DNA of 64,000 nucleotides, taken from assembly GCF_014207965.1 (NCBI RefSeq), contig NZ_JACHLM010000006.1, positions 248,001 to 312,000 on the forward strand. The letters are read 5' to 3'. Below, in pieces: positions 1 through 64,000 of the stretch (its first letter is position 1; each line of letters opens with the position of its first letter). Both the position numbers and the translations under genes were made by a program. The DNA comes from Brevundimonas bullata (GTDB lineage Bacteria; Pseudomonadota; Alphaproteobacteria; Caulobacterales; Caulobacteraceae). Under the pieces are notes generated by a model that was not told where the DNA came from, ran no database searches, and saw only the letters and a program-made list of their open reading frames with translations.

Positions 1-604
1 GTCCTTCTCGGCCGGCGCCGCGACCGACAACCGCTCCAAGGCGGCGTCCAAGTCCGACGGAAACCCCTTCGTCTATGGGGCTGCGGAATGGGAGAGCGCC
101 AGCGGCCTCTTCTATGGTTCGGGCGGCCTGGAGACCATCGACGGCGGCGGCTCCAAGCTGGAGTCCGAGCTGGTGGCCGGCGTCCGGCCCGAGTTCGCCG
201 GCTTCGACTTCGACCTGAACGTCGCCCACAAGAACCGCTTCGACGCCGACCCCGGCTATGACAATGACGCCTGGGAGTTCACCGCCGACATGAAGCGCTC
301 GATCGGTCCGGCCAGCGCCCGCCTGCGGCTGCAGCACTCGCCCGACGGCACGGGCTCGACCAAGGCCTGGACCTGGGTGGCGCTGCGCGGCGGCTGGGAT
401 TTCACCGACAAGCTGAACGTCTCGGCCGAGGTCGGCCGTCGCGATCAGGACAACAGCATCGACTACACCGGCTGGAACGTCGGCGGCGCCTACGCCCTGA
501 CGCCCAAGGTCGAGCTGGACCTGCGCTGGCATGACACCGACGCCGACGTTCCGGGCGAACAATACAAGGGCGCCCTGGTGGCCGGGATCAATTTCGCCTT
601 CTGA
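1..604 (+). CDS. TorF family putative porin (5' end outside window)
   Basis: The reading frame is open from base 2, so the start codon and signal peptide lie upstream of the window; about 200 C-terminal residues are visible. They show alternating hydrophobic and polar residues typical of an outer-membrane beta-barrel, with repeated YGSGGLE/ELVAGVRPEFAGFD-like strands, many aromatic girdle residues, and a terminal phenylalanine as expected for BAM-dependent insertion. The pattern matches the TorF/gcw_chp family of alphaproteobacterial porin-like proteins. The substrate cannot be read from sequence. It is followed 52 bases later by a small gene on the same strand. Confidence 0.75.
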   Translation, partial: SFSAGAATDNRSKAASKSDGNPFVYGAAEWESASGLFYGSGGLETIDGGGSKLESELVAGVRPEFAGFDFDLNVAHKNRFDADPGYDNDAWEFTADMKRSIGPASARLRLQHSPDGTGSTKAWTWVALRGGWDFTDKLNVSAEVGRRDQDNSIDYTGWNVGGAYALTPKVELDLRWHDTDADVPGEQYKGALVAGINFAF

Positions 605-656
605 CTTTCTGGCGATCTTCGGTGGCTTATCGACGGAAAGGGCCTACGTTACAGGC

Positions 657-890
657 ATGACTTTCCGTCCGACGACCTTAGAACGTGCTTATCAACTGGC
701 TGGGAGCGGCGCCTGCCGCACCGTCAGCGATGTCAAACAGGCCCTCCAGATCGAGGGCTATGATCGCATTCAGGACAGCCTGTACGGCGGCACCATCACC
801 GCCGCCCTGCGCAAGCTCTGCCAGGCGCACTATGTCGGCGGCCCCGCCGAAACCTCCACCGCAGATCAGGACGAAGAAGAAGACGCCTGA
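657..890 (+). CDS. Small conserved hypothetical protein (77 aa)
   Basis: A 77-residue protein starting at ATG 657. A longer reading from base 531 would overlap the porin and was not used. The core (LERAYQLAGSGACRTVSDV, then a predicted helix ending in ALRKLCQA) resembles small helical proteins common in Caulobacterales and Sphingomonadales that combine an N-terminal helix, a short acidic loop and a conserved ALRxLC near the end. The C-terminal tail is acidic (DQDEEEDA). No signal peptide or membrane segment is visible and no function is known to me. There is no strong ribosome binding site, so the start is less certain than the frame. Confidence 0.6.
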   Translation: MTFRPTTLERAYQLAGSGACRTVSDVKQALQIEGYDRIQDSLYGGTITAALRKLCQAHYVGGPAETSTADQDEEEDA

Positions 891-901
891 CATCAAGGGC
901 C

Positions 902-930
902 TTGATTTGGACGCCAACCCCGTCCATATT
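902..930 (+). promoter_or_regulatory. Candidate sigma-70 promoter of the first cold-shock gene
   Basis: TTGATT at 902-907 and CATATT at 925-930 are separated by 17 bases, placing transcription start near 936-938. That is where sequence similarity to the leader of the second cold-shock gene begins. The equivalent elements of the second gene are spaced identically (1381-1409). Confidence 0.5.
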
Positions 931-933
931 CTG

Positions 934-1059
934 CCTGTCGATCTCTCTGCGTAACGCTGCTGCCCTTTGCTCTGCGCACCGAGGACTAAGCCGATCCATT
1001 CAGACCCGACAGGCCGAAGGGATGTTCCTTTTGGCTAACGACTAGCGGAGGTCCTGAAA
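934..1059 (+). promoter_or_regulatory. Structured leader (5' UTR) of first cold-shock gene
   Basis: About 120 bases of leader that align along nearly their whole length with 1413-1542 ahead of the second cold-shock gene. CCTGTCG at 934-940 can pair with CGACAGG at 1007-1013. In the second copy the arm is CTTGTCG, which keeps pairing through a G-U wobble. The estimated transcription start lies inside this arm, so its first bases may not be transcribed. Long structured leaders are an established means of cold induction for CspA-type genes; that this one acts so is inference. Confidence 0.5.
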
Positions 1060-1272
1060 ATGGCTACCGGCACTGTTAAATGGTTTAACTCCACCAAGGG
1101 CTACGGCTTCATCCAACCCGATGACGGCGGCAAAGACGTGTTCGTGCACATCTCGGCTGTCGAAGCTGCCGGCCTGCGTGGCCTCGACGAGAACCAAAAG
1201 GTCTCGTACGAAATCGAGCGCGACCGTCGCTCGGGCAAGGAATCGGCTGGTCAACTGAAGACCGAAGGCTGA
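1060..1272 (+). CDS. Cold-shock protein, CspA family
   Basis: A 70-residue single cold-shock domain. It carries the RNA-binding motifs RNP1 (KGYGFIQ, about residues 13-19) and RNP2 (VFVHI, about 27-31) on the five-stranded OB fold, and the usual start [10 protein letters not shown]. Such proteins bind single-stranded RNA or DNA and melt secondary structure at low temperature. GGAGG stands nine bases before the ATG. It is about 80 percent identical (56 of 70 by eye) to the product of the next gene, suggesting tandem duplication. Caulobacter has several paralogues, some cold-induced and some stationary-phase; which this matches cannot be told here. Confidence 0.95.
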
Positions 1273-1304
1273 TTTCTCGCGCCGTTCATTCGGCGCGGAT
1301 TTCG

Positions 1305-1340
1305 AACGGCGGCGACGGCTTCGGCTGTCGCCGCCGTTTT
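1305..1340 (+). terminator. Intrinsic terminator of first cold-shock gene
   Basis: A 12-base perfect inverted repeat (AACGGCGGCGAC / GTCGCCGCCGTT) with a 10-base loop, ending in TTTTCGTTTG. It lies 32 bases after the stop codon. Confidence 0.8.
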
Positions 1341-1380
1341 CGTTTGTGGCGTCCAGTTTCAGCCAAATGGCGCCCGGCCC

Positions 1381-1409
1381 TTGCTAAACGGCGGTAAAGC
1401 GCCCACCTT
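1381..1409 (+). promoter_or_regulatory. Candidate promoter of second cold-shock gene
   Basis: TTGCTA at 1381-1386 and CACCTT at 1404-1409, 17 bases apart. Found by alignment to the promoter of the first cold-shock gene; the -10 is weaker there than in copy one. Confidence 0.35.
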
Positions 1410-1412
1410 TCA

Positions 1413-1542
1413 CTTGTCGATCTCTCTGCGAAACGCTGCTGCCCCTTTGCATCGCGCACCGAGGTCCAAAGCCGATCCCATTCAGACCCGACAGGCCACC
1501 AGGATATCCTTCCTGCGGCTACTCAAACGGGGAGTCCTGCAA
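1413..1542 (+). promoter_or_regulatory. Structured leader (5' UTR) of second cold-shock gene
   Basis: Homologous to 934-1059, with small insertions and scattered substitutions. CTTGTCG at 1413-1419 can pair with CGACAGG at 1489-1495. GGGGAG lies about ten bases before the ATG. The similarity is continuous through both leaders and into the coding regions. Confidence 0.5.
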
Positions 1543-1755
1543 ATGGCTACCGGCACTGTCAAATGGTACAACTCCACCAAGGGCTATGGTTTCATCCAGC
1601 CCGATGATGGCGGCAAGGACGTCTTCGTTCACGCCACGGCCGTCGAGGCCTCTTCGCTCGGTTCGCTGAACGAAAACCAAAAAGTCTCTTACGAAATCGA
1701 ACGCGACAGCCGCAGCGGTAAAGAATCCGCCGGCCGTCTTCAGGCTGCTGACTAA
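1543..1755 (+). CDS. Cold-shock protein, CspA family (second copy)
   Basis: A 70-residue cold-shock domain protein with RNP1 KGYGFIQ and RNP2 VFVHA; the start [10 protein letters not shown] is used rather than a longer in-frame reading from 1381, which would run through the leader. It differs from the upstream copy at about 14 positions, concentrated in the loop after RNP2 and at the C terminus. The RNP2 isoleucine is replaced by alanine, which may change nucleic-acid affinity. A GC-rich hairpin at 1770-1789 follows, without a clear T-run. Confidence 0.95.
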
Positions 1756-1860
1756 TCTCAGCACCTGAACGGCGGCCTTCAGGCCGCCGAACTCGCTTTC
1801 TATCCGCTGAGGGGCCGGCCGCGCTTGCGCGCCGGCCCTGACGCCATCTGGAGATGCCTC

Positions 1861-2121
1861 ATGAGCGCCCTCGCCGACAAGATCCCGACTATGAACGCCG
1901 CCGACCTCAAGGCTCTGCGCGCCAACGCCGCGCGCCTGCTGGACTCGGGCTCGCCCGTTCAGGTCGCCTCGGCCACAGAGATCATTCCGCTGATCGACGC
2001 CCGTCTCGAAGAGATCGCCGCCGCGCCTAAGGCGCCCGTGGTCCGGAAGCGCGCCGCGCCCAAGAAGAAGCTAGAGCCCGTCACAGGCCACCAGACCGCC
2101 CTGCCCGGCAAGACGGTCTGA
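1861..2121 (+). CDS. Small basic hypothetical protein (86 aa)
   Basis: An 86-residue protein starting at ATG 1861 with GGAG about eight bases upstream. The N-terminal two thirds are predicted helical (MSALADKIPTMNAADLKALR and onward, ending in IDARLEEIAA). The C-terminal third is Lys/Arg/Pro/Ala-rich (VRKRAAPKKK), like the tails of nucleic-acid-binding or nucleoid-associated proteins. No named family is recognised and no signal peptide or membrane segment is seen. A GC-rich hairpin (GGGCCGGC arms, about 1812-1838) just precedes it. It converges with the transsulfuration operon, leaving only 22 bases between stop codons. Confidence 0.65.
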   Translation: MSALADKIPTMNAADLKALRANAARLLDSGSPVQVASATEIIPLIDARLEEIAAAPKAPVVRKRAAPKKKLEPVTGHQTALPGKTV

Positions 2122-2143
2122 TTTCGCATCGGCGCCTAGCGCA

Positions 2144-3316
2144 TTAGCTGAGGGCCTGATCCAGATCGGCGATCAGGTCTTCCACGTCCTCGACCCCGAC
2201 TGACAGCCGGATCAGGTTGTCGGTGACGCCGCCGGCCTCGCGAACCTCCTTCGGCACGCTGGCGTGGGTCATGATCGCCGGGTGGTTCACCAGGCTTTCG
2301 ACCCCGCCCAGCGACTCCGCCAGGGTGAAGACCTGCACCCGCTCCAGCACCCGCTTGGTCCGCTCTAGGTCGCCGTCGATCAACACCGTGACCATGCCGC
2401 CGAAGCGGCCGTTCATCTGGCGCGCGGCCAGTTCGTGCTGCGGGTGACTGATCAGGCCCGGATAGATGACCTTGGCCACGCCGCCGTTCTTCCTATCGGC
2501 CCGGTCTTCCAGCCAGCGGGCCACGGCCATGGCGTTCTCGTTGTGCGCCTTCATGCGCAGGCCCAGGGTCTTCAGCCCCCGGTTGGCCAGGAAGGCGTCG
2601 AACGGCCCCATGACGCCGCCGATCGAGTTCTGCAGGAACTTGATCTGCGCCGCCATCTCGGCGTCCTTGGCCACCAGAACGCCGGCGACGATGTCGGAGT
2701 GGCCGTTCAGGTACTTGGTCGCCGAGTGCATCACCACGTCAGCGCCGAGCGCCAGCGGCTGCTGGCTCCACGGCGTGGCGAAGGTGTTGTCGACGACCAG
2801 GATCAAGTTGTGCGCCTTGGCGATCTTCGACAGGGCCGCGATGTCGGCCAGCTTCATCAGCGGATTGGTGGGCGTCTCGACCCACAGCATCCGGGTCTTG
2901 TCGGTGATGGCCGCGTCGACCGCCGCCAGGTCGGTCAGGTCGATGTAGCTGAAGTCCAGCCCCATCGACCGGCGCCGCACCCGCTCGAACAGCCGCCACG
3001 AGCCGCCGTACAGGTCGTCGCCGGTGACGATGTGCGAACCGGCGTCCAGCAGTTCCAGCGCCGTCGAGGTCGCCGCCATGCCCGAGCCGAAGCCGAAGGC
3101 CTGAACCCCGCCTTCCAGATCAGCGATACAGGCCTCGAAGGCCTCGCGCGTCGGGTTCTTGCCGCGCGCATACTCATAGCCCTTGTTCACGCCCGGGCTT
3201 TCCTGAGCGTAGGTCGAGGTGGCGTAGATCGGCGTCATCACCGCCCCCGTGGTCGGGTCGGGCTTCTGGCCGGCGTGGATGGCGCGGGTCGAGAAACCCT
3301 GGCTGTTCTGGATCAT
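2144..3316 (-). CDS. Cystathionine gamma-lyase / gamma-synthase family PLP enzyme
   Basis: A 390-residue Cys/Met-metabolism PLP enzyme (fold type I), full length for the family. The PLP lysine is in HSATKYLNGH (Lys201), the phosphate-binding region includes GSGMAAT (about 78-84), and the cofactor aspartate is in VVDNTFATP (about 174-182). The family includes cystathionine gamma-synthase, gamma-lyase and homocysteine/methionine lyases, which are hard to tell apart by motif. Co-transcription with cystathionine beta-synthase favours gamma-lyase, that is cystathionine to cysteine, 2-oxobutyrate and ammonia. It is the last of three minus-strand genes with seven-base gaps. Confidence 0.88.
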   Translation of the reverse strand: MIQNSQGFSTRAIHAGQKPDPTTGAVMTPIYATSTYAQESPGVNKGYEYARGKNPTREAFEACIADLEGGVQAFGFGSGMAATSTALELLDAGSHIVTGDDLYGGSWRLFERVRRRSMGLDFSYIDLTDLAAVDAAITDKTRMLWVETPTNPLMKLADIAALSKIAKAHNLILVVDNTFATPWSQQPLALGADVVMHSATKYLNGHSDIVAGVLVAKDAEMAAQIKFLQNSIGGVMGPFDAFLANRGLKTLGLRMKAHNENAMAVARWLEDRADRKNGGVAKVIYPGLISHPQHELAARQMNGRFGGMVTVLIDGDLERTKRVLERVQVFTLAESLGGVESLVNHPAIMTHASVPKEVREAGGVTDNLIRLSVGVEDVEDLIADLDQALS

Positions 3317-3323
3317 AATGGGT

Positions 3324-4055
3324 TCAAACCTCAGGGATCAGCGTCCGGCGAAAGAAGCCGTCGGCGCGTTCAAATATGTCCGTCCATTCGCCGGGACGGA
3401 AGTGATGGCGTCTGACATTCAGGACGACGATCTCGACCGGGACACCCTGCTCACCCAGAATCCGGGCCCAGCGCTTTGTACGACGGGGCGGAATGACGGG
3501 GTCGCCTGCGGCGTGGATCAGCATGACCGATGGCCGGCGCACGATTTCCCTCTGCCGGACGTTGCCGGCAGAGGCCACGCCGACGACGGCGCGGATGGGA
3601 GTTTGCTGCACGGCGACCTCTGCGGCCAGATAGCCGCCACGCGAATAGCCCATGGCGCCCAGACACGATGCATGGACCCCCGGCAAGGCAAGCGTCCAGT
3701 CGGTCGCATCGACAACAGCCCGGGGCCACCAACCCAGTTCATCAGATTGGGCAGCGTCCCGAGCATCGCTGAAATAGTCCGGCATGACGATGCGGTAGCC
3801 CAGCTCCGCAAGACGCCGCCCATGCTCCACAAAGACCGGCAAATCAGCCACAAGCCCGCCCGCGCCATGCAGAAGCAACAGGGTCGCGCCGCTCATCGGC
3901 CCCGTATCCGTCACCGGCTCTATGACAATAATCGGCCTTTCAAGTCCCCGCGTCTGATATACTGCCTGATGGACACCGCCCGGTTGCGCCCACGCTAGGC
4001 CGCCCATAGGCAGGCTTGCGAATGCGCCCAGCGCTAGGCGACGGGTGACCTCCAT
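3324..4055 (-). CDS. Exported alpha/beta hydrolase (dienelactone hydrolase-like)
   Basis: A 243-residue protein with an N-terminal signal (TRRLALGAFASLPMGGLAWA then Q); the twin arginine and following hydrophobic stretch could be a Tat signal. The mature part has an alpha/beta-hydrolase oxyanion motif LLLHGAGG (about 60-67), a nucleophile elbow GYSRGG (Ser138), a likely acid in AAGDPVIP (Asp185) and a histidine in RRHHF (217/218), so a complete triad. The substrate is unknown. It sits between the two transsulfuration genes with seven-base gaps on each side, so it is co-transcribed although its periplasmic location does not obviously fit cytosolic sulfur metabolism. Confidence 0.8.
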   Translation of the reverse strand: MEVTRRLALGAFASLPMGGLAWAQPGGVHQAVYQTRGLERPIIVIEPVTDTGPMSGATLLLLHGAGGLVADLPVFVEHGRRLAELGYRIVMPDYFSDARDAAQSDELGWWPRAVVDATDWTLALPGVHASCLGAMGYSRGGYLAAEVAVQQTPIRAVVGVASAGNVRQREIVRRPSVMLIHAAGDPVIPPRRTKRWARILGEQGVPVEIVVLNVRRHHFRPGEWTDIFERADGFFRRTLIPEV

Positions 4056-4062
4056 CGTTTGC

Positions 4063-5466
4063 TTACCGGTTCAGGCTGAGGTGGTTGATCAAGTCGGTGC
4101 GGGCTATCAGGCCGACGAAGGTCTCGCCGTCCAGAACGATGGCCACGCGGTCGCGGTCGAAGATCGGGATCAGAGCGTCCAGGGATTCCGTCACCTGCAG
4201 CGTGTCCAGATCGCGAGTCATGGCCGAGGAGACGGGCTTGGCGAAGCGTTCCTTCCGCGTGATCTCGTCGGTGTTCATGATGTGGACGATGTCGCTCTCG
4301 TCCAGGATGCCGACCAGACGGCCGTCCTGAATGACCGGCAGTTGCGAGACGCCGTCGCCCTTCATCCGCTTGAAGGCGGTGTCCAGGGTGTCGTCGGGGC
4401 CGATCACCACCACGTCGCCATTGGCGTATTTGCGCGTGATCAGGTCCGACAGGTCGCCGTGCAGCTCGCGCTGGGTCAGGCCCTGATCGGCCAGCCAGGC
4501 GTCGTTATAGACCTTGGACAGATACTTGGCCCCGGTATCGCACACGAAGGTCACGACCCGCTTCGGCTCGGTCTGCTCCCGGCACCAGCGCAGGGCCGTG
4601 GCGATCAGGGTGCCCGACGACGAGCCCGCCAGAATGCCTTCCTTCAGCAGCAGGTCGCGCACTGTGGCGATCGCCTCTGAGTCCGGGATTGAATAGGCCT
4701 TGTCGATCAGGTCGGGATCAGCCGTCTCGGGCATGAAGTTCTGGCCGATGCCTTCGACCGAATAGCTGCCGTCAGGCCCCGCCACGCCCTCGTTGATCAG
4801 ACCCGCAAGCGCCGATCCGACCGGGTCCGCCAGGATGATCTGGGCGTCCGAACCTTGCGCCTTCAGATAGCGGGCGATGCCGGTGATGGTGCCGCCCGAA
4901 CCGATGCCGGCGACGAAGGCGTCGACCTGACCCTCCATCTGCTCGAAGATTTCCGGGCCGGTCGTCTTGAAGTGGGCCTCGGAGTTGGCGTCGTTGGCGA
5001 ACTGGTTGACGAAGTAGCCGCCCGGAATCTGCTGGGCCAGACGCTCGGCCATGTCGGTGTAGTATTCAGGGTGGCCGTGCGGCACGTCAGAGCGGGTCAG
5101 GCGCACATCGGCGCCCATGGCCCGCAGATGCTGGATCTTCTCCTTCGACATCTTGTCGGGGATGACCAGCAAGACCTTGTAGCCCTTCTGCTTGCCGACC
5201 AAAGTCAGAGCCAGGCCGGTGTTGCCCGCCGTGGCTTCCACGATGGTGCCGCCCGGCTTCAGCCAGCCCGCGTTTTCCGCGGCCTCGATCATCGACAGGG
5301 CGATGCGGTCCTTGATGGAGCCGCCGGGATTCTGGCTCTCCAGCTTCAGGAAAAGGCGGCAGGGCCCGGTGTCGATCCGCGTCACCTCGACCATCGGCGT
5401 CTTGCCGATCAGGTCCAGCAGAGAGCCCACGGGGCGGATCAGGACGGGGGCGTCGGACATCGACAT
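4063..5466 (-). CDS. Cystathionine beta-synthase
   Basis: A 467-residue protein. The N-terminal about 320 residues are a fold type II PLP domain with lysine in PGGSIKDRIA (Lys52), the substrate loop EATAGNTG and the PLP phosphate loop GSGGTITG. The C-terminal part carries two CBS motifs (about 340-395 and 410-460), the architecture of cystathionine beta-synthase rather than plain cysteine synthase. It would condense serine and homocysteine to cystathionine as the first step of reverse transsulfuration, with the CBS pair as a regulatory module. It is the first gene of the operon. MSMSD at 5466 or the internal Met at 5460 could be the start. Confidence 0.9.
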   Translation of the reverse strand: MSMSDAPVLIRPVGSLLDLIGKTPMVEVTRIDTGPCRLFLKLESQNPGGSIKDRIALSMIEAAENAGWLKPGGTIVEATAGNTGLALTLVGKQKGYKVLLVIPDKMSKEKIQHLRAMGADVRLTRSDVPHGHPEYYTDMAERLAQQIPGGYFVNQFANDANSEAHFKTTGPEIFEQMEGQVDAFVAGIGSGGTITGIARYLKAQGSDAQIILADPVGSALAGLINEGVAGPDGSYSVEGIGQNFMPETADPDLIDKAYSIPDSEAIATVRDLLLKEGILAGSSSGTLIATALRWCREQTEPKRVVTFVCDTGAKYLSKVYNDAWLADQGLTQRELHGDLSDLITRKYANGDVVVIGPDDTLDTAFKRMKGDGVSQLPVIQDGRLVGILDESDIVHIMNTDEITRKERFAKPVSSAMTRDLDTLQVTESLDALIPIFDRDRVAIVLDGETFVGLIARTDLINHLSLNR

Positions 5467-5580
5467 GCGGAAGGCTCCGAAAACAGCGTGTTTAGCGGCG
5501 GAAGCTGGGCGTCGTCGCCCTCGCGGTCAACTCACGCAAGTTTTCACCTATTTGCCCCGAAGCGCATTACAAAGGGCGCA

Positions 5581-7896
5581 ATGACCAAGACGCCCAAACG
5601 CCCCGCCGCGGGTCTGCCCGACCGAGACACCCTGATCGCCTTCCTGCGCGAAGCCGGCGAGGCCGAAAAGGCCGACATCGCCCGCGTCTTCGGATTGAAG
5701 GGCATCGAACGCCGCCAACTGCGCGAAATGCTGAAGACGCTGGAAGCCGAAGGCGTCCTCGGCAAGCGCGGCCGCAAGGGCTTTGCCGAGGCCGGCGCCC
5801 TGCCCGCCGTGGGCGTGGCCGACGTGGTGGACCGCGACGCGGACGGCGAGCTCTACGTCGAACTGGTCAAGGGCGGCGAGGATGCGCCACGGGCCCTGTT
5901 GCTGCCGGATCGCGAGGGCAAGACGCCCGCGCCCGGCATGGGCGACCGTCTACTGGTCAAGTTCTCGCGCGGGACCGAGGGCTGGGAAGCCCGGCTGGTC
6001 AAGCGGCTGGACGCCGGGACCAACCGCGTCCTGGGCGTGATCCGCAAGTCGGCGCGCGAAACCCGCGTCGAGCCGGTCGACAAGCGCTCCAAGGACGTGC
6101 TGCTGATCCCGAACGCCGTGGCGGGCGACCTGCGCGACGGCGACCTGGTGCTGGCCTCGATTGAAAAGAGCGATCACCGCCACGGGCCGAAACGCGGCAA
6201 GATTCTCGAGACCATCGGCCGCGAGGACGATCCCCGCGCCGCCTCCATCATCGCCATCCACGCCCACGGCCTGCCCACCGGCTTCTCGGAACAGGTCGAG
6301 CGCGAGGCCGAGGACCAGGCCCTGCCGACGCTGAAGGGCCGCGAGGACCTGCGCGAGGTTCCCTTCATCACCATCGACCCGGCCGATGCGCGCGACCACG
6401 ACGACGCCGTCTATGCCGAGCGTGACACTGACCCGAAGAACCCCGACGGCTGGATCGTCTGGGTCGCCATCGCCGACGTGGCAGCCTACGTCCGCCCCAA
6501 CTCGGCCCTGGACCGCGAGGCGCGCGACAAGGGCAACTCGACCTACTTCCCCGACCGCGTGGAGCCCATGCTGCCGGAGGTCCTGTCTAACGGCCTGTGC
6601 AGCCTGAAGCAGGGCGAGAACCGCGCCTGCATGGCCGTGCGGATGATCTTCGACAAGGACGGGAAGAAGACCGGGCACAAGTTCATGCGCGGCCTGATGC
6701 GGTCCCACGCCAAGCTCAGCTACGAACAGGCCCAGTCCGCCATCGACGGCCAGCAGGATGATGTGACGGGTCCGATCATGGACGCCATCCTCTATCCGCT
6801 GTGGAACGCCTATTCGACCATGCTGAAGGGCCGCCAGCGCCGCAGTCCCCTGGCCATCGAAAGCCCCGAGCGCCGCATCATCATGGGACCCGACGGCGGT
6901 ATCGCCGCCATCGAGCCGCGCAAGTCGCTGGAGGCCCACCGCCTGATCGAAGAAATGATGATCCAGGCCAACGTCTGCGCCGCCGAGACGCTGGAAAAGA
7001 CGCGCACGCCGCTGATCTATCGCGTCCACGAAGCGCCCAGCCAGGAGAAGATCTTCAACCTGGCCGACTTCCTGCACACCATCGGCAAGCCCTGGAACAA
7101 GGGCGAGCCGGCCAACACCAAGCGGTTCAACAAGCTGCTGGACGAAACCCGCGACGGCCCCCACGCCGAGGTGGTCAACGAGGTGGTCCTGCGCACCCAG
7201 ATGCAGGCCGTCTATTCCCCGGACAACGTCGGCCACTTCGGTCTGCACCTGGACCGCTACGCCCACTTCACCTCGCCGATCCGGCGCTATTCCGACCTGA
7301 TCGTTCACCGCGGCCTGATCCGCGGCCTGAACCTGGGCTCGGACGGCCTGACGGACCGCGAGATCGCCGAACTGACCGCTATCGCTGAGCAGGTCACGAG
7401 CACCGAGCGTCGCTCCATGGCCGCCGAGCGCGACGCCATGGACCGCTACATCGCCGCCTTCCTGGAAGACCACGTCGGCGCGACCTTCGGCGGACGGATC
7501 ACCGGCGTCACCCGCTTCGGCCTGTTCGTGCGGCTGGACGAGACGGGCGCCGACGGCCTGGTGCCGGTCTCGACGCTCGGCAGCGAGTATTTCACCCACG
7601 ACGACCGCGCCCACGCCCTGGTCGGCGAGCGCACCGGCAAGCGCTTCACCCTGGGCCGTCGCGTCGAGGTCAAGCTGATGGAGGCCACGCCGGTCACCGG
7701 CGGTCTGGTGCTGGAAATGGTGTCAGAGCCGGACCCGCGCGATCCCAACGCCCCGGCTCCCCGCTATGGCATCCGTGGACGCGGTGGCGACGGCCCGCCC
7801 AAGCGTGGCAAGGGTCGCCCCGGCGGTCCCAAGCCCCGCAACGGCGTCAAGCCCTCCGGCGGGCTGAAGGGGGTTCGCAAGGGCAAGCGGAAGTGA
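5581..7896 (+). CDS. rnr: Ribonuclease R
   Basis: A 771-residue 3'-5' exoribonuclease that degrades structured RNA. In order it shows an N-terminal winged-helix region (about 10-60), cold-shock domains, the RNB catalytic domain with the metal-binding cluster around DARDHDDAVYAE (about 270) and RYSDLIVHRGLI, an S1 domain near the C terminus (VGATFGGRITGVTRFGLFV) and a basic Gly/Arg/Lys-rich tail typical of RNase R. The frame is open far upstream over the opposite-strand cystathionine beta-synthase, but the first residues with family similarity follow ATG 5581. Its stop overlaps the GTG start of the Nudix gene, indicating translational coupling. Confidence 0.95.
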   Translation: MTKTPKRPAAGLPDRDTLIAFLREAGEAEKADIARVFGLKGIERRQLREMLKTLEAEGVLGKRGRKGFAEAGALPAVGVADVVDRDADGELYVELVKGGEDAPRALLLPDREGKTPAPGMGDRLLVKFSRGTEGWEARLVKRLDAGTNRVLGVIRKSARETRVEPVDKRSKDVLLIPNAVAGDLRDGDLVLASIEKSDHRHGPKRGKILETIGREDDPRAASIIAIHAHGLPTGFSEQVEREAEDQALPTLKGREDLREVPFITIDPADARDHDDAVYAERDTDPKNPDGWIVWVAIADVAAYVRPNSALDREARDKGNSTYFPDRVEPMLPEVLSNGLCSLKQGENRACMAVRMIFDKDGKKTGHKFMRGLMRSHAKLSYEQAQSAIDGQQDDVTGPIMDAILYPLWNAYSTMLKGRQRRSPLAIESPERRIIMGPDGGIAAIEPRKSLEAHRLIEEMMIQANVCAAETLEKTRTPLIYRVHEAPSQEKIFNLADFLHTIGKPWNKGEPANTKRFNKLLDETRDGPHAEVVNEVVLRTQMQAVYSPDNVGHFGLHLDRYAHFTSPIRRYSDLIVHRGLIRGLNLGSDGLTDREIAELTAIAEQVTSTERRSMAAERDAMDRYIAAFLEDHVGATFGGRITGVTRFGLFVRLDETGADGLVPVSTLGSEYFTHDDRAHALVGERTGKRFTLGRRVEVKLMEATPVTGGLVLEMVSEPDPRDPNAPAPRYGIRGRGGDGPPKRGKGRPGGPKPRNGVKPSGGLKGVRKGKRK

Positions 7897-8603
7897 AGCC
7901 CGCTGCCCCCTTCGACGCCGCTCAGGACCTGGCCGACGCCCCGCGCACCGGCGGCGGCCAGAAGCCCAAGGACGCCGCCACCCTGATCCTGACGCGCGGC
8001 GGAGATCGGCCCGAGGTGCTGATGGGCCGACGCGCGCCCGGCCATGTCTTCATGGCCTCGAAATGGGTATTCCCCGGCGGGCGCATCGACCGTTCCGACT
8101 TCACCGCCGCCTCTTGCGGCGAGCTGTCATCCGACGTCGCCCGGAGGCTGGAGGCGGAAATGCCCGCCCGTCGCGCCCGCGCCCTGGCCCTGACCGCCGT
8201 GCGCGAAACCTTCGAGGAAACCGGCCTGATCCTGGGGCGCCCGGCCCCGCCCGCGTCCGTCGCCGGGCCGTGGCGGGAATACCGTCAGGCCGGCGCCCTG
8301 CCCGACCTGTCGGTCCTGTCCTACATCGCGCGCGCCATCACACCGCCGGGCCGCACGAGGCGCTTCGACGCCCGCTTCTTCATGGCGCCGGTCGAGGCCC
8401 TGCGCGATCCCGACCGGATCGAGGGCTCAGGCGAACTGGACGAGATCGCCTGGCTGCCGCTGGACGAGGCGCGGGCGCTGGACCTGCCCGCCATCACCCG
8501 CTTTGTCCTCGGTGAGATGGCTGAGCGGCTGACGCACCCCGACCGTCCCCTGCCCTTCGTCCGCATGGTGCGCGGGCAGCATGTGGTCGAACACAGGGAC
8601 TGA
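7893..8603 (+). CDS. Nudix hydrolase
   Basis: A 236-residue protein beginning at GTG 7893 inside the rnr stop (GTGA overlap). The Nudix signature is visible as a glycine-rich strand VFPGGRID, then AVRETFEETGLI, which contains the metal-binding REtfEEtG core. Between them is an approximately 40-residue insertion, so the box is split relative to the compact 23-residue form. This is common in the RppH/NUDT7-19-like branch that acts on CoA or nucleotide diphosphates. The exact substrate is not predictable. Coupling to RNase R suggests a role connected with RNA or nucleotide turnover, but that is inference. Confidence 0.85.
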   Translation: MKPAAPFDAAQDLADAPRTGGGQKPKDAATLILTRGGDRPEVLMGRRAPGHVFMASKWVFPGGRIDRSDFTAASCGELSSDVARRLEAEMPARRARALALTAVRETFEETGLILGRPAPPASVAGPWREYRQAGALPDLSVLSYIARAITPPGRTRRFDARFFMAPVEALRDPDRIEGSGELDEIAWLPLDEARALDLPAITRFVLGEMAERLTHPDRPLPFVRMVRGQHVVEHRD

Positions 8604-8613
8604 CGCCTGCTTC

Positions 8614-8636
8614 CCTTCTCCCCTCGGGGGAGAAGG
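8614..8636. terminator. Hairpin between convergent genes
   Basis: A 10-base perfect inverted repeat (CCTTCTCCCC / GGGGAGAAGG) with a three-base loop, between the Nudix gene and the convergent exported-protein gene. T-rich sequence follows on the plus side (CTCTCTCGTTCTT). Probably serves both genes. Confidence 0.55.
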
Positions 8637-8647
8637 CTCTCTCGTTC

Positions 8648-9214
8648 TTACTGGGCGACCGGCTTCTTCAGGTCGAACTCGACGCGGAAGTGGCGATTCG
8701 GACGGCGCAGCTCATAGGCGAACATCTGCGCCGGGTGGACTTCCATGGCCCACGTATTGGTAGTCGAGACCGAGGCGTTGTTGGCGTTGAACAGGTCGAT
8801 GGATTCCTGATCGACCGGGAACTCCTGCCGCTCGGCCGTGCCCGCGCCCGCCGTGTCGCCGCCGTACCAGTGCAGGACGTCGGTCGTGCCGTCGTCGTGG
8901 CGGTGATCATGCTTCAGGCGCAGGCCCGTGGCGGTGCGCGTCACCACCCAGGTCCGCGAGCGGTCGGCGCCGACCCAGAAGGGAATGCGGATCTCTTCGG
9001 CCGAGCAGTCGCGAACATGCATCAGCAGACGCTGGGTGGCGAAGTCCGAATCGGCGGCTTCGGTTGTGACCACCTTGCCCTCGAACCGTTGGCCGCACAG
9101 GGCGCTCAGGTTCTTAAAGAAGGCGTCCTGGGGCGTTTCCGCGTGCGCGGCGGAGGGCAAGGACGACAGGGTCAGGGCGGCGGCCGCAAGGGCGATCGAG
9201 GTCATGGCTTTCAT
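8648..9214 (-). CDS. Exported hypothetical protein (188 aa)
   Basis: A Sec signal peptide (MKAMTSIALAAAALTLSSLP, then SAAHA before the likely cut at ETPQD) followed by about 160 residues. The mature part has two cysteines (in ALCGQRF and RDCSAEE) that may form a disulfide, a His-rich stretch LKHDHRHDDGTTD and a C-terminal conserved-looking region AYELRRPNRHFRVEFDL. Sequences of this pattern are annotated as hypothetical in Caulobacteraceae; I know of no function. It is a single-gene unit, convergent with the Nudix gene and divergent from rpmG. Confidence 0.7.
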   Translation of the reverse strand: MKAMTSIALAAAALTLSSLPSAAHAETPQDAFFKNLSALCGQRFEGKVVTTEAADSDFATQRLLMHVRDCSAEEIRIPFWVGADRSRTWVVTRTATGLRLKHDHRHDDGTTDVLHWYGGDTAGAGTAERQEFPVDQESIDLFNANNASVSTTNTWAMEVHPAQMFAYELRRPNRHFRVEFDLKKPVAQ

Positions 9215-9264
9215 TCCAGCAGCCTAGCCGCTAGAAGCCATTCCTCAACGCGACATCGCGGGCG

Positions 9265-9292
9265 TTGACTTTAGTCTCCGTCTGAGTATGTT
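9265..9292 (+). promoter_or_regulatory. Candidate promoter of rpmG
   Basis: TTGACT at 9265-9270 and TATGTT at 9287-9292 with a 16-base spacer, 48 bases before the rpmG start. Close to the sigma-70 consensus. Confidence 0.55.
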
Positions 9293-9340
9293 CCGCGCCT
9301 CTCGTTTCATGCGGCTTTCGCCGTCGCAAAGGTACTTCCG

Positions 9341-9508
9341 ATGGCCAAACCGGCTTCCATCAAGATCCGCCTGAACTCCACCGCTGACACCGGCTTCTTC
9401 TACGTCACCAAGAAGAACGCTCGTACGATGACCGAAAAGATGGTCGTCAAGAAGTACGATCCCGTCGTCCGCAAGCACGTTGAGTTCAAAGAAGGCAAGA
9501 TCAAGTAA
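9341..9508 (+). CDS. rpmG: 50S ribosomal protein L33
   Basis: A 55-residue protein starting [20 protein letters not shown] and ending in KEGKIK. The family hallmarks YVTKKNART and [14 protein letters not shown] are present. It is the zinc-free form, because the CxxC pairs of zinc-binding L33 are missing. It is monocistronic, with its own promoter and terminator, as is usual in alphaproteobacteria. Confidence 0.95.
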
Positions 9509-9555
9509 GGGCTTAACCGCCCGGGCCTTACGGCTCGCTTGACTGTAGAATTCGA

Positions 9556-9585
9556 AACGCCCGGCTTTCCAGCCGGGCGTTTTTC
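9556..9585. terminator. Intrinsic terminator of rpmG
   Basis: An 11-base stem (AACGCCCGGCT / AGCCGGGCGTT) with loop TTCC and a T5 tail. The reverse strand also reads AA/TT symmetrically, so it may stop pleD transcripts from the other side. Confidence 0.85.
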
Positions 9586-9609
9586 GTTGTCGGATCAACA
9601 GGAAGGCGT

Positions 9610-10974
9610 TCAGGCCGCGCGAGCGACGACCTTGTTCCGCCCCGAAGCCTTGGCCTCATAGACACCCTCATCCGCCCGCTTCAACAGGGATTCAGGCGTG
9701 TCGTCCGCGCCCGTTGTGGCGGCCACGCCGACCGAGACCGTGATGTTCAGGTGGGCCTTGCCGTCCATGACGCGGAAAGGCGCCGCGCCGACATCGCGCC
9801 TGATCCGCTCGGCGATGCGATGGGCATCCTCCAGCGTCGTGCCGGGCATGACCACCACGAACTCCTCGCCGCCGAATCGGCACGGCAAGTCCACAGCGCG
9901 CACATTGGTCGCCAACCGCACCGAAAACTCGCGCAGCACCTCGTCCCCGGCGTCATGGCCGAAGCCGTCGTTGACCGCCTTGAAGTGGTCGATGTCCAGA
10001 ACCAGCACCGCCACCGGCTCGCTGCCGCGGTTGGTGCGGGCGACCAGGGCTTGCAGCTGATTCGTCATGTAGCGACGGTTGTGCAATCCGGTCAGGGCGT
10101 CGGTGACGGCCATCTCCAGGCTGTGGTCCAGCTTTTCGCGCAGAAAATCGCCATAGCGTTTGCGGCGCACCTGGGTCCGCACCCGCGCCGACAACTCCTC
10201 GGGATCGACTGGTCGCGTCAGAATATCGTTGGCCCCCAGGTCCAGCGCCTTCAGCAGCCGGGGCCGATCCTGAGCGTCCACCAAGGCCAGAATCGGCAGC
10301 CGCCGCGTGGGTTCCTTGGAACGCGCCTGGGCGATCAACCTCAGGCCGTCAAAGCCTTCGGAGGTCACGTTGATGATCATCAGATCCACAGCACCACGCG
10401 CCGCCTCCAGCGCTGCGACCGGATCAGCCTCGACCAGGGGGCGATGCTCGACCGCCAGCTCCTGCGCCACCTTGGCGGCCTGCAGGGCGTTGTCGTCCAC
10501 CACCAGAACGCGCCCGCCCGAGCCCTTCAGCCTCGCCACGCCTGCGGTGTCGACGCCGACGCGTCGCCCGCTTTCTTCGCGCTCGCGCAGCTCGTCCATG
10601 ACCATCTTCAGCCGGGTCAGGCTCCTGACCCGCGCCATCAGAATCACATCGTCCAACGGCTTGGTCAGAAAGTCGTCGGCGCCCGCCTCAAGCCCGCGGA
10701 TACGATCATGCCGCCCATCCAGCGCCGTCACCAGAACGACGGGAATGTGCCGCGTCTTCGGCTCATCCTTCAGGCGACGACAGGTCTCGAACCCGTCCAT
10801 CCCTGGCATCATGACGTCCAGCAGGATCAGATCCGGTTGCTCGGCGATGGCCAGAGCAATGGCCGTCAGTCCGTCGCCGCAGGTCAGAGCGTCGTAGTAT
10901 TCGATGGTCAGCTTGGCTTCGAGCAGTCGGACATTGGTCTCGACGTCGTCCACGACCAGGATGCGCGCGCTCAT
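9610..10974 (-). CDS. pleD: PleD-type response regulator diguanylate cyclase
   Basis: A 454-residue protein with two receiver domains and a GGDEF domain (REC-REC-GGDEF), the layout of Caulobacter PleD. The first receiver has the acidic pocket VVDDVE and phosphoacceptor Asp53 (LILLDVMMPG). The second is the adaptor-type receiver (about 155-280). The cyclase active-site loop reads GGEEF (about 370), preceded by RAVD five residues upstream, which fits the RxxD product-inhibition site. It would make c-di-GMP at the differentiating pole when phosphorylated. It lies six bases after divK in the same operon. Confidence 0.95.
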   Translation of the reverse strand: MSARILVVDDVETNVRLLEAKLTIEYYDALTCGDGLTAIALAIAEQPDLILLDVMMPGMDGFETCRRLKDEPKTRHIPVVLVTALDGRHDRIRGLEAGADDFLTKPLDDVILMARVRSLTRLKMVMDELREREESGRRVGVDTAGVARLKGSGGRVLVVDDNALQAAKVAQELAVEHRPLVEADPVAALEAARGAVDLMIINVTSEGFDGLRLIAQARSKEPTRRLPILALVDAQDRPRLLKALDLGANDILTRPVDPEELSARVRTQVRRKRYGDFLREKLDHSLEMAVTDALTGLHNRRYMTNQLQALVARTNRGSEPVAVLVLDIDHFKAVNDGFGHDAGDEVLREFSVRLATNVRAVDLPCRFGGEEFVVVMPGTTLEDAHRIAERIRRDVGAAPFRVMDGKAHLNITVSVGVAATTGADDTPESLLKRADEGVYEAKASGRNKVVARAA

Positions 10975-10980
10975 GCCGCC

Positions 10981-11346
10981 CTACCCCAGATGCTTGCGGA
11001 TCGTTTCGAGGAAGGACACCACGGAGATCGGCTTGGAGATATAGGCCTCGCAACCACCCTGCCTGATCCGCTCCTCATCGCCCTTCATGGCAAAGGCGGT
11101 AACGGCGATGACGGGGATATGGTTCAGCTCTTCATCGTCCTTGAGCCACTTGGTCACTTCCAGGCCGGAAATCTCGGGCAACTGGATGTCCATCAGGATC
11201 AGATCGGGGCGATGCTGGCGCGCAATGGCCAGCGCCTGCAGCCCTTCTCGGGTCTGCAGGGTCTCGTAACCCTGAGAATCGAGCAGATCATGAAAAAGCT
11301 TCATGTTCAGCTCGTTATCCTCGACGATGAGGACTTTCTTGGACAT
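10981..11346 (-). CDS. divK: Single-domain response regulator DivK
   Basis: A 121-residue receiver domain with nothing attached. The acidic pair is in VEDNELN, the phosphoacceptor is Asp53 ([10 protein letters not shown]), then the conserved Thr (VTAFAM) and Lys (ISKPIS). In Caulobacter DivK is phosphorylated by PleC and DivJ, stimulates DivJ/PleC kinase activity and inhibits the CckA pathway through DivL, controlling CtrA. The neighbouring pleD encodes a target of the same kinases. The ATG at 11346 gives the canonical [11 protein letters not shown] start; a longer upstream reading has no family support. Confidence 0.95.
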
Positions 11347-11466
11347 CCGCCACCCGGCTGTTTCGCCAACAAATCGCGCCATTGCGCAGGGCTTTTCGCC
11401 TTCTTCGGATGCACTGTGGCGCACGCAGTCTTAAGTTGACGTGAAGCTGAAGAACCGGAGTCAATT

Positions 11467-12729
11467 TTGAACCTGAAGGCCGTCTGCCGCGACTGCCTGT
11501 GGACCGGCGACCGCAAGGTCGAGCGGTGTCCTTCGTGCGCTTCGCGTCGGGTGATCGCCCACGACGAACTGGGCGCCCTGACCATCGCCCACCTGGATTG
11601 CGACGCCTTCTACGCCTCGGTCGAGAAACGCGACCGACCGGAACTCCGCGACAAGCCGGTGATCATCGGCGGCGGCAAGCGCGGCGTGGTCTCGACCGCC
11701 TGCTACGTCGCCCGCCTGCACGGCGTCGGCTCGGCCATGCCCATGTTCAAGGCGCTGAAGGCCTGTCCCGACGCGGTCGTGATCAAACCCGACTTCAGGA
11801 AATACGTGGCCGAAAGCGAGCGCATTTTCGGCGCGGTCGGCAAGCTGACGCCCCTGGTCCAGACCCTGTCTCTGGACGAGGCCTGGATCGACCTGTCGGG
11901 CACCGAACGCCTCAACGGCGGCCCGCCCGCCTTCCAACTGATCCGGCTGCAAAAATGGATCGAGGACGAGATCGGCCTCAGTGTCTCCATCGGCGTGGCC
12001 CCAAACCGCTTCCTGGCCAAGATCGCCTCCGAAATGGACAAGCCGCGCGGCTTTTCCGTCATCGGCGCAACTGAAGCGAAAGGCCTGCTGGCCTCGCGCC
12101 CGGTCAACATCCTGCCCGGCGTCGGGCCGGTGTTTGGCCGCACCCTGCGCTCCGACGGCTTCGCCACTGTCGGCGATCTGGCCGCCGCCGACGTCAAGGA
12201 CCTGATCCGCCGCTATGGCGAGACAGGCCTGCGCCTCTATGAGCTCAGCCACGCTCGCGACGCCCGCCCCGTGCGCCCCGACCACGACCGGCGCGGCATG
12301 AGCGCCGAGACCACCTTCAACGACGACCTGACCGCCGCCGAGGATCTGGAGGCCGAACTTTGGCCCCTGTGTGAGAAGCTGGCCTCCAAGGCCCGGCGCG
12401 ACGGCGTGGCCAGCCGCGTCGTGGTGCTGAAACTGCGCAAGGCCGACTTCAGGATCGTCACCCGCCGCATCACCCTGGCCGAGCCGGTGCAGACGGCGCG
12501 AGTGCTGTTTTCCGCTGGGCGCGACCTGCTAAGGCCCGAACTGGGCGAGCCCTACCGTCTGATCGGCATCGGCCTGGCCGAGATCGCCGAGGCGAGCGCC
12601 GCCCCCGCCGGCCTGTTCGCGACGCCTGAGACGCGCGCCCTGAAGACCGAGACCGCCATCGACGCCCTGCGCGAGAAATTCGGCGCCGGCGCCGTGGTCG
12701 CGGGCCGCGCGCTCAAGAAGCCCGGATGA
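11467..12729 (+). CDS. dinB: DNA polymerase IV (DinB) with N-terminal zinc-ribbon-like segment
   Basis: A 420-residue Y-family polymerase. After a 40-residue N-terminal extension with two CxxC pairs (CRDC and CPSC), the catalytic palm begins at IAHLDCDAFYASVEKRD, carrying the first metal-binding Asp. SLDEAWIDLSG supplies the second acidic pair. Helix-hairpin-helix (LPGVGPVFGRTLRSDG) and little-finger regions follow. It performs error-prone bypass of DNA lesions. The start is TTG 11467, with CGGAG eight bases upstream, which includes the cysteine segment. Similar cysteine leaders are found on alphaproteobacterial DinB proteins. No LexA box of the GTTC-N7-GTTC type was found upstream. Confidence 0.9.
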   Translation: MNLKAVCRDCLWTGDRKVERCPSCASRRVIAHDELGALTIAHLDCDAFYASVEKRDRPELRDKPVIIGGGKRGVVSTACYVARLHGVGSAMPMFKALKACPDAVVIKPDFRKYVAESERIFGAVGKLTPLVQTLSLDEAWIDLSGTERLNGGPPAFQLIRLQKWIEDEIGLSVSIGVAPNRFLAKIASEMDKPRGFSVIGATEAKGLLASRPVNILPGVGPVFGRTLRSDGFATVGDLAAADVKDLIRRYGETGLRLYELSHARDARPVRPDHDRRGMSAETTFNDDLTAAEDLEAELWPLCEKLASKARRDGVASRVVVLKLRKADFRIVTRRITLAEPVQTARVLFSAGRDLLRPELGEPYRLIGIGLAEIAEASAAPAGLFATPETRALKTETAIDALREKFGAGAVVAGRALKKPG

Positions 12730-12785
12730 CGCGGCCCGCCCGGCGCGCTAAACCCCGCTCAACCTCTTCAAACGGAGCCTTCGAC

Positions 12786-13244
12786 ATGAGCATCCACGCC
12801 CGCATCGCCGAACTCGGCATCACCCTGCCCGAGCCCGCCAAGCCGGTCGCCAGCTACGTCTCCTACGTCCGCACCGGCAACCAGGTCCTGATCTCGGGCC
12901 AGCTGTCGAATGACGCCAATGGCGGCATCAAGGGCACCGTCGGCGTTGACGTGACCCCGGAACAGGCCGCCGAGGCCGCCCGCCTGTGCGGCATCAACCT
13001 GCTGGCCCAGATCAACGCCGCCGTGGACGGCGACCTCGATCGCGTCGTCCGCATCGTCAAGCTGGGCGGCTTCGTCCAGGCCGGTCCCGACTTCATCGCC
13101 ATCCCTGCCGTGATCAACGGCTGCTCGGACCTGATGGTCGAAGTCTTCGGCGACGCGGGCAAACACGCCCGTTCGGCCGTCGGCGTCTACAAGCTGCCGC
13201 TCGGCTTCGCCGTGGAAATCGACGCCATCATCGAGGTGAAGTGA
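12786..13244 (+). CDS. RidA family protein (YjgF/YER057c/UK114)
   Basis: A 152-residue protein of the longer RidA subgroup (about 150 residues rather than 128). Recognisable elements are GNQVLISGQLS at the subunit interface, the RIVKLGGFVQ strand and the C-terminal KHARSAVGVYKLPLG, which contains the substrate-carboxylate-binding arginine context of the family. RidA hydrolyses reactive enamine/imine intermediates; members of this subgroup may have other roles. ATG 12786 has GGAG upstream and is preferred to an in-frame ATG at 12726. Its TGA overlaps the GTG of the next gene. Confidence 0.88.
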   Translation: MSIHARIAELGITLPEPAKPVASYVSYVRTGNQVLISGQLSNDANGGIKGTVGVDVTPEQAAEAARLCGINLLAQINAAVDGDLDRVVRIVKLGGFVQAGPDFIAIPAVINGCSDLMVEVFGDAGKHARSAVGVYKLPLGFAVEIDAIIEVK

Positions 13245-14473
13245 GCTTCACGCTTCAGGTTCACGACGGGATCGCCGACATAGGCCGGGACGCGTGGGAC
13301 GCCTGCGCGGCCCCGACCGGCGATCCCTTCGTCTGCTACGACTTCCTGCACGCCTGCGAGGCGTCCGGCAGCGCCGTCCCGTCCCAGGGCTGGGCGGCGC
13401 GCCACCTGTCCCTGCATGACGAAGACGGCGCCGTGATCGGCGTCATGCCCCTCTATCTGAAGGGCCACAGCCAGGGCGAATACGTCTTCGACCACAGCTG
13501 GGCCGACGCCTATCAGCGCGCCGGCGGTCGCTACTATCCCAAGCTGCTGGGCGCCGTGCCTTTCACGCCCGCGACGGGGCCGCGCTTTCTGGTGAAACCC
13601 GTCACCCCGGAAAGCCTGCAAGGCTTATCCGGGGCCGCCCAAGACGCAAACGGCGGCGCCCTTGGCGGTCCCGGCTCTGCGCTTCGCTCCGGCCGGGATG
13701 ACGCGATCAGGGAGGCCCTGCTGCAAGGCGCCCTGACCCTGGTCGAGCGCCTCGGCGTCTCGTCTTTGCACGTCAACTTCCCCACTGAGCCTGAGTGGCG
13801 CGCCATGACCGAAGCGGGCCTGCTGCCGCGCCGCGACATCCAGTTCATCTGGCGCAACGACGGCTATCAGACCTTTGACGATTTCCTCGCCGCCCTGTCG
13901 TCCAATCGGCGCAAGACCATCCGTCGCGAACGACGCGAGGCGCAAGCCGGGCTCGACATCCGCGTCCTGACCGGGGCCGAGATCACCGAGGCCCACTGGG
14001 ACGCCTTCTTCGACTTCTACATGGACACCGGCGACCGCAAATGGGGCCGCCCCTACCTGACGCGCGACTTCTTCGCCCGCGTCGGCGCGACCATGGCCGA
14101 CCGTATCGCCCTGGTCATGGCCTTCAGGGACGAGACGCCCATCGCTGGCGCCCTGAACTTCATCGGCCGCGACGCCCTCTATGGCCGTCAGTGGGGCGCG
14201 CTGGAGGAGGTCCCCTTTCTTCATTTCGAGCTCTGCTATTATCAGGCCATCGACTTCGCCATCGCGCGCGGCCTGTCGCGGGTCGAGGCGGGCGCCCAGG
14301 GCGAGCACAAGATCGCGCGCGGTTACCTGCCCTCCCCCGTCTATTCCGCCCACTGGATCGCCGACCCGGCCCTGCGCGATCCGGTCGCCCGCTACCTCGA
14401 CAACGAGCGACCGGCGGTCGAGGCTGAGATGGCGGCGATGACGACGGACCTGTCGCCCTATCGCGCCCGCTGA
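13241..14473 (+). CDS. FemAB-like / DUF482 GNAT-fold protein
   Basis: A 410-residue protein of the Peptidogalycan_biosynthesis/recognition (DUF482, FemAB-like) family, with recognisable blocks DPFVCYDFLHACEASG, VFDHSWADAY, FLAALSSNRRKTIRRERREA, FFYMDTGDRKWGRPYLTRD-type residues and EAGAQGEHKIARGY. Members are predicted acyltransferases of the GNAT fold; the substrate is not established. The start is GTG 13241, overlapping the RidA stop. The segment at about residues 130-155 (GAAQDANGGALGGPGSALRS and onward) is Gly/Ala-rich, and its DNA includes a palindrome resembling intergenic repeats (13667-13702), suggesting an in-frame repeat insertion. Confidence 0.8.
   Translation: MSFTLQVHDGIADIGRDAWDACAAPTGDPFVCYDFLHACEASGSAVPSQGWAARHLSLHDEDGAVIGVMPLYLKGHSQGEYVFDHSWADAYQRAGGRYYPKLLGAVPFTPATGPRFLVKPVTPESLQGLSGAAQDANGGALGGPGSALRSGRDDAIREALLQGALTLVERLGVSSLHVNFPTEPEWRAMTEAGLLPRRDIQFIWRNDGYQTFDDFLAALSSNRRKTIRRERREAQAGLDIRVLTGAEITEAHWDAFFDFYMDTGDRKWGRPYLTRDFFARVGATMADRIALVMAFRDETPIAGALNFIGRDALYGRQWGALEEVPFLHFELCYYQAIDFAIARGLSRVEAGAQGEHKIARGYLPSPVYSAHWIADPALRDPVARYLDNERPAVEAEMAAMTTDLSPYRAR
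13667..13702. repeat. REP-like palindrome inside a coding frame
   Basis: Arms TCCCGGC (13669-13675) and GCCGGGA (13692-13698) around CTCTGCGCTTCGCTCC-type sequence, ending in GGGATGAC. This is the composition of short palindromic repeats common between genes in alphaproteobacteria and similar to the elements at 23231 and 61701. Here it is translated within the FemAB-like protein. Confidence 0.45.
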
Positions 14474-14499
14474 CAGGTCGTCGCATCGCGAAGTTCTAC

Positions 14500-14525
14500 G
14501 GAACTTGCTGCGTCGCAATACGCTT
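14500..14525 (+). promoter_or_regulatory. Candidate EcfG (general stress) promoter of csbD-like gene
   Basis: GGAAC at 14500-14504, a 16-base spacer, then CGCTT at 14521-14525. The alphaproteobacterial general-stress sigma factor EcfG/SigT recognises GGAAC-N16/17-CGTT; this has one extra base or mismatch in the -10. CsbD-like genes are common targets of that regulon. Confidence 0.4.
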
Positions 14526-14560
14526 CCCCTGTGAGTCTCCTCCTCACATCAGGAATCACC

Positions 14561-14866
14561 ATGACCGATCAACGTATCGAAGGCGTCGCGACTGAACTGC
14601 AAGGCAAGGCCCAGAACGGCCTCGGCCGCCTGACCGGCGACAGCAAGCTGCAGGTCGAAGGCAAGCTGAACGAGGTCAAGGGCAAGGCGCTCGACGCCTA
14701 TGGCCGCGTCATCGACGGCCTCGACGGCATGGTCGACAAGGCCCCTGTCGACCTGCGCGACCCGGCCCGCAAGGGTCTGGACTTCGCCCGCCGCAAACCC
14801 CTGCTGACCACCGGCATCATCGCCGGCGCGGCCATGCTGCTCGGCGCCCTGGGCCGTCGCCGCTAA
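14561..14866 (+). CDS. CsbD-like stress protein
   Basis: A 101-residue protein. The N-terminal about 60 residues follow the CsbD pattern of helical, charged repeats (MTDQRIEGVATELQGKAQNG, GDSKLQVEGKLNEVKGKALD). A C-terminal hydrophobic stretch (PLLTTGIIAGAAMLLGALG) before a terminal RRR is probably a membrane anchor, seen in many alphaproteobacterial members. CsbD-like proteins are abundant under stress, but their molecular role is unknown. ATG 14561 was chosen over the upstream GTG because family similarity starts there. A possible general-stress promoter lies at 14500. Confidence 0.85.
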   Translation: MTDQRIEGVATELQGKAQNGLGRLTGDSKLQVEGKLNEVKGKALDAYGRVIDGLDGMVDKAPVDLRDPARKGLDFARRKPLLTTGIIAGAAMLLGALGRRR

Positions 14867-14890
14867 AAGCCGCAGACAAAGCGAACAAAA

Positions 14891-14920
14891 AAGGCCCGGG
14901 CGTCATGCCCGGGCCTTCTC
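14891..14920. terminator. Intrinsic terminator between csbD-like gene and clpA
   Basis: An 11-base stem (AAGGCCCGGGC / GCCCGGGCCTT) with a five-base loop and TCTCTTTT after it on the plus strand; A-rich sequence precedes it, so it can act for the convergent clpSA transcript too. Confidence 0.8.
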
Positions 14921-14937
14921 TTTTGGCCTGATCGAAG

Positions 14938-17238
14938 TCAGGCCGTTTCTTCTTCCTCTTCCTTCACCGCCGCGCCCTTGGCCGGGGTGATGTCGAAGGC
15001 GATCTTGCCGTCCTTCAGCTCGACCTTGACGTGTCCGCCGCGCGTCAGGCGTCCGAACAGGATGTCGTCGGCCAGCGGCTTCTTGATGTGCTCCTGAATG
15101 ACGCGGGCCAGAGGCCGTGCGCCATACAGCTCGTCGAAGCCGTTCTTGGCCAGCCAGTCGGTCGCCTCGTCGGTCAGTTCGATGGTGATGTTGCGGTCCG
15201 CCAGTTGGGCGTCCAGCTGCATCATGAACTTGCCGACCACCGAACGGATCGTCTCGGCGCCCAGCGGCTTGAAGGCCACGATGGCGTCCAGGCGGTTGCG
15301 GAACTCCGGCGCGAACAGGCGCTGAATGGCCTTGTCATCCTCGCCCTCGACCTTGCCCCGGCCAAAGCCGATGGAGGCGCGGGCGTTGTCGGCGGCGCCG
15401 GCGTTGGTGGTCATGATCAGAATGACGTTCCTGAAATCGACCTTCTTGCCGATGGCGTCGGTCAGGACGCCGTTGTCCATCACCTGCAACAGGATGTTGT
15501 AGACGTCAGGGTGGGCCTTCTCGATTTCGTCCAGCAACACCACCGAGTGCGGGTGCTGATCGACAGCGTCGGTGAGCAGGCCGCCCTGGTCATGCCCGAC
15601 ATAGCCCGGAGGGGCGCCGATCAGGCGGCTGACCGTGTGGCGCTCCATATATTCCGACATGTCAAAGCGCTGCATCTCGATGCCGAGCGTGGCGGCCAGT
15701 TGCTTGGCCACCTCGGTCTTGCCGACGCCGGTCGGGCCGCTGAACAGAAAAGCGCCGATGGGCTTGTTCGGATCACGCAGACCCGCCCGCGCCAGCTTCA
15801 TCGCCGACGAGACCTGATCGATGGCCTGTTCCTGACCATAGACCGTCCGCTTCAGATCGGCCTCCAGCTCGCGCAGGGATTCCGTGTCCGACTTGCTGAC
15901 CGATTTCGGGGGGATACGGGCCATCTTGGCGATGACGGCCTCGACCTCCTTCTGGCCGATGACCTTCTTGCGCTTGGATTCCGGCAGCAGCATCTGCGAC
16001 GCCCCCGCCTCGTCGATCACGTCGATCGCCTTGTCCGGCAGCTTACGGTCGGTGATGTAGCGGGCCGACAGATCGACCGCGGTGCGGATGGCGGCGTCGG
16101 TGTAGCGCAGCTTGTGGTGGGTCTCGTAGGTCGTCTTCAGACCCTTGAGGATCTTCACCGTGTCCTCGACCGTCGGCTCGTTGACGTCGATCTTCTGGAA
16201 GCGACGCACAAGGGCGCGGTCCTTCTCGAAGTGCTGGCGATACTCCTTGTAGGTGGTCGAGCCCATGCAGCGCAGGCTGCCGGAGGCCAGGGCCGGCTTC
16301 AGCAGGTTGGAGGCGTCCATCGCCCCGCCCGACGTGGCCCCGGCGCCGATCACCGTGTGAATTTCGTCGATGAAGAGGACCGCATTTTCATGCGTCTCCA
16401 GTTCCTTGACGACCTGTTTCAGACGCTCCTCGAAGTCGCCGCGATAGCGGGTGCCGGCCAGCAGCGCCCCCATGTCGAGCGAGTAGATGGTGGCGTCCTT
16501 CAGAACCTCGGGCACCTCGCCGTTGACGATCTTGCGGGCCAGGCCCTCGGCGATGGCCGTCTTGCCGACGCCGGGATCGCCGACCAGCAGAGGATTGTTC
16601 TTGGTGCGGCGGCACAGGATCTGGATCGAGCGCTCGACCTCGGCGTGGCGGCCGATCAGGGGATCGATCTTGCCCTTGCGGGCCTTCTCGTTCAGGTCGA
16701 CGCAATAGGCCTCCAGCGCCTCTCCGCCCGACTTCACGGCGGCGGCGTCCTCGGCCTCCTCGGGGGAGCCCTTGGCGGGACGGGTCTCGGTCGCGCCCGG
16801 CTTCTTGGCGATGCCGTGGGCGATGAAGTTGACCGCGTCATAGCGCGTCATGTCCTGCTCTTGCAGGAAGTAGGCGGCGTGGCTTTCACGCTCCGAGAAG
16901 ATGGCGACCAGGACATTGGCGCCCGTCACCTCTTCGCGGCCCGACGACTGGACGTGGATGACCGCGCGCTGGATCACGCGCTGGAAGCCCGCCGTCGGCT
17001 TGGCGTCGTCGCCATCGGCCGTGGCCAAGGCGGCCAGGTCGTTGTCGACGTAGAGGGTCAGCGCGGTTTTCAGCGCCGCGAGATCCACATTGCAGGCCGT
17101 CATGACCGCCGACGCGTCCGTGTCGTCGATCAGGGCCAGCAGCAGGTGTTCCAGCGTTGCGTATTCGTGCCGACGCTCGTTCGCATAGCTGACCGCGCGG
17201 TGCAGGGTCTCTTCGAGAGGACGAGAAAAGGAGGGCAT
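14938..17238 (-). CDS. clpA: ATP-dependent Clp protease ATP-binding subunit ClpA
   Basis: A 766-residue AAA+ unfoldase with the ClpA layout: N-domain ([20 protein letters not shown] and on), a first AAA module with Walker A GDPGVGKT, a second with Walker A GPTGVGKT, and a C-terminal D2-small domain. It feeds substrates to ClpP; with ClpS it degrades N-end-rule proteins. The C terminus has an acidic run EEEEETA. The ATG at 17238 gives the usual N terminus; a longer in-frame reading covers clpS in another frame and is discounted. clpS lies 13 bases upstream in the same operon. Confidence 0.95.
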
Positions 17239-17251
17239 GGGAAGGATCCTC

Positions 17252-17581
17252 TCAGTCTTTTTCCATCGTGCATTGCAGAGGATGCTGGTGACGGCGCGCC
17301 GTCTCGACCACCTGGGCGACCTTGGTCTCGGCCACTTCGTAGGTGAAGACGCCGCAAACCCCGACGCCATGCTGATGCACATGCAGCATGATGCGGGTCG
17401 CGTCTTCGCGGCTCTTCTGGAAGAACCGCTCCAGCACATAGATGACGAACTCCATAGGGGTGTAGTCGTCATTCAGAATCAGCACCCGATAGAGCGAGGG
17501 CCGCTGAAGCTTCGGCTTTGTTTCGGTGACGACGGCGGCGCCTGCGCCTCCGCCTTGTTCACCTGGCCGTCTCGTAGGCAT
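17252..17581 (-). CDS. clpS: Clp protease adaptor ClpS
   Basis: A 109-residue adaptor. After a flexible Gly/Arg-rich N terminus come the family motifs [20 protein letters not shown], carrying the N-degron-pocket residues Asn/Asp and Met, and [20 protein letters not shown] with the conserved histidine. ClpS delivers proteins with destabilising N-terminal residues to ClpA. It is transcribed with clpA (13-base gap) and is divergent from the SnoaL-like gene. Confidence 0.95.
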
Positions 17582-17721
17582 TCGTTGTCCGTACTTCGGG
17601 GAGAGTCGATGGTTCAGATAGGCAATGATGGCCTGATTTGTAGGGGCGTCCAGTCACAGGGTGCGTGAGCAGCCCAGCTAACCAAAGATTCACGGGACAT
17701 CGACGAGCCGGGATCGCACCA

Positions 17722-18264
17722 ATGAGCCTCGAACTCGCCTCGATGGACGCCCCCATGACCCTGATCGCTGGACTTATCGCCGCACTGGCTCTGGCGCAGA
17801 CCCCTGCCGCTGCGCCCGTCATCCCGGACGAGGCGAAGCTGATGCCGATCATCGCCGAGCGCGACACAGCTCTGTTCAGCACCATGTTCGACCGCTGCGA
17901 TCCGGCGGCCCTGGCCGATCTGGTGACAGACGATCTGGAATTCTACCATGACCGAGGCGGGCTGACGGCGACACGGGCCGTCTTCGTCGCCGACTACGCC
18001 AAGGGTTGCGAAGCGAGAGAAGCCCCCAACGCCTGGCGCTCACGCCGCGAACTCGTGCCCGGCTCGATGCGCGTCTTCGCCATCCCCGGCGTCGGCGCCG
18101 TCGAGGAGGCCAGTCATCTCTTCTATGAGCGTCAGGGCGACGGGCCGGAAACCCTGGTCGGTCGCGCCCGCTTCTCGATGCTCTGGCGGCTGGAGGACGG
18201 CCACTGGCGGTTGGCCCGCGCCTTCAGCATCGACCACGCGCCCGCATCCGACGCTGCGCCCTGA
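17722..18264 (+). CDS. Exported SnoaL/DUF4440-like protein
   Basis: About 180 residues with a signal peptide (MTLIAGLIAALALAQTPAAA). The mature part starts near PVIPDEAKLMP and has the NTF2-like pattern DLVTDDLEFYHDRGG, a central basic segment and a final strand block RARFSMLWRLEDGHWRLARA typical of the nuclear transport factor 2 fold (SnoaL/DUF4440). No ligand or catalytic activity can be assigned. The start is uncertain: ATGs at 17722, 17743 and 17755 are in frame and the last gives the most compact signal peptide. Confidence 0.7.
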   Translation: MSLELASMDAPMTLIAGLIAALALAQTPAAAPVIPDEAKLMPIIAERDTALFSTMFDRCDPAALADLVTDDLEFYHDRGGLTATRAVFVADYAKGCEAREAPNAWRSRRELVPGSMRVFAIPGVGAVEEASHLFYERQGDGPETLVGRARFSMLWRLEDGHWRLARAFSIDHAPASDAAP

Positions 18265-18274
18265 GGACGCAAAA

Positions 18275-18303
18275 AGGCCCCGGCGTTTCTGCCGGGGCCT
18301 GAT
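18275..18303. terminator. Intrinsic terminator between convergent genes
   Basis: A 10-base stem AGGCCCCGGC / GCCGGGGCCT with a six-base loop, preceded by A5 (which is T5 for the phasin transcript on the other strand). Confidence 0.8.
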
Positions 18304-18328
18304 TGTGCGCTACTAAAACGCGTCAGGC

Positions 18329-18799
18329 TTAGCGGGCGGCCTGGAAGCTCTCGACGGTCGCGGTGACGCGCTCGTTGATCGGCTTGAAGCTGTCCTTCAC
18401 CGAGGCGGTGAAGATCTCGGTCGCCTTGCCGAACTGGGCCAGATAGGCCTCGGCGGCCGACTTGGCCCACGAGGTCTGAAGTTCGACCAGTTCCTGCACC
18501 GAACGCGCCTGGCTCAGCGACTGGGCGGCGGCGACGCCGTCTTCCCAGCTCTTCTTGGAGAAGGCGAGCGTCTCTTGCGACAAAGCCTCGGCGCCCTTCT
18601 GGGCGGCGGCGGCCGACTCGACGACGGCTTCGAGGTTCTTCTTGCCGTGCGCATTCAGCTCGGTCAGCGAGGCGACGGACTTGTCCACGCCTTCGCGGAA
18701 AGCCTTGGCGCCCGCAGCCTGAATGTTCTCCGCCTGGGCCTTGGCCTTGGCGGTGTTCTGTTCGACGGTCTTCTTAACAGTCTCGGCGGCGTCAGCCAT
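18329..18799 (-). CDS. Phasin family protein
   Basis: A 156-residue, almost wholly helical, Ala-rich protein with the phasin pattern (ELNAHGKKNLEAVVESAAAA, then SKKSWEDGVAAAQSL and VQELVELQTSWAKSAAEAYL). Phasins coat polyhydroxyalkanoate granules; some alphaproteobacterial members act more generally in stress. The ATG at 18799 has AGGAG spaced eight bases upstream and is preferred to upstream in-frame ATGs. A palindrome TGCGTCGCA lies about 100 bases upstream (18899-18907). Related sites are bound by PhaR-type regulators in other alphaproteobacteria, but whether this one is functional is open. Confidence 0.85.
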   Translation of the reverse strand: MADAAETVKKTVEQNTAKAKAQAENIQAAGAKAFREGVDKSVASLTELNAHGKKNLEAVVESAAAAQKGAEALSQETLAFSKKSWEDGVAAAQSLSQARSVQELVELQTSWAKSAAEAYLAQFGKATEIFTASVKDSFKPINERVTATVESFQAAR

Positions 18800-19064
18800 T
18801 GGGACTCTCCTGAAGCGATAAAGGGTCTCGCAACGAACGGCGTTCATCGCGACAGGGGTCATATGGTGCATGTGCGAAATGACTTCAAGTGAAAATTGTG
18901 CGACGCAACATATGAACGCCGATCACCCTTGACGGCCAAGCCGATCACAACTCCGTTGACGGCTTGTTTACCCTCTCGAAACCCGCAGAGCCGATGTTAG
19001 CCTTTGTAACGCGCGGTGATCAGGGTCGTCATCGCGCCACAGTGACGAGGCTAGTAGATTGACC

Positions 19065-20516
19065 ATGAACGCCGTATTCCGCCGTCGCTTCCTGGCCGCC
19101 CTTGTTCTGGGCGGCGTGGTTCTCACGCCCGCTCTCGGCGCGCCGCCGCCGGTCGCCCAGTCCTCGGACAACTCGCGCTACGCCTCCATCGTGGTCGACG
19201 CCGCCTCAGGCGAGGTGCTGTTTTCGCGCTTCGCCGACGCCCGCCGCTACCCCGCTTCGATCACCAAGGTCATGACCCTGTATCTGGTTTTCGAGGCGCT
19301 TGAATCCGGCAAGGTCAAGCTGACCGACAATCTGACGGTCTCGCCGCGCGCCGCCTCGCAGCCGCCGTCCAAGCTGGGCCTGGCCGCCGGTCAGACCATC
19401 AGCCTGGACGACGCCATGAAGGCCACGGCGGTCCGCAGCGCCAACGACATGGCCGTGGTCCTGGCCGAGCATATCGGCGGATCCGAAGCCCAGTTCACCG
19501 CCCGCATGACGGCCAAGGCCAAGGAACTGGGCATGGACGATACGCGGTTCACCACCGCCAACGGCCTGCCCGATACGCGCCAGGCGACCACCGCCCGCGA
19601 CCTGTCGATCCTGAGCCGGGCGGTGATGCGCGACTTCCCGCAGTACTATCGCTACCTCGGCCTGCACGACTGGTACTACAACGGTCGCGACTACCGGAAC
19701 ACCAACGGCCTGCTGGCGACCAACCGCGGCTATGACGGCATCAAGACCGGCTTCACCAACGCCTCAGGCTACAACCTCGCCGCCTCCTCGGTGCGCGACG
19801 GCAAGCGGATCATCACCATCGTCATGGGCGGCCGCTCGACCGCCAGCCGCAACGCCCACGTCGCCGAACTGATGGACACCGGCTTCGAAGTCCAGCGCCG
19901 CCGCGGCCAGGGCGAGCGCATCCAGGTGGCCCAGGCCTTCTTCGAGCAGCGCGGCTACGGCGTCAGCGCCGATCCCAACCCGCCGGTTGAATACGCCTCT
20001 GCCTCAAGCGAAGACGGCGAAGGCGCCAGCGCGACCGCCGTGGCCTACGTCGCCGGCCCGCCGCCCGCCAACCTGCCGACCCAGGTGACGCCGCCGCCGT
20101 CGGCTCGTGCAGCCGCGGCGACGCCTCGCGCCGCTGCGCCGGTCCAGCGCGCGGAAGCTCCGCGCACGCCCGAAAACCTCACGGCCTCGCTCAACGGCGG
20201 CGCAGGGACGACCACGCGTCGCGCCTCTTCCGCCGCCACGCCCGCACGCGCCCCGGCTCGCGAAGCCTCCCGCACGTCCGCTGGTCGCTGGACAGTTCAG
20301 GTCGGCGCCTTCCGTGATGAAGCCGTGGCCCGGACCTGGCTAAACGATGTCAGCCGTCGCTTCCGCACCCAGTTCACCGAGGCGCAGCGCGACGTTCAGA
20401 ATGCCGACGGCTGGTACCGCTCGCGCTTCACCGGCATGACCCAGGCCGCCGCCGAAGCCGCCTGCGAGACCCTGGGCGAACGCCGCGTCACCTGCATGGT
20501 CATCCGCCCCAGCTAA
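19065..20516 (+). CDS. D-alanyl-D-alanine carboxypeptidase with SPOR domain
   Basis: A 483-residue exported penicillin-binding protein of the PBP5/6 (S11) class. After a signal peptide (FLAALVLGGVVLTPALG), the triad motifs are SITK (catalytic Ser, in YPASITKVMT), SAN (RSANDMA) and KTG (GIKTGFTN). A Pro/Ala-rich linker of about 100 residues leads to a C-terminal SPOR domain (WTVQVGAFRDEAVARTWLND), which binds denuded peptidoglycan at the division site. It would trim the terminal D-Ala of stem peptides. ATG 19065 is preferred to TTG 19059. It ends five bases from the convergent DUF2239 gene. Confidence 0.92.
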   Translation: MNAVFRRRFLAALVLGGVVLTPALGAPPPVAQSSDNSRYASIVVDAASGEVLFSRFADARRYPASITKVMTLYLVFEALESGKVKLTDNLTVSPRAASQPPSKLGLAAGQTISLDDAMKATAVRSANDMAVVLAEHIGGSEAQFTARMTAKAKELGMDDTRFTTANGLPDTRQATTARDLSILSRAVMRDFPQYYRYLGLHDWYYNGRDYRNTNGLLATNRGYDGIKTGFTNASGYNLAASSVRDGKRIITIVMGGRSTASRNAHVAELMDTGFEVQRRRGQGERIQVAQAFFEQRGYGVSADPNPPVEYASASSEDGEGASATAVAYVAGPPPANLPTQVTPPPSARAAAATPRAAAPVQRAEAPRTPENLTASLNGGAGTTTRRASSAATPARAPAREASRTSAGRWTVQVGAFRDEAVARTWLNDVSRRFRTQFTEAQRDVQNADGWYRSRFTGMTQAAAEAACETLGERRVTCMVIRPS

Positions 20517-20521
20517 AGGGC

Positions 20522-21091
20522 CTAGCTACCCCGGCCGTTGTTCCAGCCGCCTTCGGCCAAGCGGGCCGCATAGTTGCGCACGTCCACTGGCCAGGACTGG
20601 ATCGCCGCACCGAAGGCGGTCCAGTCGCCGGCGAACAGCATCCGCGTCGCCTCCTCATAGCCGGGCTGGTCGCCCGCCATGGCTGTCATGAAGCGATAGG
20701 CGGCCTCGCGGCTGGCGCGCACGCGATCCGGCCCTTCAGCCCCGCGCAGGGCGTTTTCCACCAGCTTCCTCAGCGCCACCGACGCTCCGCCCGGCTGGGC
20801 CGCCAGCCAGTCCCAGTGACGCGGCAGCAAGGTCACTTCGCGCGCCGTCACGCCCAGCTTTGGCCGCCCTGGCCCTCGCTTCTCGACCGGCGCTGACGGC
20901 GCTAAACGCCCGAGAACCGCCTCCAGATCGCCGCGCAGATCAAACTCGACCGGACGGCCGTCAGCGTCGTCGAACACCAGCACCGCCTCGCCCGCATCGT
21001 GCGCGGCCTTGACGGCGTGGGCCACCATGGCAGGCGCGCCGGTAGCGATCAGTCGGCCTCCGGCAAAGGCGGTACAGACAGCGGTGTTCAT
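20522..21091 (-). CDS. DUF2239 family protein
   Basis: A 189-residue protein matching the DUF2239 pattern: VFDDADGRPVEFDLRG, GRPKLGVTAREVTLLPRHWD, WLAAQPGGASVALRKLVENA, AAYRFMTAMAGDQPGYEEAT. The ARxVTLLPRHWDWL segment resembles ribbon-helix-helix-like conserved cores, but no biochemical role is known. No signal peptide is seen. The ATG at 21091 follows AAGGA eight bases upstream and is preferred to the ATG five codons earlier. Confidence 0.85.
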   Translation of the reverse strand: MNTAVCTAFAGGRLIATGAPAMVAHAVKAAHDAGEAVLVFDDADGRPVEFDLRGDLEAVLGRLAPSAPVEKRGPGRPKLGVTAREVTLLPRHWDWLAAQPGGASVALRKLVENALRGAEGPDRVRASREAAYRFMTAMAGDQPGYEEATRMLFAGDWTAFGAAIQSWPVDVRNYAARLAEGGWNNGRGS

Positions 21092-21159
21092 CGTCAGATC
21101 CTTCAAGGAACCGACGATTTACCCGGATGAAATAGGGGCGTCAATATTACCCGGATCTA

Positions 21160-21519
21160 TTAAGCCCGCTCGCGGCTCCCGCTGCCGAAGACCGACCCCG
21201 CTATCCAGCTGACCACGCCGGTCACGATGGCGGCGCCGATCCCGGCCCACAGGCCGTTGACGACAAATCCATCCAGGAACCAGGCCGTCAGCCCGATCAT
21301 CGCGGCGTTCACCACCAGCAGAAACAGACCGAAGGTCACAATGGTCAGCGGCAGGGTCAACAGGATCATGATCGGCCTAACAATGGCGTTCACCAGACCC
21401 AGAATAACCGCCGCCGCCACCAGCGCCCCGGTCGAGGTGAAGTCCACCCCCGGCACGACCTCGGCCGCCAGCCACAGCCCCAGGGCGGTGATGACGGCCT
21501 GAACGATGAAACCTATCAT
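21160..21519 (-). CDS. Phage holin family 4 / YvlD-like membrane protein
   Basis: A 119-residue protein of four predicted membrane segments (about 4-20, 30-48, 55-75 and 85-108) with the family core ILGLVNAIVRPIMILLTLPL. Despite the family name (Phage_holin_4_2, mycobacterial/YvlD type), these are widespread chromosomal membrane proteins, and no phage gene is nearby. Function unknown. AGAGG precedes the ATG. The short tail GSGSRERA is cytoplasmic if the N terminus is inside. Confidence 0.85.
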   Translation of the reverse strand: MIGFIVQAVITALGLWLAAEVVPGVDFTSTGALVAAAVILGLVNAIVRPIMILLTLPLTIVTFGLFLLVVNAAMIGLTAWFLDGFVVNGLWAGIGAAIVTGVVSWIAGSVFGSGSRERA

Positions 21520-21635
21520 GACAGCCTCTTTCTGCTTGAACCTTGACCATGTAGCGCGCCAGATCGCATTCGGCTCCCGTGCGAAAACCGCCCTGCCCTG
21601 CTAGCCTTGGGCGACCACCACTGACGGAGCCTCCC

Positions 21636-22073
21636 ATGAGCCTTCACGGCGCCTACGATCCCGACAACATCTTCGCCAAGATCCTGCGCGGCGAGATCCC
21701 CAGCGTGAAGGTGTGGGAGGATGACGACGTCCTGGCCTTCATGGACGTCTTTCCCCAGTCCGAGGGTCATGTCCTGGTGGTGTCCAAGACCTCGCAGGCG
21801 CGCAATCTGCTCGAGATCGAGCCGGAGGCGCTGACCAAGCTGACCGCCGCCGTCCAGCGCACCGCCCGCGCGGTGGAAAAGGCGCTGAAACCTGAGGGTC
21901 TCAGCCTGATGCAGTTCAACGGCGAGGCGGGCGGCCAGACCGTCTTCCACCTGCATTTCCACATCATCCCGCGCTGGGCCGACCGTCAGATGAAGGGTCA
22001 CGGCCACGCCCCCATGGCCGATGCCGAACAGCTCCAGGCCCTGGCCGCCCGGATCGCCGCCGAACTGGACTGA
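21636..22073 (+). CDS. HIT family protein
   Basis: A 145-residue histidine-triad protein, full length. The catalytic motif is HLHFHIIP (HxHxHxx) near residue 107, with the N-terminal block IFAKILRGEIPSVKVWEDD and the strand HVLVVSKT conserved. HINT-type members hydrolyse purine nucleoside phosphoramidates and related AMP/GMP conjugates. ATG 21636 has ACGGAG upstream. It abuts the convergent DUF486 gene with no space. Confidence 0.9.
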   Translation: MSLHGAYDPDNIFAKILRGEIPSVKVWEDDDVLAFMDVFPQSEGHVLVVSKTSQARNLLEIEPEALTKLTAAVQRTARAVEKALKPEGLSLMQFNGEAGGQTVFHLHFHIIPRWADRQMKGHGHAPMADAEQLQALAARIAAELD

Positions 22074-22424
22074 CTACAGCGGGCCTTTGAAGATGAAGAA
22101 GGCCCCGCCCGCGATCAGCGAAAAGCCGACCAGATGGTTCAGGGTCAGCTTCTCGCCGAGGTAGAGCACCGAGAAGACGGCGAAGACCAGCAGGGTGATC
22201 ACCTCCTGCATGGTCTTCAGCTCGGCCGCCGAATAGACCTGATGGCCGATGCGGTTGGCGGGCACGGCCAGGCAGTATTCGAAGAAGGCGATACCCCAGC
22301 TCAGGATCACCACGATCCACAGCGGCTTGGCCCCGAATTTCAAATGCCCGTACCAGGCGAAGGTCATGAAGACATTGGACAGGGCCAGCAAAAGGATCGG
22401 TGTGAGATAGGGCGTCATCGGCAT
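22074..22424 (-). CDS. DMT family protein (DUF486)
   Basis: A 116-residue membrane protein with four predicted transmembrane helices and the DUF486 signature FMTFAWYGHLKF, ILSWGIAFFEYCLAVPANRIG and QEVITLLVFAVFSVLYLGEKLT. It resembles half of a drug/metabolite transporter, a small-multidrug-resistance-like size. The transported compound is unknown. The start could be 22424 or 22418; no ribosome binding site decides. Confidence 0.82.
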   Translation of the reverse strand: MPMTPYLTPILLLALSNVFMTFAWYGHLKFGAKPLWIVVILSWGIAFFEYCLAVPANRIGHQVYSAAELKTMQEVITLLVFAVFSVLYLGEKLTLNHLVGFSLIAGGAFFIFKGPL

Positions 22425-22475
22425 GCGCGGACTGTGCTTGCGTCCTGACGATTCCACCAGCATAAGGCGCCAACG

Positions 22476-22551
22476 GCCGGCTTAGCTCAGTTGGTAGAGC
22501 GCCAGTTTTGTAAACTGGATGTCGCGGGTTCGATTCCTGCAGCCGGCACCA
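22476..22551 (+). tRNA. tRNA-Thr (anticodon TGT)
   Basis: A full cloverleaf of 76 bases with encoded CCA. Acceptor GCCGGCT pairs with AGCCGGC, the D arm is GCTC-AGTTGGTAGA-GC, the anticodon stem is CCAGT/ACTGG with loop TTTGTAA (anticodon TGT), and the T arm is GCGGG-TTCGATT-CCTGC. It reads ACA-type threonine codons. No integration signature such as a duplicated 3' end was seen nearby. Confidence 0.97.
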
Positions 22552-22573
22552 TCCTCTTCGGCCGCCTCCTCCC

Positions 22574-23200
22574 ATGTCAGAGACGACCAACAAGCTGGGC
22601 CACAAGATCGGGACGCGCGGCGCCCGCACCCGTCGCGCCATCCTCGACGCCCTGCGGGAATTGCTGAACCACAAGCATCTGGGCGAAATCCGCGCCGCCG
22701 ATGTCGCGCTGGCGGCCGGCGTGTCTGCGCCGACCTTCTACACCTATTTCAAGTCCGTCGAAGAAGGCCTTCTGGTCCTCTGTGAGGAAGCCGGCGGCGA
22801 TTTCCAGCGCCTGGCCAAGCATATCCACGCCGACTGGACGGGCGACCGCGCCTTTGACGCCGTGCGCGCCTATGTGCTGGAAGTTCTGGCCCTATGGGGC
22901 GACCATGGCCCCGTGCTTCGGGTCGAGCACATGCTGGCCGACAAGGGCGAGCCGGACTTCGCCGAGAGCCGCATCAAGCGGATGCGCCGCCTTCACCTGG
23001 CGCTGGAACGCCGCATCGCCCAGGCCAAGGCCAATGGCTATCATCCCCAGGGCCTCAGCCCGCGCCTGACTTCGTACGAAACCGCCAATCTGGTGGAATC
23101 CGTCGCCGCCGGCTTCGCCCTGATGCGCCGCGCCGACACCGCCGAGGCCATCGTCGACACGACCGCCCATATCGTCGTGAAACTCACGACGGGAAGATAG
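22574..23200 (+). CDS. TetR family transcriptional regulator
   Basis: A 208-residue repressor. The N-terminal TetR DNA-binding domain runs from about residue 18 (RTRRAILDALRELLNHKHLG) to VALAAGVSAPTFYTYFKSVE, with the helix-turn-helix at about 42-62. The C-terminal helical ligand domain is variable; its ligand is unknown. The nearest candidate targets are its own promoter and the tRNA; feoB converges from the other side. The RND operon 7 kb away has a TetR-style operator, but nothing links the two beyond that. Confidence 0.85.
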   Translation: MSETTNKLGHKIGTRGARTRRAILDALRELLNHKHLGEIRAADVALAAGVSAPTFYTYFKSVEEGLLVLCEEAGGDFQRLAKHIHADWTGDRAFDAVRAYVLEVLALWGDHGPVLRVEHMLADKGEPDFAESRIKRMRRLHLALERRIAQAKANGYHPQGLSPRLTSYETANLVESVAAGFALMRRADTAEAIVDTTAHIVVKLTTGR

Positions 23201-23230
23201 CCCGCTTCCTCGCCCTGCCCCCCACACCCT

Positions 23231-23264
23231 ACTCGCTCATCCCGGCGAAGGCCGGGATCCAGAT
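23231..23264 (+). repeat. REP-like palindrome, first arm of an inverted pair
   Basis: Core CCCGGCGAAGGCCGGG inside CTCATCC...GGATCCAGAT. The element is palindromic itself and also occurs as a near-perfect inverted copy at 23332-23366 (one extra base). The 67 bases between the copies hold no gene. Confidence 0.8.
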
Positions 23265-23331
23265 CAAATAGCGAGGCGGCTGGCTTTGAAGGGCGGGATT
23301 GCGCCTTCGGAACTATCAGACGCGCCATACA

Positions 23332-23366
23332 ATCTGGATCCCGGCCTTCGCCGGGATGAGCGGAGT
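23332..23366 (-). repeat. REP-like palindrome, second arm of an inverted pair
   Basis: Inverted copy of 23231-23264 (34 of 35 bases by eye), between the TetR gene and the convergent feoB stop. The pair can fold into a large hairpin and may also act as a transcription barrier for both genes. Confidence 0.8.
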
Positions 23367-23375
23367 CAGGGGTGG

Positions 23376-25247
23376 CTACCCCCCGCCCAGCGCCACCGCC
23401 GTGTGATAGACGATGAAGGCGCCCAGATAGGCCAGGCCGAACATGTAGCCGACCATGATCAGGGTCCACTTCATCGAGCCGGTCTCGCGGCGCACGACGC
23501 CGATGGTCGGCAGACACTGCGGCGCAAAGACATACCAGGCCAGGAAGGCCAGACCCGTGGCCAGCGACCAGTCCGCCGACAGCACCGAGGCCAGGGCGCC
23601 GACGTTCTCTTCGGCGCCGGCGACCGCGTAAACCGTCCCCAGAACCGCCACGGCGACTTCGCGCGCCGCCATGCCGGGCACCAGGGCCACCACCATCTGC
23701 CAGCTGAAGCCGATGGGGGCGAAGATGGGCTCCAGCGTCTTGCCGATCATGCCGGCGAAGGAATAGTCGATGGCCGGTCCCGTCGCGCCTTCCGGCGGAT
23801 AGGGGAAGGTCGACAGCGCCCAGACGATGATCATCAAGGGCAGGATGATCTTGCCCGCCCGACGCATGAAGATCTTGGCGCGAAGCCACAGATTGAACAG
23901 CACGCTCTTGATGTCGGGCATCTTGTAGGCGGGCAACTCCATCATGAAGGGCTCGACCGCGCCGCGCCAGAAGACCTTGCGGATGACCACCGAGACCAGA
24001 AGCGCGCTGATGATGCCGGCGGCGTAGAGGCCGAACATGACCAGGCCCTGCAGGCTGACGAAGCCCCAGACCGTCTCATTGGGAATGAAGGCGGCGATGA
24101 TCAGGACATAGACGGGGATGCGCGCCGAACAGGTCATCAGCGGCGCGATCAGAATGGTGGTCAGCCGATCGCGTTTCGCCTCGATCACCCGCGTCGCCAT
24201 GATGCCGGGAATGGCGCAGGCGAAGCTGGACAACAGCGGAATGAAGGCGCGGCCATGCAGCCCGGCCCCCCCCATGATCTTGTCCATCAGGAAGGCCGCG
24301 CGGGCCATGTAGCCGAAATCTTCCAGCACGATGATGAAGAAGAAGATGATCAGGATCTGCGGCAGGAAGACCAGAACGCTGCCCACCCCGCCGATCAGAC
24401 CGTCGACAATCAGGCTTTGCAGCAGACCGTCGGGCACTACCGCCGCGACCCAGCCGCCGACCAGGGCGAACAGGGCCTCGATGCCGTCCATCGCGGGCGT
24501 GGCCCAGGTGAAGACCGCCTGGAACATGACGAACAGGACGCCCAGCAGGATCGCCAGACCCGCCAGCGGGTGCAGCAGGACGCTGTCGATCTTGCCGGTC
24601 AGCGTGTCGGGCCGCTCGGGCGCGCGAACGCAGGCCTTCATGATGCGCTCGGCCTCGCGATGGGCGGCGCGAATTTCTGTGGCGGACGGCGCATGCCATT
24701 CGCTGTGGGTCTCGCCAACCGCCAGGTCAGCCTGGGTCTGGGCGGCGGCGACCAGTTCGGCGATGCCGCGCTTGCGCGTCGCCACGGTCGTGACCACCGG
24801 CGCGCCGATCTCGGCTGACAGCCTTTCAAGATCGATGCGCAGACCCTGGCGCTGGGCGATGTCGTACATATTCAGCGCCAGCACCATCGGTCGTCCGACC
24901 TGCTTCAGCTCCAGCGCGAGACGCAGGACCAGCCGCAGGTTGGTGGCGTCGGCGACGCAGACGACCACATCCGGCGGCGTCTCGCCCGGCAGAGCGCCCA
25001 GAACGGCGTCGCGTGTGACTTCCTCGTCCAGACTGCGGGCGCGCAGGGAATAGGTGCCCGGCAGGTCCAGCACCGACAGGGTGCGGCCGTCGGCGGCGTG
25101 GATGCGGCCTTCCTTACGCTCGACGGTCACGCCGGCGTAGTTGGCGACCTTCTGATGGGCGCCGGTCAGGGCGTTGAATAGAGCGGTCTTGCCGCTGTTG
25201 GGATTGCCGACCAATGCGATTCGGGCGGTGCGAACGGCCATGTCCAT
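23376..25247 (-). CDS. feoB: Ferrous iron transport protein B
   Basis: A 623-residue protein of the short FeoB type common in alphaproteobacteria (E. coli FeoB is about 770). The N-terminal G domain has G1 GNPNSGKT (about 15-22), G2-region NYAGVTVERKEG, G3 DLPGTYSL and G4 NMYD. The membrane part has paired Gate domains (SFACAIPGIMATRVIEAKRD and GMAAREVAVAVLG). It imports Fe2+ across the inner membrane with GTP hydrolysis. Its ATG overlaps the feoA stop by one base (TGATG), so the two are coupled. Confidence 0.95.
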   Translation of the reverse strand: MDMAVRTARIALVGNPNSGKTALFNALTGAHQKVANYAGVTVERKEGRIHAADGRTLSVLDLPGTYSLRARSLDEEVTRDAVLGALPGETPPDVVVCVADATNLRLVLRLALELKQVGRPMVLALNMYDIAQRQGLRIDLERLSAEIGAPVVTTVATRKRGIAELVAAAQTQADLAVGETHSEWHAPSATEIRAAHREAERIMKACVRAPERPDTLTGKIDSVLLHPLAGLAILLGVLFVMFQAVFTWATPAMDGIEALFALVGGWVAAVVPDGLLQSLIVDGLIGGVGSVLVFLPQILIIFFFIIVLEDFGYMARAAFLMDKIMGGAGLHGRAFIPLLSSFACAIPGIMATRVIEAKRDRLTTILIAPLMTCSARIPVYVLIIAAFIPNETVWGFVSLQGLVMFGLYAAGIISALLVSVVIRKVFWRGAVEPFMMELPAYKMPDIKSVLFNLWLRAKIFMRRAGKIILPLMIIVWALSTFPYPPEGATGPAIDYSFAGMIGKTLEPIFAPIGFSWQMVVALVPGMAAREVAVAVLGTVYAVAGAEENVGALASVLSADWSLATGLAFLAWYVFAPQCLPTIGVVRRETGSMKWTLIMVGYMFGLAYLGAFIVYHTAVALGGG

Positions 25248-25528
25248 CAGAGGGCTCCCTCTTCAAGACGAATGATCAGACTGGCCGCCTCGTGCCGACG
25301 CAGGGCGACGCGCATGTCGTCCACCTTGATGGCGATGGGGTCGCGACCGAACAGACCCTCGTGCAGCAGTTCGACATGCGCGCCCTCGACAAAGCCCAGC
25401 TCCAGCAGGCGGCGCTCCAGTTCGACCTCATGGTTCTGATGGTGGCAGTGCGTGCCAACCTGAACGATGACGCCGCGATCGCCGCGGCGGGCCTGGCTGA
25501 GTTTGATGGTGTCGGTCATGGCGCTCAT
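25247..25528 (-). CDS. feoA: FeoA domain protein
   Basis: A 93-residue SH3-like FeoA protein with the conserved blocks LSQARRGDRGVIVQVG, RRLLELGFVEGAHVELLHEG and DPIAIKVDDMRVALRRHEA. It stimulates or docks on FeoB in ferrous iron uptake. A histidine-rich stretch (THCHHQNHE) in the loop after the first strand is unusual and could bind metal. It is the first gene of feoAB and is divergent from the cytochrome c gene. Confidence 0.92.
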   Translation of the reverse strand: MSAMTDTIKLSQARRGDRGVIVQVGTHCHHQNHEVELERRLLELGFVEGAHVELLHEGLFGRDPIAIKVDDMRVALRRHEAASLIIRLEEGAL

Positions 25529-25667
25529 TACGACGGCGCCCGGCGCCGCTCACTGAAGTTGACAGTGATTATCAGCTGCGAACCGTTCGCGTCCAGTGAC
25601 GATAACCGCCGCCGTTGCGACTAAACGCCCATCGGCTATCAAGAGCGTCTGGCCTATGGAGTTCGTC

Positions 25668-26201
25668 ATGCGTACCGCCCTGATCCTCGCCTCCGCCCTT
25701 GCCGCTTCGTTGAGCCTTGCCGCTTGTGGCGAAAACTCAGCGCCCGCCGCCGATGCAACACCCAAGGCCCCGCCGCCGCCCGCCCTGACCGAGGCTGAGA
25801 AGGTCGCGGTGCTGGCCGCCCTGCCCGCCCCCTACAACGCCGGCGATCTGGAGAACGGCCGCCGCGCCTTCGCCCGCTGCCGATCCTGCCACACCATCAC
25901 CCCGGGCGGCCCGAACATGGCGGGCCCGAACCTCTACGGCGTCTTCGGACGGCAGGCCGGAGCTCTGGACAAGTACAGCTACTCACACGCCCTGCGCACG
26001 GCGGGCTTCACATGGGACGCCGAAAAGCTGGATCACTGGCTAGAGAACCCCAAGACCTTCCTGCCCGGCAACAAGATGACCTTCGCCGGCCTGCGCGACG
26101 CCACGGACCGCCGCGACGTCATCGCCTTCCTGAAGGTGGAGACGGGCTATGCCCCTGAAACGGCGAAGGCCGCCGCAATCGCGACGGCCCCCGCTTCCTG
26201 A
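25668..26201 (+). CDS. Cytochrome c family lipoprotein
   Basis: A 177-residue protein with a lipoprotein signal peptide ending in the lipobox LSLAAC (MRTALILASALAASLSLAAC), so it is lipid-anchored in the periplasm. An Ala/Pro-rich linker precedes a class I cytochrome c domain with heme motif CRSCH (about residue 70), block GPNLYGVFGRQAG and axial methionine in NKMTFAG, as in cytochrome c550/c2-type proteins. It would shuttle electrons at the membrane surface. GGAG at 25657 sets the start at 25668. Divergent from feoAB. Confidence 0.9.
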   Translation: MRTALILASALAASLSLAACGENSAPAADATPKAPPPPALTEAEKVAVLAALPAPYNAGDLENGRRAFARCRSCHTITPGGPNMAGPNLYGVFGRQAGALDKYSYSHALRTAGFTWDAEKLDHWLENPKTFLPGNKMTFAGLRDATDRRDVIAFLKVETGYAPETAKAAAIATAPAS

Positions 26202-26220
26202 TCGGTTAGCCTTAAGCGCC

Positions 26221-29200
26221 TTACCCCGGACTCATGTCCGGGGTCTTGCCCTCGGCGATCTCCTGGGCCTCCCATTCCTCGATCTTGCGCGCCGTATAGT
26301 CCGGCGACCGGGTGAAGCGCGCCAGCACGCCATAGATCACCGGCACCACGAACAGGGTAAGGACCGTGGCGAACATGGCCCCCGAAAAGATCACCACGCC
26401 GATGGTCTGACGGCTGCCCGCGCCCGCGCCTTGCCACAGCACCAACGGCAGGGCGCCGAAGGCCGTCGCGATCGAGGTCATGATGATCGGACGCAGACGC
26501 AGCGCCGATGACTCGATGATGGCCTCGCGGATCGACCGGCCCTGATCGCGCAGCTGGTTGGCGAACTCGACGATCAGGATACCGTTCTTCGCCGCCACCC
26601 CGATCAGGATGATCAGGCCGATCTGGCTGTAGATGTTCAGGCTGGAGCCCGCCATCAACAGGCCGAACAGCCCGCCCGCCGCCGCCAGGGGCACGGTCAG
26701 CATGATGACCGCCGGCGTAATCCAGCTCTCGAACTGGGCCGCCAGCACCAGGAAGACCAGCAGCAGGGCCAGGGCGAAGGCCCAGCCCACGGCGCTGCCC
26801 GCCTCCTGCTGATCGCGCGCCGCCCCGCCCCAACGGATCGTCGCCAGACCTTGCGGCTGCTTGGCGACCTCCGCGTTCAGGAAGGTGATGGCGTCGTCGA
26901 TGGTCATGCCGGGATTGAGGTCGGCCTGCAGCGAGATGGCCCGCTGGCGATCCAGACGGCGACGATCAGGCGTATCGCCCGAGGTCTGGGTCGTGACCAC
27001 CGCCGACAGCGGCACCAGCTGCCCGGCCCCGGTCGAGACATAGAGGGCCTCAAGATCGGCGACCTCGCGACGGTTGTCGCGCTCGGTCTGCAGGATGACG
27101 TCGTATTCCTGACCGCCCTTGATGTAGGTGGTGGCCCGACGCGACCCGAACATGGTCTCCAGGGTCCGGCCGATCTGCTGCGACGACACGCCCAGAGCCG
27201 CCGCCTTCTGCGGATCGACATCGACCAGCAGGCGCGGCGCGTTCGGCTCATAGTTCAGGCGCGGACGCGAGAAGCCGGGGTTCTCCTGCGCCGCCGCCAG
27301 GATGGGCTGCAGCCAGTCATAGATCGGGCCATATTCGGAGCCCGTGACGATCATCTCGATCGAGTTCGAGTTGCCGCCGCCGCGCTGGAAGGCGCCGGGG
27401 GTCGAGGCGTTGACCTGGGCGTCGGTCTGGCCACGCAGTTTGCCGTTCAGCTCCTGCGCGATTTCATCGGCCGAGCGTTTGCGCTCGGACCAGTCCTTCA
27501 GCGTCAGGCTGGCGTTGCCGGAGTTGTAGCTGCCGCCGCCGAATCCGGGCGCCGAAACCAGATAGGAATCGACCTCGCCGTTTTCCTTGTACTCGGCCAG
27601 GATCGGCTCCAGCCCCAGCATGATCTTGCGGGTGTAGTCATAGCCGGCGCCTTCCGGCCCCTGCACGCGGATGCCAACGCGGCCCCGGTCCTCGGGCGGC
27701 ACCAGTTCATTAGGCAGGGTCAGGAAGATGCCCCCTGCTCCGGCCGCCACCAGAACGATCAGGCCGACAACGCCGCCCACGGCGGCACGACGCCCCAGAA
27801 GAGCGTTCAGCGAGTTGGCGTAAGAGGTCTTCAGCGCGTCCATGGCTCGGTCGACCCGACGCGCCAGCCAGCCGCCGGTGTGTGCGGGCTTCAGGATCTT
27901 GGACGCCAGCATGGGCGACAGGCTCAGCGCCAGGAAGGCCGAGAAGGCCACGGCTGCGGCGATGGCCGCCGCCAGTTCGACAAACAGACGACCGACATAG
28001 CCTGGCAGGAACAGCAGCGGCGCAAACACCGACAGCAGCACCACGGTCGTCGCCACGACGGCGAAGAAGACCTGACGCGCCCCTCGCTCGGCCGCGACCA
28101 GCGGCGGTTCGCCCAGGTCTAGGCGACGCTGAATATTCTCGACCACGACGATGGCGTCATCGACCACCAGGCCGATGGCCAGAACCAGGGCCAACAGAGT
28201 CAGCAGGTTCAGAGAGAACCCGAGCGGCGCCAGGACGATGAAGGTCGCCAGCAGACAGATGGGGGCCACCACGGACGGGATGATCGCGGCGCGCAGACTG
28301 CCCAGGAAGATGAAGTTAACCAGGGCCACCAGCGCCATCGAAATGCCGATGGTGATCCAGACCTCGTCGATGGCGTGAGAGGTGAAGACCGAGTTGTCCG
28401 AACCGATCTCCAGCGTCGTGCCGGGCGGCAGGGTCGGCTGCACCTGCGCCATCAGGGCGCGCACGCCATCGGAAATGGCCAGGTCGTTCGACTGAGCCTG
28501 ACGCGTGACGGCCAGGCCGATCTGATCCAGACCATTGCCCCGGAACATTCGACGCGCTTCGGACGGCGCTTCCTCAACACGGGCGATGTCGCCCAGACGC
28601 GTGACATAGGCGGCGTTGCCCAACAGGGCGCCGGTGACGCCGTTGGTCATGGCGGTCGTCGCCCCGGCCAGGGTGCCAGACGCCTGAGCTCCCGTGGCGG
28701 TCGAGGCCGAACCCCGCGTGCCGATCGGCAGTTGGGCGAAGTCGGCGGGCCGCGCATAGGTGCGGGCGACGCGGACGGTGTAGTCCTTCTGCGTCGATTC
28801 CAGCGAACCGGCGGGCAGCTCGACGTTCTGGTTGGTCAGGGCGGTTTCGACGTCGCTGACCGTCAGGCCGCGCGCGGCCATGGCGGCGGCGTCCAGCCAG
28901 ATGCGCATGGCGTAGCGCTGCTCGCCATAGATCTGCACCTGGGCCACCCCCGGCACAGTGGCGAAACGGTCCACCAGATAGCGGTCGGCGTAGTCGGTCA
29001 GCTCCAGACGGTTCATCGTCGTGGAGCGCAGGAACATGACCATGATCGGCTGGCTGTCGGAATCGGCCTTGGCCACTTCCGGCGGGTCCGCCTGATCCGG
29101 CAGACGCCCGACCACACGCGAGATGCGGTCGCGCACATCGTTGGCGGCGTCGTCGATATTGCGGTCCAGCGAGAACTCGATGTTCACATTGGAACGGCCG

Positions 29201-29457
29201 TCGCGGCTGGACGAGTTGATGCGCTCGACGCCCTGGATGCCGGCGATCTGCTGCTCGATCGGCTCAGTGATCCGACTCTCGATGACCTCGGCCGACGCCC
29301 CGGCGTAGCTGGTGCTGACCGACACGACCGGCGGATCGACGTCCGGCAGTTCCCGCACCGGCAGGAAGAAGAAGGCCGCCAGCCCGATGACGCACAGGAC
29401 GATGGCCGCCACCGCCGCAAAGACGGGGCGCCGAACCGAAAGATCAGACAGCATCAT
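26221..29457 (-). CDS. RND efflux transporter inner-membrane subunit (AcrB/HAE1 family)
   Basis: A 1078-residue RND pump of full length with the HAE1 pattern: N-terminal MMLSDLSVRRPVFAAV and LPVRELPDVDPPVVSVST, proton-relay segment ALVLAIGLVVDDAIVVVENI with the paired aspartates in TM4, the motif GRLFVELAAAI and a second RND half. It exports drugs, dyes or metabolites with the adaptor subunit. A Ser/Thr/Gly/Ala-rich stretch at about residues 245-275 (STATGAQASGTLAGATTAMT) is longer than usual in the periplasmic part. Its ATGATG start overlaps the adaptor stop by four bases. No outer-membrane TolC-type gene is adjacent. Confidence 0.93.
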   Translation of the reverse strand: MMLSDLSVRRPVFAAVAAIVLCVIGLAAFFFLPVRELPDVDPPVVSVSTSYAGASAEVIESRITEPIEQQIAGIQGVERINSSSRDGRSNVNIEFSLDRNIDDAANDVRDRISRVVGRLPDQADPPEVAKADSDSQPIMVMFLRSTTMNRLELTDYADRYLVDRFATVPGVAQVQIYGEQRYAMRIWLDAAAMAARGLTVSDVETALTNQNVELPAGSLESTQKDYTVRVARTYARPADFAQLPIGTRGSASTATGAQASGTLAGATTAMTNGVTGALLGNAAYVTRLGDIARVEEAPSEARRMFRGNGLDQIGLAVTRQAQSNDLAISDGVRALMAQVQPTLPPGTTLEIGSDNSVFTSHAIDEVWITIGISMALVALVNFIFLGSLRAAIIPSVVAPICLLATFIVLAPLGFSLNLLTLLALVLAIGLVVDDAIVVVENIQRRLDLGEPPLVAAERGARQVFFAVVATTVVLLSVFAPLLFLPGYVGRLFVELAAAIAAAVAFSAFLALSLSPMLASKILKPAHTGGWLARRVDRAMDALKTSYANSLNALLGRRAAVGGVVGLIVLVAAGAGGIFLTLPNELVPPEDRGRVGIRVQGPEGAGYDYTRKIMLGLEPILAEYKENGEVDSYLVSAPGFGGGSYNSGNASLTLKDWSERKRSADEIAQELNGKLRGQTDAQVNASTPGAFQRGGGNSNSIEMIVTGSEYGPIYDWLQPILAAAQENPGFSRPRLNYEPNAPRLLVDVDPQKAAALGVSSQQIGRTLETMFGSRRATTYIKGGQEYDVILQTERDNRREVADLEALYVSTGAGQLVPLSAVVTTQTSGDTPDRRRLDRQRAISLQADLNPGMTIDDAITFLNAEVAKQPQGLATIRWGGAARDQQEAGSAVGWAFALALLLVFLVLAAQFESWITPAVIMLTVPLAAAGGLFGLLMAGSSLNIYSQIGLIILIGVAAKNGILIVEFANQLRDQGRSIREAIIESSALRLRPIIMTSIATAFGALPLVLWQGAGAGSRQTIGVVIFSGAMFATVLTLFVVPVIYGVLARFTRSPDYTARKIEEWEAQEIAEGKTPDMSPG

Positions 29458-30599
29458 TTGCGGGCCGCCTCGGCGGTCTGCGTCCCGGCCTTCTGGCCGC
29501 CTTTGTCAGTGGCGGCGCCGACGCGGACGGGCGCGCCCGGCTGAATGCGGTTCAGGCCCGAGGCCACGACCCGATCATTGCTGTCCAGTCCCGACAGGAC
29601 TTCGACATAGCCGCCCTCGACGGCGCCGGCCTGGATTTCGACGCGCTGAGCCGTCGTGCCGTTTTCGCCGCGCGCGATACGATAAACGAAGGCACCTTGG
29701 CCTTCATATTGAACCGCCGCCTCGGGCACGGCCAGGCTCTGACGCCGACCTTGCTGCACGGCGACGCGCATCATCATGCCGGGACGGATGCGACCGCCCG
29801 GATTGGCGAACTCGGCGCGGGCGATGACGGCGCGGGTCTGTTCGTTGACCCGTGTGTCCAGAAGAGCAATGCGCCCCGAGAAGGTCTCGCCCGCGTAGGC
29901 GTCAGCCGAGGCGACCAGCGGCGTGCCGACCTGAAGCGTACCCAGATAGCGTTCCGGCATGGGGAAATCGACGCGAATAGCGCTGGTGTCGTCCAGGGTG
30001 GTGATGACCGACCCCGGCGAGATCAGCGTGCCCGGCGTCACCGTCGTCAGGCCCAAAACGCCGTCGAAGGGCGCGCGGATGACGCGGTCGCCGCGACGGG
30101 CTTCTGCGGCGGCCACGGCGGCGCGGGCCGATTGCAAGGCCGTCTCGGCGGTCTCGGCGGTCACGCGAGGCGCGACGCCTCGTTCGGCCAGAATCTTGAA
30201 GCGATCATACTCGCGCTGCGCCTGCGTCAATTGAGCGCGCGCCTGGATCAGGTCAGCGTCCTCTTCACGCGCCTGCAGCTCGACCAGCGGCGTTCCCGCC
30301 GCGACCCGCTGGCCGTCGGTGAACAGGACGCGGGTGATCAACTGCGTCGTGTTCGAGGTGATGTTGACCGAGCGCTTGCTGCGCGCCACGCCGAGAACCC
30401 GGATCTGGTCGGCAAACTCACGCGGAGCGACGACCGCCTCCGCCACCGCCTGACCACGACCGCCGCCGGAACCGCCACGTCCAGGTCCGCCTGCGCCGCC
30501 CTTGCTGTCGTCGGCCAGGGTGATCTTCAGGACCGCCGCCAGGACCATAAGCCCCACCAGACACGCCGCCGCGATGATGAAAAAATGGCGTTTGAACAC
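29454..30599 (-). CDS. RND efflux periplasmic adaptor subunit
   Basis: A membrane fusion protein of about 381 residues: N-terminal membrane anchor (FFIIAAACLVGLMVLAAVL), Gly-rich linker, lipoyl/barrel-sandwich halves around ITRVLFTDGQRVAAGTPLVE and RAPFDGVLGLTTVTPGTLIS, coiled-coil hairpin (about 115-185), beta-barrel and membrane-proximal domains. It links the RND pump to an outer-membrane channel. The start used is GTG 30599, preceded by GGGGAG; TTG 30623 would add eight residues but lacks a ribosome binding site. An operator-like inverted repeat lies 50 bases upstream. Confidence 0.9.
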   Translation of the reverse strand: MFKRHFFIIAAACLVGLMVLAAVLKITLADDSKGGAGGPGRGGSGGGRGQAVAEAVVAPREFADQIRVLGVARSKRSVNITSNTTQLITRVLFTDGQRVAAGTPLVELQAREEDADLIQARAQLTQAQREYDRFKILAERGVAPRVTAETAETALQSARAAVAAAEARRGDRVIRAPFDGVLGLTTVTPGTLISPGSVITTLDDTSAIRVDFPMPERYLGTLQVGTPLVASADAYAGETFSGRIALLDTRVNEQTRAVIARAEFANPGGRIRPGMMMRVAVQQGRRQSLAVPEAAVQYEGQGAFVYRIARGENGTTAQRVEIQAGAVEGGYVEVLSGLDSNDRVVASGLNRIQPGAPVRVGAATDKGGQKAGTQTAEAARK

Positions 30600-30648
30600 G
30601 CGACGCAGTCTCCCCGACAACAAGCGGTCCCGCTTAGCGGGTCATGGC

Positions 30649-30675
30649 CGTTACGCAAATAAAGTATCTGTAACG
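30649..30675 (-). promoter_or_regulatory. Candidate operator of the RND operon
   Basis: Inverted repeat CGTTAC-N15-GTAACG, with an AT-rich centre (GCAAATAAAGTATCT). The spacing and AT-rich core fit operators bound by TetR-type repressors of efflux operons. It is about 50 bases upstream of the adaptor start, within the expected promoter. Confidence 0.5.
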
Positions 30676-30709
30676 TTGGGGTGTTCGATTTCCGTCGCGG
30701 AAGACGGCC

Positions 30710-31480
30710 TCAAAAACGTCGCCAGACGCCGATGATCGGCCCTCGCGACACGGCTGTTTCATGACCCGCGACCGTTTGCCGCCAGCCCGCCTGCACGCTC
30801 CAGTCGCCAATACGCCGAACCGCCGAGGCCTCGACCGACACCCAGAGCGGACTGCTGTCGCCGTCGGCCGCGCCGCCATAGGCCTGCGCCAACAGCATCC
30901 AGTCATCATTCAGATGCGCCCCGATGGTGGCGTCGATCCTCACCTCGTCGGGCAGACCCTGCCGCCAGCGGCGCGCGACCTGCGCCTCAATGAAGGTGCG
31001 TTGCGGCGTCCAGCCCCCGCCCTCAAGAGAGTGGCCGAACATCGCACGGGCCTCCCAGTCGCTATCGCCCGCGCCGGGCGACGCATAGCCCGCATTGCGC
31101 CCCTCGCCGCCCTGAGCGTAACCGACATAGATCGCCGCCGCGTTATGATTGTCGCGATAGGCCTGCCAACGCATGCCCACTTCGATGGGACCGCGCCCTT
31201 CAAAATCGACGAAGGCGTCGCGCCCCTTTTGCCACTCGCCCTTGAGCTGCAGTGTCCATCGGTCGGTCAGGCCATATTCCGCGAATAGAGACGCGGACTG
31301 ATCGCGTCGCTCAGCCGGCAGGTCCACCCGCTTGCCATCGCCGAACCCTTGGTCAGCGCGCATGTCCTCATACTTGACGATCGCCTGCCCCTGCCCTTTC
31401 GGCAAGTTCCAGGCCCCCGCGGTGGCCGACGTCGCCGCCATCACACCCAGTCCGATCAGCAGCCCCCCGACCGCCTTCAC
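30710..31480 (-). CDS. Outer-membrane beta-barrel protein, unknown function
   Basis: A 256-residue protein with a signal peptide (MKAVGGLLIGLGVMAATSAT) and alternating amphipathic strands throughout (for example SASLFAEYGLTDRWTLQLKG, AAAIYVGYAQGG, WMLLAQAYGG, WSVQAGWRQTVAG), ending in phenylalanine. This is the pattern of 10-12-stranded barrels of the transporter/MetA-pathway type. Ligand unknown. It starts with GTG 31480, which overlaps the stop of the class II aldolase (GTGA), so translation is coupled. Confidence 0.75.
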   Translation of the reverse strand: MKAVGGLLIGLGVMAATSATAGAWNLPKGQGQAIVKYEDMRADQGFGDGKRVDLPAERRDQSASLFAEYGLTDRWTLQLKGEWQKGRDAFVDFEGRGPIEVGMRWQAYRDNHNAAAIYVGYAQGGEGRNAGYASPGAGDSDWEARAMFGHSLEGGGWTPQRTFIEAQVARRWRQGLPDEVRIDATIGAHLNDDWMLLAQAYGGAADGDSSPLWVSVEASAVRRIGDWSVQAGWRQTVAGHETAVSRGPIIGVWRRF

Positions 31481-32241
31481 ACGTCGTAGCCCGGCGATTT
31501 TCGTTCCAACTGACGCAGAGCGCCAGGCCAGGCCAGGGCGGAGATGAAGCCGATGCCCCGCCCCTGGTCCCTGGTCTCCGCCTGGGCCGCATCCGGCGCG
31601 ATCAGGACGTTCTCGCGTCCGCCCGACAGGGCCGCCACCTGCTGGGCGCAGGCCCGCTCCAGGAAGAATATCCCGACCCAGGCCTGGGCCGCCGTCTCGC
31701 CGACCGCCATCGTGCCGTGGTTGCGCAACAGCATCAGCGGCTTGTCGCCGAGGTCCGCCACCAGCCGCTCGCGCTCGTCGTGGTTCAGGGCCAGACCTTC
31801 ATAGCCGTGATAGGCGACCTGATGCTGCAACAGACAGGCGTTCTGGCTGATCGGCAGCAGACCGTCCGTCTGCGCCGCCACCCCCACCCCGTTCACAGTG
31901 TGCAGGTGGATGACGAACTTGGCGTCCTCGCGCGCGGCGTGGACCGCCGAATGGATAGTGAAGCCGGCCGGATTGATGAAGCTGGTCGTGTCCTGAACAA
32001 TGTTCCCGTCCAGGTCGACCTTCACCAGAGAAGAGGCTGTAATTTCATCGAAATACCAGCCGTAGGGATTGATGAGGAAATGATGCTCGGGCCCCGGCAC
32101 GCGCGCCGAGACATGGGTGAAGATCATGTCGTCCCAGCCGTGCAGCGCCACCAGGCGATAGAGCGCCGCCAGTTCAACGCGCGCCTGCCACTCGGCCTCC
32201 GACACCCGCGACTTCAGCGACGCCGCCGATCCGTCCGCCAT
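31477..32241 (-). CDS. Class II aldolase/adducin domain protein
   Basis: A 254-residue cytosolic protein of the class II aldolase/adducin fold. The zinc ligands are visible in VIHLHTVNG (HxH, about 118) and LLRNHGTMAVG (about 180), with an acidic residue in FDEITASSLVKVDLDG. Members include fuculose-phosphate aldolase and ribulose-5-phosphate 4-epimerase, but this length and pattern match the broad 'class II aldolase/adducin family' whose substrates are often unknown. The ATG at 32241 has a perfect GGGAGG. It is first in a two-gene operon with the barrel protein. Confidence 0.85.
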   Translation of the reverse strand: MADGSAASLKSRVSEAEWQARVELAALYRLVALHGWDDMIFTHVSARVPGPEHHFLINPYGWYFDEITASSLVKVDLDGNIVQDTTSFINPAGFTIHSAVHAAREDAKFVIHLHTVNGVGVAAQTDGLLPISQNACLLQHQVAYHGYEGLALNHDERERLVADLGDKPLMLLRNHGTMAVGETAAQAWVGIFFLERACAQQVAALSGGRENVLIAPDAAQAETRDQGRGIGFISALAWPGALRQLERKSPGYDV

Positions 32242-32328
32242 GACGACCTCCCTTATCATTGTTCGGTTGAACCTCGCCCCGCTCTGGCGCGGCGTCAAGC
32301 GACCCACGTTCATTGCAGAAGGTTTTCG

Positions 32329-32343
32329 TTAACCCTGTTTTCA
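32329..32343 (+). promoter_or_regulatory. CtrA-like box upstream of first DUF2336 gene
   Basis: TTAA-N7-TTCA, one mismatch from the CtrA consensus TTAA-N7-TTAA, 63 bases before the GTG start. Confidence 0.35.
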
Positions 32344-32405
32344 CGCCATCAGGATGAGTATGCCGCGCGGCCGAGGCGGCCGTCTTTCGATAAGCGGAGC
32401 CGCCA

Positions 32406-33539
32406 GTGTCCACAGTCGTTCCGCTAGACCCCGAAAAACCCTCGCAGGCTGTGCCCTTGGCAGGCCTGAATCAGTTGCTGGACCTAGCCAAGAAGCGCTC
32501 CCCCGACGATCAGCATCGCCTGCTGATGGGGGTGGCCGGCCTCTACGAATCCGCCGCTGATCATGGCGGCGCTCCTGACGCCCTGGCCGACATCTTCGTC
32601 GCCCTGACCCGCAGCGCCGAACGCGAAATCCGTCAGGTCCTGGCCCAACGGTTGGCCAAGGTGGACTGGGCGCCCGCCGCCCTGGTGCGGATGCTGGCGG
32701 CCGACGAAATCCAGATCGCCCGCCCCGTGATCGCCGCCAGCCCCCTGTTGCTGGACGATGACCTGCTGCAACTGCTGACCGACTGTTCGATCGAGCATCA
32801 GATACAGGTCGCCCTGCGCCCTGACCTCGGCGCCGCCGTGGCCCGCGCCATCATCGCGGGCGGCGATCCGGCGGTGATGACCGCCCTGGCCACCAACCGC
32901 AGCGCCCAGATCGAAGGTTCGGCTTTCGCCGATCTGGTGGATCGGTCGCGTCAGTTGGCCGCCCTGCGCGCGCCGCTAACCCGTCACCCGTCGCTGGACG
33001 AAGACCTGGCGCTGCGCCTGTACCAGTGGGTCGGCGAGGCCCTGCGTCAGGCGATCAGCGACCGCTTCACCATCGATCCCGCCCGCTTGGCCCAGACCGT
33101 TCAGGACGCCGCTCAGGCCACAACCCGAACCACCGCCGCCACCTGGGACAACGCCCCCATCACAGAAGACACCGACGCGCGGCTGGTGGCCAAGCTTCAT
33201 GCGGCGGGTCAGTTGCGTCCCGCCTATCTGATCCGCGCCCTGCGCGAGGAAAAGCTGGGCGTCTTCGCGCACGGCCTGGCCACCTTGGGCCGGTTCGAGG
33301 TCGCTCAGATCCATCGCGCCCTTCAAGGCGACACGGCCCGCCCCCTGTTCCTGGCCTGTATCGCGGTGGGGCTGGACCGCGCCGCCTTCCCTGCCCTGCT
33401 GACAGAAATCCGCAAGCTGAACAAAGGCTTCCCGCGCGACCCTGACAGTTCGGCCTGGCGCCTGGCGGAACGCTCAGCTGATCAGGCCGCCTATGAGTTT
33501 CGCCTGCTGATGGCCGATATCGAGAGCGCTTCCGTTTGA
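32406..33539 (+). CDS. DUF2336 domain protein (first paralogue)
   Basis: A 377-residue all-helical protein with DUF2336 (PF10098) features: repeated short helices spaced like HEAT units ([60 protein letters not shown]). No catalytic motif, signal peptide or membrane segment is visible. The family is restricted mainly to alphaproteobacteria and of unknown role. GTG 32406 is used with GCGGAG upstream. A second, diverged member lies at 34958-36106 on the other strand, with NAD kinase and an Hpt protein between them. Confidence 0.82.
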
Positions 33540-33576
33540 CACAGCCCCTCGGCTCCGCTTGCCTAGAGCTGTGACC

Positions 33577-34347
33577 ATGCTCGCCCCCCTTGCCCTGACC
33601 TTCGTCGCCAGTGACCGCCCCGAAGCCGTGGCGGCGCGCGAGCGCCTGACCGAACGCTACGGCTCCGTCCCGGTGGCCGAGGCCGACGTCATCGTGGCCC
33701 TGGGCGGCGACGGCTTCATGCTGGAGACCCTGCACAACAACCTGCAGCTCCGCACGCCGGTCTATGGCATGAACCGCGGCTCGGTCGGCTTCCTGATGAA
33801 CGACTATGACGAGGAGGACCTGCTGATCCGTCTGGCCGAGGCTGACCGCACCGTCATCCATCCCCTGCAGATGGACGCCTGGGTCGAGAGCGGCGAAGTC
33901 CACAGCGGCCTGGCCATCAACGAGGTCTCCCTGCTGCGTCAGACGCGCCAGAGCGCCAAACTGCGCGTCAGCATCAACGACAAGGTGCGGCTGGAGGAAC
34001 TGAGCTGCGACGGCTGCATGGTGGCCACGCCCGCCGGATCGACGGCCTATAACCTGTCGGCGCACGGCCCGATCATTCCTCTGGACGCGCCCAGCCTGGC
34101 CCTGACCCCGATCAGCGCCTTCCGGCCCCGCCGCTGGCGCGGCGCCCTGCTGTCGCACACGGCGCGCGTCCGTTTCGACGTGCTGGAACCCGACAAGCGC
34201 CCCGTCAGCGCCACCGCCGACAATTTCGAAGTCCGCCGCGTCACGCGGGTTGAAGTGCGCGAGCGCCGCGACATCAGCCTGACCATGCTGTTCGACGCCG
34301 GCAAATCTTTCGAGGAACGCGTCATGGCCGAACAATTCGCCAGCTGA
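33577..34347 (+). CDS. nadK: NAD kinase
   Basis: A 256-residue NAD kinase, at the short end of the family. It has the GGDG phosphate motif ([14 protein letters not shown]), the NE/D dyad ([11 protein letters not shown]), the substrate loop [23 protein letters not shown] and a C-terminal [13 protein letters not shown] block. It phosphorylates NAD to NADP using ATP or polyphosphate. ATG 33577 was chosen; GTG 33571 and TTG 33559 are also in frame. It lies 37 bases after the DUF2336 gene on the same strand and could be co-transcribed. Confidence 0.95.
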
Positions 34348-34411
34348 AACGTCACGGGTTTTTAAGGCTCGGTCGCGTAAGCTCCTGGCTACGAGTTCAG
34401 GAGCCCGTCAC

Positions 34412-34885
34412 GTGAGCAACCCTCCCCAGGTCATTCGCCCCCCCAACCCCCTGCGCGCCAAGGTCGGGGGCTTCGGCGGCATCGACGCCAACGCCATCGC
34501 CAAGGCCGAAGCCGCGCTAAAGGCCATGTCGGCCCAGTTCGGCCAGTGGCTACAGGACGAAATCGTGAAGCTGGATCAGGCCCAGGCCGACATCCGCGCC
34601 AACGGCTACACCCCCGAAACCGCCGAGGCGCTCTATTTCCGCGCCCATGACCTCAAGGGGCTGGGGGCCACCTATCAATACCCGCTGGTGACCCGCATCG
34701 CCGGATCCCTGTGCCGCCTGATGGACGACGGCGAAAAGCGAATGCTGGCGCCGGTCGCTATTCTTGACGCCCATATCGACGCCATCCGCGCCGTGGTGCG
34801 AGACGAGATCCAGACCGACGAACATCCCGTCGGCCGAGAGTTGGCCGCAACCCTGGAAGCCCGCGTCACAGAACATCTGGCCTGA
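34412..34885 (+). CDS. Hpt-domain phosphotransfer protein
   Basis: A 157-residue protein with a single histidine phosphotransfer domain. The phosphorylatable His79 lies in LYFRAHDLKGLGATYQYP, matching the HPt signature (HxxKGxxxxxG). No kinase or receiver domain is attached. In Caulobacterales stand-alone HPt proteins relay phosphate between hybrid kinases and regulators (ShpA for TacA, ChpT for CtrA in another fold); whether this is ShpA cannot be decided from sequence alone here. GTG 34412 has AGGAG upstream. Confidence 0.85.
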   Translation: MSNPPQVIRPPNPLRAKVGGFGGIDANAIAKAEAALKAMSAQFGQWLQDEIVKLDQAQADIRANGYTPETAEALYFRAHDLKGLGATYQYPLVTRIAGSLCRLMDDGEKRMLAPVAILDAHIDAIRAVVRDEIQTDEHPVGRELAATLEARVTEHLA

Positions 34886-34904
34886 CACCCGCGAAGGGCC
34901 ATAG

Positions 34905-34938
34905 GAAAAGGCGCCGCCGATGCCGGGGCCGCCTTTTT
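34905..34938. terminator. Intrinsic terminator between hpt-like gene and DUF2336 gene
   Basis: AAAAGGCG at 34906-34913 pairs with CGCC-TTTT at the far side, with GC-rich inner pairing, followed by T6. It stands between convergent genes. Confidence 0.75.
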
Positions 34939-34957
34939 TAATGCGTGGCGCTTGGGA

Positions 34958-36106
34958 TCACGCGGCGCTGACCGCCGCGTCGACGTCGAGGCCCATGTCC
35001 GAAGGGCGATCCAACCGCTCCATCAGATAGGCCAGGTCGTCGCGCGAGGTGTTGGGTCGCTGGCTCAGGAACCGCTCCAGCATCCGCTGGCGGAAGGTGT
35101 CGCTGGCGGTGTCTCCGCCCTCGGCCTGCAACGCCCGCCAGGTATCGACACCCGCGCGGAAGGCCTGGAACAGGCGCGGCGGTAGGCCGGCCCGATCATA
35201 GATGGATTTAAGGCCGAGCGGCCCGGCGTCATGCACCATCAGCCAGGCCCGATGATGCGGCGTCCCGGCCAGTTCGGCCAGGGCATGTTCGAACAAGGCC
35301 ATCTGACCCCGCGCCAAGGCCCGCAGCAGGAGAGAGGCGTTCAGCACCTTGCGCGCATTCAACCCGGCGACGAAGGCCGGCAGGTCCCTACTGACCCGCG
35401 CCTGATCCACCAGATCAATCGTCGCCCGCTCACGCGTGAACCGAGCAAACTGAATCGCAGTCTCGGGCGCCACGGCGTGACGTGTCACCAGATGTTCACG
35501 CACAGCGTCGCTGGCCAGGGCCACCAGACGCTCAGTCACCGACAGGGGCAGAACCTGACGATAGGCGATGGCCGAGACGATCTCGGATGCCTGACCAAAG
35601 CGGTCGATGACCACGCCCAGGGCGTCTTCGGACAGATCGGCATTGTCGTTGGCGGCCAGGGCCCGAACCGCCGAGCGGCAGCCCTCCGCCGCCAGCACCG
35701 TGGCCACGTCGCGCGGCACCCGGTCGCGCGACGCCACCGCGTTCTGACGCACCGCCGATCCGGCGCGGACGATCTCGATCAGGTCGTCGTCGGTAAAGGC
35801 GGGCGAACAGGCGATGATCGGCAGGGCCACGCTGTCCGTGTCCGCGACCAGACGGCGCGCGACCTCGCGCGGCATCAGGTCAGACGCCTTCAAGGTTACA
35901 GCCAGAGCACGACGCACCAGTTCGGCGGTGTCGTTCGCCATGACGGTGAGTATCTTTTGTGCAGCGGCGCGGTCCGCGTCGTCCATCTGCATCCGGTCGA
36001 TGCTGCGGCACAGCTTGTGCGCCGCCGCCGCGCGGTCGTCTTCCGCATCCGATTTGATCAGACGCCTGATGTCGCTTTCCGTCAGTCGGGCGCGGTAGGC
36101 GGTCAT
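34958..36106 (-). CDS. DUF2336 domain protein (second paralogue)
   Basis: A 382-residue helical protein of the DUF2336 family, diverged from the copy at 32406. It has HEAT-like units such as LVRRALAVTLKASDLMPREV, DSVALPIIACSPAFTDDDLI and EHLVTRHAVAPETAIQFARF. The order LPIIACSPAFTDDDLIEIV corresponds to [19 protein letters not shown] in the first paralogue, showing homology. No enzymatic motif is present. Convergent with the Hpt gene. A CtrA-like box lies 60 bases upstream of its start. Confidence 0.82.
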   Translation of the reverse strand: MTAYRARLTESDIRRLIKSDAEDDRAAAAHKLCRSIDRMQMDDADRAAAQKILTVMANDTAELVRRALAVTLKASDLMPREVARRLVADTDSVALPIIACSPAFTDDDLIEIVRAGSAVRQNAVASRDRVPRDVATVLAAEGCRSAVRALAANDNADLSEDALGVVIDRFGQASEIVSAIAYRQVLPLSVTERLVALASDAVREHLVTRHAVAPETAIQFARFTRERATIDLVDQARVSRDLPAFVAGLNARKVLNASLLLRALARGQMALFEHALAELAGTPHHRAWLMVHDAGPLGLKSIYDRAGLPPRLFQAFRAGVDTWRALQAEGGDTASDTFRQRMLERFLSQRPNTSRDDLAYLMERLDRPSDMGLDVDAAVSAA

Positions 36107-36165
36107 TCGGGAGCTCGCAAGCTAGGCGGGGCGAAGAATCAATCGTCACGCTTAGCGTTACATAG

Positions 36166-36180
36166 TTAACACCTCATTAG
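36166..36180 (-). promoter_or_regulatory. CtrA-like box upstream of second DUF2336 gene
   Basis: Read on the minus strand CTAA-N7-TTAAC, one mismatch from TTAA-N7-TTAA, keeping the preferred final C. It is about 60 bases from the ATG at 36106. Confidence 0.4.
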
Positions 36181-36203
36181 GAATGAGACGAAACCATGTT
36201 CTT

Positions 36204-37007
36204 TTACGCCGCCGTCTCCGAGGGCGGCCCGAAGGCTCCGCCGAAGCCGCTGCTCTTGCCGCCCTGCCCGTCCTGACCCAGCAAGAGAGCCAGCAGACTC
36301 TGGTCCTGCTTCAGCCGATCCAGGCGCGCCGCCAGCATCCGGTCCTTGTCGCTCAGGTCCGGCGCGGCCTTGACCGCCGAGCCGACGCCCGAAGCCGGAG
36401 CCCCGTCACCCGCTGTGCGCTGCAGGTTGGCGTGCACCTCGGCCACCGTGGCGTGGCGGCCGTTGCGATAGAAGATCGAGCGATTGGCCGAGGCCGCATC
36501 GGGGAAGAGCGAGGCCGCGCTGGCGCCCGGCCGCGACTGCATCGCCTCCATCAGCTTGGCGGCGCCCGCCGGGCCGAGGAAGTGGGCGGCGTAAAGGTCG
36601 CCTGCGCCGGGTTCCTGCCCCGTGCGGCCGCGCAGATAGGCGGCGTTGGAGGCGGTCAGTTCGGCCGCCATGGTCGAGGCGGCCTGAGGATCGAAGCGCA
36701 GGTCAAGGACCACGTTGCGGGCCGAGCCCTGCACCCGCCAGCGGCCGTCGTCGCCACGATGGATCAGGTCGGCGTACTGGCCGTAGCCGTGCTTGGCGCC
36801 GTGCTGCTTCACCGTGGCCAGCCAGGTCTGCTCGATGAACTGGAACAGGCCCGAGGCCGACGAGGTGCCGGCGCGCGCAGACGGGTTCATCGCGCTCTCG
36901 CGACGGGCCGTCTTCATCAGGAAATCGAAGTCCACGCCGGTCGCGCTGGACGCACGCCGGATGGCCGCTTCAACCCCGCCAGATGATGGAATCGCTCCTA
37001 CGCTCAT
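36204..37007 (-). CDS. Lytic transglycosylase SLT-domain protein
   Basis: A 267-residue protein with an N-terminal SLT domain. The catalytic Glu37 is in ARRESAMNPSARA, followed by GLFQFIEQTW and AAYLRGRTG, as in family 1 lytic transglycosylases. It has no obvious signal peptide, like the flagellar-associated and secretion-associated enzymes (SltF/PleA-like) that are exported by other routes. The C-terminal half carries a helical LSDKDRMLAARLDRLKQDQS region and a Gly-rich tail. It would cleave glycan strands to let a structure cross the wall. A CtrA-like box is just upstream. Confidence 0.82.
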   Translation of the reverse strand: MSVGAIPSSGGVEAAIRRASSATGVDFDFLMKTARRESAMNPSARAGTSSASGLFQFIEQTWLATVKQHGAKHGYGQYADLIHRGDDGRWRVQGSARNVVLDLRFDPQAASTMAAELTASNAAYLRGRTGQEPGAGDLYAAHFLGPAGAAKLMEAMQSRPGASAASLFPDAASANRSIFYRNGRHATVAEVHANLQRTAGDGAPASGVGSAVKAAPDLSDKDRMLAARLDRLKQDQSLLALLLGQDGQGGKSSGFGGAFGPPSETAA

Positions 37008-37031
37008 ATGGTTGACGGTCGCTAACCAAGG

Positions 37032-37046
37032 TTAACGAACCCCTAA
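37032..37046 (-). promoter_or_regulatory. CtrA-like box between transglycosylase and tonB-like genes
   Basis: TTAA-N7-CTAA on the plus strand (TTAG-N7-TTAAC on the minus), one mismatch from consensus, 25 bases upstream of the transglycosylase ATG. A partial second palindrome TAACCAAGGTTA overlaps at 37023-37034. Confidence 0.45.
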
Positions 37047-37136
37047 CGATCAAGCGCCGCAATATCGCCGCAAGCTTGGCGCGAACTTCGTTCCGTGGGC
37101 GCTGGGGAGGGCCGACGACAGGAGGCGTTGAAGGCC

Positions 37137-37871
37137 ATGATGATCAGAACCGCGGGCGGCCCCGGACTGGTGAGCCCGATAGACTTTTCCGAGCGTAAAA
37201 AGCCGATGCCGCGCTGGATGTGGGCGGCGATCGGGGTTTCGGCCCTGGTCCATATCGGTGCCGGGGTGTGGCTGTACAATCAGCGGTTCGAGCTGGCGGA
37301 CATTCCCGCCGTCGAGGACGGACCGATCACCACGATCGATCTGACCCCCTACCCCAAACCGCCTGAGCCGACCGTCGCGCCCAAGGACCCGCCCGCGCCG
37401 TCGCCGCCGATCCATCGCGCCGAGACCGTCCTCCCGTCCACCGTGCCCCTGCTGGTGGCTCCGATTGCGCCCGTCACCTCGACCGACACGGGGCCGGTGA
37501 TCAATCTGACTGCGCCAGCCAGCGAGCCCTCGACCGGCACGACCGTCTCCGCCGAGCCGGTGCGCTCGCCGCCCGTCATCACCAATCCCGACTGGGTCAG
37601 GCGTCCAACGGCGGAGCAGATGATGCGCGCCTATCCGTCCGCCGCCGAGGCGCGCGGCGTCAGCGGGCTCGCCAACCTGTCTTGCCTGGTCAGGGTCGAC
37701 GGAAGCCTGACCGGCTGCTCGGTGTCATCGGAAACGCCCGGCAATCAGGGCTTCGGTCGAGCCGCCCTGGGCCTGACGCGCTACTTCCGCCTCAGCCCGC
37801 GCACGGTGGACGGTCAGGCCGTCGACGGCGCCCGCGTCAGCATGGCCATTCGCTTCAACCTGCCGGACTAG
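37137..37871 (+). CDS. TonB-like energy transducer
   Basis: About 244 residues: a short cytoplasmic N terminus ([11 protein letters not shown]), one membrane helix ([20 protein letters not shown]), a Pro-rich periplasmic spacer ([19 protein letters not shown]) and a C-terminal TonB_C domain ([20 protein letters not shown], then [14 protein letters not shown]). It would couple the proton gradient to TonB-dependent receptors, although ExbB/ExbD are not nearby. AGGAGG lies 11 bases before ATG 37137; ATG 37140 is an alternative. The two cysteines of the C-terminal domain may form a disulfide. Confidence 0.82.
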
Positions 37872-37886
37872 CCCTGGCTTCGAAGG

Positions 37887-38897
37887 CTAGATGAAGCGAC
37901 GGGGGGCGAGGGTCGGTTCTTTCGAGGACCGGCCCTCGACTTCGTCCGCCACCACGCTGGCGACCAGCGGCCCCAGCAGCCAGCCGTTGCGGCGAGGCCC
38001 CAGAGCCAGATGCAGCCCCTCCTCCACCGCGCCAGCCATCGGCAAACCGTCGGGCGTGGCGCCGCGCACGCCGACGCGCCACTCGATCTGAAGCGGACGC
38101 GGCGTCTGGCCCAGCACGGCCCAGGCCGCTTCCAGCATCTGGGCGCAGCGCTCGGGATCGGGCGTCAGCGACCGCTCGCCCGCCTCCATGGTCGCCCCGA
38201 TGACGCAGCCTGTTCCCATCGGCGCGACATAGGCGCCGGGCCCGCGCACGACGCGATCGACCAGTCGCTCGTTTACCAGACCGATCTGGCCCCGGATCGG
38301 GCTGATCAGGTCCAGCAGGCGCGCGGCGGTTTCAGGCAGGCCGCCCAGCGCGGCGCCTGCCCCTGTCGCCAGCACGACCTGATCGGCCTCGATCGGACCC
38401 GCTGTGGTCTCGACGCACCAGCGCCCGTCCGACCGCGAGAGGGCCGTTGCACGGGCTTCCAGCATGCGAACGCCCCGCGTCAACACCGCCAGAGCCTGCG
38501 CCGGTTCGACCTTCCAGTCCTCTTGCGTGATCAGCCGTCCGGTCTCGCGGTCGTAGGCGTGTTCGAACCCCAGCGCCGCCAGCCGCGCCGCCAGAACCTC
38601 GACGTTCCCGCCGCACCACTCGGCCGCGTCACGGTCCAACCGGACGCCGGTCGCCGCCGCGAAATCAACCCAGGCGTCGCGGGCGCGGCGCAGCAGGGCG
38701 GCGTGTTGGGGGCTCAGGTCGTCGACGGCGCTTTCCATAGCCGGGGCGATCATCCCCGCCGCCACGGCCGAGGCGTTCAGCCCGCCGGGATCGACCACGG
38801 TCACCGCATGGCCGCGCCGCGTCAGTTCCGTCGCCGTGCACAGGCCCAGAACGCCCGCGCCGACCACCAGGATGTCTTGAGAATTGAAAAGGGGCAC
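37887..38897 (-). CDS. FAD-dependent amine/glycine oxidase-like (ThiO-like)
   Basis: A 336-residue flavoprotein of the DAO family. The N-terminal Rossmann motif is DILVVGAGVLGLCTATELTR (GxGxxG) with the acidic end VVD. Other markers are GMIAPAMES, the FAD-contact VVLATGAGA, PIRGQIGLVN and the C-terminal GPRRNGWLLGPLVASVVADE. The pattern is nearest glycine oxidase/ThiO and D-amino-acid dehydrogenases. No thi genes are near, so a thiamine role is not supported. GTG 38897 is used, preceded by AAGGA. Convergent with the TonB-like gene. Confidence 0.85.
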   Translation of the reverse strand: MPLFNSQDILVVGAGVLGLCTATELTRRGHAVTVVDPGGLNASAVAAGMIAPAMESAVDDLSPQHAALLRRARDAWVDFAAATGVRLDRDAAEWCGGNVEVLAARLAALGFEHAYDRETGRLITQEDWKVEPAQALAVLTRGVRMLEARATALSRSDGRWCVETTAGPIEADQVVLATGAGAALGGLPETAARLLDLISPIRGQIGLVNERLVDRVVRGPGAYVAPMGTGCVIGATMEAGERSLTPDPERCAQMLEAAWAVLGQTPRPLQIEWRVGVRGATPDGLPMAGAVEEGLHLALGPRRNGWLLGPLVASVVADEVEGRSSKEPTLAPRRFI

Positions 38898-38945
38898 GGG
38901 CTGTCCTTCGACCTCCCGCGCCCCGATTTCAAGCCGGCTTGTGTC

Positions 38946-40796
38946 TTACTCGGCGGCGAGCTTGGCCGCGCGCGCCTCTTCCAGACGCTTGGTCAGGGCT
39001 GCGTGCTGGCCCCACAGAGCCTTGGGCAGACGCTCGCCGAACTTCTCGTAGAAGGCGGGGATCAGGGCGGCTTCCTCGGTCCAGACGTCGGCGTCGACGT
39101 CCAGCAGGATCTTAAGATCGGCGTCCGACAAGCTCAGGCCCGACAGGTCCAGCGCATCCTTGGCCGGCACGCGGCCGACCGGGGTATCCACTGCCTCGGC
39201 CTGGCCGTCCAGACGCTCGACGATCCATTTCAGCACGCGGGCGTTGTCGCCAAAGCCCGGCCAGACGAACTTGCCTTCGTCGTTCTTGCGGAACCAGTTC
39301 ACGAAGAACAAGCGCGGCAGCTTCGACGCATCCGCCTTCTCGCCCAGCTTCAGCCAGTGGCCGAAGTAGTCGCCCATATTGTAGCCGCAGAAGGGCAGCA
39401 TGGCGAACGGGTCGCGGCGCAGCTCGCCGACCTTGTTCTCAGCGGCGGCGGTGCCTTCCGAGGCCACGGTCGAGCCCATGAAGACGCCGTGCTCCCAGTC
39501 GAAGGCTTCCGTCACCAGCGGCACAGCCGAGGCGCGGCGACCGCCGAACAGGATGGCGTCGATGGGCACGCCCGCCGGGTCTTCCCACTCGGGCGCGATG
39601 GCCGGGCATTGACCGGCGGGCGCTGCGAAGCGGGCGTTCGGGTGAGCGGCGGGCTCGCCCGAGGCCGGATCGTGCGGCTGGCCCTTCCAGTTGGTCAGGC
39701 CCGCGGGCGCTTCCTTGGTCAGGCCTTCCCACCAGACGTCGCCGTCAGCGGTCAGGGCGACGTTGGTGAAGATGGTGTTCTTCGCCAGGGTCTCGAGCGC
39801 GTTCAGATTGGTGTTGCGGCTGGTGCCGGGCGCCACGCCGAAGAAGCCCGCCTCCGGGTTTACGGCGTACAGACGACCGTCCTCGCCGAAACGCATCCAG
39901 GCGATGTCGTCGCCGACCGTCTCGGCCTTCCAGCCGTCCAGCGCCGGTTGCAGCATGGCCAGGTTGGTCTTGCCGCAGGCGCTCGGGAAGGCGGCGGCCA
40001 CATATTTGGACACGCCCTCGGGGCTGGTCAGCTTGAGGATCAGCATGTGCTCGGCCAGCCACCCCTCGTCGCGGGCCATGATCGAGGCGATGCGCAGGGC
40101 GTAGCACTTCTTGCCCAGCAGGGCGTTGCCGCCGTAGCCCGAGCCATAGGACCAGATTTCGCGCGTTTCGGGGAAGTGGACGATCCACTTGTCGTCATTG
40201 CAGGGCCACGGCACGTCGGCCTGACCTTCTGCCAGGGGCGCGCCCAGGGTGTGAACGGCGGGCACGAAGACGCCGTCGGCGCCCAGCATGTCCAGCGCCG
40301 GCTTGCCCATGCGGGTCATGACGCCCATCGACACGGCGACATAGCCGCTGTCGGTGATCTCGACGCCCAGGGCGGAGATCTTGGAGCCCAGCGGGCCCAT
40401 GCAGAACGGGACGACGTACATCGTCCGGCCCTTCATGCAGCCGTCGAACAGGCCGTCCAGGCGGTCGCGCATCTCGACCGGATCGGCCCAGTTGTTGGTC
40501 GGGCCAGCGTCAGCCTCGTCTTCCGAGCAGATGAAGGTGCGGCTCTCGACGCGGGCCACGTCCTTGGGGTCCGAAGCGGCATAGTAGCAGCCGGGGCGCT
40601 TGGACTGATCCAGTTCCTTCAGCGTGCCCTTGGCGATCAGGTCGGCGACGATGGCCGACTTTTCGGCCTCGGAGGCGTCGCACCAATGCACCCGGTCCGG
40701 CTTGGTCAGCGCCGCGATCTGCGCGACCCAAGCGACCAGACCCTTGTGGTCGGTCGGCGCGGGATAGAGTCCGGGAATCGATACGTCTGCAGTCAC
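38946..40796 (-). CDS. pckG: Phosphoenolpyruvate carboxykinase (GTP)
   Basis: A 616-residue GTP-type PEPCK, full length. It carries the active-site cysteine loop [12 protein letters not shown] (the kinase-1a P-loop [10 protein letters not shown]), [11 protein letters not shown] near the N terminus, [14 protein letters not shown]-type residues and the GTP-binding [20 protein letters not shown]. It converts oxaloacetate to PEP and CO2 using GTP as the first committed step of gluconeogenesis. The GTG at 40796 has AGGAG eight bases upstream. A two-codon ATG-TTG-TGA overlaps the start, but AGGAG is spaced poorly for it. Confidence 0.95.
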
Positions 40797-41002
40797 AACA
40801 TGGTCTCCTGAACCAGGGCCGCCCGACGATCTGACGCCGTCGTGACGAGTCGGACGCTGATCACGTCCTGTTTCAGGCGCAATGCCATCTGAGGCGACGC
40901 AAGGTCAACCGTTGCCGCAATTCACTCTCACCGGAATAAATTTGCTGCGCTGCAGCAAGTTTTATGGTCGCGACCGACCCTGGCGGGGGATAACAAGACC
41001 GG

Positions 41003-41638
41003 ATGCACACCATGGACCCCCTCGCCGCCCTGCCCGACGGAGCCATGGCCTCGCCCGCCGCGGTTCGCAACGCCGAGGCGATCCTGGCGGTGCTTCGGGC
41101 CCATCTGCCGAAACGCGGGCGGGTTCTGGAAATCGCCGCAGGCTCAGGCCAGCACGCTGTCGCCTTCGCCAGCGCCCTGCCGGGCCTGCAGTGGACGCCC
41201 AGCGACCCTAGCTCGGAGGCCCGCGCCAGCATCGGCGCCTGGGCGGCCAAAGCTGACCTGCCCAATCTTCAAGCGCCGCTGGCGCTGGACTGTCTGGAGG
41301 AGGCGACATGGCCCGAGGCCGCGTTCGACGCCGTCGTCTGCATCAACATGATTCACATCAGCCCCTGGGCGGCGACCGAGGGCCTGATGAAGCTGGCGGA
41401 ACGCGTCCTGCCGCGCCCCGGCGGGCTTCTCTACCTCTACGGCCCCTATCGCGAGGCCGAGGCGGCTCTGGCCCCGTCAAACGAGGCCTTTGACGCCAGC
41501 CTAAGGGGCCGAGACCCCGCCTGGGGCCTGCGCGACCGGGACCAAGTCGTCGCCCTGGCCCGATTGCACGGCCTGACGCTGACGCTGCGGGCGGACATGC
41601 CCGCCAACAACATCAGCCTTCTGTTCAGACGGGTTTGA
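41003..41638 (+). CDS. DUF938 family SAM-dependent methyltransferase
   Basis: A 211-residue class I methyltransferase-like protein of the DUF938 family. It has SAM motif I VLEIAAGSGQHAVAFASALP (about 40-59), the family QWTPSDPSSEARASI, motif IV VVCINMIHISPWAATEGL and the C-terminal PANNISLLFRR. Methyl acceptor unknown. Start at ATG 41003 or ATG 41012 (MDPLAALP). It ends 30 bases from the convergent GATase-like gene. Confidence 0.85.
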   Translation: MHTMDPLAALPDGAMASPAAVRNAEAILAVLRAHLPKRGRVLEIAAGSGQHAVAFASALPGLQWTPSDPSSEARASIGAWAAKADLPNLQAPLALDCLEEATWPEAAFDAVVCINMIHISPWAATEGLMKLAERVLPRPGGLLYLYGPYREAEAALAPSNEAFDASLRGRDPAWGLRDRDQVVALARLHGLTLTLRADMPANNISLLFRRV

Positions 41639-41668
41639 TCCGCGCTTTACGCGCAGACGCCCTCAAGC

Positions 41669-42163
41669 TCAGGCGATGGTCGCGACCACCGCCGACAGTT
41701 CGGCGCGTTCATTGATCAGGGCGACCTTGTCGCCACGGAAGACCGCGCCCGGCGCATCCGCCGTCAGCCCGAAGACTTCAGCCGCCAGCGCCACGCTGTC
41801 GGCGAAGGCCAGCACCGGCAAGCCCTGCGCCTTGGCCAGCAGCAGCAGCGATTTGACCTGAGCCACGCCCGCTTCGTCCGCCTCGCCGCCTGGCACAACC
41901 ACGCCCTTGACCCGTCCGCTGGTGATGTCCTCCGCCGTGGCCGTGGCCAGCACGGTCACGCCGCCGCTGACCAGACTGGTGTCGCCGGTCGAGATCGGCG
42001 CCAGTGACACGCCGTCAATGCGCAGCGCGGTCTCCATGTCGCCCAGAGGACCGAAATCCATGCCCTTGCGCATGATCAGGCCCATGCGCAGACGCATGGG
42101 GGCGGGGCGATTGAAGCCAGGACGAGTGCGGGGGGCGGTCGAATTGTTGCGTTGAGCGGACAA
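41669..42163 (-). CDS. DJ-1/class I GATase-like protein lacking the catalytic cysteine
   Basis: A 164-residue protein. After a basic N terminus (RTRPGFNRPAPMRLRMGLIM), the rest resembles the flavodoxin-like class I glutamine-amidotransferase/DJ-1 fold: VKGVVVPGGEADEAGVAQ (PGG turn), then KSLLLLAKAQGLPVLAFADSVALAAEVF at the place where DJ-1 and GATases have the nucleophilic elbow with Cys. Here it is Asp-Ser, so catalysis of the usual type is unlikely. The role is unknown. TTG 42163 is chosen because AAGGAG stands five bases before it. A strong promoter is predicted at 42313-42340. Confidence 0.6.
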   Translation of the reverse strand: MSAQRNNSTAPRTRPGFNRPAPMRLRMGLIMRKGMDFGPLGDMETALRIDGVSLAPISTGDTSLVSGGVTVLATATAEDITSGRVKGVVVPGGEADEAGVAQVKSLLLLAKAQGLPVLAFADSVALAAEVFGLTADAPGAVFRGDKVALINERAELSAVVATIA

Positions 42164-42475
42164 GACGTCTCCTTCAAAGGTTATCGTTCAATATTCAGTC
42201 GCCTGTTCAGAATGGATCAGGCGAAAAGCCCCGCGTTGGGAACTGAAAACGAGAATCGCCGCGTCACGGCGCGGCCGGACGCGATCTGCATCAGTTCGTT
42301 GGGGTGACTGAACATATAGAGCCGCTGCGCTCAGGGTCAATGACAGGTCACGCCCATCTGATCTCAGAGCTATTCAGATAGCCTGCGCGATATCTTTGCG
42401 AACATCGGTCGCACCGGCCCTTGCCTGCCCGCCCTCCGGCCTTCTACAGAGCCGCATATTCGAGGACTGACCGCC
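42164..42475. other. 312-base intergenic region with divergent signals
   Basis: Between the GATase-like gene (minus) and the RluF-type gene (plus). It holds a near-consensus promoter for the minus gene (42313-42340), a long predicted leader of about 140 bases for that gene including a small GC hairpin (CGCCG-N5-CGGCG near 42260-42275), and an unassigned upstream region for the plus gene. No open reading frame with coding character was recognised; a 32-codon frame overlaps the predicted -10 and was rejected. Confidence 0.6.
42313..42340 (-). promoter_or_regulatory. Near-consensus sigma-70 promoter of the GATase-like gene
   Basis: On the minus strand, TTGACC (42340-42335) and TATATG (42318-42313) with a 16-base spacer. 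Transcription would start near 42306, giving a leader of about 140 bases. Confidence 0.6.
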
Positions 42476-43243
42476 ATGGCTTTCACCCGCACCTACGACG
42501 GCCTTGAGCCTGTCCGCATCAACAAGTGGCTGGGCCAGACCGGCGTCTGCTCGCGCCGCGAGGCCGAGGCCCTGATCGCCGCCGGCATGGTCACTATCGA
42601 CGGCGAGAGCGTCACTGATCCCGGCCGCAAGATAGAGCCGGGCCAGACCCTGACCCTGAACGACCGGGGCGAAGCCGCCCTGGCCTCGGGCGTCACCATC
42701 CTGATCCACAAACCGCTAGGCTATGTCTCGGGCCAGCCTGAGCCGGACAAGATCCCCGCCGTGCGCCTGCTGACCGCCGAGAACCTGGTCGGCGAAGGCA
42801 CGCCCCCCGCCGAGGACGCCTCCCTGCCCCCCATCGGCCGCCTGGACGAGGATTCGCGCGGTCTCCTGATGCTGTCGTCCGACGGCGTGGTGGCCAAGGC
42901 CGTGATCGGCCCGCAGTCGAAACTGGACAAGGAATACCTGGTCCGTATCGAAGGCGATGTGACCGAGAAGAAGCTGGCCTTGCTGCGCCGCGGCCTGATG
43001 CTGGACGGGCGCATCCTGAAGTACGCCAAGGTTTCGCGCATGGAGCAGAACCGCCTGCGCTTCATCCTGACCGAGGGCCGCAACCGCCAGATCCGCCGCA
43101 TGTGCGAGATGGTGGACCTGGAAGTCACGGACCTGCTGCGCATCCGCGTCGGGCCCATCCACCTGAACAACCTGCCCGAGGGCAAATGGCGGATGATAAC
43201 GAACGAAGAACGCGACGCCCTGATCAGCGGCTCTACCTACTAA
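42476..43243 (+). CDS. RluF/RluB-type 23S rRNA pseudouridine synthase
   Basis: A 255-residue pseudouridine synthase of the RsuA/RluB/RluE/RluF family. An N-terminal S4 domain (VRINKWLGQTGVCSRREAEA) is followed by the catalytic domain with ILIHKPLGYVSG and the catalytic-aspartate motif IGRLDEDSRGLLMLSSDG, then GRNRQIRRMCEMVDLEV. The GRLDxDSxGL form and single S4 are nearest RluF (23S U2604-type). It isomerises a uridine in 23S rRNA, but the site is not provable here. It is one of three pseudouridine synthases within 6 kb. Confidence 0.87.
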   Translation: MAFTRTYDGLEPVRINKWLGQTGVCSRREAEALIAAGMVTIDGESVTDPGRKIEPGQTLTLNDRGEAALASGVTILIHKPLGYVSGQPEPDKIPAVRLLTAENLVGEGTPPAEDASLPPIGRLDEDSRGLLMLSSDGVVAKAVIGPQSKLDKEYLVRIEGDVTEKKLALLRRGLMLDGRILKYAKVSRMEQNRLRFILTEGRNRQIRRMCEMVDLEVTDLLRIRVGPIHLNNLPEGKWRMITNEERDALISGSTY

Positions 43244-43246
43244 GGT

Positions 43247-43543
43247 TTAGCTGGCGACGATCCCGGCCAGCCGGGTCAGCTCCGACACATGGGCGGCAAA
43301 GGCCGTCTTGCCGTCCGGGGTCAACGCCAGCCAGGTGCGCTGACGCCCCCCCGCCGCCGCCTTGCGGACCTTGAGATAGCCCGCGTCCTCCAACTGCTTG
43401 ACGTGCTTGGACAGAACGGAATCGGACACGGCGATGGCGTCGCGAACCGTGGCGAACTCCACCTCGTCCGCCGCCGACAGCATGGCGCAGATCTGCAGCC
43501 GGCCCGGGGCGTGAATGACAGCGTCGAAGACAGGCGCTCTCAC
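43247..43543 (-). CDS. Winged-helix transcriptional regulator (HTH_27 type)
   Basis: A 98-residue single winged-helix domain of the PF13601 type: FDAVIHAPGRLQICAMLSAA, the recognition helix SDSVLSKHVKQLEDAGYLKV and wing AAAGGRQRTWLALTPDGK. These small dimeric repressors usually regulate their own operon. It starts with GTG 43543, overlapping the stop of the upstream membrane-protein gene by four bases, so both proteins are co-produced. TTTCC-N5-GGAAA palindromes upstream of the pair are candidate operators. An unusual spacing to rRNA genes or metal genes was not seen. Confidence 0.82.
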   Translation of the reverse strand: MRAPVFDAVIHAPGRLQICAMLSAADEVEFATVRDAIAVSDSVLSKHVKQLEDAGYLKVRKAAAGGRQRTWLALTPDGKTAFAAHVSELTRLAGIVAS

Positions 43544-43989
43544 GGCATGCTCCGAACGTCGATGCGATACAGCCGCATCCAGACGCGCATGCCGATCACG
43601 CCCAGACCGGCGGCGACAGCGCCGTTCAGGAGGGGAACCCAGATCAGGCCCTGCATGCGGCCCGCCCAGATGCTGAACAGCATAAGCCCCATGAGGATCA
43701 CCCCTAACCCGATCGCGGCCCAACGTGCGCGCTTCGGGCTGTAACCGTTGACCCAGACGCCGGTGCGGGCCTGCCATTTCCGCATGATGATCACCAGGAT
43801 GGCGATCGCCACTGTCACACAAACGATGCCGATCGGCGCCGGAAACCCCTGCCCGGCCACAAGCAAGGCGCAGGCAGCCGCATAGCCGGCATCATACCAC
43901 CACGGCCAATATTCCATTTTTTCAAGGGCTTGCTCCCGGCCTTCGAGAACGATTGCGAGCGCCTCCTGGGGCGTCTGTTCAGCGGGCAT
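43540..43989 (-). CDS. Membrane protein of unknown function, partner of winged-helix regulator
   Basis: A 149-residue protein with about four predicted membrane segments (AGYAAACALLVAGQGFPA, IGIVCVTVAIAILVIIM, WAAIGLGVILMGLMLFSIWA, LLNGAVAAGLGVIGMRVWM). The loop RKWQARTGVWVNGYSPKRAR between TM2 and TM3 is basic and has a conserved look. No transporter motif is seen. Genes of this kind are repeatedly found next to HTH_27 regulators in diverse bacteria and are of unknown role. The ATG at 43989 has GGAGG upstream; two palindromic operator candidates lie within 80 bases. Confidence 0.7.
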   Translation of the reverse strand: MPAEQTPQEALAIVLEGREQALEKMEYWPWWYDAGYAAACALLVAGQGFPAPIGIVCVTVAIAILVIIMRKWQARTGVWVNGYSPKRARWAAIGLGVILMGLMLFSIWAGRMQGLIWVPLLNGAVAAGLGVIGMRVWMRLYRIDVRSMP

Positions 43990-44005
43990 TGCGATCCTCC
44001 ATCAC

Positions 44006-44020
44006 TTTCCAAATAGGAAA
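44006..44020 (-). promoter_or_regulatory. Palindromic operator 1 of the winged-helix pair
   Basis: TTTCC-AAATA-GGAAA, a perfect 5+5 inverted repeat. It overlaps the predicted -10 end/start site of a promoter read on the minus strand (TTGACG at 44046-44041, spacer 16, TCATTT at 44024-44019). Confidence 0.65.
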
Positions 44021-44054
44021 ATGACTCTGACTTTCCAGATCGTCAAGTCATAAG

Positions 44055-44069
44055 TTTCCAGGTTGGAAA
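44055..44069 (-). promoter_or_regulatory. Palindromic operator 2 of the winged-helix pair
   Basis: TTTCC-AGGTT-GGAAA, extended by AG/CT on both sides (AGTTTCC...GGAAAACT). It lies just upstream of the -35 and ends two bases before the stop codon of the ATP12 gene. A half site TTTCC at 44032-44036 sits between the two palindromes. Confidence 0.65.
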
Positions 44070-44070
44070 A

Positions 44071-44835
44071 CTAAGACCGCAACGCCTCGAACCACCGCTG
44101 CAACAAGGCCGCCTCTTCGCGGTGCGCCGCGACGCGGGCGGCGGCTTCCTCGTCCACGCCCCAGCGTTCCTCGGTAAAGGCCTCGTCCAGCCGCGACAGG
44201 TCCAGCGCCGCCTCGCCCGACAAGGCGCCGCGCTGCACCGCCAGCCCAAGCACCGCCGAGCCCAGCAGGGGCACCGCCGTCGCCAGCGCCGTCAGGGCGT
44301 GGTCGTCCATGTCCAGCGCCAGCGCCTTGACCCGCTCCAGCGCCTCGGGCGCCTGCGCCCGGTGCACGATGCCCTCGGCGGGATGCAGCACCACGTCCAG
44401 CTCCCTGGCCGCCCAATCGCGCCAAGGCCCCCACTCGGCCTGCTGGCGCTCGATCAGAACCGTCGGATGTTCGGCCAGATAGCAGATGACGTCCGACCCG
44501 GCGTAGGCGGCGATCTCGGCGGCCACCGGCTCGCGCGTTTGACTGACCCGGTCGATAGCGGTCGAGGCCAGACGCGTCGCGGGCATGGTCCCCGGGATCA
44601 GGAACTCGCCTTGCGCCGCCCATTCGTCCGCCACCAGTTGCGCGGCGGCTTCGGTCGGCAGGGTCAGGGTGGCGCCAGCGGGCGTCTTGGGCGTGCGCCC
44701 GTCCAGACGCACCGTCCAGCCGCCGTCGTCCCTCGTTACCTCGACGGCCTTCCAGGAGCGTTTGATGCGCTCCTCCGACTCACGAAACCCCTTGCGGGCG
44801 GCGACATTGGGATCAAGCGGGGGAATGTGGGACAT
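44071..44835 (-). CDS. ATP12 family F1-ATPase assembly chaperone
   Basis: A 254-residue protein of the ATP12 family. Blocks include RLDGRTPKTPAGATLTLPTE, LVADEWAAQGEFLIPGTMPA, TRLASTAIDRV and DVICYLAEHPTVLIERQQAE, then a C-terminal helical region to HREEAALLQRWFEALRS. In mitochondria and alphaproteobacteria it helps insert the alpha subunit during F1 assembly. The ATG at 44835 was chosen over TTG 44847, which is in frame. It is last in an overlapping run crcB-rluC-HAD-ATP12. Confidence 0.87.
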   Translation of the reverse strand: MSHIPPLDPNVAARKGFRESEERIKRSWKAVEVTRDDGGWTVRLDGRTPKTPAGATLTLPTEAAAQLVADEWAAQGEFLIPGTMPATRLASTAIDRVSQTREPVAAEIAAYAGSDVICYLAEHPTVLIERQQAEWGPWRDWAARELDVVLHPAEGIVHRAQAPEALERVKALALDMDDHALTALATAVPLLGSAVLGLAVQRGALSGEAALDLSRLDEAFTEERWGVDEEAAARVAAHREEAALLQRWFEALRS

Positions 44836-44856
44836 GGGTGGTCTCAAGCAGCCAAA

Positions 44857-45534
44857 TTACGCAGCGAGGGCAGTCGAGGCGAAGCGCTCCAGCGCCGCCT
44901 CCAGATCAGGGCAGTCGACGGCGACATGACGCGCGCCAGCCGCCACCTGCTCCTCAAGGGTATGGAAACCCCAGCCGACGCCCAGTGGATGAACGCCCGC
45001 GTTCAGGGCCATCGTAATGTCGTGGCTGGTGTCGCCGATCATGACGGTCGAGGCCGCGTCAGCCCCGCAAGCGGTCATGGCGGCGAACAGCATGGCCGGG
45101 TCAGGCTTGCCTGGACCGTCCGCCGCGCAATGGCTGGACAGGAAGAGCTCGCTCCACTCCGGCCGCGCCAGATTGCGGGCCACGCCGCGCCGGTTCTGCC
45201 CCGTCGCCAGCGACAAGCGCCAGCCTTCGCGCTTCAACCGCCGCAAGGTTTCCATGACGCCGGGATAAAGCTCTTCGCTATGCCCGGCGTCATACATGTC
45301 GCGGAAACTGGCCTGAAACGCCGCCACGAAGTCTGCCAGTTCAGCCGTCGTCAGGCCGGGCTCCAGCACATGCAGCGCCTTGTCCAGACTCAGCCCAACG
45401 ATCTGGCGCACCCGGTCATAGGAAGGCTCGGGCAGACCCAAGGCCTCCGCCGCATCGCAGCAGGCCCGGTGGATGGACGCGCGGCTGTCCACCAGCGTCC
45501 CGTCGATGTCGAAAACAGCGAGCGGACGGCTCAT
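44857..45534 (-). CDS. HAD family phosphatase (phosphoglycolate phosphatase-like)
   Basis: A 225-residue HAD hydrolase with motif I FDIDGTLVDS (nucleophile Asp), motif II SLATGQNRRG in place of the usual S/T, motif III lysine GKPDPAMLF and motif IV MIGDTSHDITMAL. The C1 cap of about 60 residues between motif I and II is GPH-like. It may act on 2-phosphoglycolate or a nucleotide phosphate; the substrate is not certain. Its ATG overlaps the rluC stop (ATGA), and its stop lies 21 bases before ATP12. Confidence 0.85.
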   Translation of the reverse strand: MSRPLAVFDIDGTLVDSRASIHRACCDAAEALGLPEPSYDRVRQIVGLSLDKALHVLEPGLTTAELADFVAAFQASFRDMYDAGHSEELYPGVMETLRRLKREGWRLSLATGQNRRGVARNLARPEWSELFLSSHCAADGPGKPDPAMLFAAMTACGADAASTVMIGDTSHDITMALNAGVHPLGVGWGFHTLEEQVAAGARHVAVDCPDLEAALERFASTALAA

Positions 45535-46526
45535 CGCTGGCGCTTGACCCCTTCGAACGGATCGCTGTCGCACTCGTCCTCAGTGAAGCCGAAGTGGGCG
45601 AAGCCGGCCTGGATCTCGGGGCTCAGCGGGGCCTCGACGATCAGGGTGCCGCCGCCGGGGTGATCCAGCTCGATGCGGCGCGCGTGCAGTTGCAGCTTCA
45701 GGATACCGCTCAACTGCTTGGAGGCGTCGGTGCCGTACTTGTGGTCGCCCAGGATGGGGTGGCCGATGGCCGCCATGTGAGCCCGCAGCTGGTGGGTCCG
45801 CCCGGTGAAGGGACGCAGCGCCATCCACGACGCGCGGTGCGCAGCGCGGCTGATGGTGGCGAAGGCGGTCTCGGCCGGTTCGCCCTTGGGATCCTTGGGC
45901 TCGGCCGGGCGCATCATCTCGTAGTCGTTGATGCCGGTCTTCTTCAGCGCCAGGTCGATCTGCCCGTGTGTCGGCTTGGGGGTGCCGATGACGATAGCCC
46001 AATAGGTCTTCTTGGCCTGACGGCGGGCGAAGGCCCCGGCCAGACGCTTGGCCGCCTCCGGCCCCTTGCCGAGCAGCAGCACGCCCGAGGTGTCGCGGTC
46101 CAGACGGTGGACCAGACGCGGCCGGTCCATCCCCTCGCCCCAGGCCGACAGCAGGCGGTCGACGTGCTTGGTCGTCTTGGTGCCGCCCTGCACGGCCAGA
46201 CCATGCGGCTTGTTCAGAGCGATGACCATGTGGTCTTCGTAGAGGACCAGCGACTTGGCGTAGGCGATGTCGCGTTCGGTCAGTTCATGCAGGTCGCCCG
46301 GCTTGCGCGGATTGGCCTCGGGCAGCGGCGGCACGCGCACGGCGGCGCCGGCGGTCAGCCGGTCCTGCGGCTTGACCCGCGAACCATCGACGCGGATCTC
46401 GCCCTTGCGGGCCATCTTTTCCACCTGGATGTGGGTCAGGTGCGGCCAGCGGCGCTTGAACCACCGATCCAGGCGGATGTCGTGTTCGTCCTCAGCAACA
46501 TAGAGGGTCTGGACTTCGCGGCTCAT
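45531..46526 (-). CDS. rluC: RluC-type 23S rRNA pseudouridine synthase
   Basis: A 331-residue RluA-family enzyme with an N-terminal S4 domain (IRLDRWFKRRWPHLTHIQVE) and a catalytic domain carrying HRLDRDTSGVLLLGKG (catalytic Asp) and GRTHQLRAHMAAIGHPILGD. The length and S4 presence fit RluC/RluD; alphaproteobacterial proteins of this sequence are called RluC. It modifies uridines in 23S rRNA near the peptidyl transferase region. It overlaps crcB upstream and the HAD gene downstream by four bases each. Confidence 0.85.
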   Translation of the reverse strand: MSREVQTLYVAEDEHDIRLDRWFKRRWPHLTHIQVEKMARKGEIRVDGSRVKPQDRLTAGAAVRVPPLPEANPRKPGDLHELTERDIAYAKSLVLYEDHMVIALNKPHGLAVQGGTKTTKHVDRLLSAWGEGMDRPRLVHRLDRDTSGVLLLGKGPEAAKRLAGAFARRQAKKTYWAIVIGTPKPTHGQIDLALKKTGINDYEMMRPAEPKDPKGEPAETAFATISRAAHRASWMALRPFTGRTHQLRAHMAAIGHPILGDHKYGTDASKQLSGILKLQLHARRIELDHPGGGTLIVEAPLSPEIQAGFAHFGFTEDECDSDPFEGVKRQR

Positions 46527-46921
46527 GCGCCCACTCCGGTAAACAGTTTGCGCGCGATCATCAGGCCGACGAACAGGGCGGCGATGGAAATGACCACCGA
46601 ACCCACCGCATAGACGAAAGCCGTGGCCAGTTCACGGCGTTCGATCATCAAAGCGGCTTCCAGCGAAAAAGCCGAGAAGGTGGTGAAGCCGCCCAGCACG
46701 CCGACGGCGGCGAACAGACGGAGGCTCTCCTGCCCCGCGCCCGCCTTCAGCGCCAGCCATCCGGCCAGCAGGCCCATCAGCAAACCACCGGTGATATTGG
46801 CGGCGAAGGTGGCCCACGGCCAGTTCGCGCCGGGGGCCAGTCGACCCACGGTCAGACCCAGCCCATAGCGTGCGACCGCCCCCAGGGCGCCGCCGACGGC
46901 GACAAGAAGAAATTGCGTCAT
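46523..46921 (-). CDS. crcB: Fluoride ion exporter CrcB/Fluc
   Basis: A 132-residue Fluc-family channel with four transmembrane helices. The signature GGALGAVARYGLGLTVG, PWATFAANITGGLLMG (conserved Asn) and GVLGGFTTFSAFSLEAALM (the FTTFS phenylalanine track) are all present. Dimeric and dual-topology in the family, it exports fluoride. No fluoride riboswitch was recognised in the 48 bases upstream. It begins an operon with rluC by four-base overlap. Confidence 0.94.
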   Translation of the reverse strand: MTQFLLVAVGGALGAVARYGLGLTVGRLAPGANWPWATFAANITGGLLMGLLAGWLALKAGAGQESLRLFAAVGVLGGFTTFSAFSLEAALMIERRELATAFVYAVGSVVISIAALFVGLMIARKLFTGVGA

Positions 46922-46969
46922 GCCGGGCTTCTACACCGACACGCCGCGAATGACAGCGGTTGGCGGCCC

Positions 46970-47464
46970 TTACAGCCGGTTGCGGATCGCGTCCTGGACC
47001 CGGCGCGCGTCATAGGCGGCGGGGCGATCCGGCTTGGCGCCGCGGCCCATGACGATTTCGAGCGTGGTCGAGGTGGGTTGCGGCCCGCTAAGGTCAAAGC
47101 CCAGACCGACGCCCACGCCGGAAGTCGACCAGCCGCCGTAACGACCGGAGCCCGCGCCGATCGAGACGCTGGGGCGCACGCCCCCGGCGCTGTCGGGCCG
47201 TCCGTCGATCCAGCGCTGCGTCACCTCGAACCAGTCATAGCCCTGATCGACGGTCAGTTGCGCGGCGCGGAACAGGGCGCGGTCGGCCACAGGTCCAGGC
47301 GCGCCGACGCCGTTGTAGGTGACGCGGAATCGATTGGTTTCAATCTGCTGCTCGCTGAATCCCTGTCCGCGCGCCGACTGCTGCGGACCATAGGGGGCCA
47401 GGCTGGCGCAGGCGCTCAGCGCCAGGGCGGAGGCTGCGATCAGGCCGAAGGTCAGACGTTTCAT
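46970..47464 (-). CDS. CC0125/CC1285 family lipoprotein
   Basis: A 164-residue lipoprotein: signal peptide MKRLTFGLIAASALALSAC with lipobox ALSAC and cysteine 19. The mature part has YGPQQSARGQGFSEQQIETN, RVTYNG, a block LFRAAQLTVDQGYDWFEV and a C-terminal TLEIVMGRG. This is the pattern of the Caulobacterales lipoprotein family named after C. crescentus CC0125/CC1285, of unknown function. A Gly/Ser-rich stretch (SIGAGSGRYGGWSTSGVGVG) precedes the last strand. Confidence 0.82.
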   Translation of the reverse strand: MKRLTFGLIAASALALSACASLAPYGPQQSARGQGFSEQQIETNRFRVTYNGVGAPGPVADRALFRAAQLTVDQGYDWFEVTQRWIDGRPDSAGGVRPSVSIGAGSGRYGGWSTSGVGVGLGFDLSGPQPTSTTLEIVMGRGAKPDRPAAYDARRVQDAIRNRL

Positions 47465-47539
47465 GCCGTTTCTCCCTGCCCGAATAGCGCCGGGCCCGTC
47501 GGGATGTTCCGCCGCGAAGCTGAACAGAGACTGAACCGG

Positions 47540-48268
47540 CTAGAGACCCGCCGCTGTCTTCAGCCCCATGAAGTCCTCGGGCAAGGGCGCTTCCAGCGTC
47601 ACGCGCTCGCCGCCCTCGGGGTGCGGGAAGGACAGCTTGGCGGCGTGCAACATCAGGCGCGCCGCGCCGCGCCCGGCGAAGGTCAGCGCCCCGCCGTAAC
47701 GCACATCGCCCACCAAAGGCCGACCGATCGAGGCCATGTGGACCCGCAGTTGATGCATCCGCCCCGTCTCGGGCGACAACTCGACCAGAGCCCCGTCTTC
47801 ACTAGCGGCCAGAGTGCGATAGCCGCTGACGGCCCCTTGCGCGCCCGGGGCGTCGAACTCGACCACCCGCATGTAGGATTCGCGGCCGATTTCTTCGCGG
47901 CGCAGGGCGGCGGTGATGCGGCCCGACTTCGGCTCGGGAGCCGCAGACACCAGCGCCAGATAGGTCTTCTGGAAGCGGCGCATCTGCATGGCCTTGCCCA
48001 GGAAGCCGGCAGCGGGCTTGGTCTTGGCCGCCAGGATGACGCCCGAGGTATCGCGGTCCAGCCGGTGCACCAGTTCGGGCCGCTTGCCGTTCGAGCGGGC
48101 GAAGGCCCACAGTAGGTCGTCCAGGGTATGGGCCTGAATGCGACCGCCCTGGCTCGACAGGCCCGACGGCTTGTTGAAGGCGATGATGTGCGCGTCCTCG
48201 TGGATGACCCACGAACGGACGGCGGCGATGTCTTCTTCGTTCAGGGAAGCGGGCTGGCGGGTTTTCAC
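47540..48268 (-). CDS. RluA-type pseudouridine synthase without S4 domain
   Basis: A 242-residue RluA-family enzyme with the catalytic motif HRLDRDTSGVILAAKT and GRMHQLRVHMASIGRPLVGD; no N-terminal S4 domain is present, as in RluA itself (about 219 residues). It probably modifies 23S and/or tRNA uridines, but its site is undecided. The GTG at 48268 with AAAGG eight bases upstream is chosen; a longer in-frame reading runs through the upstream membrane-protein gene in another frame. It lies 11 bases after that gene. Confidence 0.82.
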   Translation of the reverse strand: MKTRQPASLNEEDIAAVRSWVIHEDAHIIAFNKPSGLSSQGGRIQAHTLDDLLWAFARSNGKRPELVHRLDRDTSGVILAAKTKPAAGFLGKAMQMRRFQKTYLALVSAAPEPKSGRITAALRREEIGRESYMRVVEFDAPGAQGAVSGYRTLAASEDGALVELSPETGRMHQLRVHMASIGRPLVGDVRYGGALTFAGRGAARLMLHAAKLSFPHPEGGERVTLEAPLPEDFMGLKTAAGL

Positions 48269-48279
48269 CCGCCGAGCCT

Positions 48280-48729
48280 TTAGCGGAGGACGCCCTTCTT
48301 CGCCATGGTCCAGGCGTACCAGATGAAGAAGACGCAAGCGGCCCCGATGACGACGTTCATCGCCCAGGCGTTCGGCCCCGCTACAGCCGACGCATCGGAC
48401 AGGACATGGCTGTAGATCTGCCCGCCCACAAAGCCGAGGAACGACAGGATGAAAACGGGCGTGGCCCACCGCCGACGCGCCAGCAGCAACAGGGCGCCCA
48501 ACAGGCCACCCCACACCCCGATGGCCCAGGTCGCGTGCGTCCAGGCCGGCATGGCGTCGAAAGAGGCGATCTGTGCGTCGGTCATGCCGAAAGCCCGCAG
48601 GTGCGCCTCCCCCTTCAGATGGGTCATCGTGTAGTCCCAGCAGCCAAAGGCGTTCCACAGAACGGCCACGACGCCCACCACCCACAGATGCCAGGGCGTC
48701 GCTTGACGCCTTGCAATATCGATCATCAT
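48280..48729 (-). CDS. Four-helix membrane protein, unknown function
   Basis: A 149-residue protein with predicted helices at about 12-30, 66-84, 90-108 and 124-142. The pattern WHLWVVGVVAVLWNAFGCWD, MTHLKGEAHLRAFG, AQIASFDAMPAWTHATWAIG is recurrent among alpha- and gammaproteobacterial proteins sometimes called 'sugar transporter', for which there is little evidence. The conserved Trp/Asn/Asp/Tyr in TM1 are noteworthy. Upstream GGGAGGGA gives a strong ribosome binding site; ATGATG leaves two possible starts. Upstream of the RluA-type gene by 11 bases. Confidence 0.72.
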   Translation of the reverse strand: MMIDIARRQATPWHLWVVGVVAVLWNAFGCWDYTMTHLKGEAHLRAFGMTDAQIASFDAMPAWTHATWAIGVWGGLLGALLLLARRRWATPVFILSFLGFVGGQIYSHVLSDASAVAGPNAWAMNVVIGAACVFFIWYAWTMAKKGVLR

Positions 48730-48795
48730 TCCCTCCCCAGGTTGCGATCAGCGAGAAGCTAAGCCCGAACCGCCATGCTTAACAATGAACGCTGA

Positions 48796-49185
48796 TCAGG
48801 AACCCGCAACGCGCCACGGCGGGTTCATCCGGTTCTCTCCCGCCCAGTAGAAGCAGAGACGATTGCCGTCAGGGTCGCGCAGCCAGGCTTCGCGCCACAG
48901 CCAGGTCTGATCCACAGGATCATGATCAAAGGTCACGCCCGCCGCCTTCAGCCCGGCCACCCGCTCGTCCAGATCGGCGCACTCGAAATAGATGCCGGCC
49001 CCGCCCGGCGTCACCTGATCGGCCAGGTGGATCGAAAACGTGGCGGGGGCCCCCGATCCGTCGCCGGGACAGATGAAGCGGGCGTAGTGCGCGCTGGACA
49101 CGATCATGGTCAGCCCCAGCCGCTGATAGAAAGCATTGGCGCGCGGAATGTCCGTCGTTTCGACTGTGACCTGATTGAGATTCAT
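48796..49185 (-). CDS. VOC (glyoxalase-fold) family protein
   Basis: A 129-residue protein with two betaalphabetabetabeta modules of the vicinal oxygen chelate fold: VTVETTDIPRANAFYQRLGL and GAGIYFECADLDERVAGLKA, ending in AWLRDPDGNRLCFYW, where the DPDGN turn and terminal metal-binding region are typical of dioxygenase/glyoxalase-like VOC proteins. Substrate unknown. ATG 49185 gives the short canonical start; ATG 49197 is a possible alternative. Confidence 0.85.
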   Translation of the reverse strand: MNLNQVTVETTDIPRANAFYQRLGLTMIVSSAHYARFICPGDGSGAPATFSIHLADQVTPGGAGIYFECADLDERVAGLKAAGVTFDHDPVDQTWLWREAWLRDPDGNRLCFYWAGENRMNPPWRVAGS

Positions 49186-49259
49186 GGCGGTGCGCATTTC
49201 ACAACTGAGGGACGCAGGACTTAGGAACCCCACGGCCTCGCTTCAACGCGAACACCGCC

Positions 49260-50579
49260 TCAACCGTCCTTCTGCGCCCGCGCCCGCATCGCCGCCCAGC
49301 GTTCCAACCGCGCCTTGACCTTCTCCTCATGGCCCTCGCCCTTGGGCTTGTAGAAGGTGCGGCGCTCCATGTCGTCGGGGAAGAAGTTGGCGCCGGAGAA
49401 GCCCTCGGGCGTGTCGGGGTCGTACTGGTAGCCCTTGCCGTAGCCGAGCGACTTCATCAGCTTCGTCGGGGCGTTGCGGATATGGGCGGGCGGCATCAGC
49501 GAGCCCGTCTCGTGCGCCGCCTTCTTCGCCGCCTTGAAGGCCTCATAGACCCCGACCGACTTGGGCGCGGTGGCCAGATGGACCACGGCCTGCGCCAGCG
49601 CCAACTCCCCTTCAGGGCTGCCCAAGAAGTCGTAGGTGTCCTTGGCGGCATTGGCGACCATGATGGACAGGGGGTCAGCCTGACCGATGTCCTCGACCGC
49701 CATGCGCACGATGCGCCGGGCCAGATAGAGCGGGTCCTCGCCCCCGTTCAGCATGCGCGCCAGCCAGTAGAGCGCCGCGTCCGGGTCCGACCCGCGCACC
49801 GACTTATGCAGGGCGGATATGAGGTTATAGTGTTCTTCTCGGCTCTTGTCGTAAGCTGGCGCCCGCTTCTGAAGCACGCCCGCGAGCGCCTGCACATCCA
49901 GCAGATCGCCGCCCCGGTCTGGGCCAGGCAGATCGAACAGCACCTCCGACATGGTCAGCAGATAACGCCCGTCGCCGTCGGCCAGGGCCAGCATGGCGTG
50001 GCGCGCTTCCGGCGTCAGCGGCAGGGGCCGGTCCATCAGCGCCGCCGCCCGATCCAGCAGTTGATCCAGCGCCGCATCGTCCAGACGCTTCAGCACATAG
50101 ACCTGTGACCGCGACAGCAGCGCCCCGTTCAACTCGAACGACGGGTTCTCGGTCGTGGCCCCGACCAGGGTGACCACCCCCTCCTCGACGAAGGGCAGGA
50201 AGCCGTCCTGCTGGGCGCGGTTGAAGCGATGGATCTCGTCCACGAACAGCAGGGTCTGCTGACCCGCCGCCCGGCGCATCCTTGCCGCCTCGAACGCCTT
50301 TTTCAGGTCAGCAACGCCGGAGAAGACGGCGCTTATCGATTGATATTCGTAGCCCGCCGCCTTGGCCAGCAGGCGTGCGATGGTGGTCTTGCCGGTGCCG
50401 GGCGGTCCCCACAGGATCATGGAGCCCAGACGTCCGGCCTCGATCATACGACGGATCGGCCCGCCTTCGCCCAGCAGGTGGTCCTGACCCACGACCTGTT
50501 CCAGCGTCTGCGGACGCAGACGGTCGGCCAAGGGCGCGTCAGGGGGATGGATGCCGGAGGCTTCGAACAGGTCACTCAT
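49260..50579 (-). CDS. rarA: Replication-associated recombination protein RarA (MgsA)
   Basis: A 439-residue AAA+ ATPase. N-terminal [20 protein letters not shown], Walker [10 protein letters not shown], Walker [12 protein letters not shown], sensor 1 [10 protein letters not shown] and a C-terminal tetramerisation region ([20 protein letters not shown]) match RarA/MgsA/WHIP. It acts at stalled replication forks and gaps. The start at ATG 50579 gives the usual N terminus. Surrounded by two small VOC-fold genes in opposite orientations. Confidence 0.95.
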
Positions 50580-50646
50580 GGAACAGCCTAGATAGGCGTT
50601 CGTTCAGGCGATTACACGCACTACTAACGGCCCGAACGGAGGAACC

Positions 50647-51066
50647 ATGTCCGAACCCCAGCCGAACCAGGGCCCCACCGGCGGCGTCACGCCCCACCTG
50701 ACCATCCCCTCGCGCGGCGGTCAGGCGGCCATCGAATTCTACGGCCGGGCCTTCGGCGCCGAAGAGATCATGCGAATGCCCGCCGAGGACGGCGAGCGGC
50801 TGATGCACGCCCACCTTAGGATCAACGGCGCCAGCCTCATGCTGGCCGACGAATTCCCCGAATGGACCGGCGAGGCCGACATCCAGCCCAAGGGCGTGAC
50901 CCTGCATCTCCAAGTCGACGATCCAGACGAATGGTGGACCCGCGCCCTGGTGGCGGGCGCCGTCCCCGTCATGCCGCTGGAGGATCAGTTCTGGGGCGAC
51001 CGCTACGGTCAGGTCCGCGACCCCTTCGGCCATACGTGGTCCATCGGCGGCCCGAAGAAGGCGTGA
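50647..51066 (+). CDS. VOC family protein (PhnB-like)
   Basis: A 139-residue PhnB/glyoxalase-like protein: VTPHLTIPSRGGQAAIEFYG, FGAEEIMRMPAEDGERLMHA, LHLQVDDPDEWWTRALVAGA and the C-terminal DRYGQVRDPFGHTWSIG. These are features of the 3-demethylubiquinone-9 3-methyltransferase-like VOC subfamily. No metal-independent catalytic assignment is possible. ATG 50647 has GGAGG five bases upstream. Confidence 0.85.
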   Translation: MSEPQPNQGPTGGVTPHLTIPSRGGQAAIEFYGRAFGAEEIMRMPAEDGERLMHAHLRINGASLMLADEFPEWTGEADIQPKGVTLHLQVDDPDEWWTRALVAGAVPVMPLEDQFWGDRYGQVRDPFGHTWSIGGPKKA

Positions 51067-51070
51067 CAGA

Positions 51071-51100
51071 CCTCTCCTCCCCACAGGGGGGTAGAAGAGG
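51071..51100. terminator. Hairpin between PhnB-like gene and htrA
   Basis: CCTCT at 51071 pairs with AGAGG at 51096, with CTCCCC/GGGGGG inside. Lies between convergent genes. T-run weak. Confidence 0.4.
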
Positions 51101-51108
51101 CTAGCGCC

Positions 51109-52497
<1,389 letters not shown>

Positions 52498-52622
52498 GTC
52501 GTCAGGGTCTCGTTCGGAAGGCTTTGCCGCATTGCGCAATGGTTTTGGGACGGGATCAAGGCCAATGGCCAAGCCAGATGTCCGCCGCGATCAAACGACC
52601 GTGACCTCCGCCCGTTCCCTCC

Positions 52623-53849
52623 TCAGCGCGTCGTCACCGCCAGCGTGTCTTCCGCCAGTCCGTCACCGCGCGGCGCGTCGATGCCCAGCAGACGCGCCAG
52701 GAAGGGCTGGACGTCCACGCTGTCCAAATCAGTCAGCCGCCGCCCCTGCACCACGCCCGGTCCGTGGGCGATGAAGATGGCCGCCATGTCTGCTGAGAAG
52801 TTGTCATAGCCGTGCGCCCCGCCCGGCTTGGTCACCGGCCGCGCCTTGGTCGTGAAGGTCCAGCCCGGCTCGGAAGCGCAGACGATGGCCGAGACGCGCG
52901 GGTTGGAACCCAGGACGAACCGCGCCGGAATCTCGCTCTTCCTCCAGCAATCCAGATGCGGGCGCGACCCCAGCAGGGCCGCCTCGACCTCGGCCTCGCG
53001 GCCAGCCACCGGGTTCAGGAAGGTGACGGCGCCGGAATAGACGATCTGGATCGCCGCCGGATCAATCACGTCGTCGATCCACGTCACCCGCTCGGGCGAG
53101 GTCGCGGCCATGCCGTGATCCGACACGATCACCAGCACCGTGCGCTCATACAGCCCCCGCGCCTTCAGCCCTTCGACCAGACGCCCGATGGAGGCGTCGA
53201 CCGAGCGGATGGCCTCGGCGGTCTCCGGCGCGTCGGGGCCGTAGTGATGCCCCTGGGTGTCGACGATGTCGAAATAGAGGGTGGTCAGTTGCGGGCGCTG
53301 ATCCGCCGGCAGGTCCATCCATTGCAGCACCCGGTCCACGCGCGCGTCACCGGGCATGCCCTGATCAAATGTCGTCCAGTAGGTCGGGCGCACGCCGCGA
53401 ATGTCAGCTTCCGAGCCCGGCCAGAACATGGTGGCGGTCTTCACGCCCGCCTTCTCGGCAGAGACCCAGATCGGCTCGCCCTGATCCCACCAGCGGCGGT
53501 CGGTCACCGCCTGCTTGTTGCCTAGCGAGAACCGGCCCAGTTCGGCGTCGATCATGTTGTTGCCGACGATGCCGTGGTGGTCGGGGTGCAGGCCCGTCAC
53601 CAGCGTATAGTGATTGGGGAAGGTCACGCTGGGGAAGGACGGCCGCATCGGCCCCGTCGCCCCCTCGCCCGCCAGCCGCGACAGGTGGGGCGTGATGCCT
53701 CGGTCCAGATAGTCGGCGCGGAAGCCGTCGATGGAGACCAGCATGACCAGCGGCGGCTCGTCCCCGCGCGGTTCAGGAGCGACGACAGGGGTGCTGGCGC
53801 ACGCGGTCAGCAGCAGGGCCAGGCACAGGCCTGCAACGCGAGAAAACAT
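52623..53849 (-). CDS. Ectonucleotide pyrophosphatase/phosphodiesterase family lipoprotein
   Basis: A 408-residue exported enzyme with a lipoprotein signal (MFSRVAGLCLALLLTAC) and an alkaline phosphatase-superfamily domain. The metal/nucleophile block is SIDGFRADYLDRGITPHL (Asp) with the Thr nucleophile in SVTFPNHYTLVTGL. Later ligands appear in YFDIVDTQGHHYGPD, VSDHGMAATS and GGAHGYDN. This is the NPP family, which hydrolyses nucleotide or phospholipid phosphodiesters. Substrate unknown. ATG 53849 has GGAG upstream; divergent from the ABC transporter. Confidence 0.9.
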   Translation of the reverse strand: MFSRVAGLCLALLLTACASTPVVAPEPRGDEPPLVMLVSIDGFRADYLDRGITPHLSRLAGEGATGPMRPSFPSVTFPNHYTLVTGLHPDHHGIVGNNMIDAELGRFSLGNKQAVTDRRWWDQGEPIWVSAEKAGVKTATMFWPGSEADIRGVRPTYWTTFDQGMPGDARVDRVLQWMDLPADQRPQLTTLYFDIVDTQGHHYGPDAPETAEAIRSVDASIGRLVEGLKARGLYERTVLVIVSDHGMAATSPERVTWIDDVIDPAAIQIVYSGAVTFLNPVAGREAEVEAALLGSRPHLDCWRKSEIPARFVLGSNPRVSAIVCASEPGWTFTTKARPVTKPGGAHGYDNFSADMAAIFIAHGPGVVQGRRLTDLDSVDVQPFLARLLGIDAPRGDGLAEDTLAVTTR

Positions 53850-53948
53850 GGAAACTCCGAAGCGACTTCGGGAAGATTGCCTAAGCTTAATCTGCGACAG
53901 CAAGAAGACGGCTTGTCGGCTTATCCCCATCAGGCCAAGCTCTGCCGC

Positions 53949-54869
53949 ATGACCGCTGTTATTGAAACGACCGGCCTGACCAAGACCTATGGCGCCGTGC
54001 GCGCCCTGGACGGGCTGAGCCTCTCCATCCCGCGCGGCGGGATTTACGGCGTGCTGGGGCCGAACGGCGCCGGCAAGTCCACCCTGTTCCGCATCCTGCT
54101 GGGTCTGATCCGGCCGACGGGGGGCGAGGTCCGGGTCCTGGGTCAGCACGCGGGCGATCCCGCCGTCATGCGCCGCATCGGCTCCATGATCGAGACGCCC
54201 CGCTTCCCGCCCTACATGACCGCGCGTCAGGTGCTGCAATGGCTGGCGCTGGCCCACGGCAGCAAGGACGCCGCCATCGACGCCTGGCTGGACCGCGTCG
54301 GCCTGACCGAGGCCGCCAACCGCCGGGTGCGCGGCTTCTCGGTCGGCATGCTGCAGCGCCTCGGGGTCGCCGCCGCCCTGATGACCAAACCCGACCTCGT
54401 CATCCTCGATGAGCCGACCAGCGGCATGGACCCGCCCGGCATCCAGGAGATGCGCGCCCTGATCCGCAGCCTGGCCGACGACGACGGCGTGACCATCATC
54501 CTGGCCAGCCACCAGCTGCTCGAGGTCCAGCGCGTCTGCGACCGCGTGGCCATCTTCAATCGTGGTAAGCTGGCCGCCGAAGGCAAGGTCAGCGAACTGA
54601 CCGCCGCAGGCGAGCGCCTGCGTCTGTCGGCCACGCCTCTGGCCAGGATCATGGGCGTGCTGGGCGACAAGGCCACGCTGGACGGCGACGCCGTCCTGGC
54701 CGCCGTTCCGCGCGCCGAGGGCCCCGCCCTGCTGCGCGCCCTGATCGAACAGGGCGTGGACATCGACGAGGCCCGCTGGGTCGGCGCCGATCTGGAAAGC
54801 GTCTTCATGGCCGAGACCGGCCCGGCGCGCACCCCTGCTCAGGTCCGGGAGGCCCTCCATGCTGGCTGA
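53949..54869 (+). CDS. ABC transporter ATP-binding protein
   Basis: A 306-residue ABC ATPase: Walker A LGPNGAGKST (about 40), Q-loop region, signature FSVGMLQRLGVA replacing LSGGQ, Walker B LVILDEPTSGMDPPG and switch ILASHQLLEVQRV. The C-terminal 80 residues are typical of exporters of the CcmA/NatA type. With the next gene it forms a two-component exporter; substrate unknown. ATG 53949 is the first position with family similarity; the longer in-frame reading overlaps the phosphodiesterase gene. Its stop overlaps the permease start by 11 bases. Confidence 0.92.
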   Translation: MTAVIETTGLTKTYGAVRALDGLSLSIPRGGIYGVLGPNGAGKSTLFRILLGLIRPTGGEVRVLGQHAGDPAVMRRIGSMIETPRFPPYMTARQVLQWLALAHGSKDAAIDAWLDRVGLTEAANRRVRGFSVGMLQRLGVAAALMTKPDLVILDEPTSGMDPPGIQEMRALIRSLADDDGVTIILASHQLLEVQRVCDRVAIFNRGKLAAEGKVSELTAAGERLRLSATPLARIMGVLGDKATLDGDAVLAAVPRAEGPALLRALIEQGVDIDEARWVGADLESVFMAETGPARTPAQVREALHAG

Positions 54870-55716
54870 CGCCATCCGCTCCGAAACCTATCGCCTGCTT
54901 CAGAACCGCACCGCGGTCTTCTGGAGCGTCTTCTTCGTGCCCTTCATCGCCCTGGCGCTTTCCATAGCCGGCGCCTTTCTGATCAAGACCAAGGCCGAGC
55001 AATTGGCGGGTGAACTGCCGCCGGGATTGGCGACGTCCGGCCCCCTGGACCTGGGCGTCGCCTTCGCCAACAACGCCGGCGGCCTGGCCAATCCAGGCAT
55101 TCTGGCTTTTCTGCTGATCGGCGCCGCCACCCTTTACGCCGGAGACTACCGCTGGGAGACGTGGCGGTTGATCAGCGCCCGTAACACCCGCCCTGTCCTG
55201 ATGCTGGGCAAGGTCGGCGTGATGAAGATCCTGGCCCTGGCCGCCATGCTTGTCTTCTTGCTGACCAGTTCCATCGCCGATATCGCGCGCGGCCTGATCT
55301 TCGATCGCCCCTTCACCTTCAGTGTCGGAATATCTCAGGCAGCCGACTTCGGCCTTCTGTTCGTTCTGTCGTTCGTGCGCGTGATGCAGTTCCTGATGAT
55401 CAGTCTGCTGGCTGCGGTCTTCACACGATCACTGCTGGCGGCGCTCTTCATTCCTCTGGTCGTGGGCGTGGCCCAGTTCTTCCTCGGCGAAGCCGCGCCT
55501 GCTCTGGGTCTCGGTCCGGACGACTGGTCGGCGCAACTGCTGATGCCCGGTTTGGCGTTCGACACGCTCAAGACCTTGATCAAGGGCGGCATGGAGGCCT
55601 CAACCCTGCCCGACGGCGTCATGATCAAGGCCCTCGTCAGCCTGGCCCTGTGGACCCTCGTCCCCTTGGGCGCCGCCATCGCCTGGTTCACCCGCCAGGA
55701 CCTGTCGAAGGAGTAG
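54859..55716 (+). CDS. ABC transporter permease
   Basis: A 285-residue membrane protein with about six predicted helices (for example WSVFFVPFIALALSIAGAFL, ILAFLLIGAATLYAGDYRWE, ILALAAMLVFLLTSS, LLFVLSFVRVMQFLMISLLA, LFIPLVVGVAQFFLG, ALWTLVPLGAAIAWF). GDYRWETWRLISARNTRPV in the first half is the ABC-2-type cytoplasmic coupling region. Partner of the upstream ATPase, overlapping it by 11 bases. Substrate unknown. Confidence 0.9.
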   Translation: MLADAIRSETYRLLQNRTAVFWSVFFVPFIALALSIAGAFLIKTKAEQLAGELPPGLATSGPLDLGVAFANNAGGLANPGILAFLLIGAATLYAGDYRWETWRLISARNTRPVLMLGKVGVMKILALAAMLVFLLTSSIADIARGLIFDRPFTFSVGISQAADFGLLFVLSFVRVMQFLMISLLAAVFTRSLLAALFIPLVVGVAQFFLGEAAPALGLGPDDWSAQLLMPGLAFDTLKTLIKGGMEASTLPDGVMIKALVSLALWTLVPLGAAIAWFTRQDLSKE

Positions 55717-55722
55717 CGGCTT

Positions 55723-56193
55723 CTACAGCCGCTTCTCCATCCAGACGTCGGCCCGTTCATAGGGCGTGGGCTGCGGGGGCAGGTTCACAAAGCCGAACCG
55801 ATGGTAAAGGGCGATTGCGGGAACCAAGGTCGAGCTGGTCTCCAGATAGAGCCGATGGGCCCCGGCAGTCCGGGCCGTCGCCTCACAGGCTTCCAGCAGC
55901 CGCAGCGCCAGACCGCTACCCCGCGCCTCGGGCCGCACGGTCATCTTGGTGACCTCATAGCCGCCGTCCGCCATGGCGATCAGCCCGCAGCAGCCGACGG
56001 GCGCCCCTTCCCGCTCTGCAAAAAAGATATGGCCGCCCCTGGCCAGGATCTGTCCCTCTGGATCGTCCAGAGTCAGATGATCCTTGGCCTCCAGCGCGAA
56101 GCCGCCCGCCACGAGCCAGTCGGTGTTCAACCGCCTCCAGGCCTCACTATAGGCCGGCGTGTAAGCGACGATGCGATCTTCAGGCTTGGTCAT
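55723..56193 (-). CDS. GNAT family N-acetyltransferase
   Basis: A 156-residue GNAT protein. CoA-binding motif A MTVRPEARGSGLALRLLEAC contains the RxxGxG/A pattern (RGSGLA), preceded by beta4 YEVTKMTV and followed by HRLYLETSSTLVPAIALYHR and FGFV. Acceptor unknown. ATG 56193 was chosen over a longer in-frame reading. It is convergent with the ABC permease and, further upstream, follows the ribosomal cluster. Confidence 0.88.
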   Translation of the reverse strand: MTKPEDRIVAYTPAYSEAWRRLNTDWLVAGGFALEAKDHLTLDDPEGQILARGGHIFFAEREGAPVGCCGLIAMADGGYEVTKMTVRPEARGSGLALRLLEACEATARTAGAHRLYLETSSTLVPAIALYHRFGFVNLPPQPTPYERADVWMEKRL

Positions 56194-56246
56194 GGCCGCT
56201 CTATCGCCCGGCCGCCCCCGCCCAACAAGCCCGCCCGGCCCACGAC

Positions 56247-56280
56247 GAAAAGGGCGGCTGGATTGCTCCAGCCGCCCCTT
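56247..56280 (-). terminator. Intrinsic terminator of the alpha ribosomal operon
   Basis: An 11-base stem AGGGGCGGCTGG / CCAGCCGCCCT around a six-base loop, with TTTTCG on the minus strand after it. It follows rplQ by 25 bases. Confidence 0.85.
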
Positions 56281-56304
56281 CAATGTCTCAAGCCGATGAA
56301 GCGA

Positions 56305-56724
56305 TTAAGCTTCGTCGTCGCCTTCGATCGCATAGACCGGACCGGAGTCCAGGCCCTTGGCGGCGGTGTCGCGATCGACGAACTCGATCACGGCCATCGC
56401 GGCATTGTCGCCGTGACGGAAGCCGGCCTTCATGATGCGGATGTAACCGCCCGAACGTTCGGCGTAGCGCGGGCCGATCGTTTCGAACAGCTTGCCGACT
56501 TGCGGCACGTCGCGGACGGCGCTGATGGCCTGACGACGAGCGTGCAGGTCGCCCTTCTTAGCGAGGGTCACCAGCTTCTCAACGAAGGGACGCAGTTCCT
56601 TCGCCTTGGGCAGGGTGGTCGTGATCTGCTCGTGCTTGATCAGCGAGGCGGCCATGTTAGCGAACATGGCTTGGCGGTGGCTGACCGTACGGCCGAGCTT
56701 GCGGTAAGCGGCGCCGTGGCGCAT
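56305..56724 (-). CDS. rplQ: 50S ribosomal protein L17
   Basis: A 139-residue L17 with [60 protein letters not shown] and a C-terminal acidic tail AIEGDDEA. Last gene of the rpsM-rpsK-rpoA-rplQ group, 120 bases after rpoA, followed by a strong terminator. Confidence 0.96.
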
Positions 56725-56844
56725 CGGGGTCTCTCCTACTCAACCCTGGTTTCCGGCCTTAACTAACGGGGCGGGACCTGGGGCCTTGTTCATTCTAACC
56801 GCCCCAACCGCGTCCCTAGGGGGCGCTGGGCGGAGGGTTGATGA

Positions 56845-57864
56845 TCAGATCTGGTCGTCGAACTTCTTGGCCAGGTCTTCGATGTTTTCGGGCGGCCAGT
56901 TCGGCACGTCCATGCCGAGCGACAGGCCCATCGTCGCGAGAACTTCTTTGATCTCGTTCAGCGACTTGCGGCCGAAGTTCGGGGTGCGAAGCATTTCGCC
57001 CTCGGTCTTCTGGATCAGGTCGCCGATGTAGACGATGTTGTCGTTCTTCAGGCAGTTCGCCGAACGGACCGAAAGCTCCAGTTCGTCGACCTTCTTGAGC
57101 AGGGCCGGGTTGAAGGGCAGGTCGGGCTTGCCGTCCGTTGCCTCAACAGCCTTGGTCGGCTCGTCGAAGGTGATGAAGATCTGCAGCTGGTCTTGCAGGA
57201 TGCGGGCAGCGTAAGCCACCGCGTCAACCGGCGAGACGGCGCCGTTGGTTTCAACTTCCAGGATCAGCTTGTCGTAATCCATCGACTGGCCCTGGCGGGT
57301 CGGCTCGACGCGATAGGCGACGCGCTTGACCGGCGAGTACAGGGCGTCGACGGCGATCAGGCCGATCGGCGCATCTTCCGGACGGTTCAGTTCGGCGGCG
57401 ACGTAGCCCTTGCCGTTCTGGACAGTCAGTTCCATGCGAATCGAAGCGCCGTCATCCAGGGTGCAGATGATGTGATCGGGGTTCAGAACCTCGATGTCAG
57501 CCGGTGCGTCGATCTGGCCCGCCGTCACAATGCCGGGGCCCGTGGCGCGCAGTGTCATGCGCTTGGGGCCTTCGGCGTGCATGCGCAGCGCCAGTTGTTT
57601 GATGTTCAGGACGATGTCGACCACGTCTTCCCGGACGCCTTCCAGCGACGAGAACTCGTGAACAACGCCGTCGATCTGGATGGCCGTGACCGCCGCGCCT
57701 TGCAGCGAGGACAGCAGAACGCGACGAAGCGCGTTGCCGAGCGTCACACCGAAACCACGCTCGAGGGGCTCAGCGACCAGACGCGCCTTGCGCAGCGGGT
57801 CAGAGCCGCCCTCGACTTGCGGCTTCTCGGGACGGATCAGCTCTTGCCAGTTTCTTTCGATCAT
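56845..57864 (-). CDS. rpoA: DNA-directed RNA polymerase subunit alpha
   Basis: A 339-residue alpha subunit: N-terminal domain with [20 protein letters not shown], the dimerisation block FTFDEPT-like residues, and C-terminal domain ([40 protein letters not shown]) that binds UP elements and regulators. The longer reading upstream overlaps the spacer to rpsK; ATG 57864 gives the family start [14 protein letters not shown]. It lies 94 bases after rpsK. Confidence 0.96.
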
Positions 57865-57958
57865 AGAGTCCCTCGAACGGATTTCGTCGGCTCCGGCCTT
57901 GTCGACGAGGCCATGGTGGAGCCGACGGAGATTGGGGGTGCCTGAAACGAAGTCGCGA

Positions 57959-58348
57959 TTAAACGCGACGACGCTTGGGCGGACGGCAACCATTGTGCGG
58001 CATCGGGGTGACGTCGCGGATGGTCGTGATCGTCAGGCCGACGGACTGCAGAGCGCGAAGCGCCGACTCACGGCCGGAACCCGGACCCGAGACGTTGACT
58101 TCCAGCGTCTTCACGCCGTGCTCTTGAGCCTTCTTGCCAGCATCTTCAGCAGCCATCTGGGCGGCGTAAGGGGTCGACTTACGCGAACCCTTGAAGCCCA
58201 TGTGACCAGCCGAAGACCAGGAAATCGCGTTCCCCTGGGCGTCCGTGATCGTGATCATGGTGTTGTTGAAAGAGGCGTTCACGTGGGCGACGCCCGACGT
58301 GATGTTCTTGCGCTCGCGCTTCTTTACGCGACCCGGTTCCTTGGCCAT
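57959..58348 (-). CDS. rpsK: 30S ribosomal protein S11
   Basis: A 129-residue S11: [59 protein letters not shown] and the C-terminal [18 protein letters not shown]. Between rpsM (14-base gap) and rpoA. Confidence 0.96.
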
Positions 58349-58362
58349 CGATCAGCCCTCTC

Positions 58363-58731
58363 TTACTTCTTCTTGCCGGCGATCGGCTTGGACGGGCCCT
58401 TGCGAGTGCGGGCGTTGGTGTGCGTACGCTGACCGCGGACCGGCAGGCCCTTACGGTGACGCAGGCCGCGGTAGCAGGCCAGGTCCATCAGACGCTTGAT
58501 GTTCATCGACACCTCACGGCGCAGGTCGCCTTCGACGGTGTGGTCCTTGTCGATCGTTTCACGGATCTGCAGGACTTCTGCGTCGGTCAGCTGGTTCACG
58601 CGGCGAGCGGGCTCAATGCCGACCTTCGCGGTGATTTCCTTGGCTGCGTGTGCGCCAATGCCATGGATGTACTGAAGCGCGATTTCGACGCGCTTGTTGG
58701 TCGGAATGTTGACGCCAGCGATACGGGCCAC
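58363..58731 (-). CDS. rpsM: 30S ribosomal protein S13
   Basis: A 122-residue S13 starting with GTG at 58731 ([20 protein letters not shown]), GIGxxxAKEI helix-two-turn-helix motif and basic tail [24 protein letters not shown] upstream decides the GTG start. A near-consensus promoter lies 86-113 bases upstream. Confidence 0.95.
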
Positions 58732-58816
58732 GAGAATCTCCAGATACGCTTAAACAGACGCGGAAACCGCTCCGGTCAACAGACCAGGAGCGTGTGCGCC
58801 CTTCGCGGAAGCCGCC

Positions 58817-58844
58817 CTTATACAGGGGATTCGAATGGCGTCAA
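58817..58844 (-). promoter_or_regulatory. Strong promoter upstream of rpsM
   Basis: On the minus strand TTGACG (58844-58839) and TATAAG (58822-58817) with a 16-base spacer. It lies between the TonB-like gene stop (58869) and rpsM start, so rpsM-rpsK-rpoA-rplQ can be transcribed independently of the genes upstream. Confidence 0.7.
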
Positions 58845-58868
58845 CGGGCGCGCCGGTACAGCGGCCGA

Positions 58869-59591
58869 TCAAGGCATGAACTCCACACCCACAGTGACTT
58901 CGCGTCCTTCAACAGGGCGACCATCGCGCGTGGGAGGACGAAAGCGGAAATAGCCTGAGGCTGCAAGAGCCGCTTCACCGAATCCCCTGCCGGGCGGCGT
59001 CTCGTCCACAACCCGGCAATCCTCCAGTCGCGCATCCAGCCGGATGCGGCAGGTGATCCGCGCGCTGCCGTTCAGACGCTGGCGGAAGGCCTCGCGCGGA
59101 TGCAGCCGCCTCAGTTGATCCTTGGTCGGTCCCTGGATCAGGCGCGGCGGGCCGTCCCCTGCCCCCGGCCCCGAGCCAGAGCCTTGCCCCGTCCCGGATC
59201 CGGTCCCTTGGCCGCCCAGCCCCTGCCCCGGCGTCGGGCTCGCCTCCGGCGCCGCGCCGATGACCAGAGGCGGTTCGGGCGCCGGCCGGGGCGGCGCCAG
59301 AAGCTCTGGCGGACGCGCGATCTTCTTCGGCGGCAGATGAACCCGCGATGGCGCCGCCGGCGCGCCGCCGCCGTCTGAAGGCGCCGGCTTGGCGGGCGGC
59401 GGAACGGGCAAGGGCGGAATTGGCGACGGCCGGACGAGTTCTATCTCGACCGGCCGCGACAATGGTGTGGGTGGCGCCGAAGGCCGTAGATGCCCCAGCA
59501 GGGCGAACAGCCCCAGGTGCAGCGCGCCGACGCCGAGCGCCACGCCCGCCGTGGCGAGCCTGACGTTTCGAGACGACGACCTGTTGCTCAT
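58869..59591 (-). CDS. TonB-like energy transducer inside the ribosomal cluster
   Basis: A 240-residue protein. N-terminal membrane helix (VRLATAGVALGVGALHLGLF), a long Pro/Gly/Ser-rich periplasmic spacer (PSPIPPLPVPPPAKPAPSDG, then GQGTGSGTGQGSGSGPGAGD), and a C-terminal TonB_C domain (SARITCRIRLDARLEDCRVV, then AALAASGYFRFRPPTRDGRP). It couples inner-membrane energy to outer-membrane receptors if ExbB/D are available elsewhere. It lies between adk and rpsM, a position normally holding no such gene. It is 67 bases after adk, with a hairpin in between, and 137 bases before rpsM. Confidence 0.82.
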   Translation of the reverse strand: MSNRSSSRNVRLATAGVALGVGALHLGLFALLGHLRPSAPPTPLSRPVEIELVRPSPIPPLPVPPPAKPAPSDGGGAPAAPSRVHLPPKKIARPPELLAPPRPAPEPPLVIGAAPEASPTPGQGLGGQGTGSGTGQGSGSGPGAGDGPPRLIQGPTKDQLRRLHPREAFRQRLNGSARITCRIRLDARLEDCRVVDETPPGRGFGEAALAASGYFRFRPPTRDGRPVEGREVTVGVEFMP

Positions 59592-59602
59592 CTGCGCCCC
59601 TT

Positions 59603-59644
59603 TGAAGCGGATATCCGAACGCCTAACGCCCGAACCCCGCTTCA
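59603..59644 (-). terminator. Hairpin between adk and TonB-like gene
   Basis: TGAAGCGG at 59603-59610 pairs with CCGCTTCA at 59637-59644, an 8-base stem with a 26-base loop. No T-run follows on the minus strand, so it may be a structural or partial terminator rather than a strong one. Confidence 0.35.
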
Positions 59645-59658
59645 GATCAGGATGCGTC

Positions 59659-60219
59659 TTAAGCCAGAGCGCCGTCGATGGCGGCGGCCACCGTAGCGAT
59701 GTCGCCCATGCCGTCGATCTCGGTCAGCTTGCCCTGGGCTTCATAGTAGGGAAGCAGCGGAGCGGTCTGGCGATTATAGACGGTCAGACGATCCTTGAAG
59801 GTCTCGGGATTGTCGTCCGGACGGGCCTGCTCGGCGAAGCGCTTGGCGATCCGGTCGGTCAGGGCCTGATCGTCGACCTTGAGGCGAACGACGCGGTCGA
59901 TCTGGGCGCCGCGCTTGGCCAGCATGGCGTCCAGGGCTTCGGCCTGGGCGACGTTGCGCGGGAAGCCGTCGAAGATGGCGCCGCCGGCGGCCTCGGCCTC
60001 CGGCAGACGGTCTTCGATCAGAGCGATGACGATCTCGTCGGTGACGAGGTCGCCGCGCGCCAGCACGTCCTTGACCTTGAGGCCCAGCTCCGAGCCGGAG
60101 GCGATCGCGGCGCGAAGCATGTCGCCGGTCGAAAGCTGGATCATGCCCCGCTCTTCAACCAGACGCTTGGCTTGCGTGCCTTTACCGGCCGCAGGCGGCC
60201 CGAACAGGATCAGGTTCAT
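59659..60219 (-). CDS. adk: Adenylate kinase
   Basis: A 186-residue short-type adenylate kinase (no zinc LID). P-loop GPPAAGKGTQAKRL, NMP-binding block STGDMLRAAIASG and FDGFPRNVAQAEAL, and a short LID region. It interconverts ATP, ADP and AMP. secY-adk-rpsM order is the classical cluster, but here a TonB-like gene intervenes before rpsM. Start at ATG 60219 is canonical (MNLILFGPPA). Confidence 0.95.
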   Translation of the reverse strand: MNLILFGPPAAGKGTQAKRLVEERGMIQLSTGDMLRAAIASGSELGLKVKDVLARGDLVTDEIVIALIEDRLPEAEAAGGAIFDGFPRNVAQAEALDAMLAKRGAQIDRVVRLKVDDQALTDRIAKRFAEQARPDDNPETFKDRLTVYNRQTAPLLPYYEAQGKLTEIDGMGDIATVAAAIDGALA

Positions 60220-60243
60220 CTTACGGGCTCCCCTACCCGACTA

Positions 60244-61623
60244 TCAGCGACGGGCTGGGGCGCTGCCGCCCCGGCCGCCACGACCACGCAGCTTCGCCTT
60301 CTTGATCAGGCCTTCGTACTGGTGCGCCAGCAGTTGGGACTGGATCTGGGCCACCGTATCCATCGTCACCGAAACGACGATCAGGATCGACGTGCCGCCG
60401 AAGTAGAGGCTGTTGCCCATGCTGCTGACCAGGAACTCGGGCAGCAGGCAGACCGCGGTGATGTAGGCGGCGCCGATCACCGTCAGACGCGTCAGGACAT
60501 AGTCCAGATACTCGGCCGTGCGCTTGCCCGGACGGATGCCCGGCAGGAAGCCGCCGTACTTGCGCAGGTTCTCCGCCGTGTCCTCGGGATTGAAGGTGAT
60601 CGAGGTGTAGAAGAAGCAGAAGAAGACGATCAGGACCGCATACAGGATCATGAACAGCGGCTGACCGTGCGTCAGCTGCGCCGTCACCAGCGGCAGCCAG
60701 CTCATCCACTCGGGCAGGTTGGCCTGAGCCGTGAAGGTGGCCACCGTCGTCGGCAGCATCAGCAGCGACGAGGCGAAGATGGCGGGAATGACGCCGGCGG
60801 TGTTCACCTTCAGCGGCAGGAAGGAGCGTTCGCCGCCCGTCATGCGGTTGCCTTCCTGGCGCTTCGGATACTGGATCAGAAGGCGGCGCTGGGCGCGCTC
60901 CATGAAGACGATGAAGACGATGGTGGCCACAGCCAGAACGGCGATGAACAGCAGGGCGAAGACCGACATCTGACCTTGCTGAGCCAGGCCCAGCAGGCGC
61001 GCCACGGTGGACGGCAGGACCGCCACGATGCCGGCGAAGATGATCAGCGAGATGCCGTTGCCGACGCCGCGCGCCGTCACCTGCTCACCCAGCCACATCA
61101 GGAACATGGTGCCGCCGGTCAGGGTCGTGACCGTCGAAATGATGAAGAAGACGCCCGGCTGGTCGATCAGACCGGCCTGTGCGTTCAGGCCGGCGGCGAT
61201 GCCGAAGGACTGGGCCAGAGCCAGGAACACCGTCAGGTAACGGGTGTACTGGTTCAGCTGCTTGCGGCCGCTTTCGCCGCCTTCCTTCTTCAGCTTCTCC
61301 CAGGGCGGGTAAACCGCGCCCATCAGTTGCACGATGATCGAGGCCGAGATGTATGGCATCACGTTCAACGCGAAGACGGCCATACGCTCGACCGCGCCGC
61401 CCGAGAACATGTTGAACATGTCCAGGATGCCGCGCTGGCCATCAGGGTTCTGGAAGAAGGCCAGGAAGGCCTCGGAATTAATGCCCGGAATCGGAACATA
61501 GGTGCCGATCCGATAGACCAGCAGCGCGCCCAGCGTGAACAGCAGGCGTTTGTGCAGCTCGGTCGCTTTCGCGAACGAGCCCATGTTCATATTGGCGGCG
61601 AGTTGTTCAGCGGCCGAAGCCAT
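60244..61623 (-). CDS. secY: Preprotein translocase subunit SecY
   Basis: A 459-residue protein with ten transmembrane segments. Markers are IGTYVPIPGINSEAFL (plug/TM2 region), ALNVMPYISASIIVQLMGAV, GNGISLIIFAGIVAVLP and PGIRPGKRTAEYLDYVL. It forms the Sec protein channel with SecE and SecG. The basic, Arg/Gly-rich C terminus (RGRGGRGGSAPARR) is longer than usual. It lies 24 bases upstream of adk and 148 bases after rplO, with a hairpin and a REP-like repeat in that gap. Confidence 0.95.
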   Translation of the reverse strand: MASAAEQLAANMNMGSFAKATELHKRLLFTLGALLVYRIGTYVPIPGINSEAFLAFFQNPDGQRGILDMFNMFSGGAVERMAVFALNVMPYISASIIVQLMGAVYPPWEKLKKEGGESGRKQLNQYTRYLTVFLALAQSFGIAAGLNAQAGLIDQPGVFFIISTVTTLTGGTMFLMWLGEQVTARGVGNGISLIIFAGIVAVLPSTVARLLGLAQQGQMSVFALLFIAVLAVATIVFIVFMERAQRRLLIQYPKRQEGNRMTGGERSFLPLKVNTAGVIPAIFASSLLMLPTTVATFTAQANLPEWMSWLPLVTAQLTHGQPLFMILYAVLIVFFCFFYTSITFNPEDTAENLRKYGGFLPGIRPGKRTAEYLDYVLTRLTVIGAAYITAVCLLPEFLVSSMGNSLYFGGTSILIVVSVTMDTVAQIQSQLLAHQYEGLIKKAKLRGRGGRGGSAPARR

Positions 61624-61663
61624 TAGGCGGTCCCCACGACTATGCCCGTCGTCAGATAGGCGG

Positions 61664-61691
61664 AAAGCGGCCGTCTTGCGAGGGCCGCTTT
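61664..61691 (-). terminator. Hairpin upstream of secY
   Basis: A 10-base stem GAAAGCGGCC / GGCCGCTTTC with a 10-base loop on the minus strand. It lacks a T-run, so termination would be partial at best; it may be an attenuating or processing structure. Confidence 0.35.
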
Positions 61692-61700
61692 CATGAATTT

Positions 61701-61762
61701 CGTCATCCCGGTGCGGACAATCCCGGCGAACGCCGCATCAGCAGCGCTCGCACGGGATGACG
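61701..61762. repeat. REP-like palindrome between rplO and secY
   Basis: CGTCATCCCGGTGCG (61701-61715) and CGCACGGGATGACG (61749-61762) pair with one bulge. The intervening 33 bases hold a further CCCGGCGAACGCCG palindrome. The composition matches the REP-like pair at 23231-23366. Confidence 0.7.
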
Positions 61763-61770
61763 ATATCGAT

Positions 61771-62364
61771 TTAGGCCTTGGCAGCGGCGCGCTTGGCGCG
61801 GGCCGAGACCTTGTTGGCGTCGCCCAGCGGGGTCTTCGCCGGCGGAACCTTGCCCTTGGCGGCTTCGCGCTTGGCAACGCGAGCAGCGGCCTTTGCTTCA
61901 GCGGCGATGCGCTGTTGCTCGACCGAACCGCCAGCGGCTTCGATGGACTTGATGGCGCCGGCCGAGGCCGACCACACGACCAGGTTCAGCTTGGCCTTCA
62001 GTTCGCCTCCGCCCAGGACGCGCACGCCGTCCTTGACGCGACGGATCACGCCGGCGGCCACCAGGGCGGCGCCGTTGATCTCAGCCTTGGCGTCCAGCTT
62101 GCCGGCGTCGATGGCGTCCTGCACGCGCCACAGGTTCACTTCGGCCAGCTTCAGAGCGTTGGCGTTGTTGAAGCCGCGCTTGGGCATACGCATGTACAGC
62201 GGCATTTGACCGCCTTCGAAGCCGCCGATGGCGACGCCCGAACGCGACTTCTGCCCCTTGACGCCGCGACCAGCCGTCTTGCCCTTGCCCGAACCCGGGC
62301 CGCGGCCGACGCGCATGCGCTTTTTGTGGGCGCCTTCGTTGTCGCGAATTTCGTTCAGTTTCAT
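61771..62364 (-). CDS. rplO: 50S ribosomal protein L15 with C-terminal extension
   Basis: A 197-residue L15. The N-terminal about 150 residues are typical ([71 protein letters not shown]). L15 is usually about 145-160 residues; here an Ala/Lys/Arg-rich tail of about 45 residues ([20 protein letters not shown], then [10 protein letters not shown]) is added, probably disordered and RNA-binding. It follows rpmD by 166 bases including an intrinsic terminator, and precedes secY. Confidence 0.94.
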
Positions 62365-62439
62365 ATGCCTGATCCTTTCGGGTGCTAGCGCCAGGTCGAT
62401 CAGAGCGATCGCACCTGACTCGGCGTTGGATAAATTGAA

Positions 62440-62459
62440 GGGCCGCTTCTAGGCGGCCC
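62440..62459 (-). other. GC hairpin in the rpmD-rplO spacer
   Basis: GGGCCGC / GCGGCCC with loop CTAGAA on the minus strand. Next to it, an AGCATC-GCAA-GATGCT hairpin (62465-62480). A weak promoter TTGCGA-N17-TAGAAG reads across this area toward rplO. Together they may be the start region of an rplO-secY-adk transcript. Confidence 0.3.
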
Positions 62460-62485
62460 GACGCAGCATCGCAAGATGCTTCTTC

Positions 62486-62523
62486 AAAAGAGAAACGCCC
62501 TCCCCCGCGAACGAGGAAGGGCG
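62486..62523 (-). terminator. Strong intrinsic terminator directly after rpmD
   Basis: On the minus strand: stem CGCCCTTCCTC / GGGGGAGGGCG (11 pairs, two G-U), six-base loop GTTCGC, then TTTCTCTTTT. It begins eight bases after the rpmD stop. Its strength and position predict that most transcription ends between rpmD and rplO. Confidence 0.8.
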
Positions 62524-62530
62524 CATCTGC

Positions 62531-62725
62531 TTATTTTTCGACCACTTCGACCATGTGGGCGACCTTGGCGATCATCCCACGGACCGAGGGGGTGTCCTCC
62601 AGCGTCGACTCGCGGCCGATGCGGTTCAGACCCAGGCCCGACAGAGTGGCGCGCTGATCAGCCTTGCGGCGGATCGGGCTGGCCGTCTGGCGGACCGTGA
62701 CGGTGGCTTTTTCGTTCTTCGCCAT
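62531..62725 (-). CDS. rpmD: 50S ribosomal protein L30
   Basis: A 64-residue L30: [40 protein letters not shown] and the tail [14 protein letters not shown]. Between rpsE (5-base gap) and rplO. It is immediately followed by an intrinsic terminator. Confidence 0.95.
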
Positions 62726-62730
62726 GTCTA

Positions 62731-63339
62731 TCAGCCCTCGACAGCTTCAGGCGCCGAAGCGCCGTCGTTGCGGCGGCCCATCAGGTCAGCGACCTTCTTG
62801 CCACGCTTAGCAGCAACCTGACGCGGCGACGATTGAACCTTCAGAGCTTCGAAGGTCGCGCGGATCATGTTGTACGGGTTCGACGAGCCGGTCGACTTGC
62901 CGACGACATCCTGGACGCCGAGGGTTTCGAGGACCGCACGCATCGGACCGCCGGCGATGACGCCCGTGCCGGGAGGGGCAGCGCGCATCATGATCTTGCC
63001 GGCGCCCCAACGGCCGTTGCCGTCGTGGTGCAGGGTGCGGTTCTCACGAAGAGGCACGCGGATCATGGTCTTCTTGGCTTCTTCAGTCGCCTTGCGGATG
63101 GCTTCCGGCACTTCACGCGCCTTGCCATGACCGAAGCCGACCCGGCCCTTGCCGTCGCCCACAACCATCAGGGCTGCGAACGAGAAACGACGTCCGCCCT
63201 TAACGGTGGCGGCGACGCGGTTGATGTGCACCAGCTTTTCGACGATGTCCGAATCCGGGCCGTCGACAGCAGGAGCGTTGCGGTTGTCACGACGGTTGCG
63301 GTCGTTGCCGCCGCCGCCGCGCTGGGGTTCACGAGCCAT
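62731..63339 (-). CDS. rpsE: 30S ribosomal protein S5
   Basis: A 202-residue S5: dsRBD-like N-terminal half ([40 protein letters not shown]) and the S5 C-terminal domain ([38 protein letters not shown]). Length and order are normal. Overlaps none of its neighbours; gaps of 5-13 bases. Confidence 0.96.
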
Positions 63340-63352
63340 GCTTCTCGATCCC

Positions 63353-63709
63353 TTAGAAGTTCAGGCCGGCTTCACGCGCGGCCTCCGCCAGCGCCTTGAC
63401 GCGGCCGTGATAGATGTAGCCACCGCGGTCGAAAACGACGTCGGTGACGCCCTTCTCGATGGCGCGCTCGGCGATCAGCTTGCCAATAGCAGCAGCTGCG
63501 GCGACGTCCGAACCCTTGGAGCCCTTGCCGCCTTCCAGCGACGAGGCGGCGGCCACCGTGACGCCCTGGGCGTCGTCGATGATCTGAACCGAGATGTTCT
63601 TGTCCGAACGGAAGACCGACAGACGCAGACGGCCGTTGGACACAGCCTTGAGGCGACGACGGTTGCGTTCGGCGCGGCGCTTGGCTTGTTGTTGCAGAGA
63701 AAGAGCCAT
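63353..63709 (-). CDS. rplR: 50S ribosomal protein L18
   Basis: A 118-residue L18: basic N terminus [40 protein letters not shown], and [20 protein letters not shown]. It binds 5S rRNA. Between rplF (3-base gap) and rpsE. Confidence 0.96.
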
Positions 63710-63712
63710 GAC

Positions 63713-64000
63713 TTACTTCTTCTTGCCTTCCTTGCGCCGGACCTTCTCGCCCGAATAACGCACGCCCTTGCCCTTGTAGGGCTCCGGCGGACGCAGCTTG
63801 CGGATCACGGCGGCGATTTCGCCAACGACTTGCTTGTCAGAACCCTGGATCTTGATCTCGGTCTGCTTCGGCACGACGAAGGTGATACCGGCCGGCGGCG
63901 CGATGTCGACTTCATGCGAGAAGCCGAGTTGCAGCGACAGAGCCTGGCCCTTCAGGGCGGCGCGGTAACCCACGCCGACCAGTTCCAAGGTCTTTTCGAA
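63713..64000 (-). CDS. rplF: 50S ribosomal protein L6 (5' end outside window)
   Basis: The C-terminal about 95 residues of L6 are visible on the minus strand; the start is beyond base 64000. Visible blocks are [18 protein letters not shown], the second L6 domain ([40 protein letters not shown]) and the C terminus [20 protein letters not shown]. It lies three bases upstream of rplR. Confidence 0.95.

Follow-up and report, generated by a model that had tools for sequence, protein, structure and literature searches.

SdpR of Bacillus subtilis is a small ArsR-type winged-helix protein. In the sdpRI operon, SdpI is described as an immunity factor that responds to SdpC by sequestering the autorepressor SdpR at the membrane (PMC1626106). 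At the yit locus of the same organism, YitQ is described as a membrane anti-toxin that is unlike SdpI and lies beside a predicted regulator, YizB (PMC6818787). The LytTR regulatory systems, such as HdrRM and BrsRM, pair a DNA-binding protein with a membrane inhibitor and are described as autoregulated and widespread, with direct repeats upstream of the -35 element and positive feedback (PMC6193735).

Here, we analyzed mem-reg, a two-gene operon of Brevundimonas bullata that encodes a membrane protein (MEM) and a DNA-binding regulator (REG) and lies in the window, which is the whole 64,000-nucleotide stretch that was studied (loci and genomes are numbered L and G below). The nearest known system in logic is SdpR-SdpI, in which two genes, one for an autorepressor and one for a polytopic membrane protein, likewise form an operon; however, the gene order there is reversed relative to mem-reg, none of 54 MEM proteins matches the SdpI domain (PF13630) at an E-value of 0.01, REG is best matched by HTH_34, and no toxin gene was noticed at mem-reg. 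One SdpI-family gene does adjoin a separate triple-operator promoter in genome G143. YizB-YitQ, whose likeness is known from the description of the pair, is again a regulator with a membrane protein and, as described, indicates that a membrane protein in this role can be unlike SdpI, but no toxin operon was noticed at mem-reg. The LytTR systems have the same minimal pair, whereas mem-reg has a winged-helix regulator and inverted repeats over the probable -35 and the start region. In sum, mem-reg shows none of the tested protein families by which SdpRI or LytTR systems are defined, and the LytTR family is absent among the 15 Pfam matches of REG at E-values up to 1. A literature search found no publication on PF13601 or on the TTTCC-N5-GGAAA motif, and nothing was recognised in it on an HTH_34/membrane-protein pair, Caulobacter included, or on a winged-helix autorepressor sequestered at the membrane. 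We propose, with a probability of about 0.6, that REG is an autorepressor acting at three operators and that MEM relieves this repression from the membrane.

Results

The mem-reg promoter contains three operators

As shown in Table 1, MEM is the first gene on the minus strand and REG the second, and translational coupling through their GTGA overlap is likely. The gene for an ATP12 chaperone lies upstream of MEM, with its stop codon 1 nt from O1, and an S4/pseudouridine synthase gene lies downstream of REG, tail to tail. The 81-bp gap upstream of MEM holds O1, O2 and O3 in gene direction, with centre-to-centre spacings of 23 bp (O1-O2) and 26 bp (O2-O3).

Table 1. Features of the mem-reg locus, in window coordinates
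Feature	Position	Strand	Remark
REG, 98-aa winged-helix regulator	43247..43543	-	Start GTG 43543-43541; Pfam HTH_34 (PF13601)
GTGA, MEM stop/REG start overlap	43540..43543	-	From the sequence
MEM, 149-aa membrane protein	43540..43989	-	N-terminal helix and 4 predicted TM helices
GGAGG, probable ribosome-binding site of MEM	43996..44000	-	From the sequence
O3, TTTCC-TATTT-GGAAA, perfect palindrome	44006..44020 (extended 44004-44022)	.	Over the -10/start region
Tentative -10, TCATTT or CATTTT	44018..44024	-	16-17 bp from the -35; sequence reading
O2, ACTTGAC-GATCT-GGAAAGT	44030..44048	Read on minus strand	2 mismatches from ACTTTCC-N5-GGAAAGT
Probable -35, TTGACG	44041..44046	-	Embedded in left arm of O2; TTGCC/TTGAC conserved in related loci
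O1, TTTCC-AACCT-GGAAA, perfect palindrome	44055..44069	.	Upstream of the -35

An earlier note on this DNA had described the gene overlap and two perfect TTTCC-N5-GGAAA palindromes, one at the putative start region and one above the -35, and all of these stand. Its half site proves to be O2, a third operator that is complete though asymmetric and whose imperfect arm is the probable -35: the left arm contains TTGACG, which suggests a third operator bent to serve as a -35 element. A -10 at 16-17 bp would sit at the edge of O3, and O3 would then cover the start site. The O3 of the window contains no ATG. A simple sigma-70 consensus scan scored no promoter at mem-reg.

REG is a winged-helix protein of the HTH_34 family

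REG scored 84 bits against HTH_34 (cut-off 27; residues 16-93 of P0001) and 17.7 bits against HTH_27 (PF13463), below the cut-off of 22.2, so that the HTH_27-type label first given to it is replaced by HTH_34. It also passed HTH_20, a 51-position HTH model (30.1 vs 27), and fell below the cut-offs of the MarR family (PF12802, 21.3 vs 27; PF01047, 12.5 vs 24.6) and of the ArsR/SmtB family (HTH_5, 16.8 vs 22; NCBIfam HTH_metalloreg, 31.8 vs 55). The AF2 model is a confident winged helix (pLDDT 94.7), and the closest solved structure, both by sequence profile and by fold (TM 0.85), is PH1061 (PDB 1ub9), an archaeal protein with 24% identity to REG. PADLOC gave only weak HTH matches for REG and one 9-bit match for MEM, and a phage search returned no relatives of REG at an E-value of 1e-5. 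In the REG alignment, the recognition-helix region (VSDSxLSK) is almost invariant, which fits the constant operator sequence, and residues D7, H11 and H85 are near-invariant.

These features bear on the alternative that survives best, in which REG is a one-component autorepressor that senses a small ligand, a metal or a redox change, and MEM is only the regulated product, a transporter or membrane protectant that never touches REG. Given its MarR/ArsR/PadR-like fold, REG could itself be a sensor, D7, H11 and H85 could contact a ligand or the other subunit of a dimer, and the HTH_34 cousin L086 sits with an ABC transporter. However, REG is a bare winged helix of 98 residues without a separate ligand domain, an invariant cysteine is absent, and the metalloregulator score lies below its cut-off. 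Residues like D7 and H11 are also present in HTH_34 cousins with other gene neighbours, which suggests that they are structural, and the tight co-occurrence of REG with MEM across phyla is not required by that model. We regard this alternative as a serious one, though unlikely.

The palindromes are conserved upstream of REG homologs

A contig scan with REG gave 39 loci, 35 of them with REG by profile. The MEM search of the own family (Caulobacteraceae) matched 50 of 199 genomes, and REG profile searches matched 11 of 229 genomes in the class of G532, 21 of 246 in the phylum of G586 and 12 of 240 in the own class; five plasmid loci were added. The resulting 129 loci comprise 118 distinct loci with a REG of at least 30 bits, 4 without REG and 7 duplicates. 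The REG profile (A2, 35 rows) is not wholly motif-independent because six of its rows (L076, L078-L082) came from a pattern search.

The results show that MEM lies upstream of 70 of the 73 REGs that scored at least 100 bits (3 have no MEM match) and that a perfect palindrome is found within 1.1 kb upstream of 68. In contrast, among the 45 HTH_34 cousins below 100 bits, a weak MEM match was found once and a palindrome never. Since loci fetched with MEM in the own family are unsuitable for counting the presence of MEM, loci fetched with REG were counted separately, and at 100 bits or more MEM is present in 46 of 49 and the palindrome in 44 of 49; the window's own locus is included in both sets. 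Of the five REGs without a perfect palindrome, four have degenerate sites (L136, L087, L109 and L129), and none was seen in L035. The range of the system covers Alpha- and Gammaproteobacteria, Actinomycetota and one Latescibacterota MAG. Outside the actinobacteria, one or more palindromes lie near the start in 49 of 50 loci with MEM and two or more in 42, and the O2 pattern ACTTGNC-N5-GGAAA occurs in 41; the corresponding numbers for the 20 actinobacterial loci with MEM are 17, 2 and 10.

When arms were scanned without a prior choice of motif, TTTCC with a spacer of 5 ranked first among 1024 arms and 13 spacers, with ranks two to four being shifted readings of TTTCC-N5-GGAAA. It matched at least 59 of 70 upstream regions, which is an underestimate because some regions ended inside the operator. 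Judged by this conservation, the palindromes are functional. The earlier note had read them as evidence of autoregulation and had proposed a search upstream of homologous pairs; the counts from that search and the arm scan support the reading, and the placement of the sites fits autorepression. Taken together, the palindromes are almost certainly the operators of REG, and REG very probably represses mem-reg.

One clade of actinobacterial REGs (L020-L026 and L032, Geodermatophilaceae) is 64-68% identical to the REG of the window, compared to 49-58% for the f8 rows L078-L080 and 70% for Sphingomonas parva (L027), and several Geodermatophilaceae loci share the O2 sequence. The similarity of the Geodermatophilaceae REG to that of the window reflects either cross-phylum transfer or strong conservation.

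The operators alone locate the system

A search for paired palindromes, which is independent of any protein, matched 10 of 398 Pseudomonadota genomes (own genome included), with 0 matches for the reversed control, and REG was present in the fetched locus at every match. Of 198 genomes of the own family, 42 carry the O2-O3 pattern, each at one place, as do 14 of the 189 genomes searched in the family of G424; both controls gave 0. In the own family, 38 of the 42 places lie directly before MEM (28 read directly, 10 judged from MEM coordinates), one is at a contig edge (L219), two precede an accessory gene followed by MEM and REG (G022 and G029), and one precedes another gene (G143). In the family of G424, where REG is wholly or partly outside some of the fetched stretches, 11 of 14 places are directly before MEM and 3 are before a CPBP protease gene followed by MEM.

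Single TTTCCA-N3-TGGAAA sites were found in 59 of 198 genomes of the own family, with at least 9 genomes for the reversed control among the matches listed. Of 29 single-site loci scanned among the matches listed, 16 have MEM and REG and 13 have neither; of these 13, L177 is the hydrolase promoter of G143, and L164, L167, L178, L179 and L188 seem from sequence reading to be inside coding DNA. MEM and REG are likewise missing at three further single sites (L224-L226). L175, another of the 13, has TTTCC-N5-GGAAA (near 1501) and, at a distance of about 27 bp, a near copy; both lie ahead of what read as a HigB-type toxin gene and, after it, an XRE-type gene, and this may be an unrelated operator of similar look.

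In the window, 0.04 perfect palindromes are expected by chance, and two were reached in 0 of 100 shuffles. These shuffles, the unprejudiced arm scan and the conservation counts rule out chance palindromes. The 3.7-Mb genome contains three perfect copies of TTTCC-N5-GGAAA, including the two at mem-reg; the third (L001) adjoins neither MEM nor REG and is apparently in coding DNA. The extended motif with up to three mismatches occurs at 38 places in the genome, compared to 72 for the reversed control, and with up to two mismatches at four places, namely O3, O2, L153 and L154, of which the last two adjoin neither MEM nor REG. Thus, the extended-motif search gave no clear further target of a wider regulon in this genome.

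Two HTH_34 paralogs of REG in the same genome (L147 and L150, contig C3 of G000) belong to the weaker set and have neither MEM nor operators. Different multi-TM proteins lie upstream of L150 and of the cousins L138, L139 and L099 in other genomes, and the combination of HTH_34 with a membrane protein may be a more general pairing. L086, on a plasmid of Thermomicrobium roseum, is an HTH_34 regulator (86 bits) clustered with the ATPase and permease of an ABC transporter, without the operator.

Operator spacing and promoter overlap

In 72 distinct O2-O3 contexts, the O2 arm reads TTGCC in 45, TTGAC in 26 and TTGGC in 1, counts that are conditioned on a search pattern which itself fixes ACTTG. In 55 contexts ACTTG is preceded, at exactly 21 nt, by a perfect O1, which the other 17 lack at that place, while the O2-O3 gap varies from 10 to 18. 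The mostly constant O1-O2 distance suggests cooperative dimers, and the variable O2-O3 distance points to a constraint set by promoter spacing. In 28 of 70 loci with MEM, ATGGAAA forms the end of the last palindrome, and its ATG shares the reading frame of MEM in 26 of these (12 of 12 in actinobacterial loci), although the loci are related and hence not independent events. In Klenkia and its kin, the first MEM codons may lie inside the operator, which suggests a leaderless mRNA.

Variant layouts with two palindromes 28-31 bp apart were seen in L098 and L112-L113, and in L112 and L113 TTGAC is found just before the first palindrome rather than inside it. At L238 (2026-2450, gene direction), the match to REG is split into two parts, suggestive of a frameshift or an insertion in the regulator; the MEM match and the operators look normal.

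The position of the sites bears on whether REG represses or activates. With O2 over the -35 and O3 over the start region, occupancy by REG would block RNA polymerase, and sites at these positions favour repression over activation. Activation by REG, with positive feedback like that of the LytTR systems and O1 as the activator site, would fit the place of O1 upstream of the -35 at a mostly constant spacing, but not the overlap of O2 and O3 with the -35 and the start region, nor the actinobacterial loci with MEM, which keep a palindrome near the start in 17 of 20 cases and have two palindromes in only 2; the LytTR repeats, as described, lie upstream of the -35 (PMC6193735). We consider activation improbable.

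MEM is a small membrane protein with no predicted outer domain

The MEM of the window is above no Pfam gathering cut-off. Its model consists of one short and four longer helices (pLDDT 91.3), in agreement with the four-helix membrane protein described earlier. Imm17 (PF15562) is the commonest Pfam match among the 54 MEM proteins at an E-value of 0.01 (4 of 54), and the MEM of the window scored 17.8 against it, below the cut-off of 25. A Foldseek search of the model against solved folds gave nothing at an E-value of 0.001 or below, and the best VIA match (Z 6.0, rmsd 6.0 over 131 residues) is at a level that is uninformative for helical bundles. The mean number of K+R is 0.02 and 0.63 in the outer loops vs 2.5-3.6 in the N terminus, the middle loop and the C terminus, and these three are predicted to be cytoplasmic, with two short outer loops. 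The middle loop is conserved (TGxWVxG..P.RAR). MEM has no predicted outer domain, which leaves the membrane itself or its surface as the place where any signal would act.

Accessory genes and probable exchange of the cassette

Although most operons have no accessory gene, the operators also serve genes for CPBP, TraB/GumN or alpha/beta hydrolase proteins in seven cases. A CPBP intramembrane protease gene (PF02517, 55.7-62.1 bits) is first in the operon in G022, G1299, G1364 and G1310 and is divergent at the operators on a Sphingomonas insulae plasmid, and in G029 the first gene encodes a TraB/PrgY/GumN protein (159 bits). A complete O1-O2-O3 promoter, separate from mem-reg, serves an apparently secreted alpha/beta hydrolase in G143, and an SdpI-family gene (53.6 bits, cut-off 28.2) adjoins this promoter. 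Abx1, an Abi-domain protein, reportedly interacts with the kinase CovS (PMC3578759).

In six close pairs, which are not independent because four share genomes, dN/dS was 0.15-0.45 for MEM, 0.04-0.12 for REG and 0.07-0.13 for ATP12; in three further pairs with very different MEMs, it was 0.40-0.79 for MEM and 0.10-0.41 for REG. The faster change of MEM may reflect only weak constraint on a small membrane protein. Between the window (42476-44847) and L053 (G102), identity is 91% for ATP12 and 97% for the pseudouridine synthase but 38% for MEM and 68% for REG, and synonymous divergence is 1.7 for MEM and 0.97 for REG vs 0.29-0.45 for the flanks. Faster protein change alone would not raise dS, so that an exchange of the cassette, or else an old allele, is the probable cause. 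In both loci, the cassette occupies a fixed site between the ATP12 and pseudouridine synthase genes. Accessory genes, fast MEM change, cassette divergence and tandem MEM genes together resemble a specificity-bearing protective module, without proving one.

A toxin-antitoxin-like cassette, in which MEM is a membrane toxin held low by REG, is the least probable alternative: MEM is small and hydrophobic, repression is apparently tight, the distribution is patchy (50 of 199 family genomes) and MEM is beside REG in 4 of 5 plasmid loci examined, but genomes tolerate MEM genes in tandem (at 6 of 20 actinobacterial loci and at 2 of the other 50), the accessory genes encode hydrolases, and many relatives keep the chromosomal place beside an ATP12 gene (27 of 71 loci, counting duplicates).

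Discussion

Comparison across genomes strongly supports the identity of the operators and their overlap with the promoter. Binding and repression by REG, its contact with MEM, the signal from the membrane and the role in protection are inferred. In the reading that we prefer, an autorepressor relieved from the membrane, REG would bind three inverted-repeat operators of the ACTTTCC-N5-GGAAAGT type at the mem-reg promoter, with O1, usually at a fixed distance from O2, probably adding cooperativity. Upon a membrane signal, the most likely route of relief is that MEM would bind REG and pull it off the DNA, leading to a quick, self-limiting rise of MEM, joined in some species by an intramembrane protease or another hydrolase under the same control. 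Protective membrane proteins, rather than a regulon, would be the output. That O1 is dispensable (absent from its usual place in 17 of 72 contexts, with two palindromes in only 2 of 20 actinobacterial loci) and that MEM is patchily distributed count against this model, as do the five REGs without a perfect palindrome, the three without a MEM match and the small number of cases with accessory hydrolases. No MEM-REG fusion was noticed among the loci read.

The earlier note had left the role of MEM open, and the accessory genes, the divergence and the known analogues narrow it without settling it. We give even odds to MEM acting as an anti-repressor, and its protective function is put forward more tentatively. 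The data hint at an undescribed membrane-stress or immunity switch. A bolder version, which we hold to be doubtful, is that MEM-REG is a widespread, polymorphic family of inducible immunity in which MEM is both the receptor for, and the protection against, membrane-active compounds of competitors. REG would then be a tethered repressor, the CPBP, TraB-like and secreted hydrolases would destroy the compound, and cassettes would be swapped at a fixed chromosomal site to change specificity, making the system a Gram-negative and actinobacterial counterpart of SdpRI without a toxin of its own.

Taken together, these results describe a regulator/membrane-protein pair with a diagnostic DNA signature, present from Caulobacteraceae through to Klenkia. 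With reversed controls of 0, the paired and the O2-O3 signatures locate members and co-regulated genes from DNA alone. The promoter is economical, with one operator arm as the probable -35 and, in some loci, an operator ATG in frame with MEM. If MEM is an anti-repressor and a protectant, small membrane immunity systems outside the Firmicutes would become a testable class.
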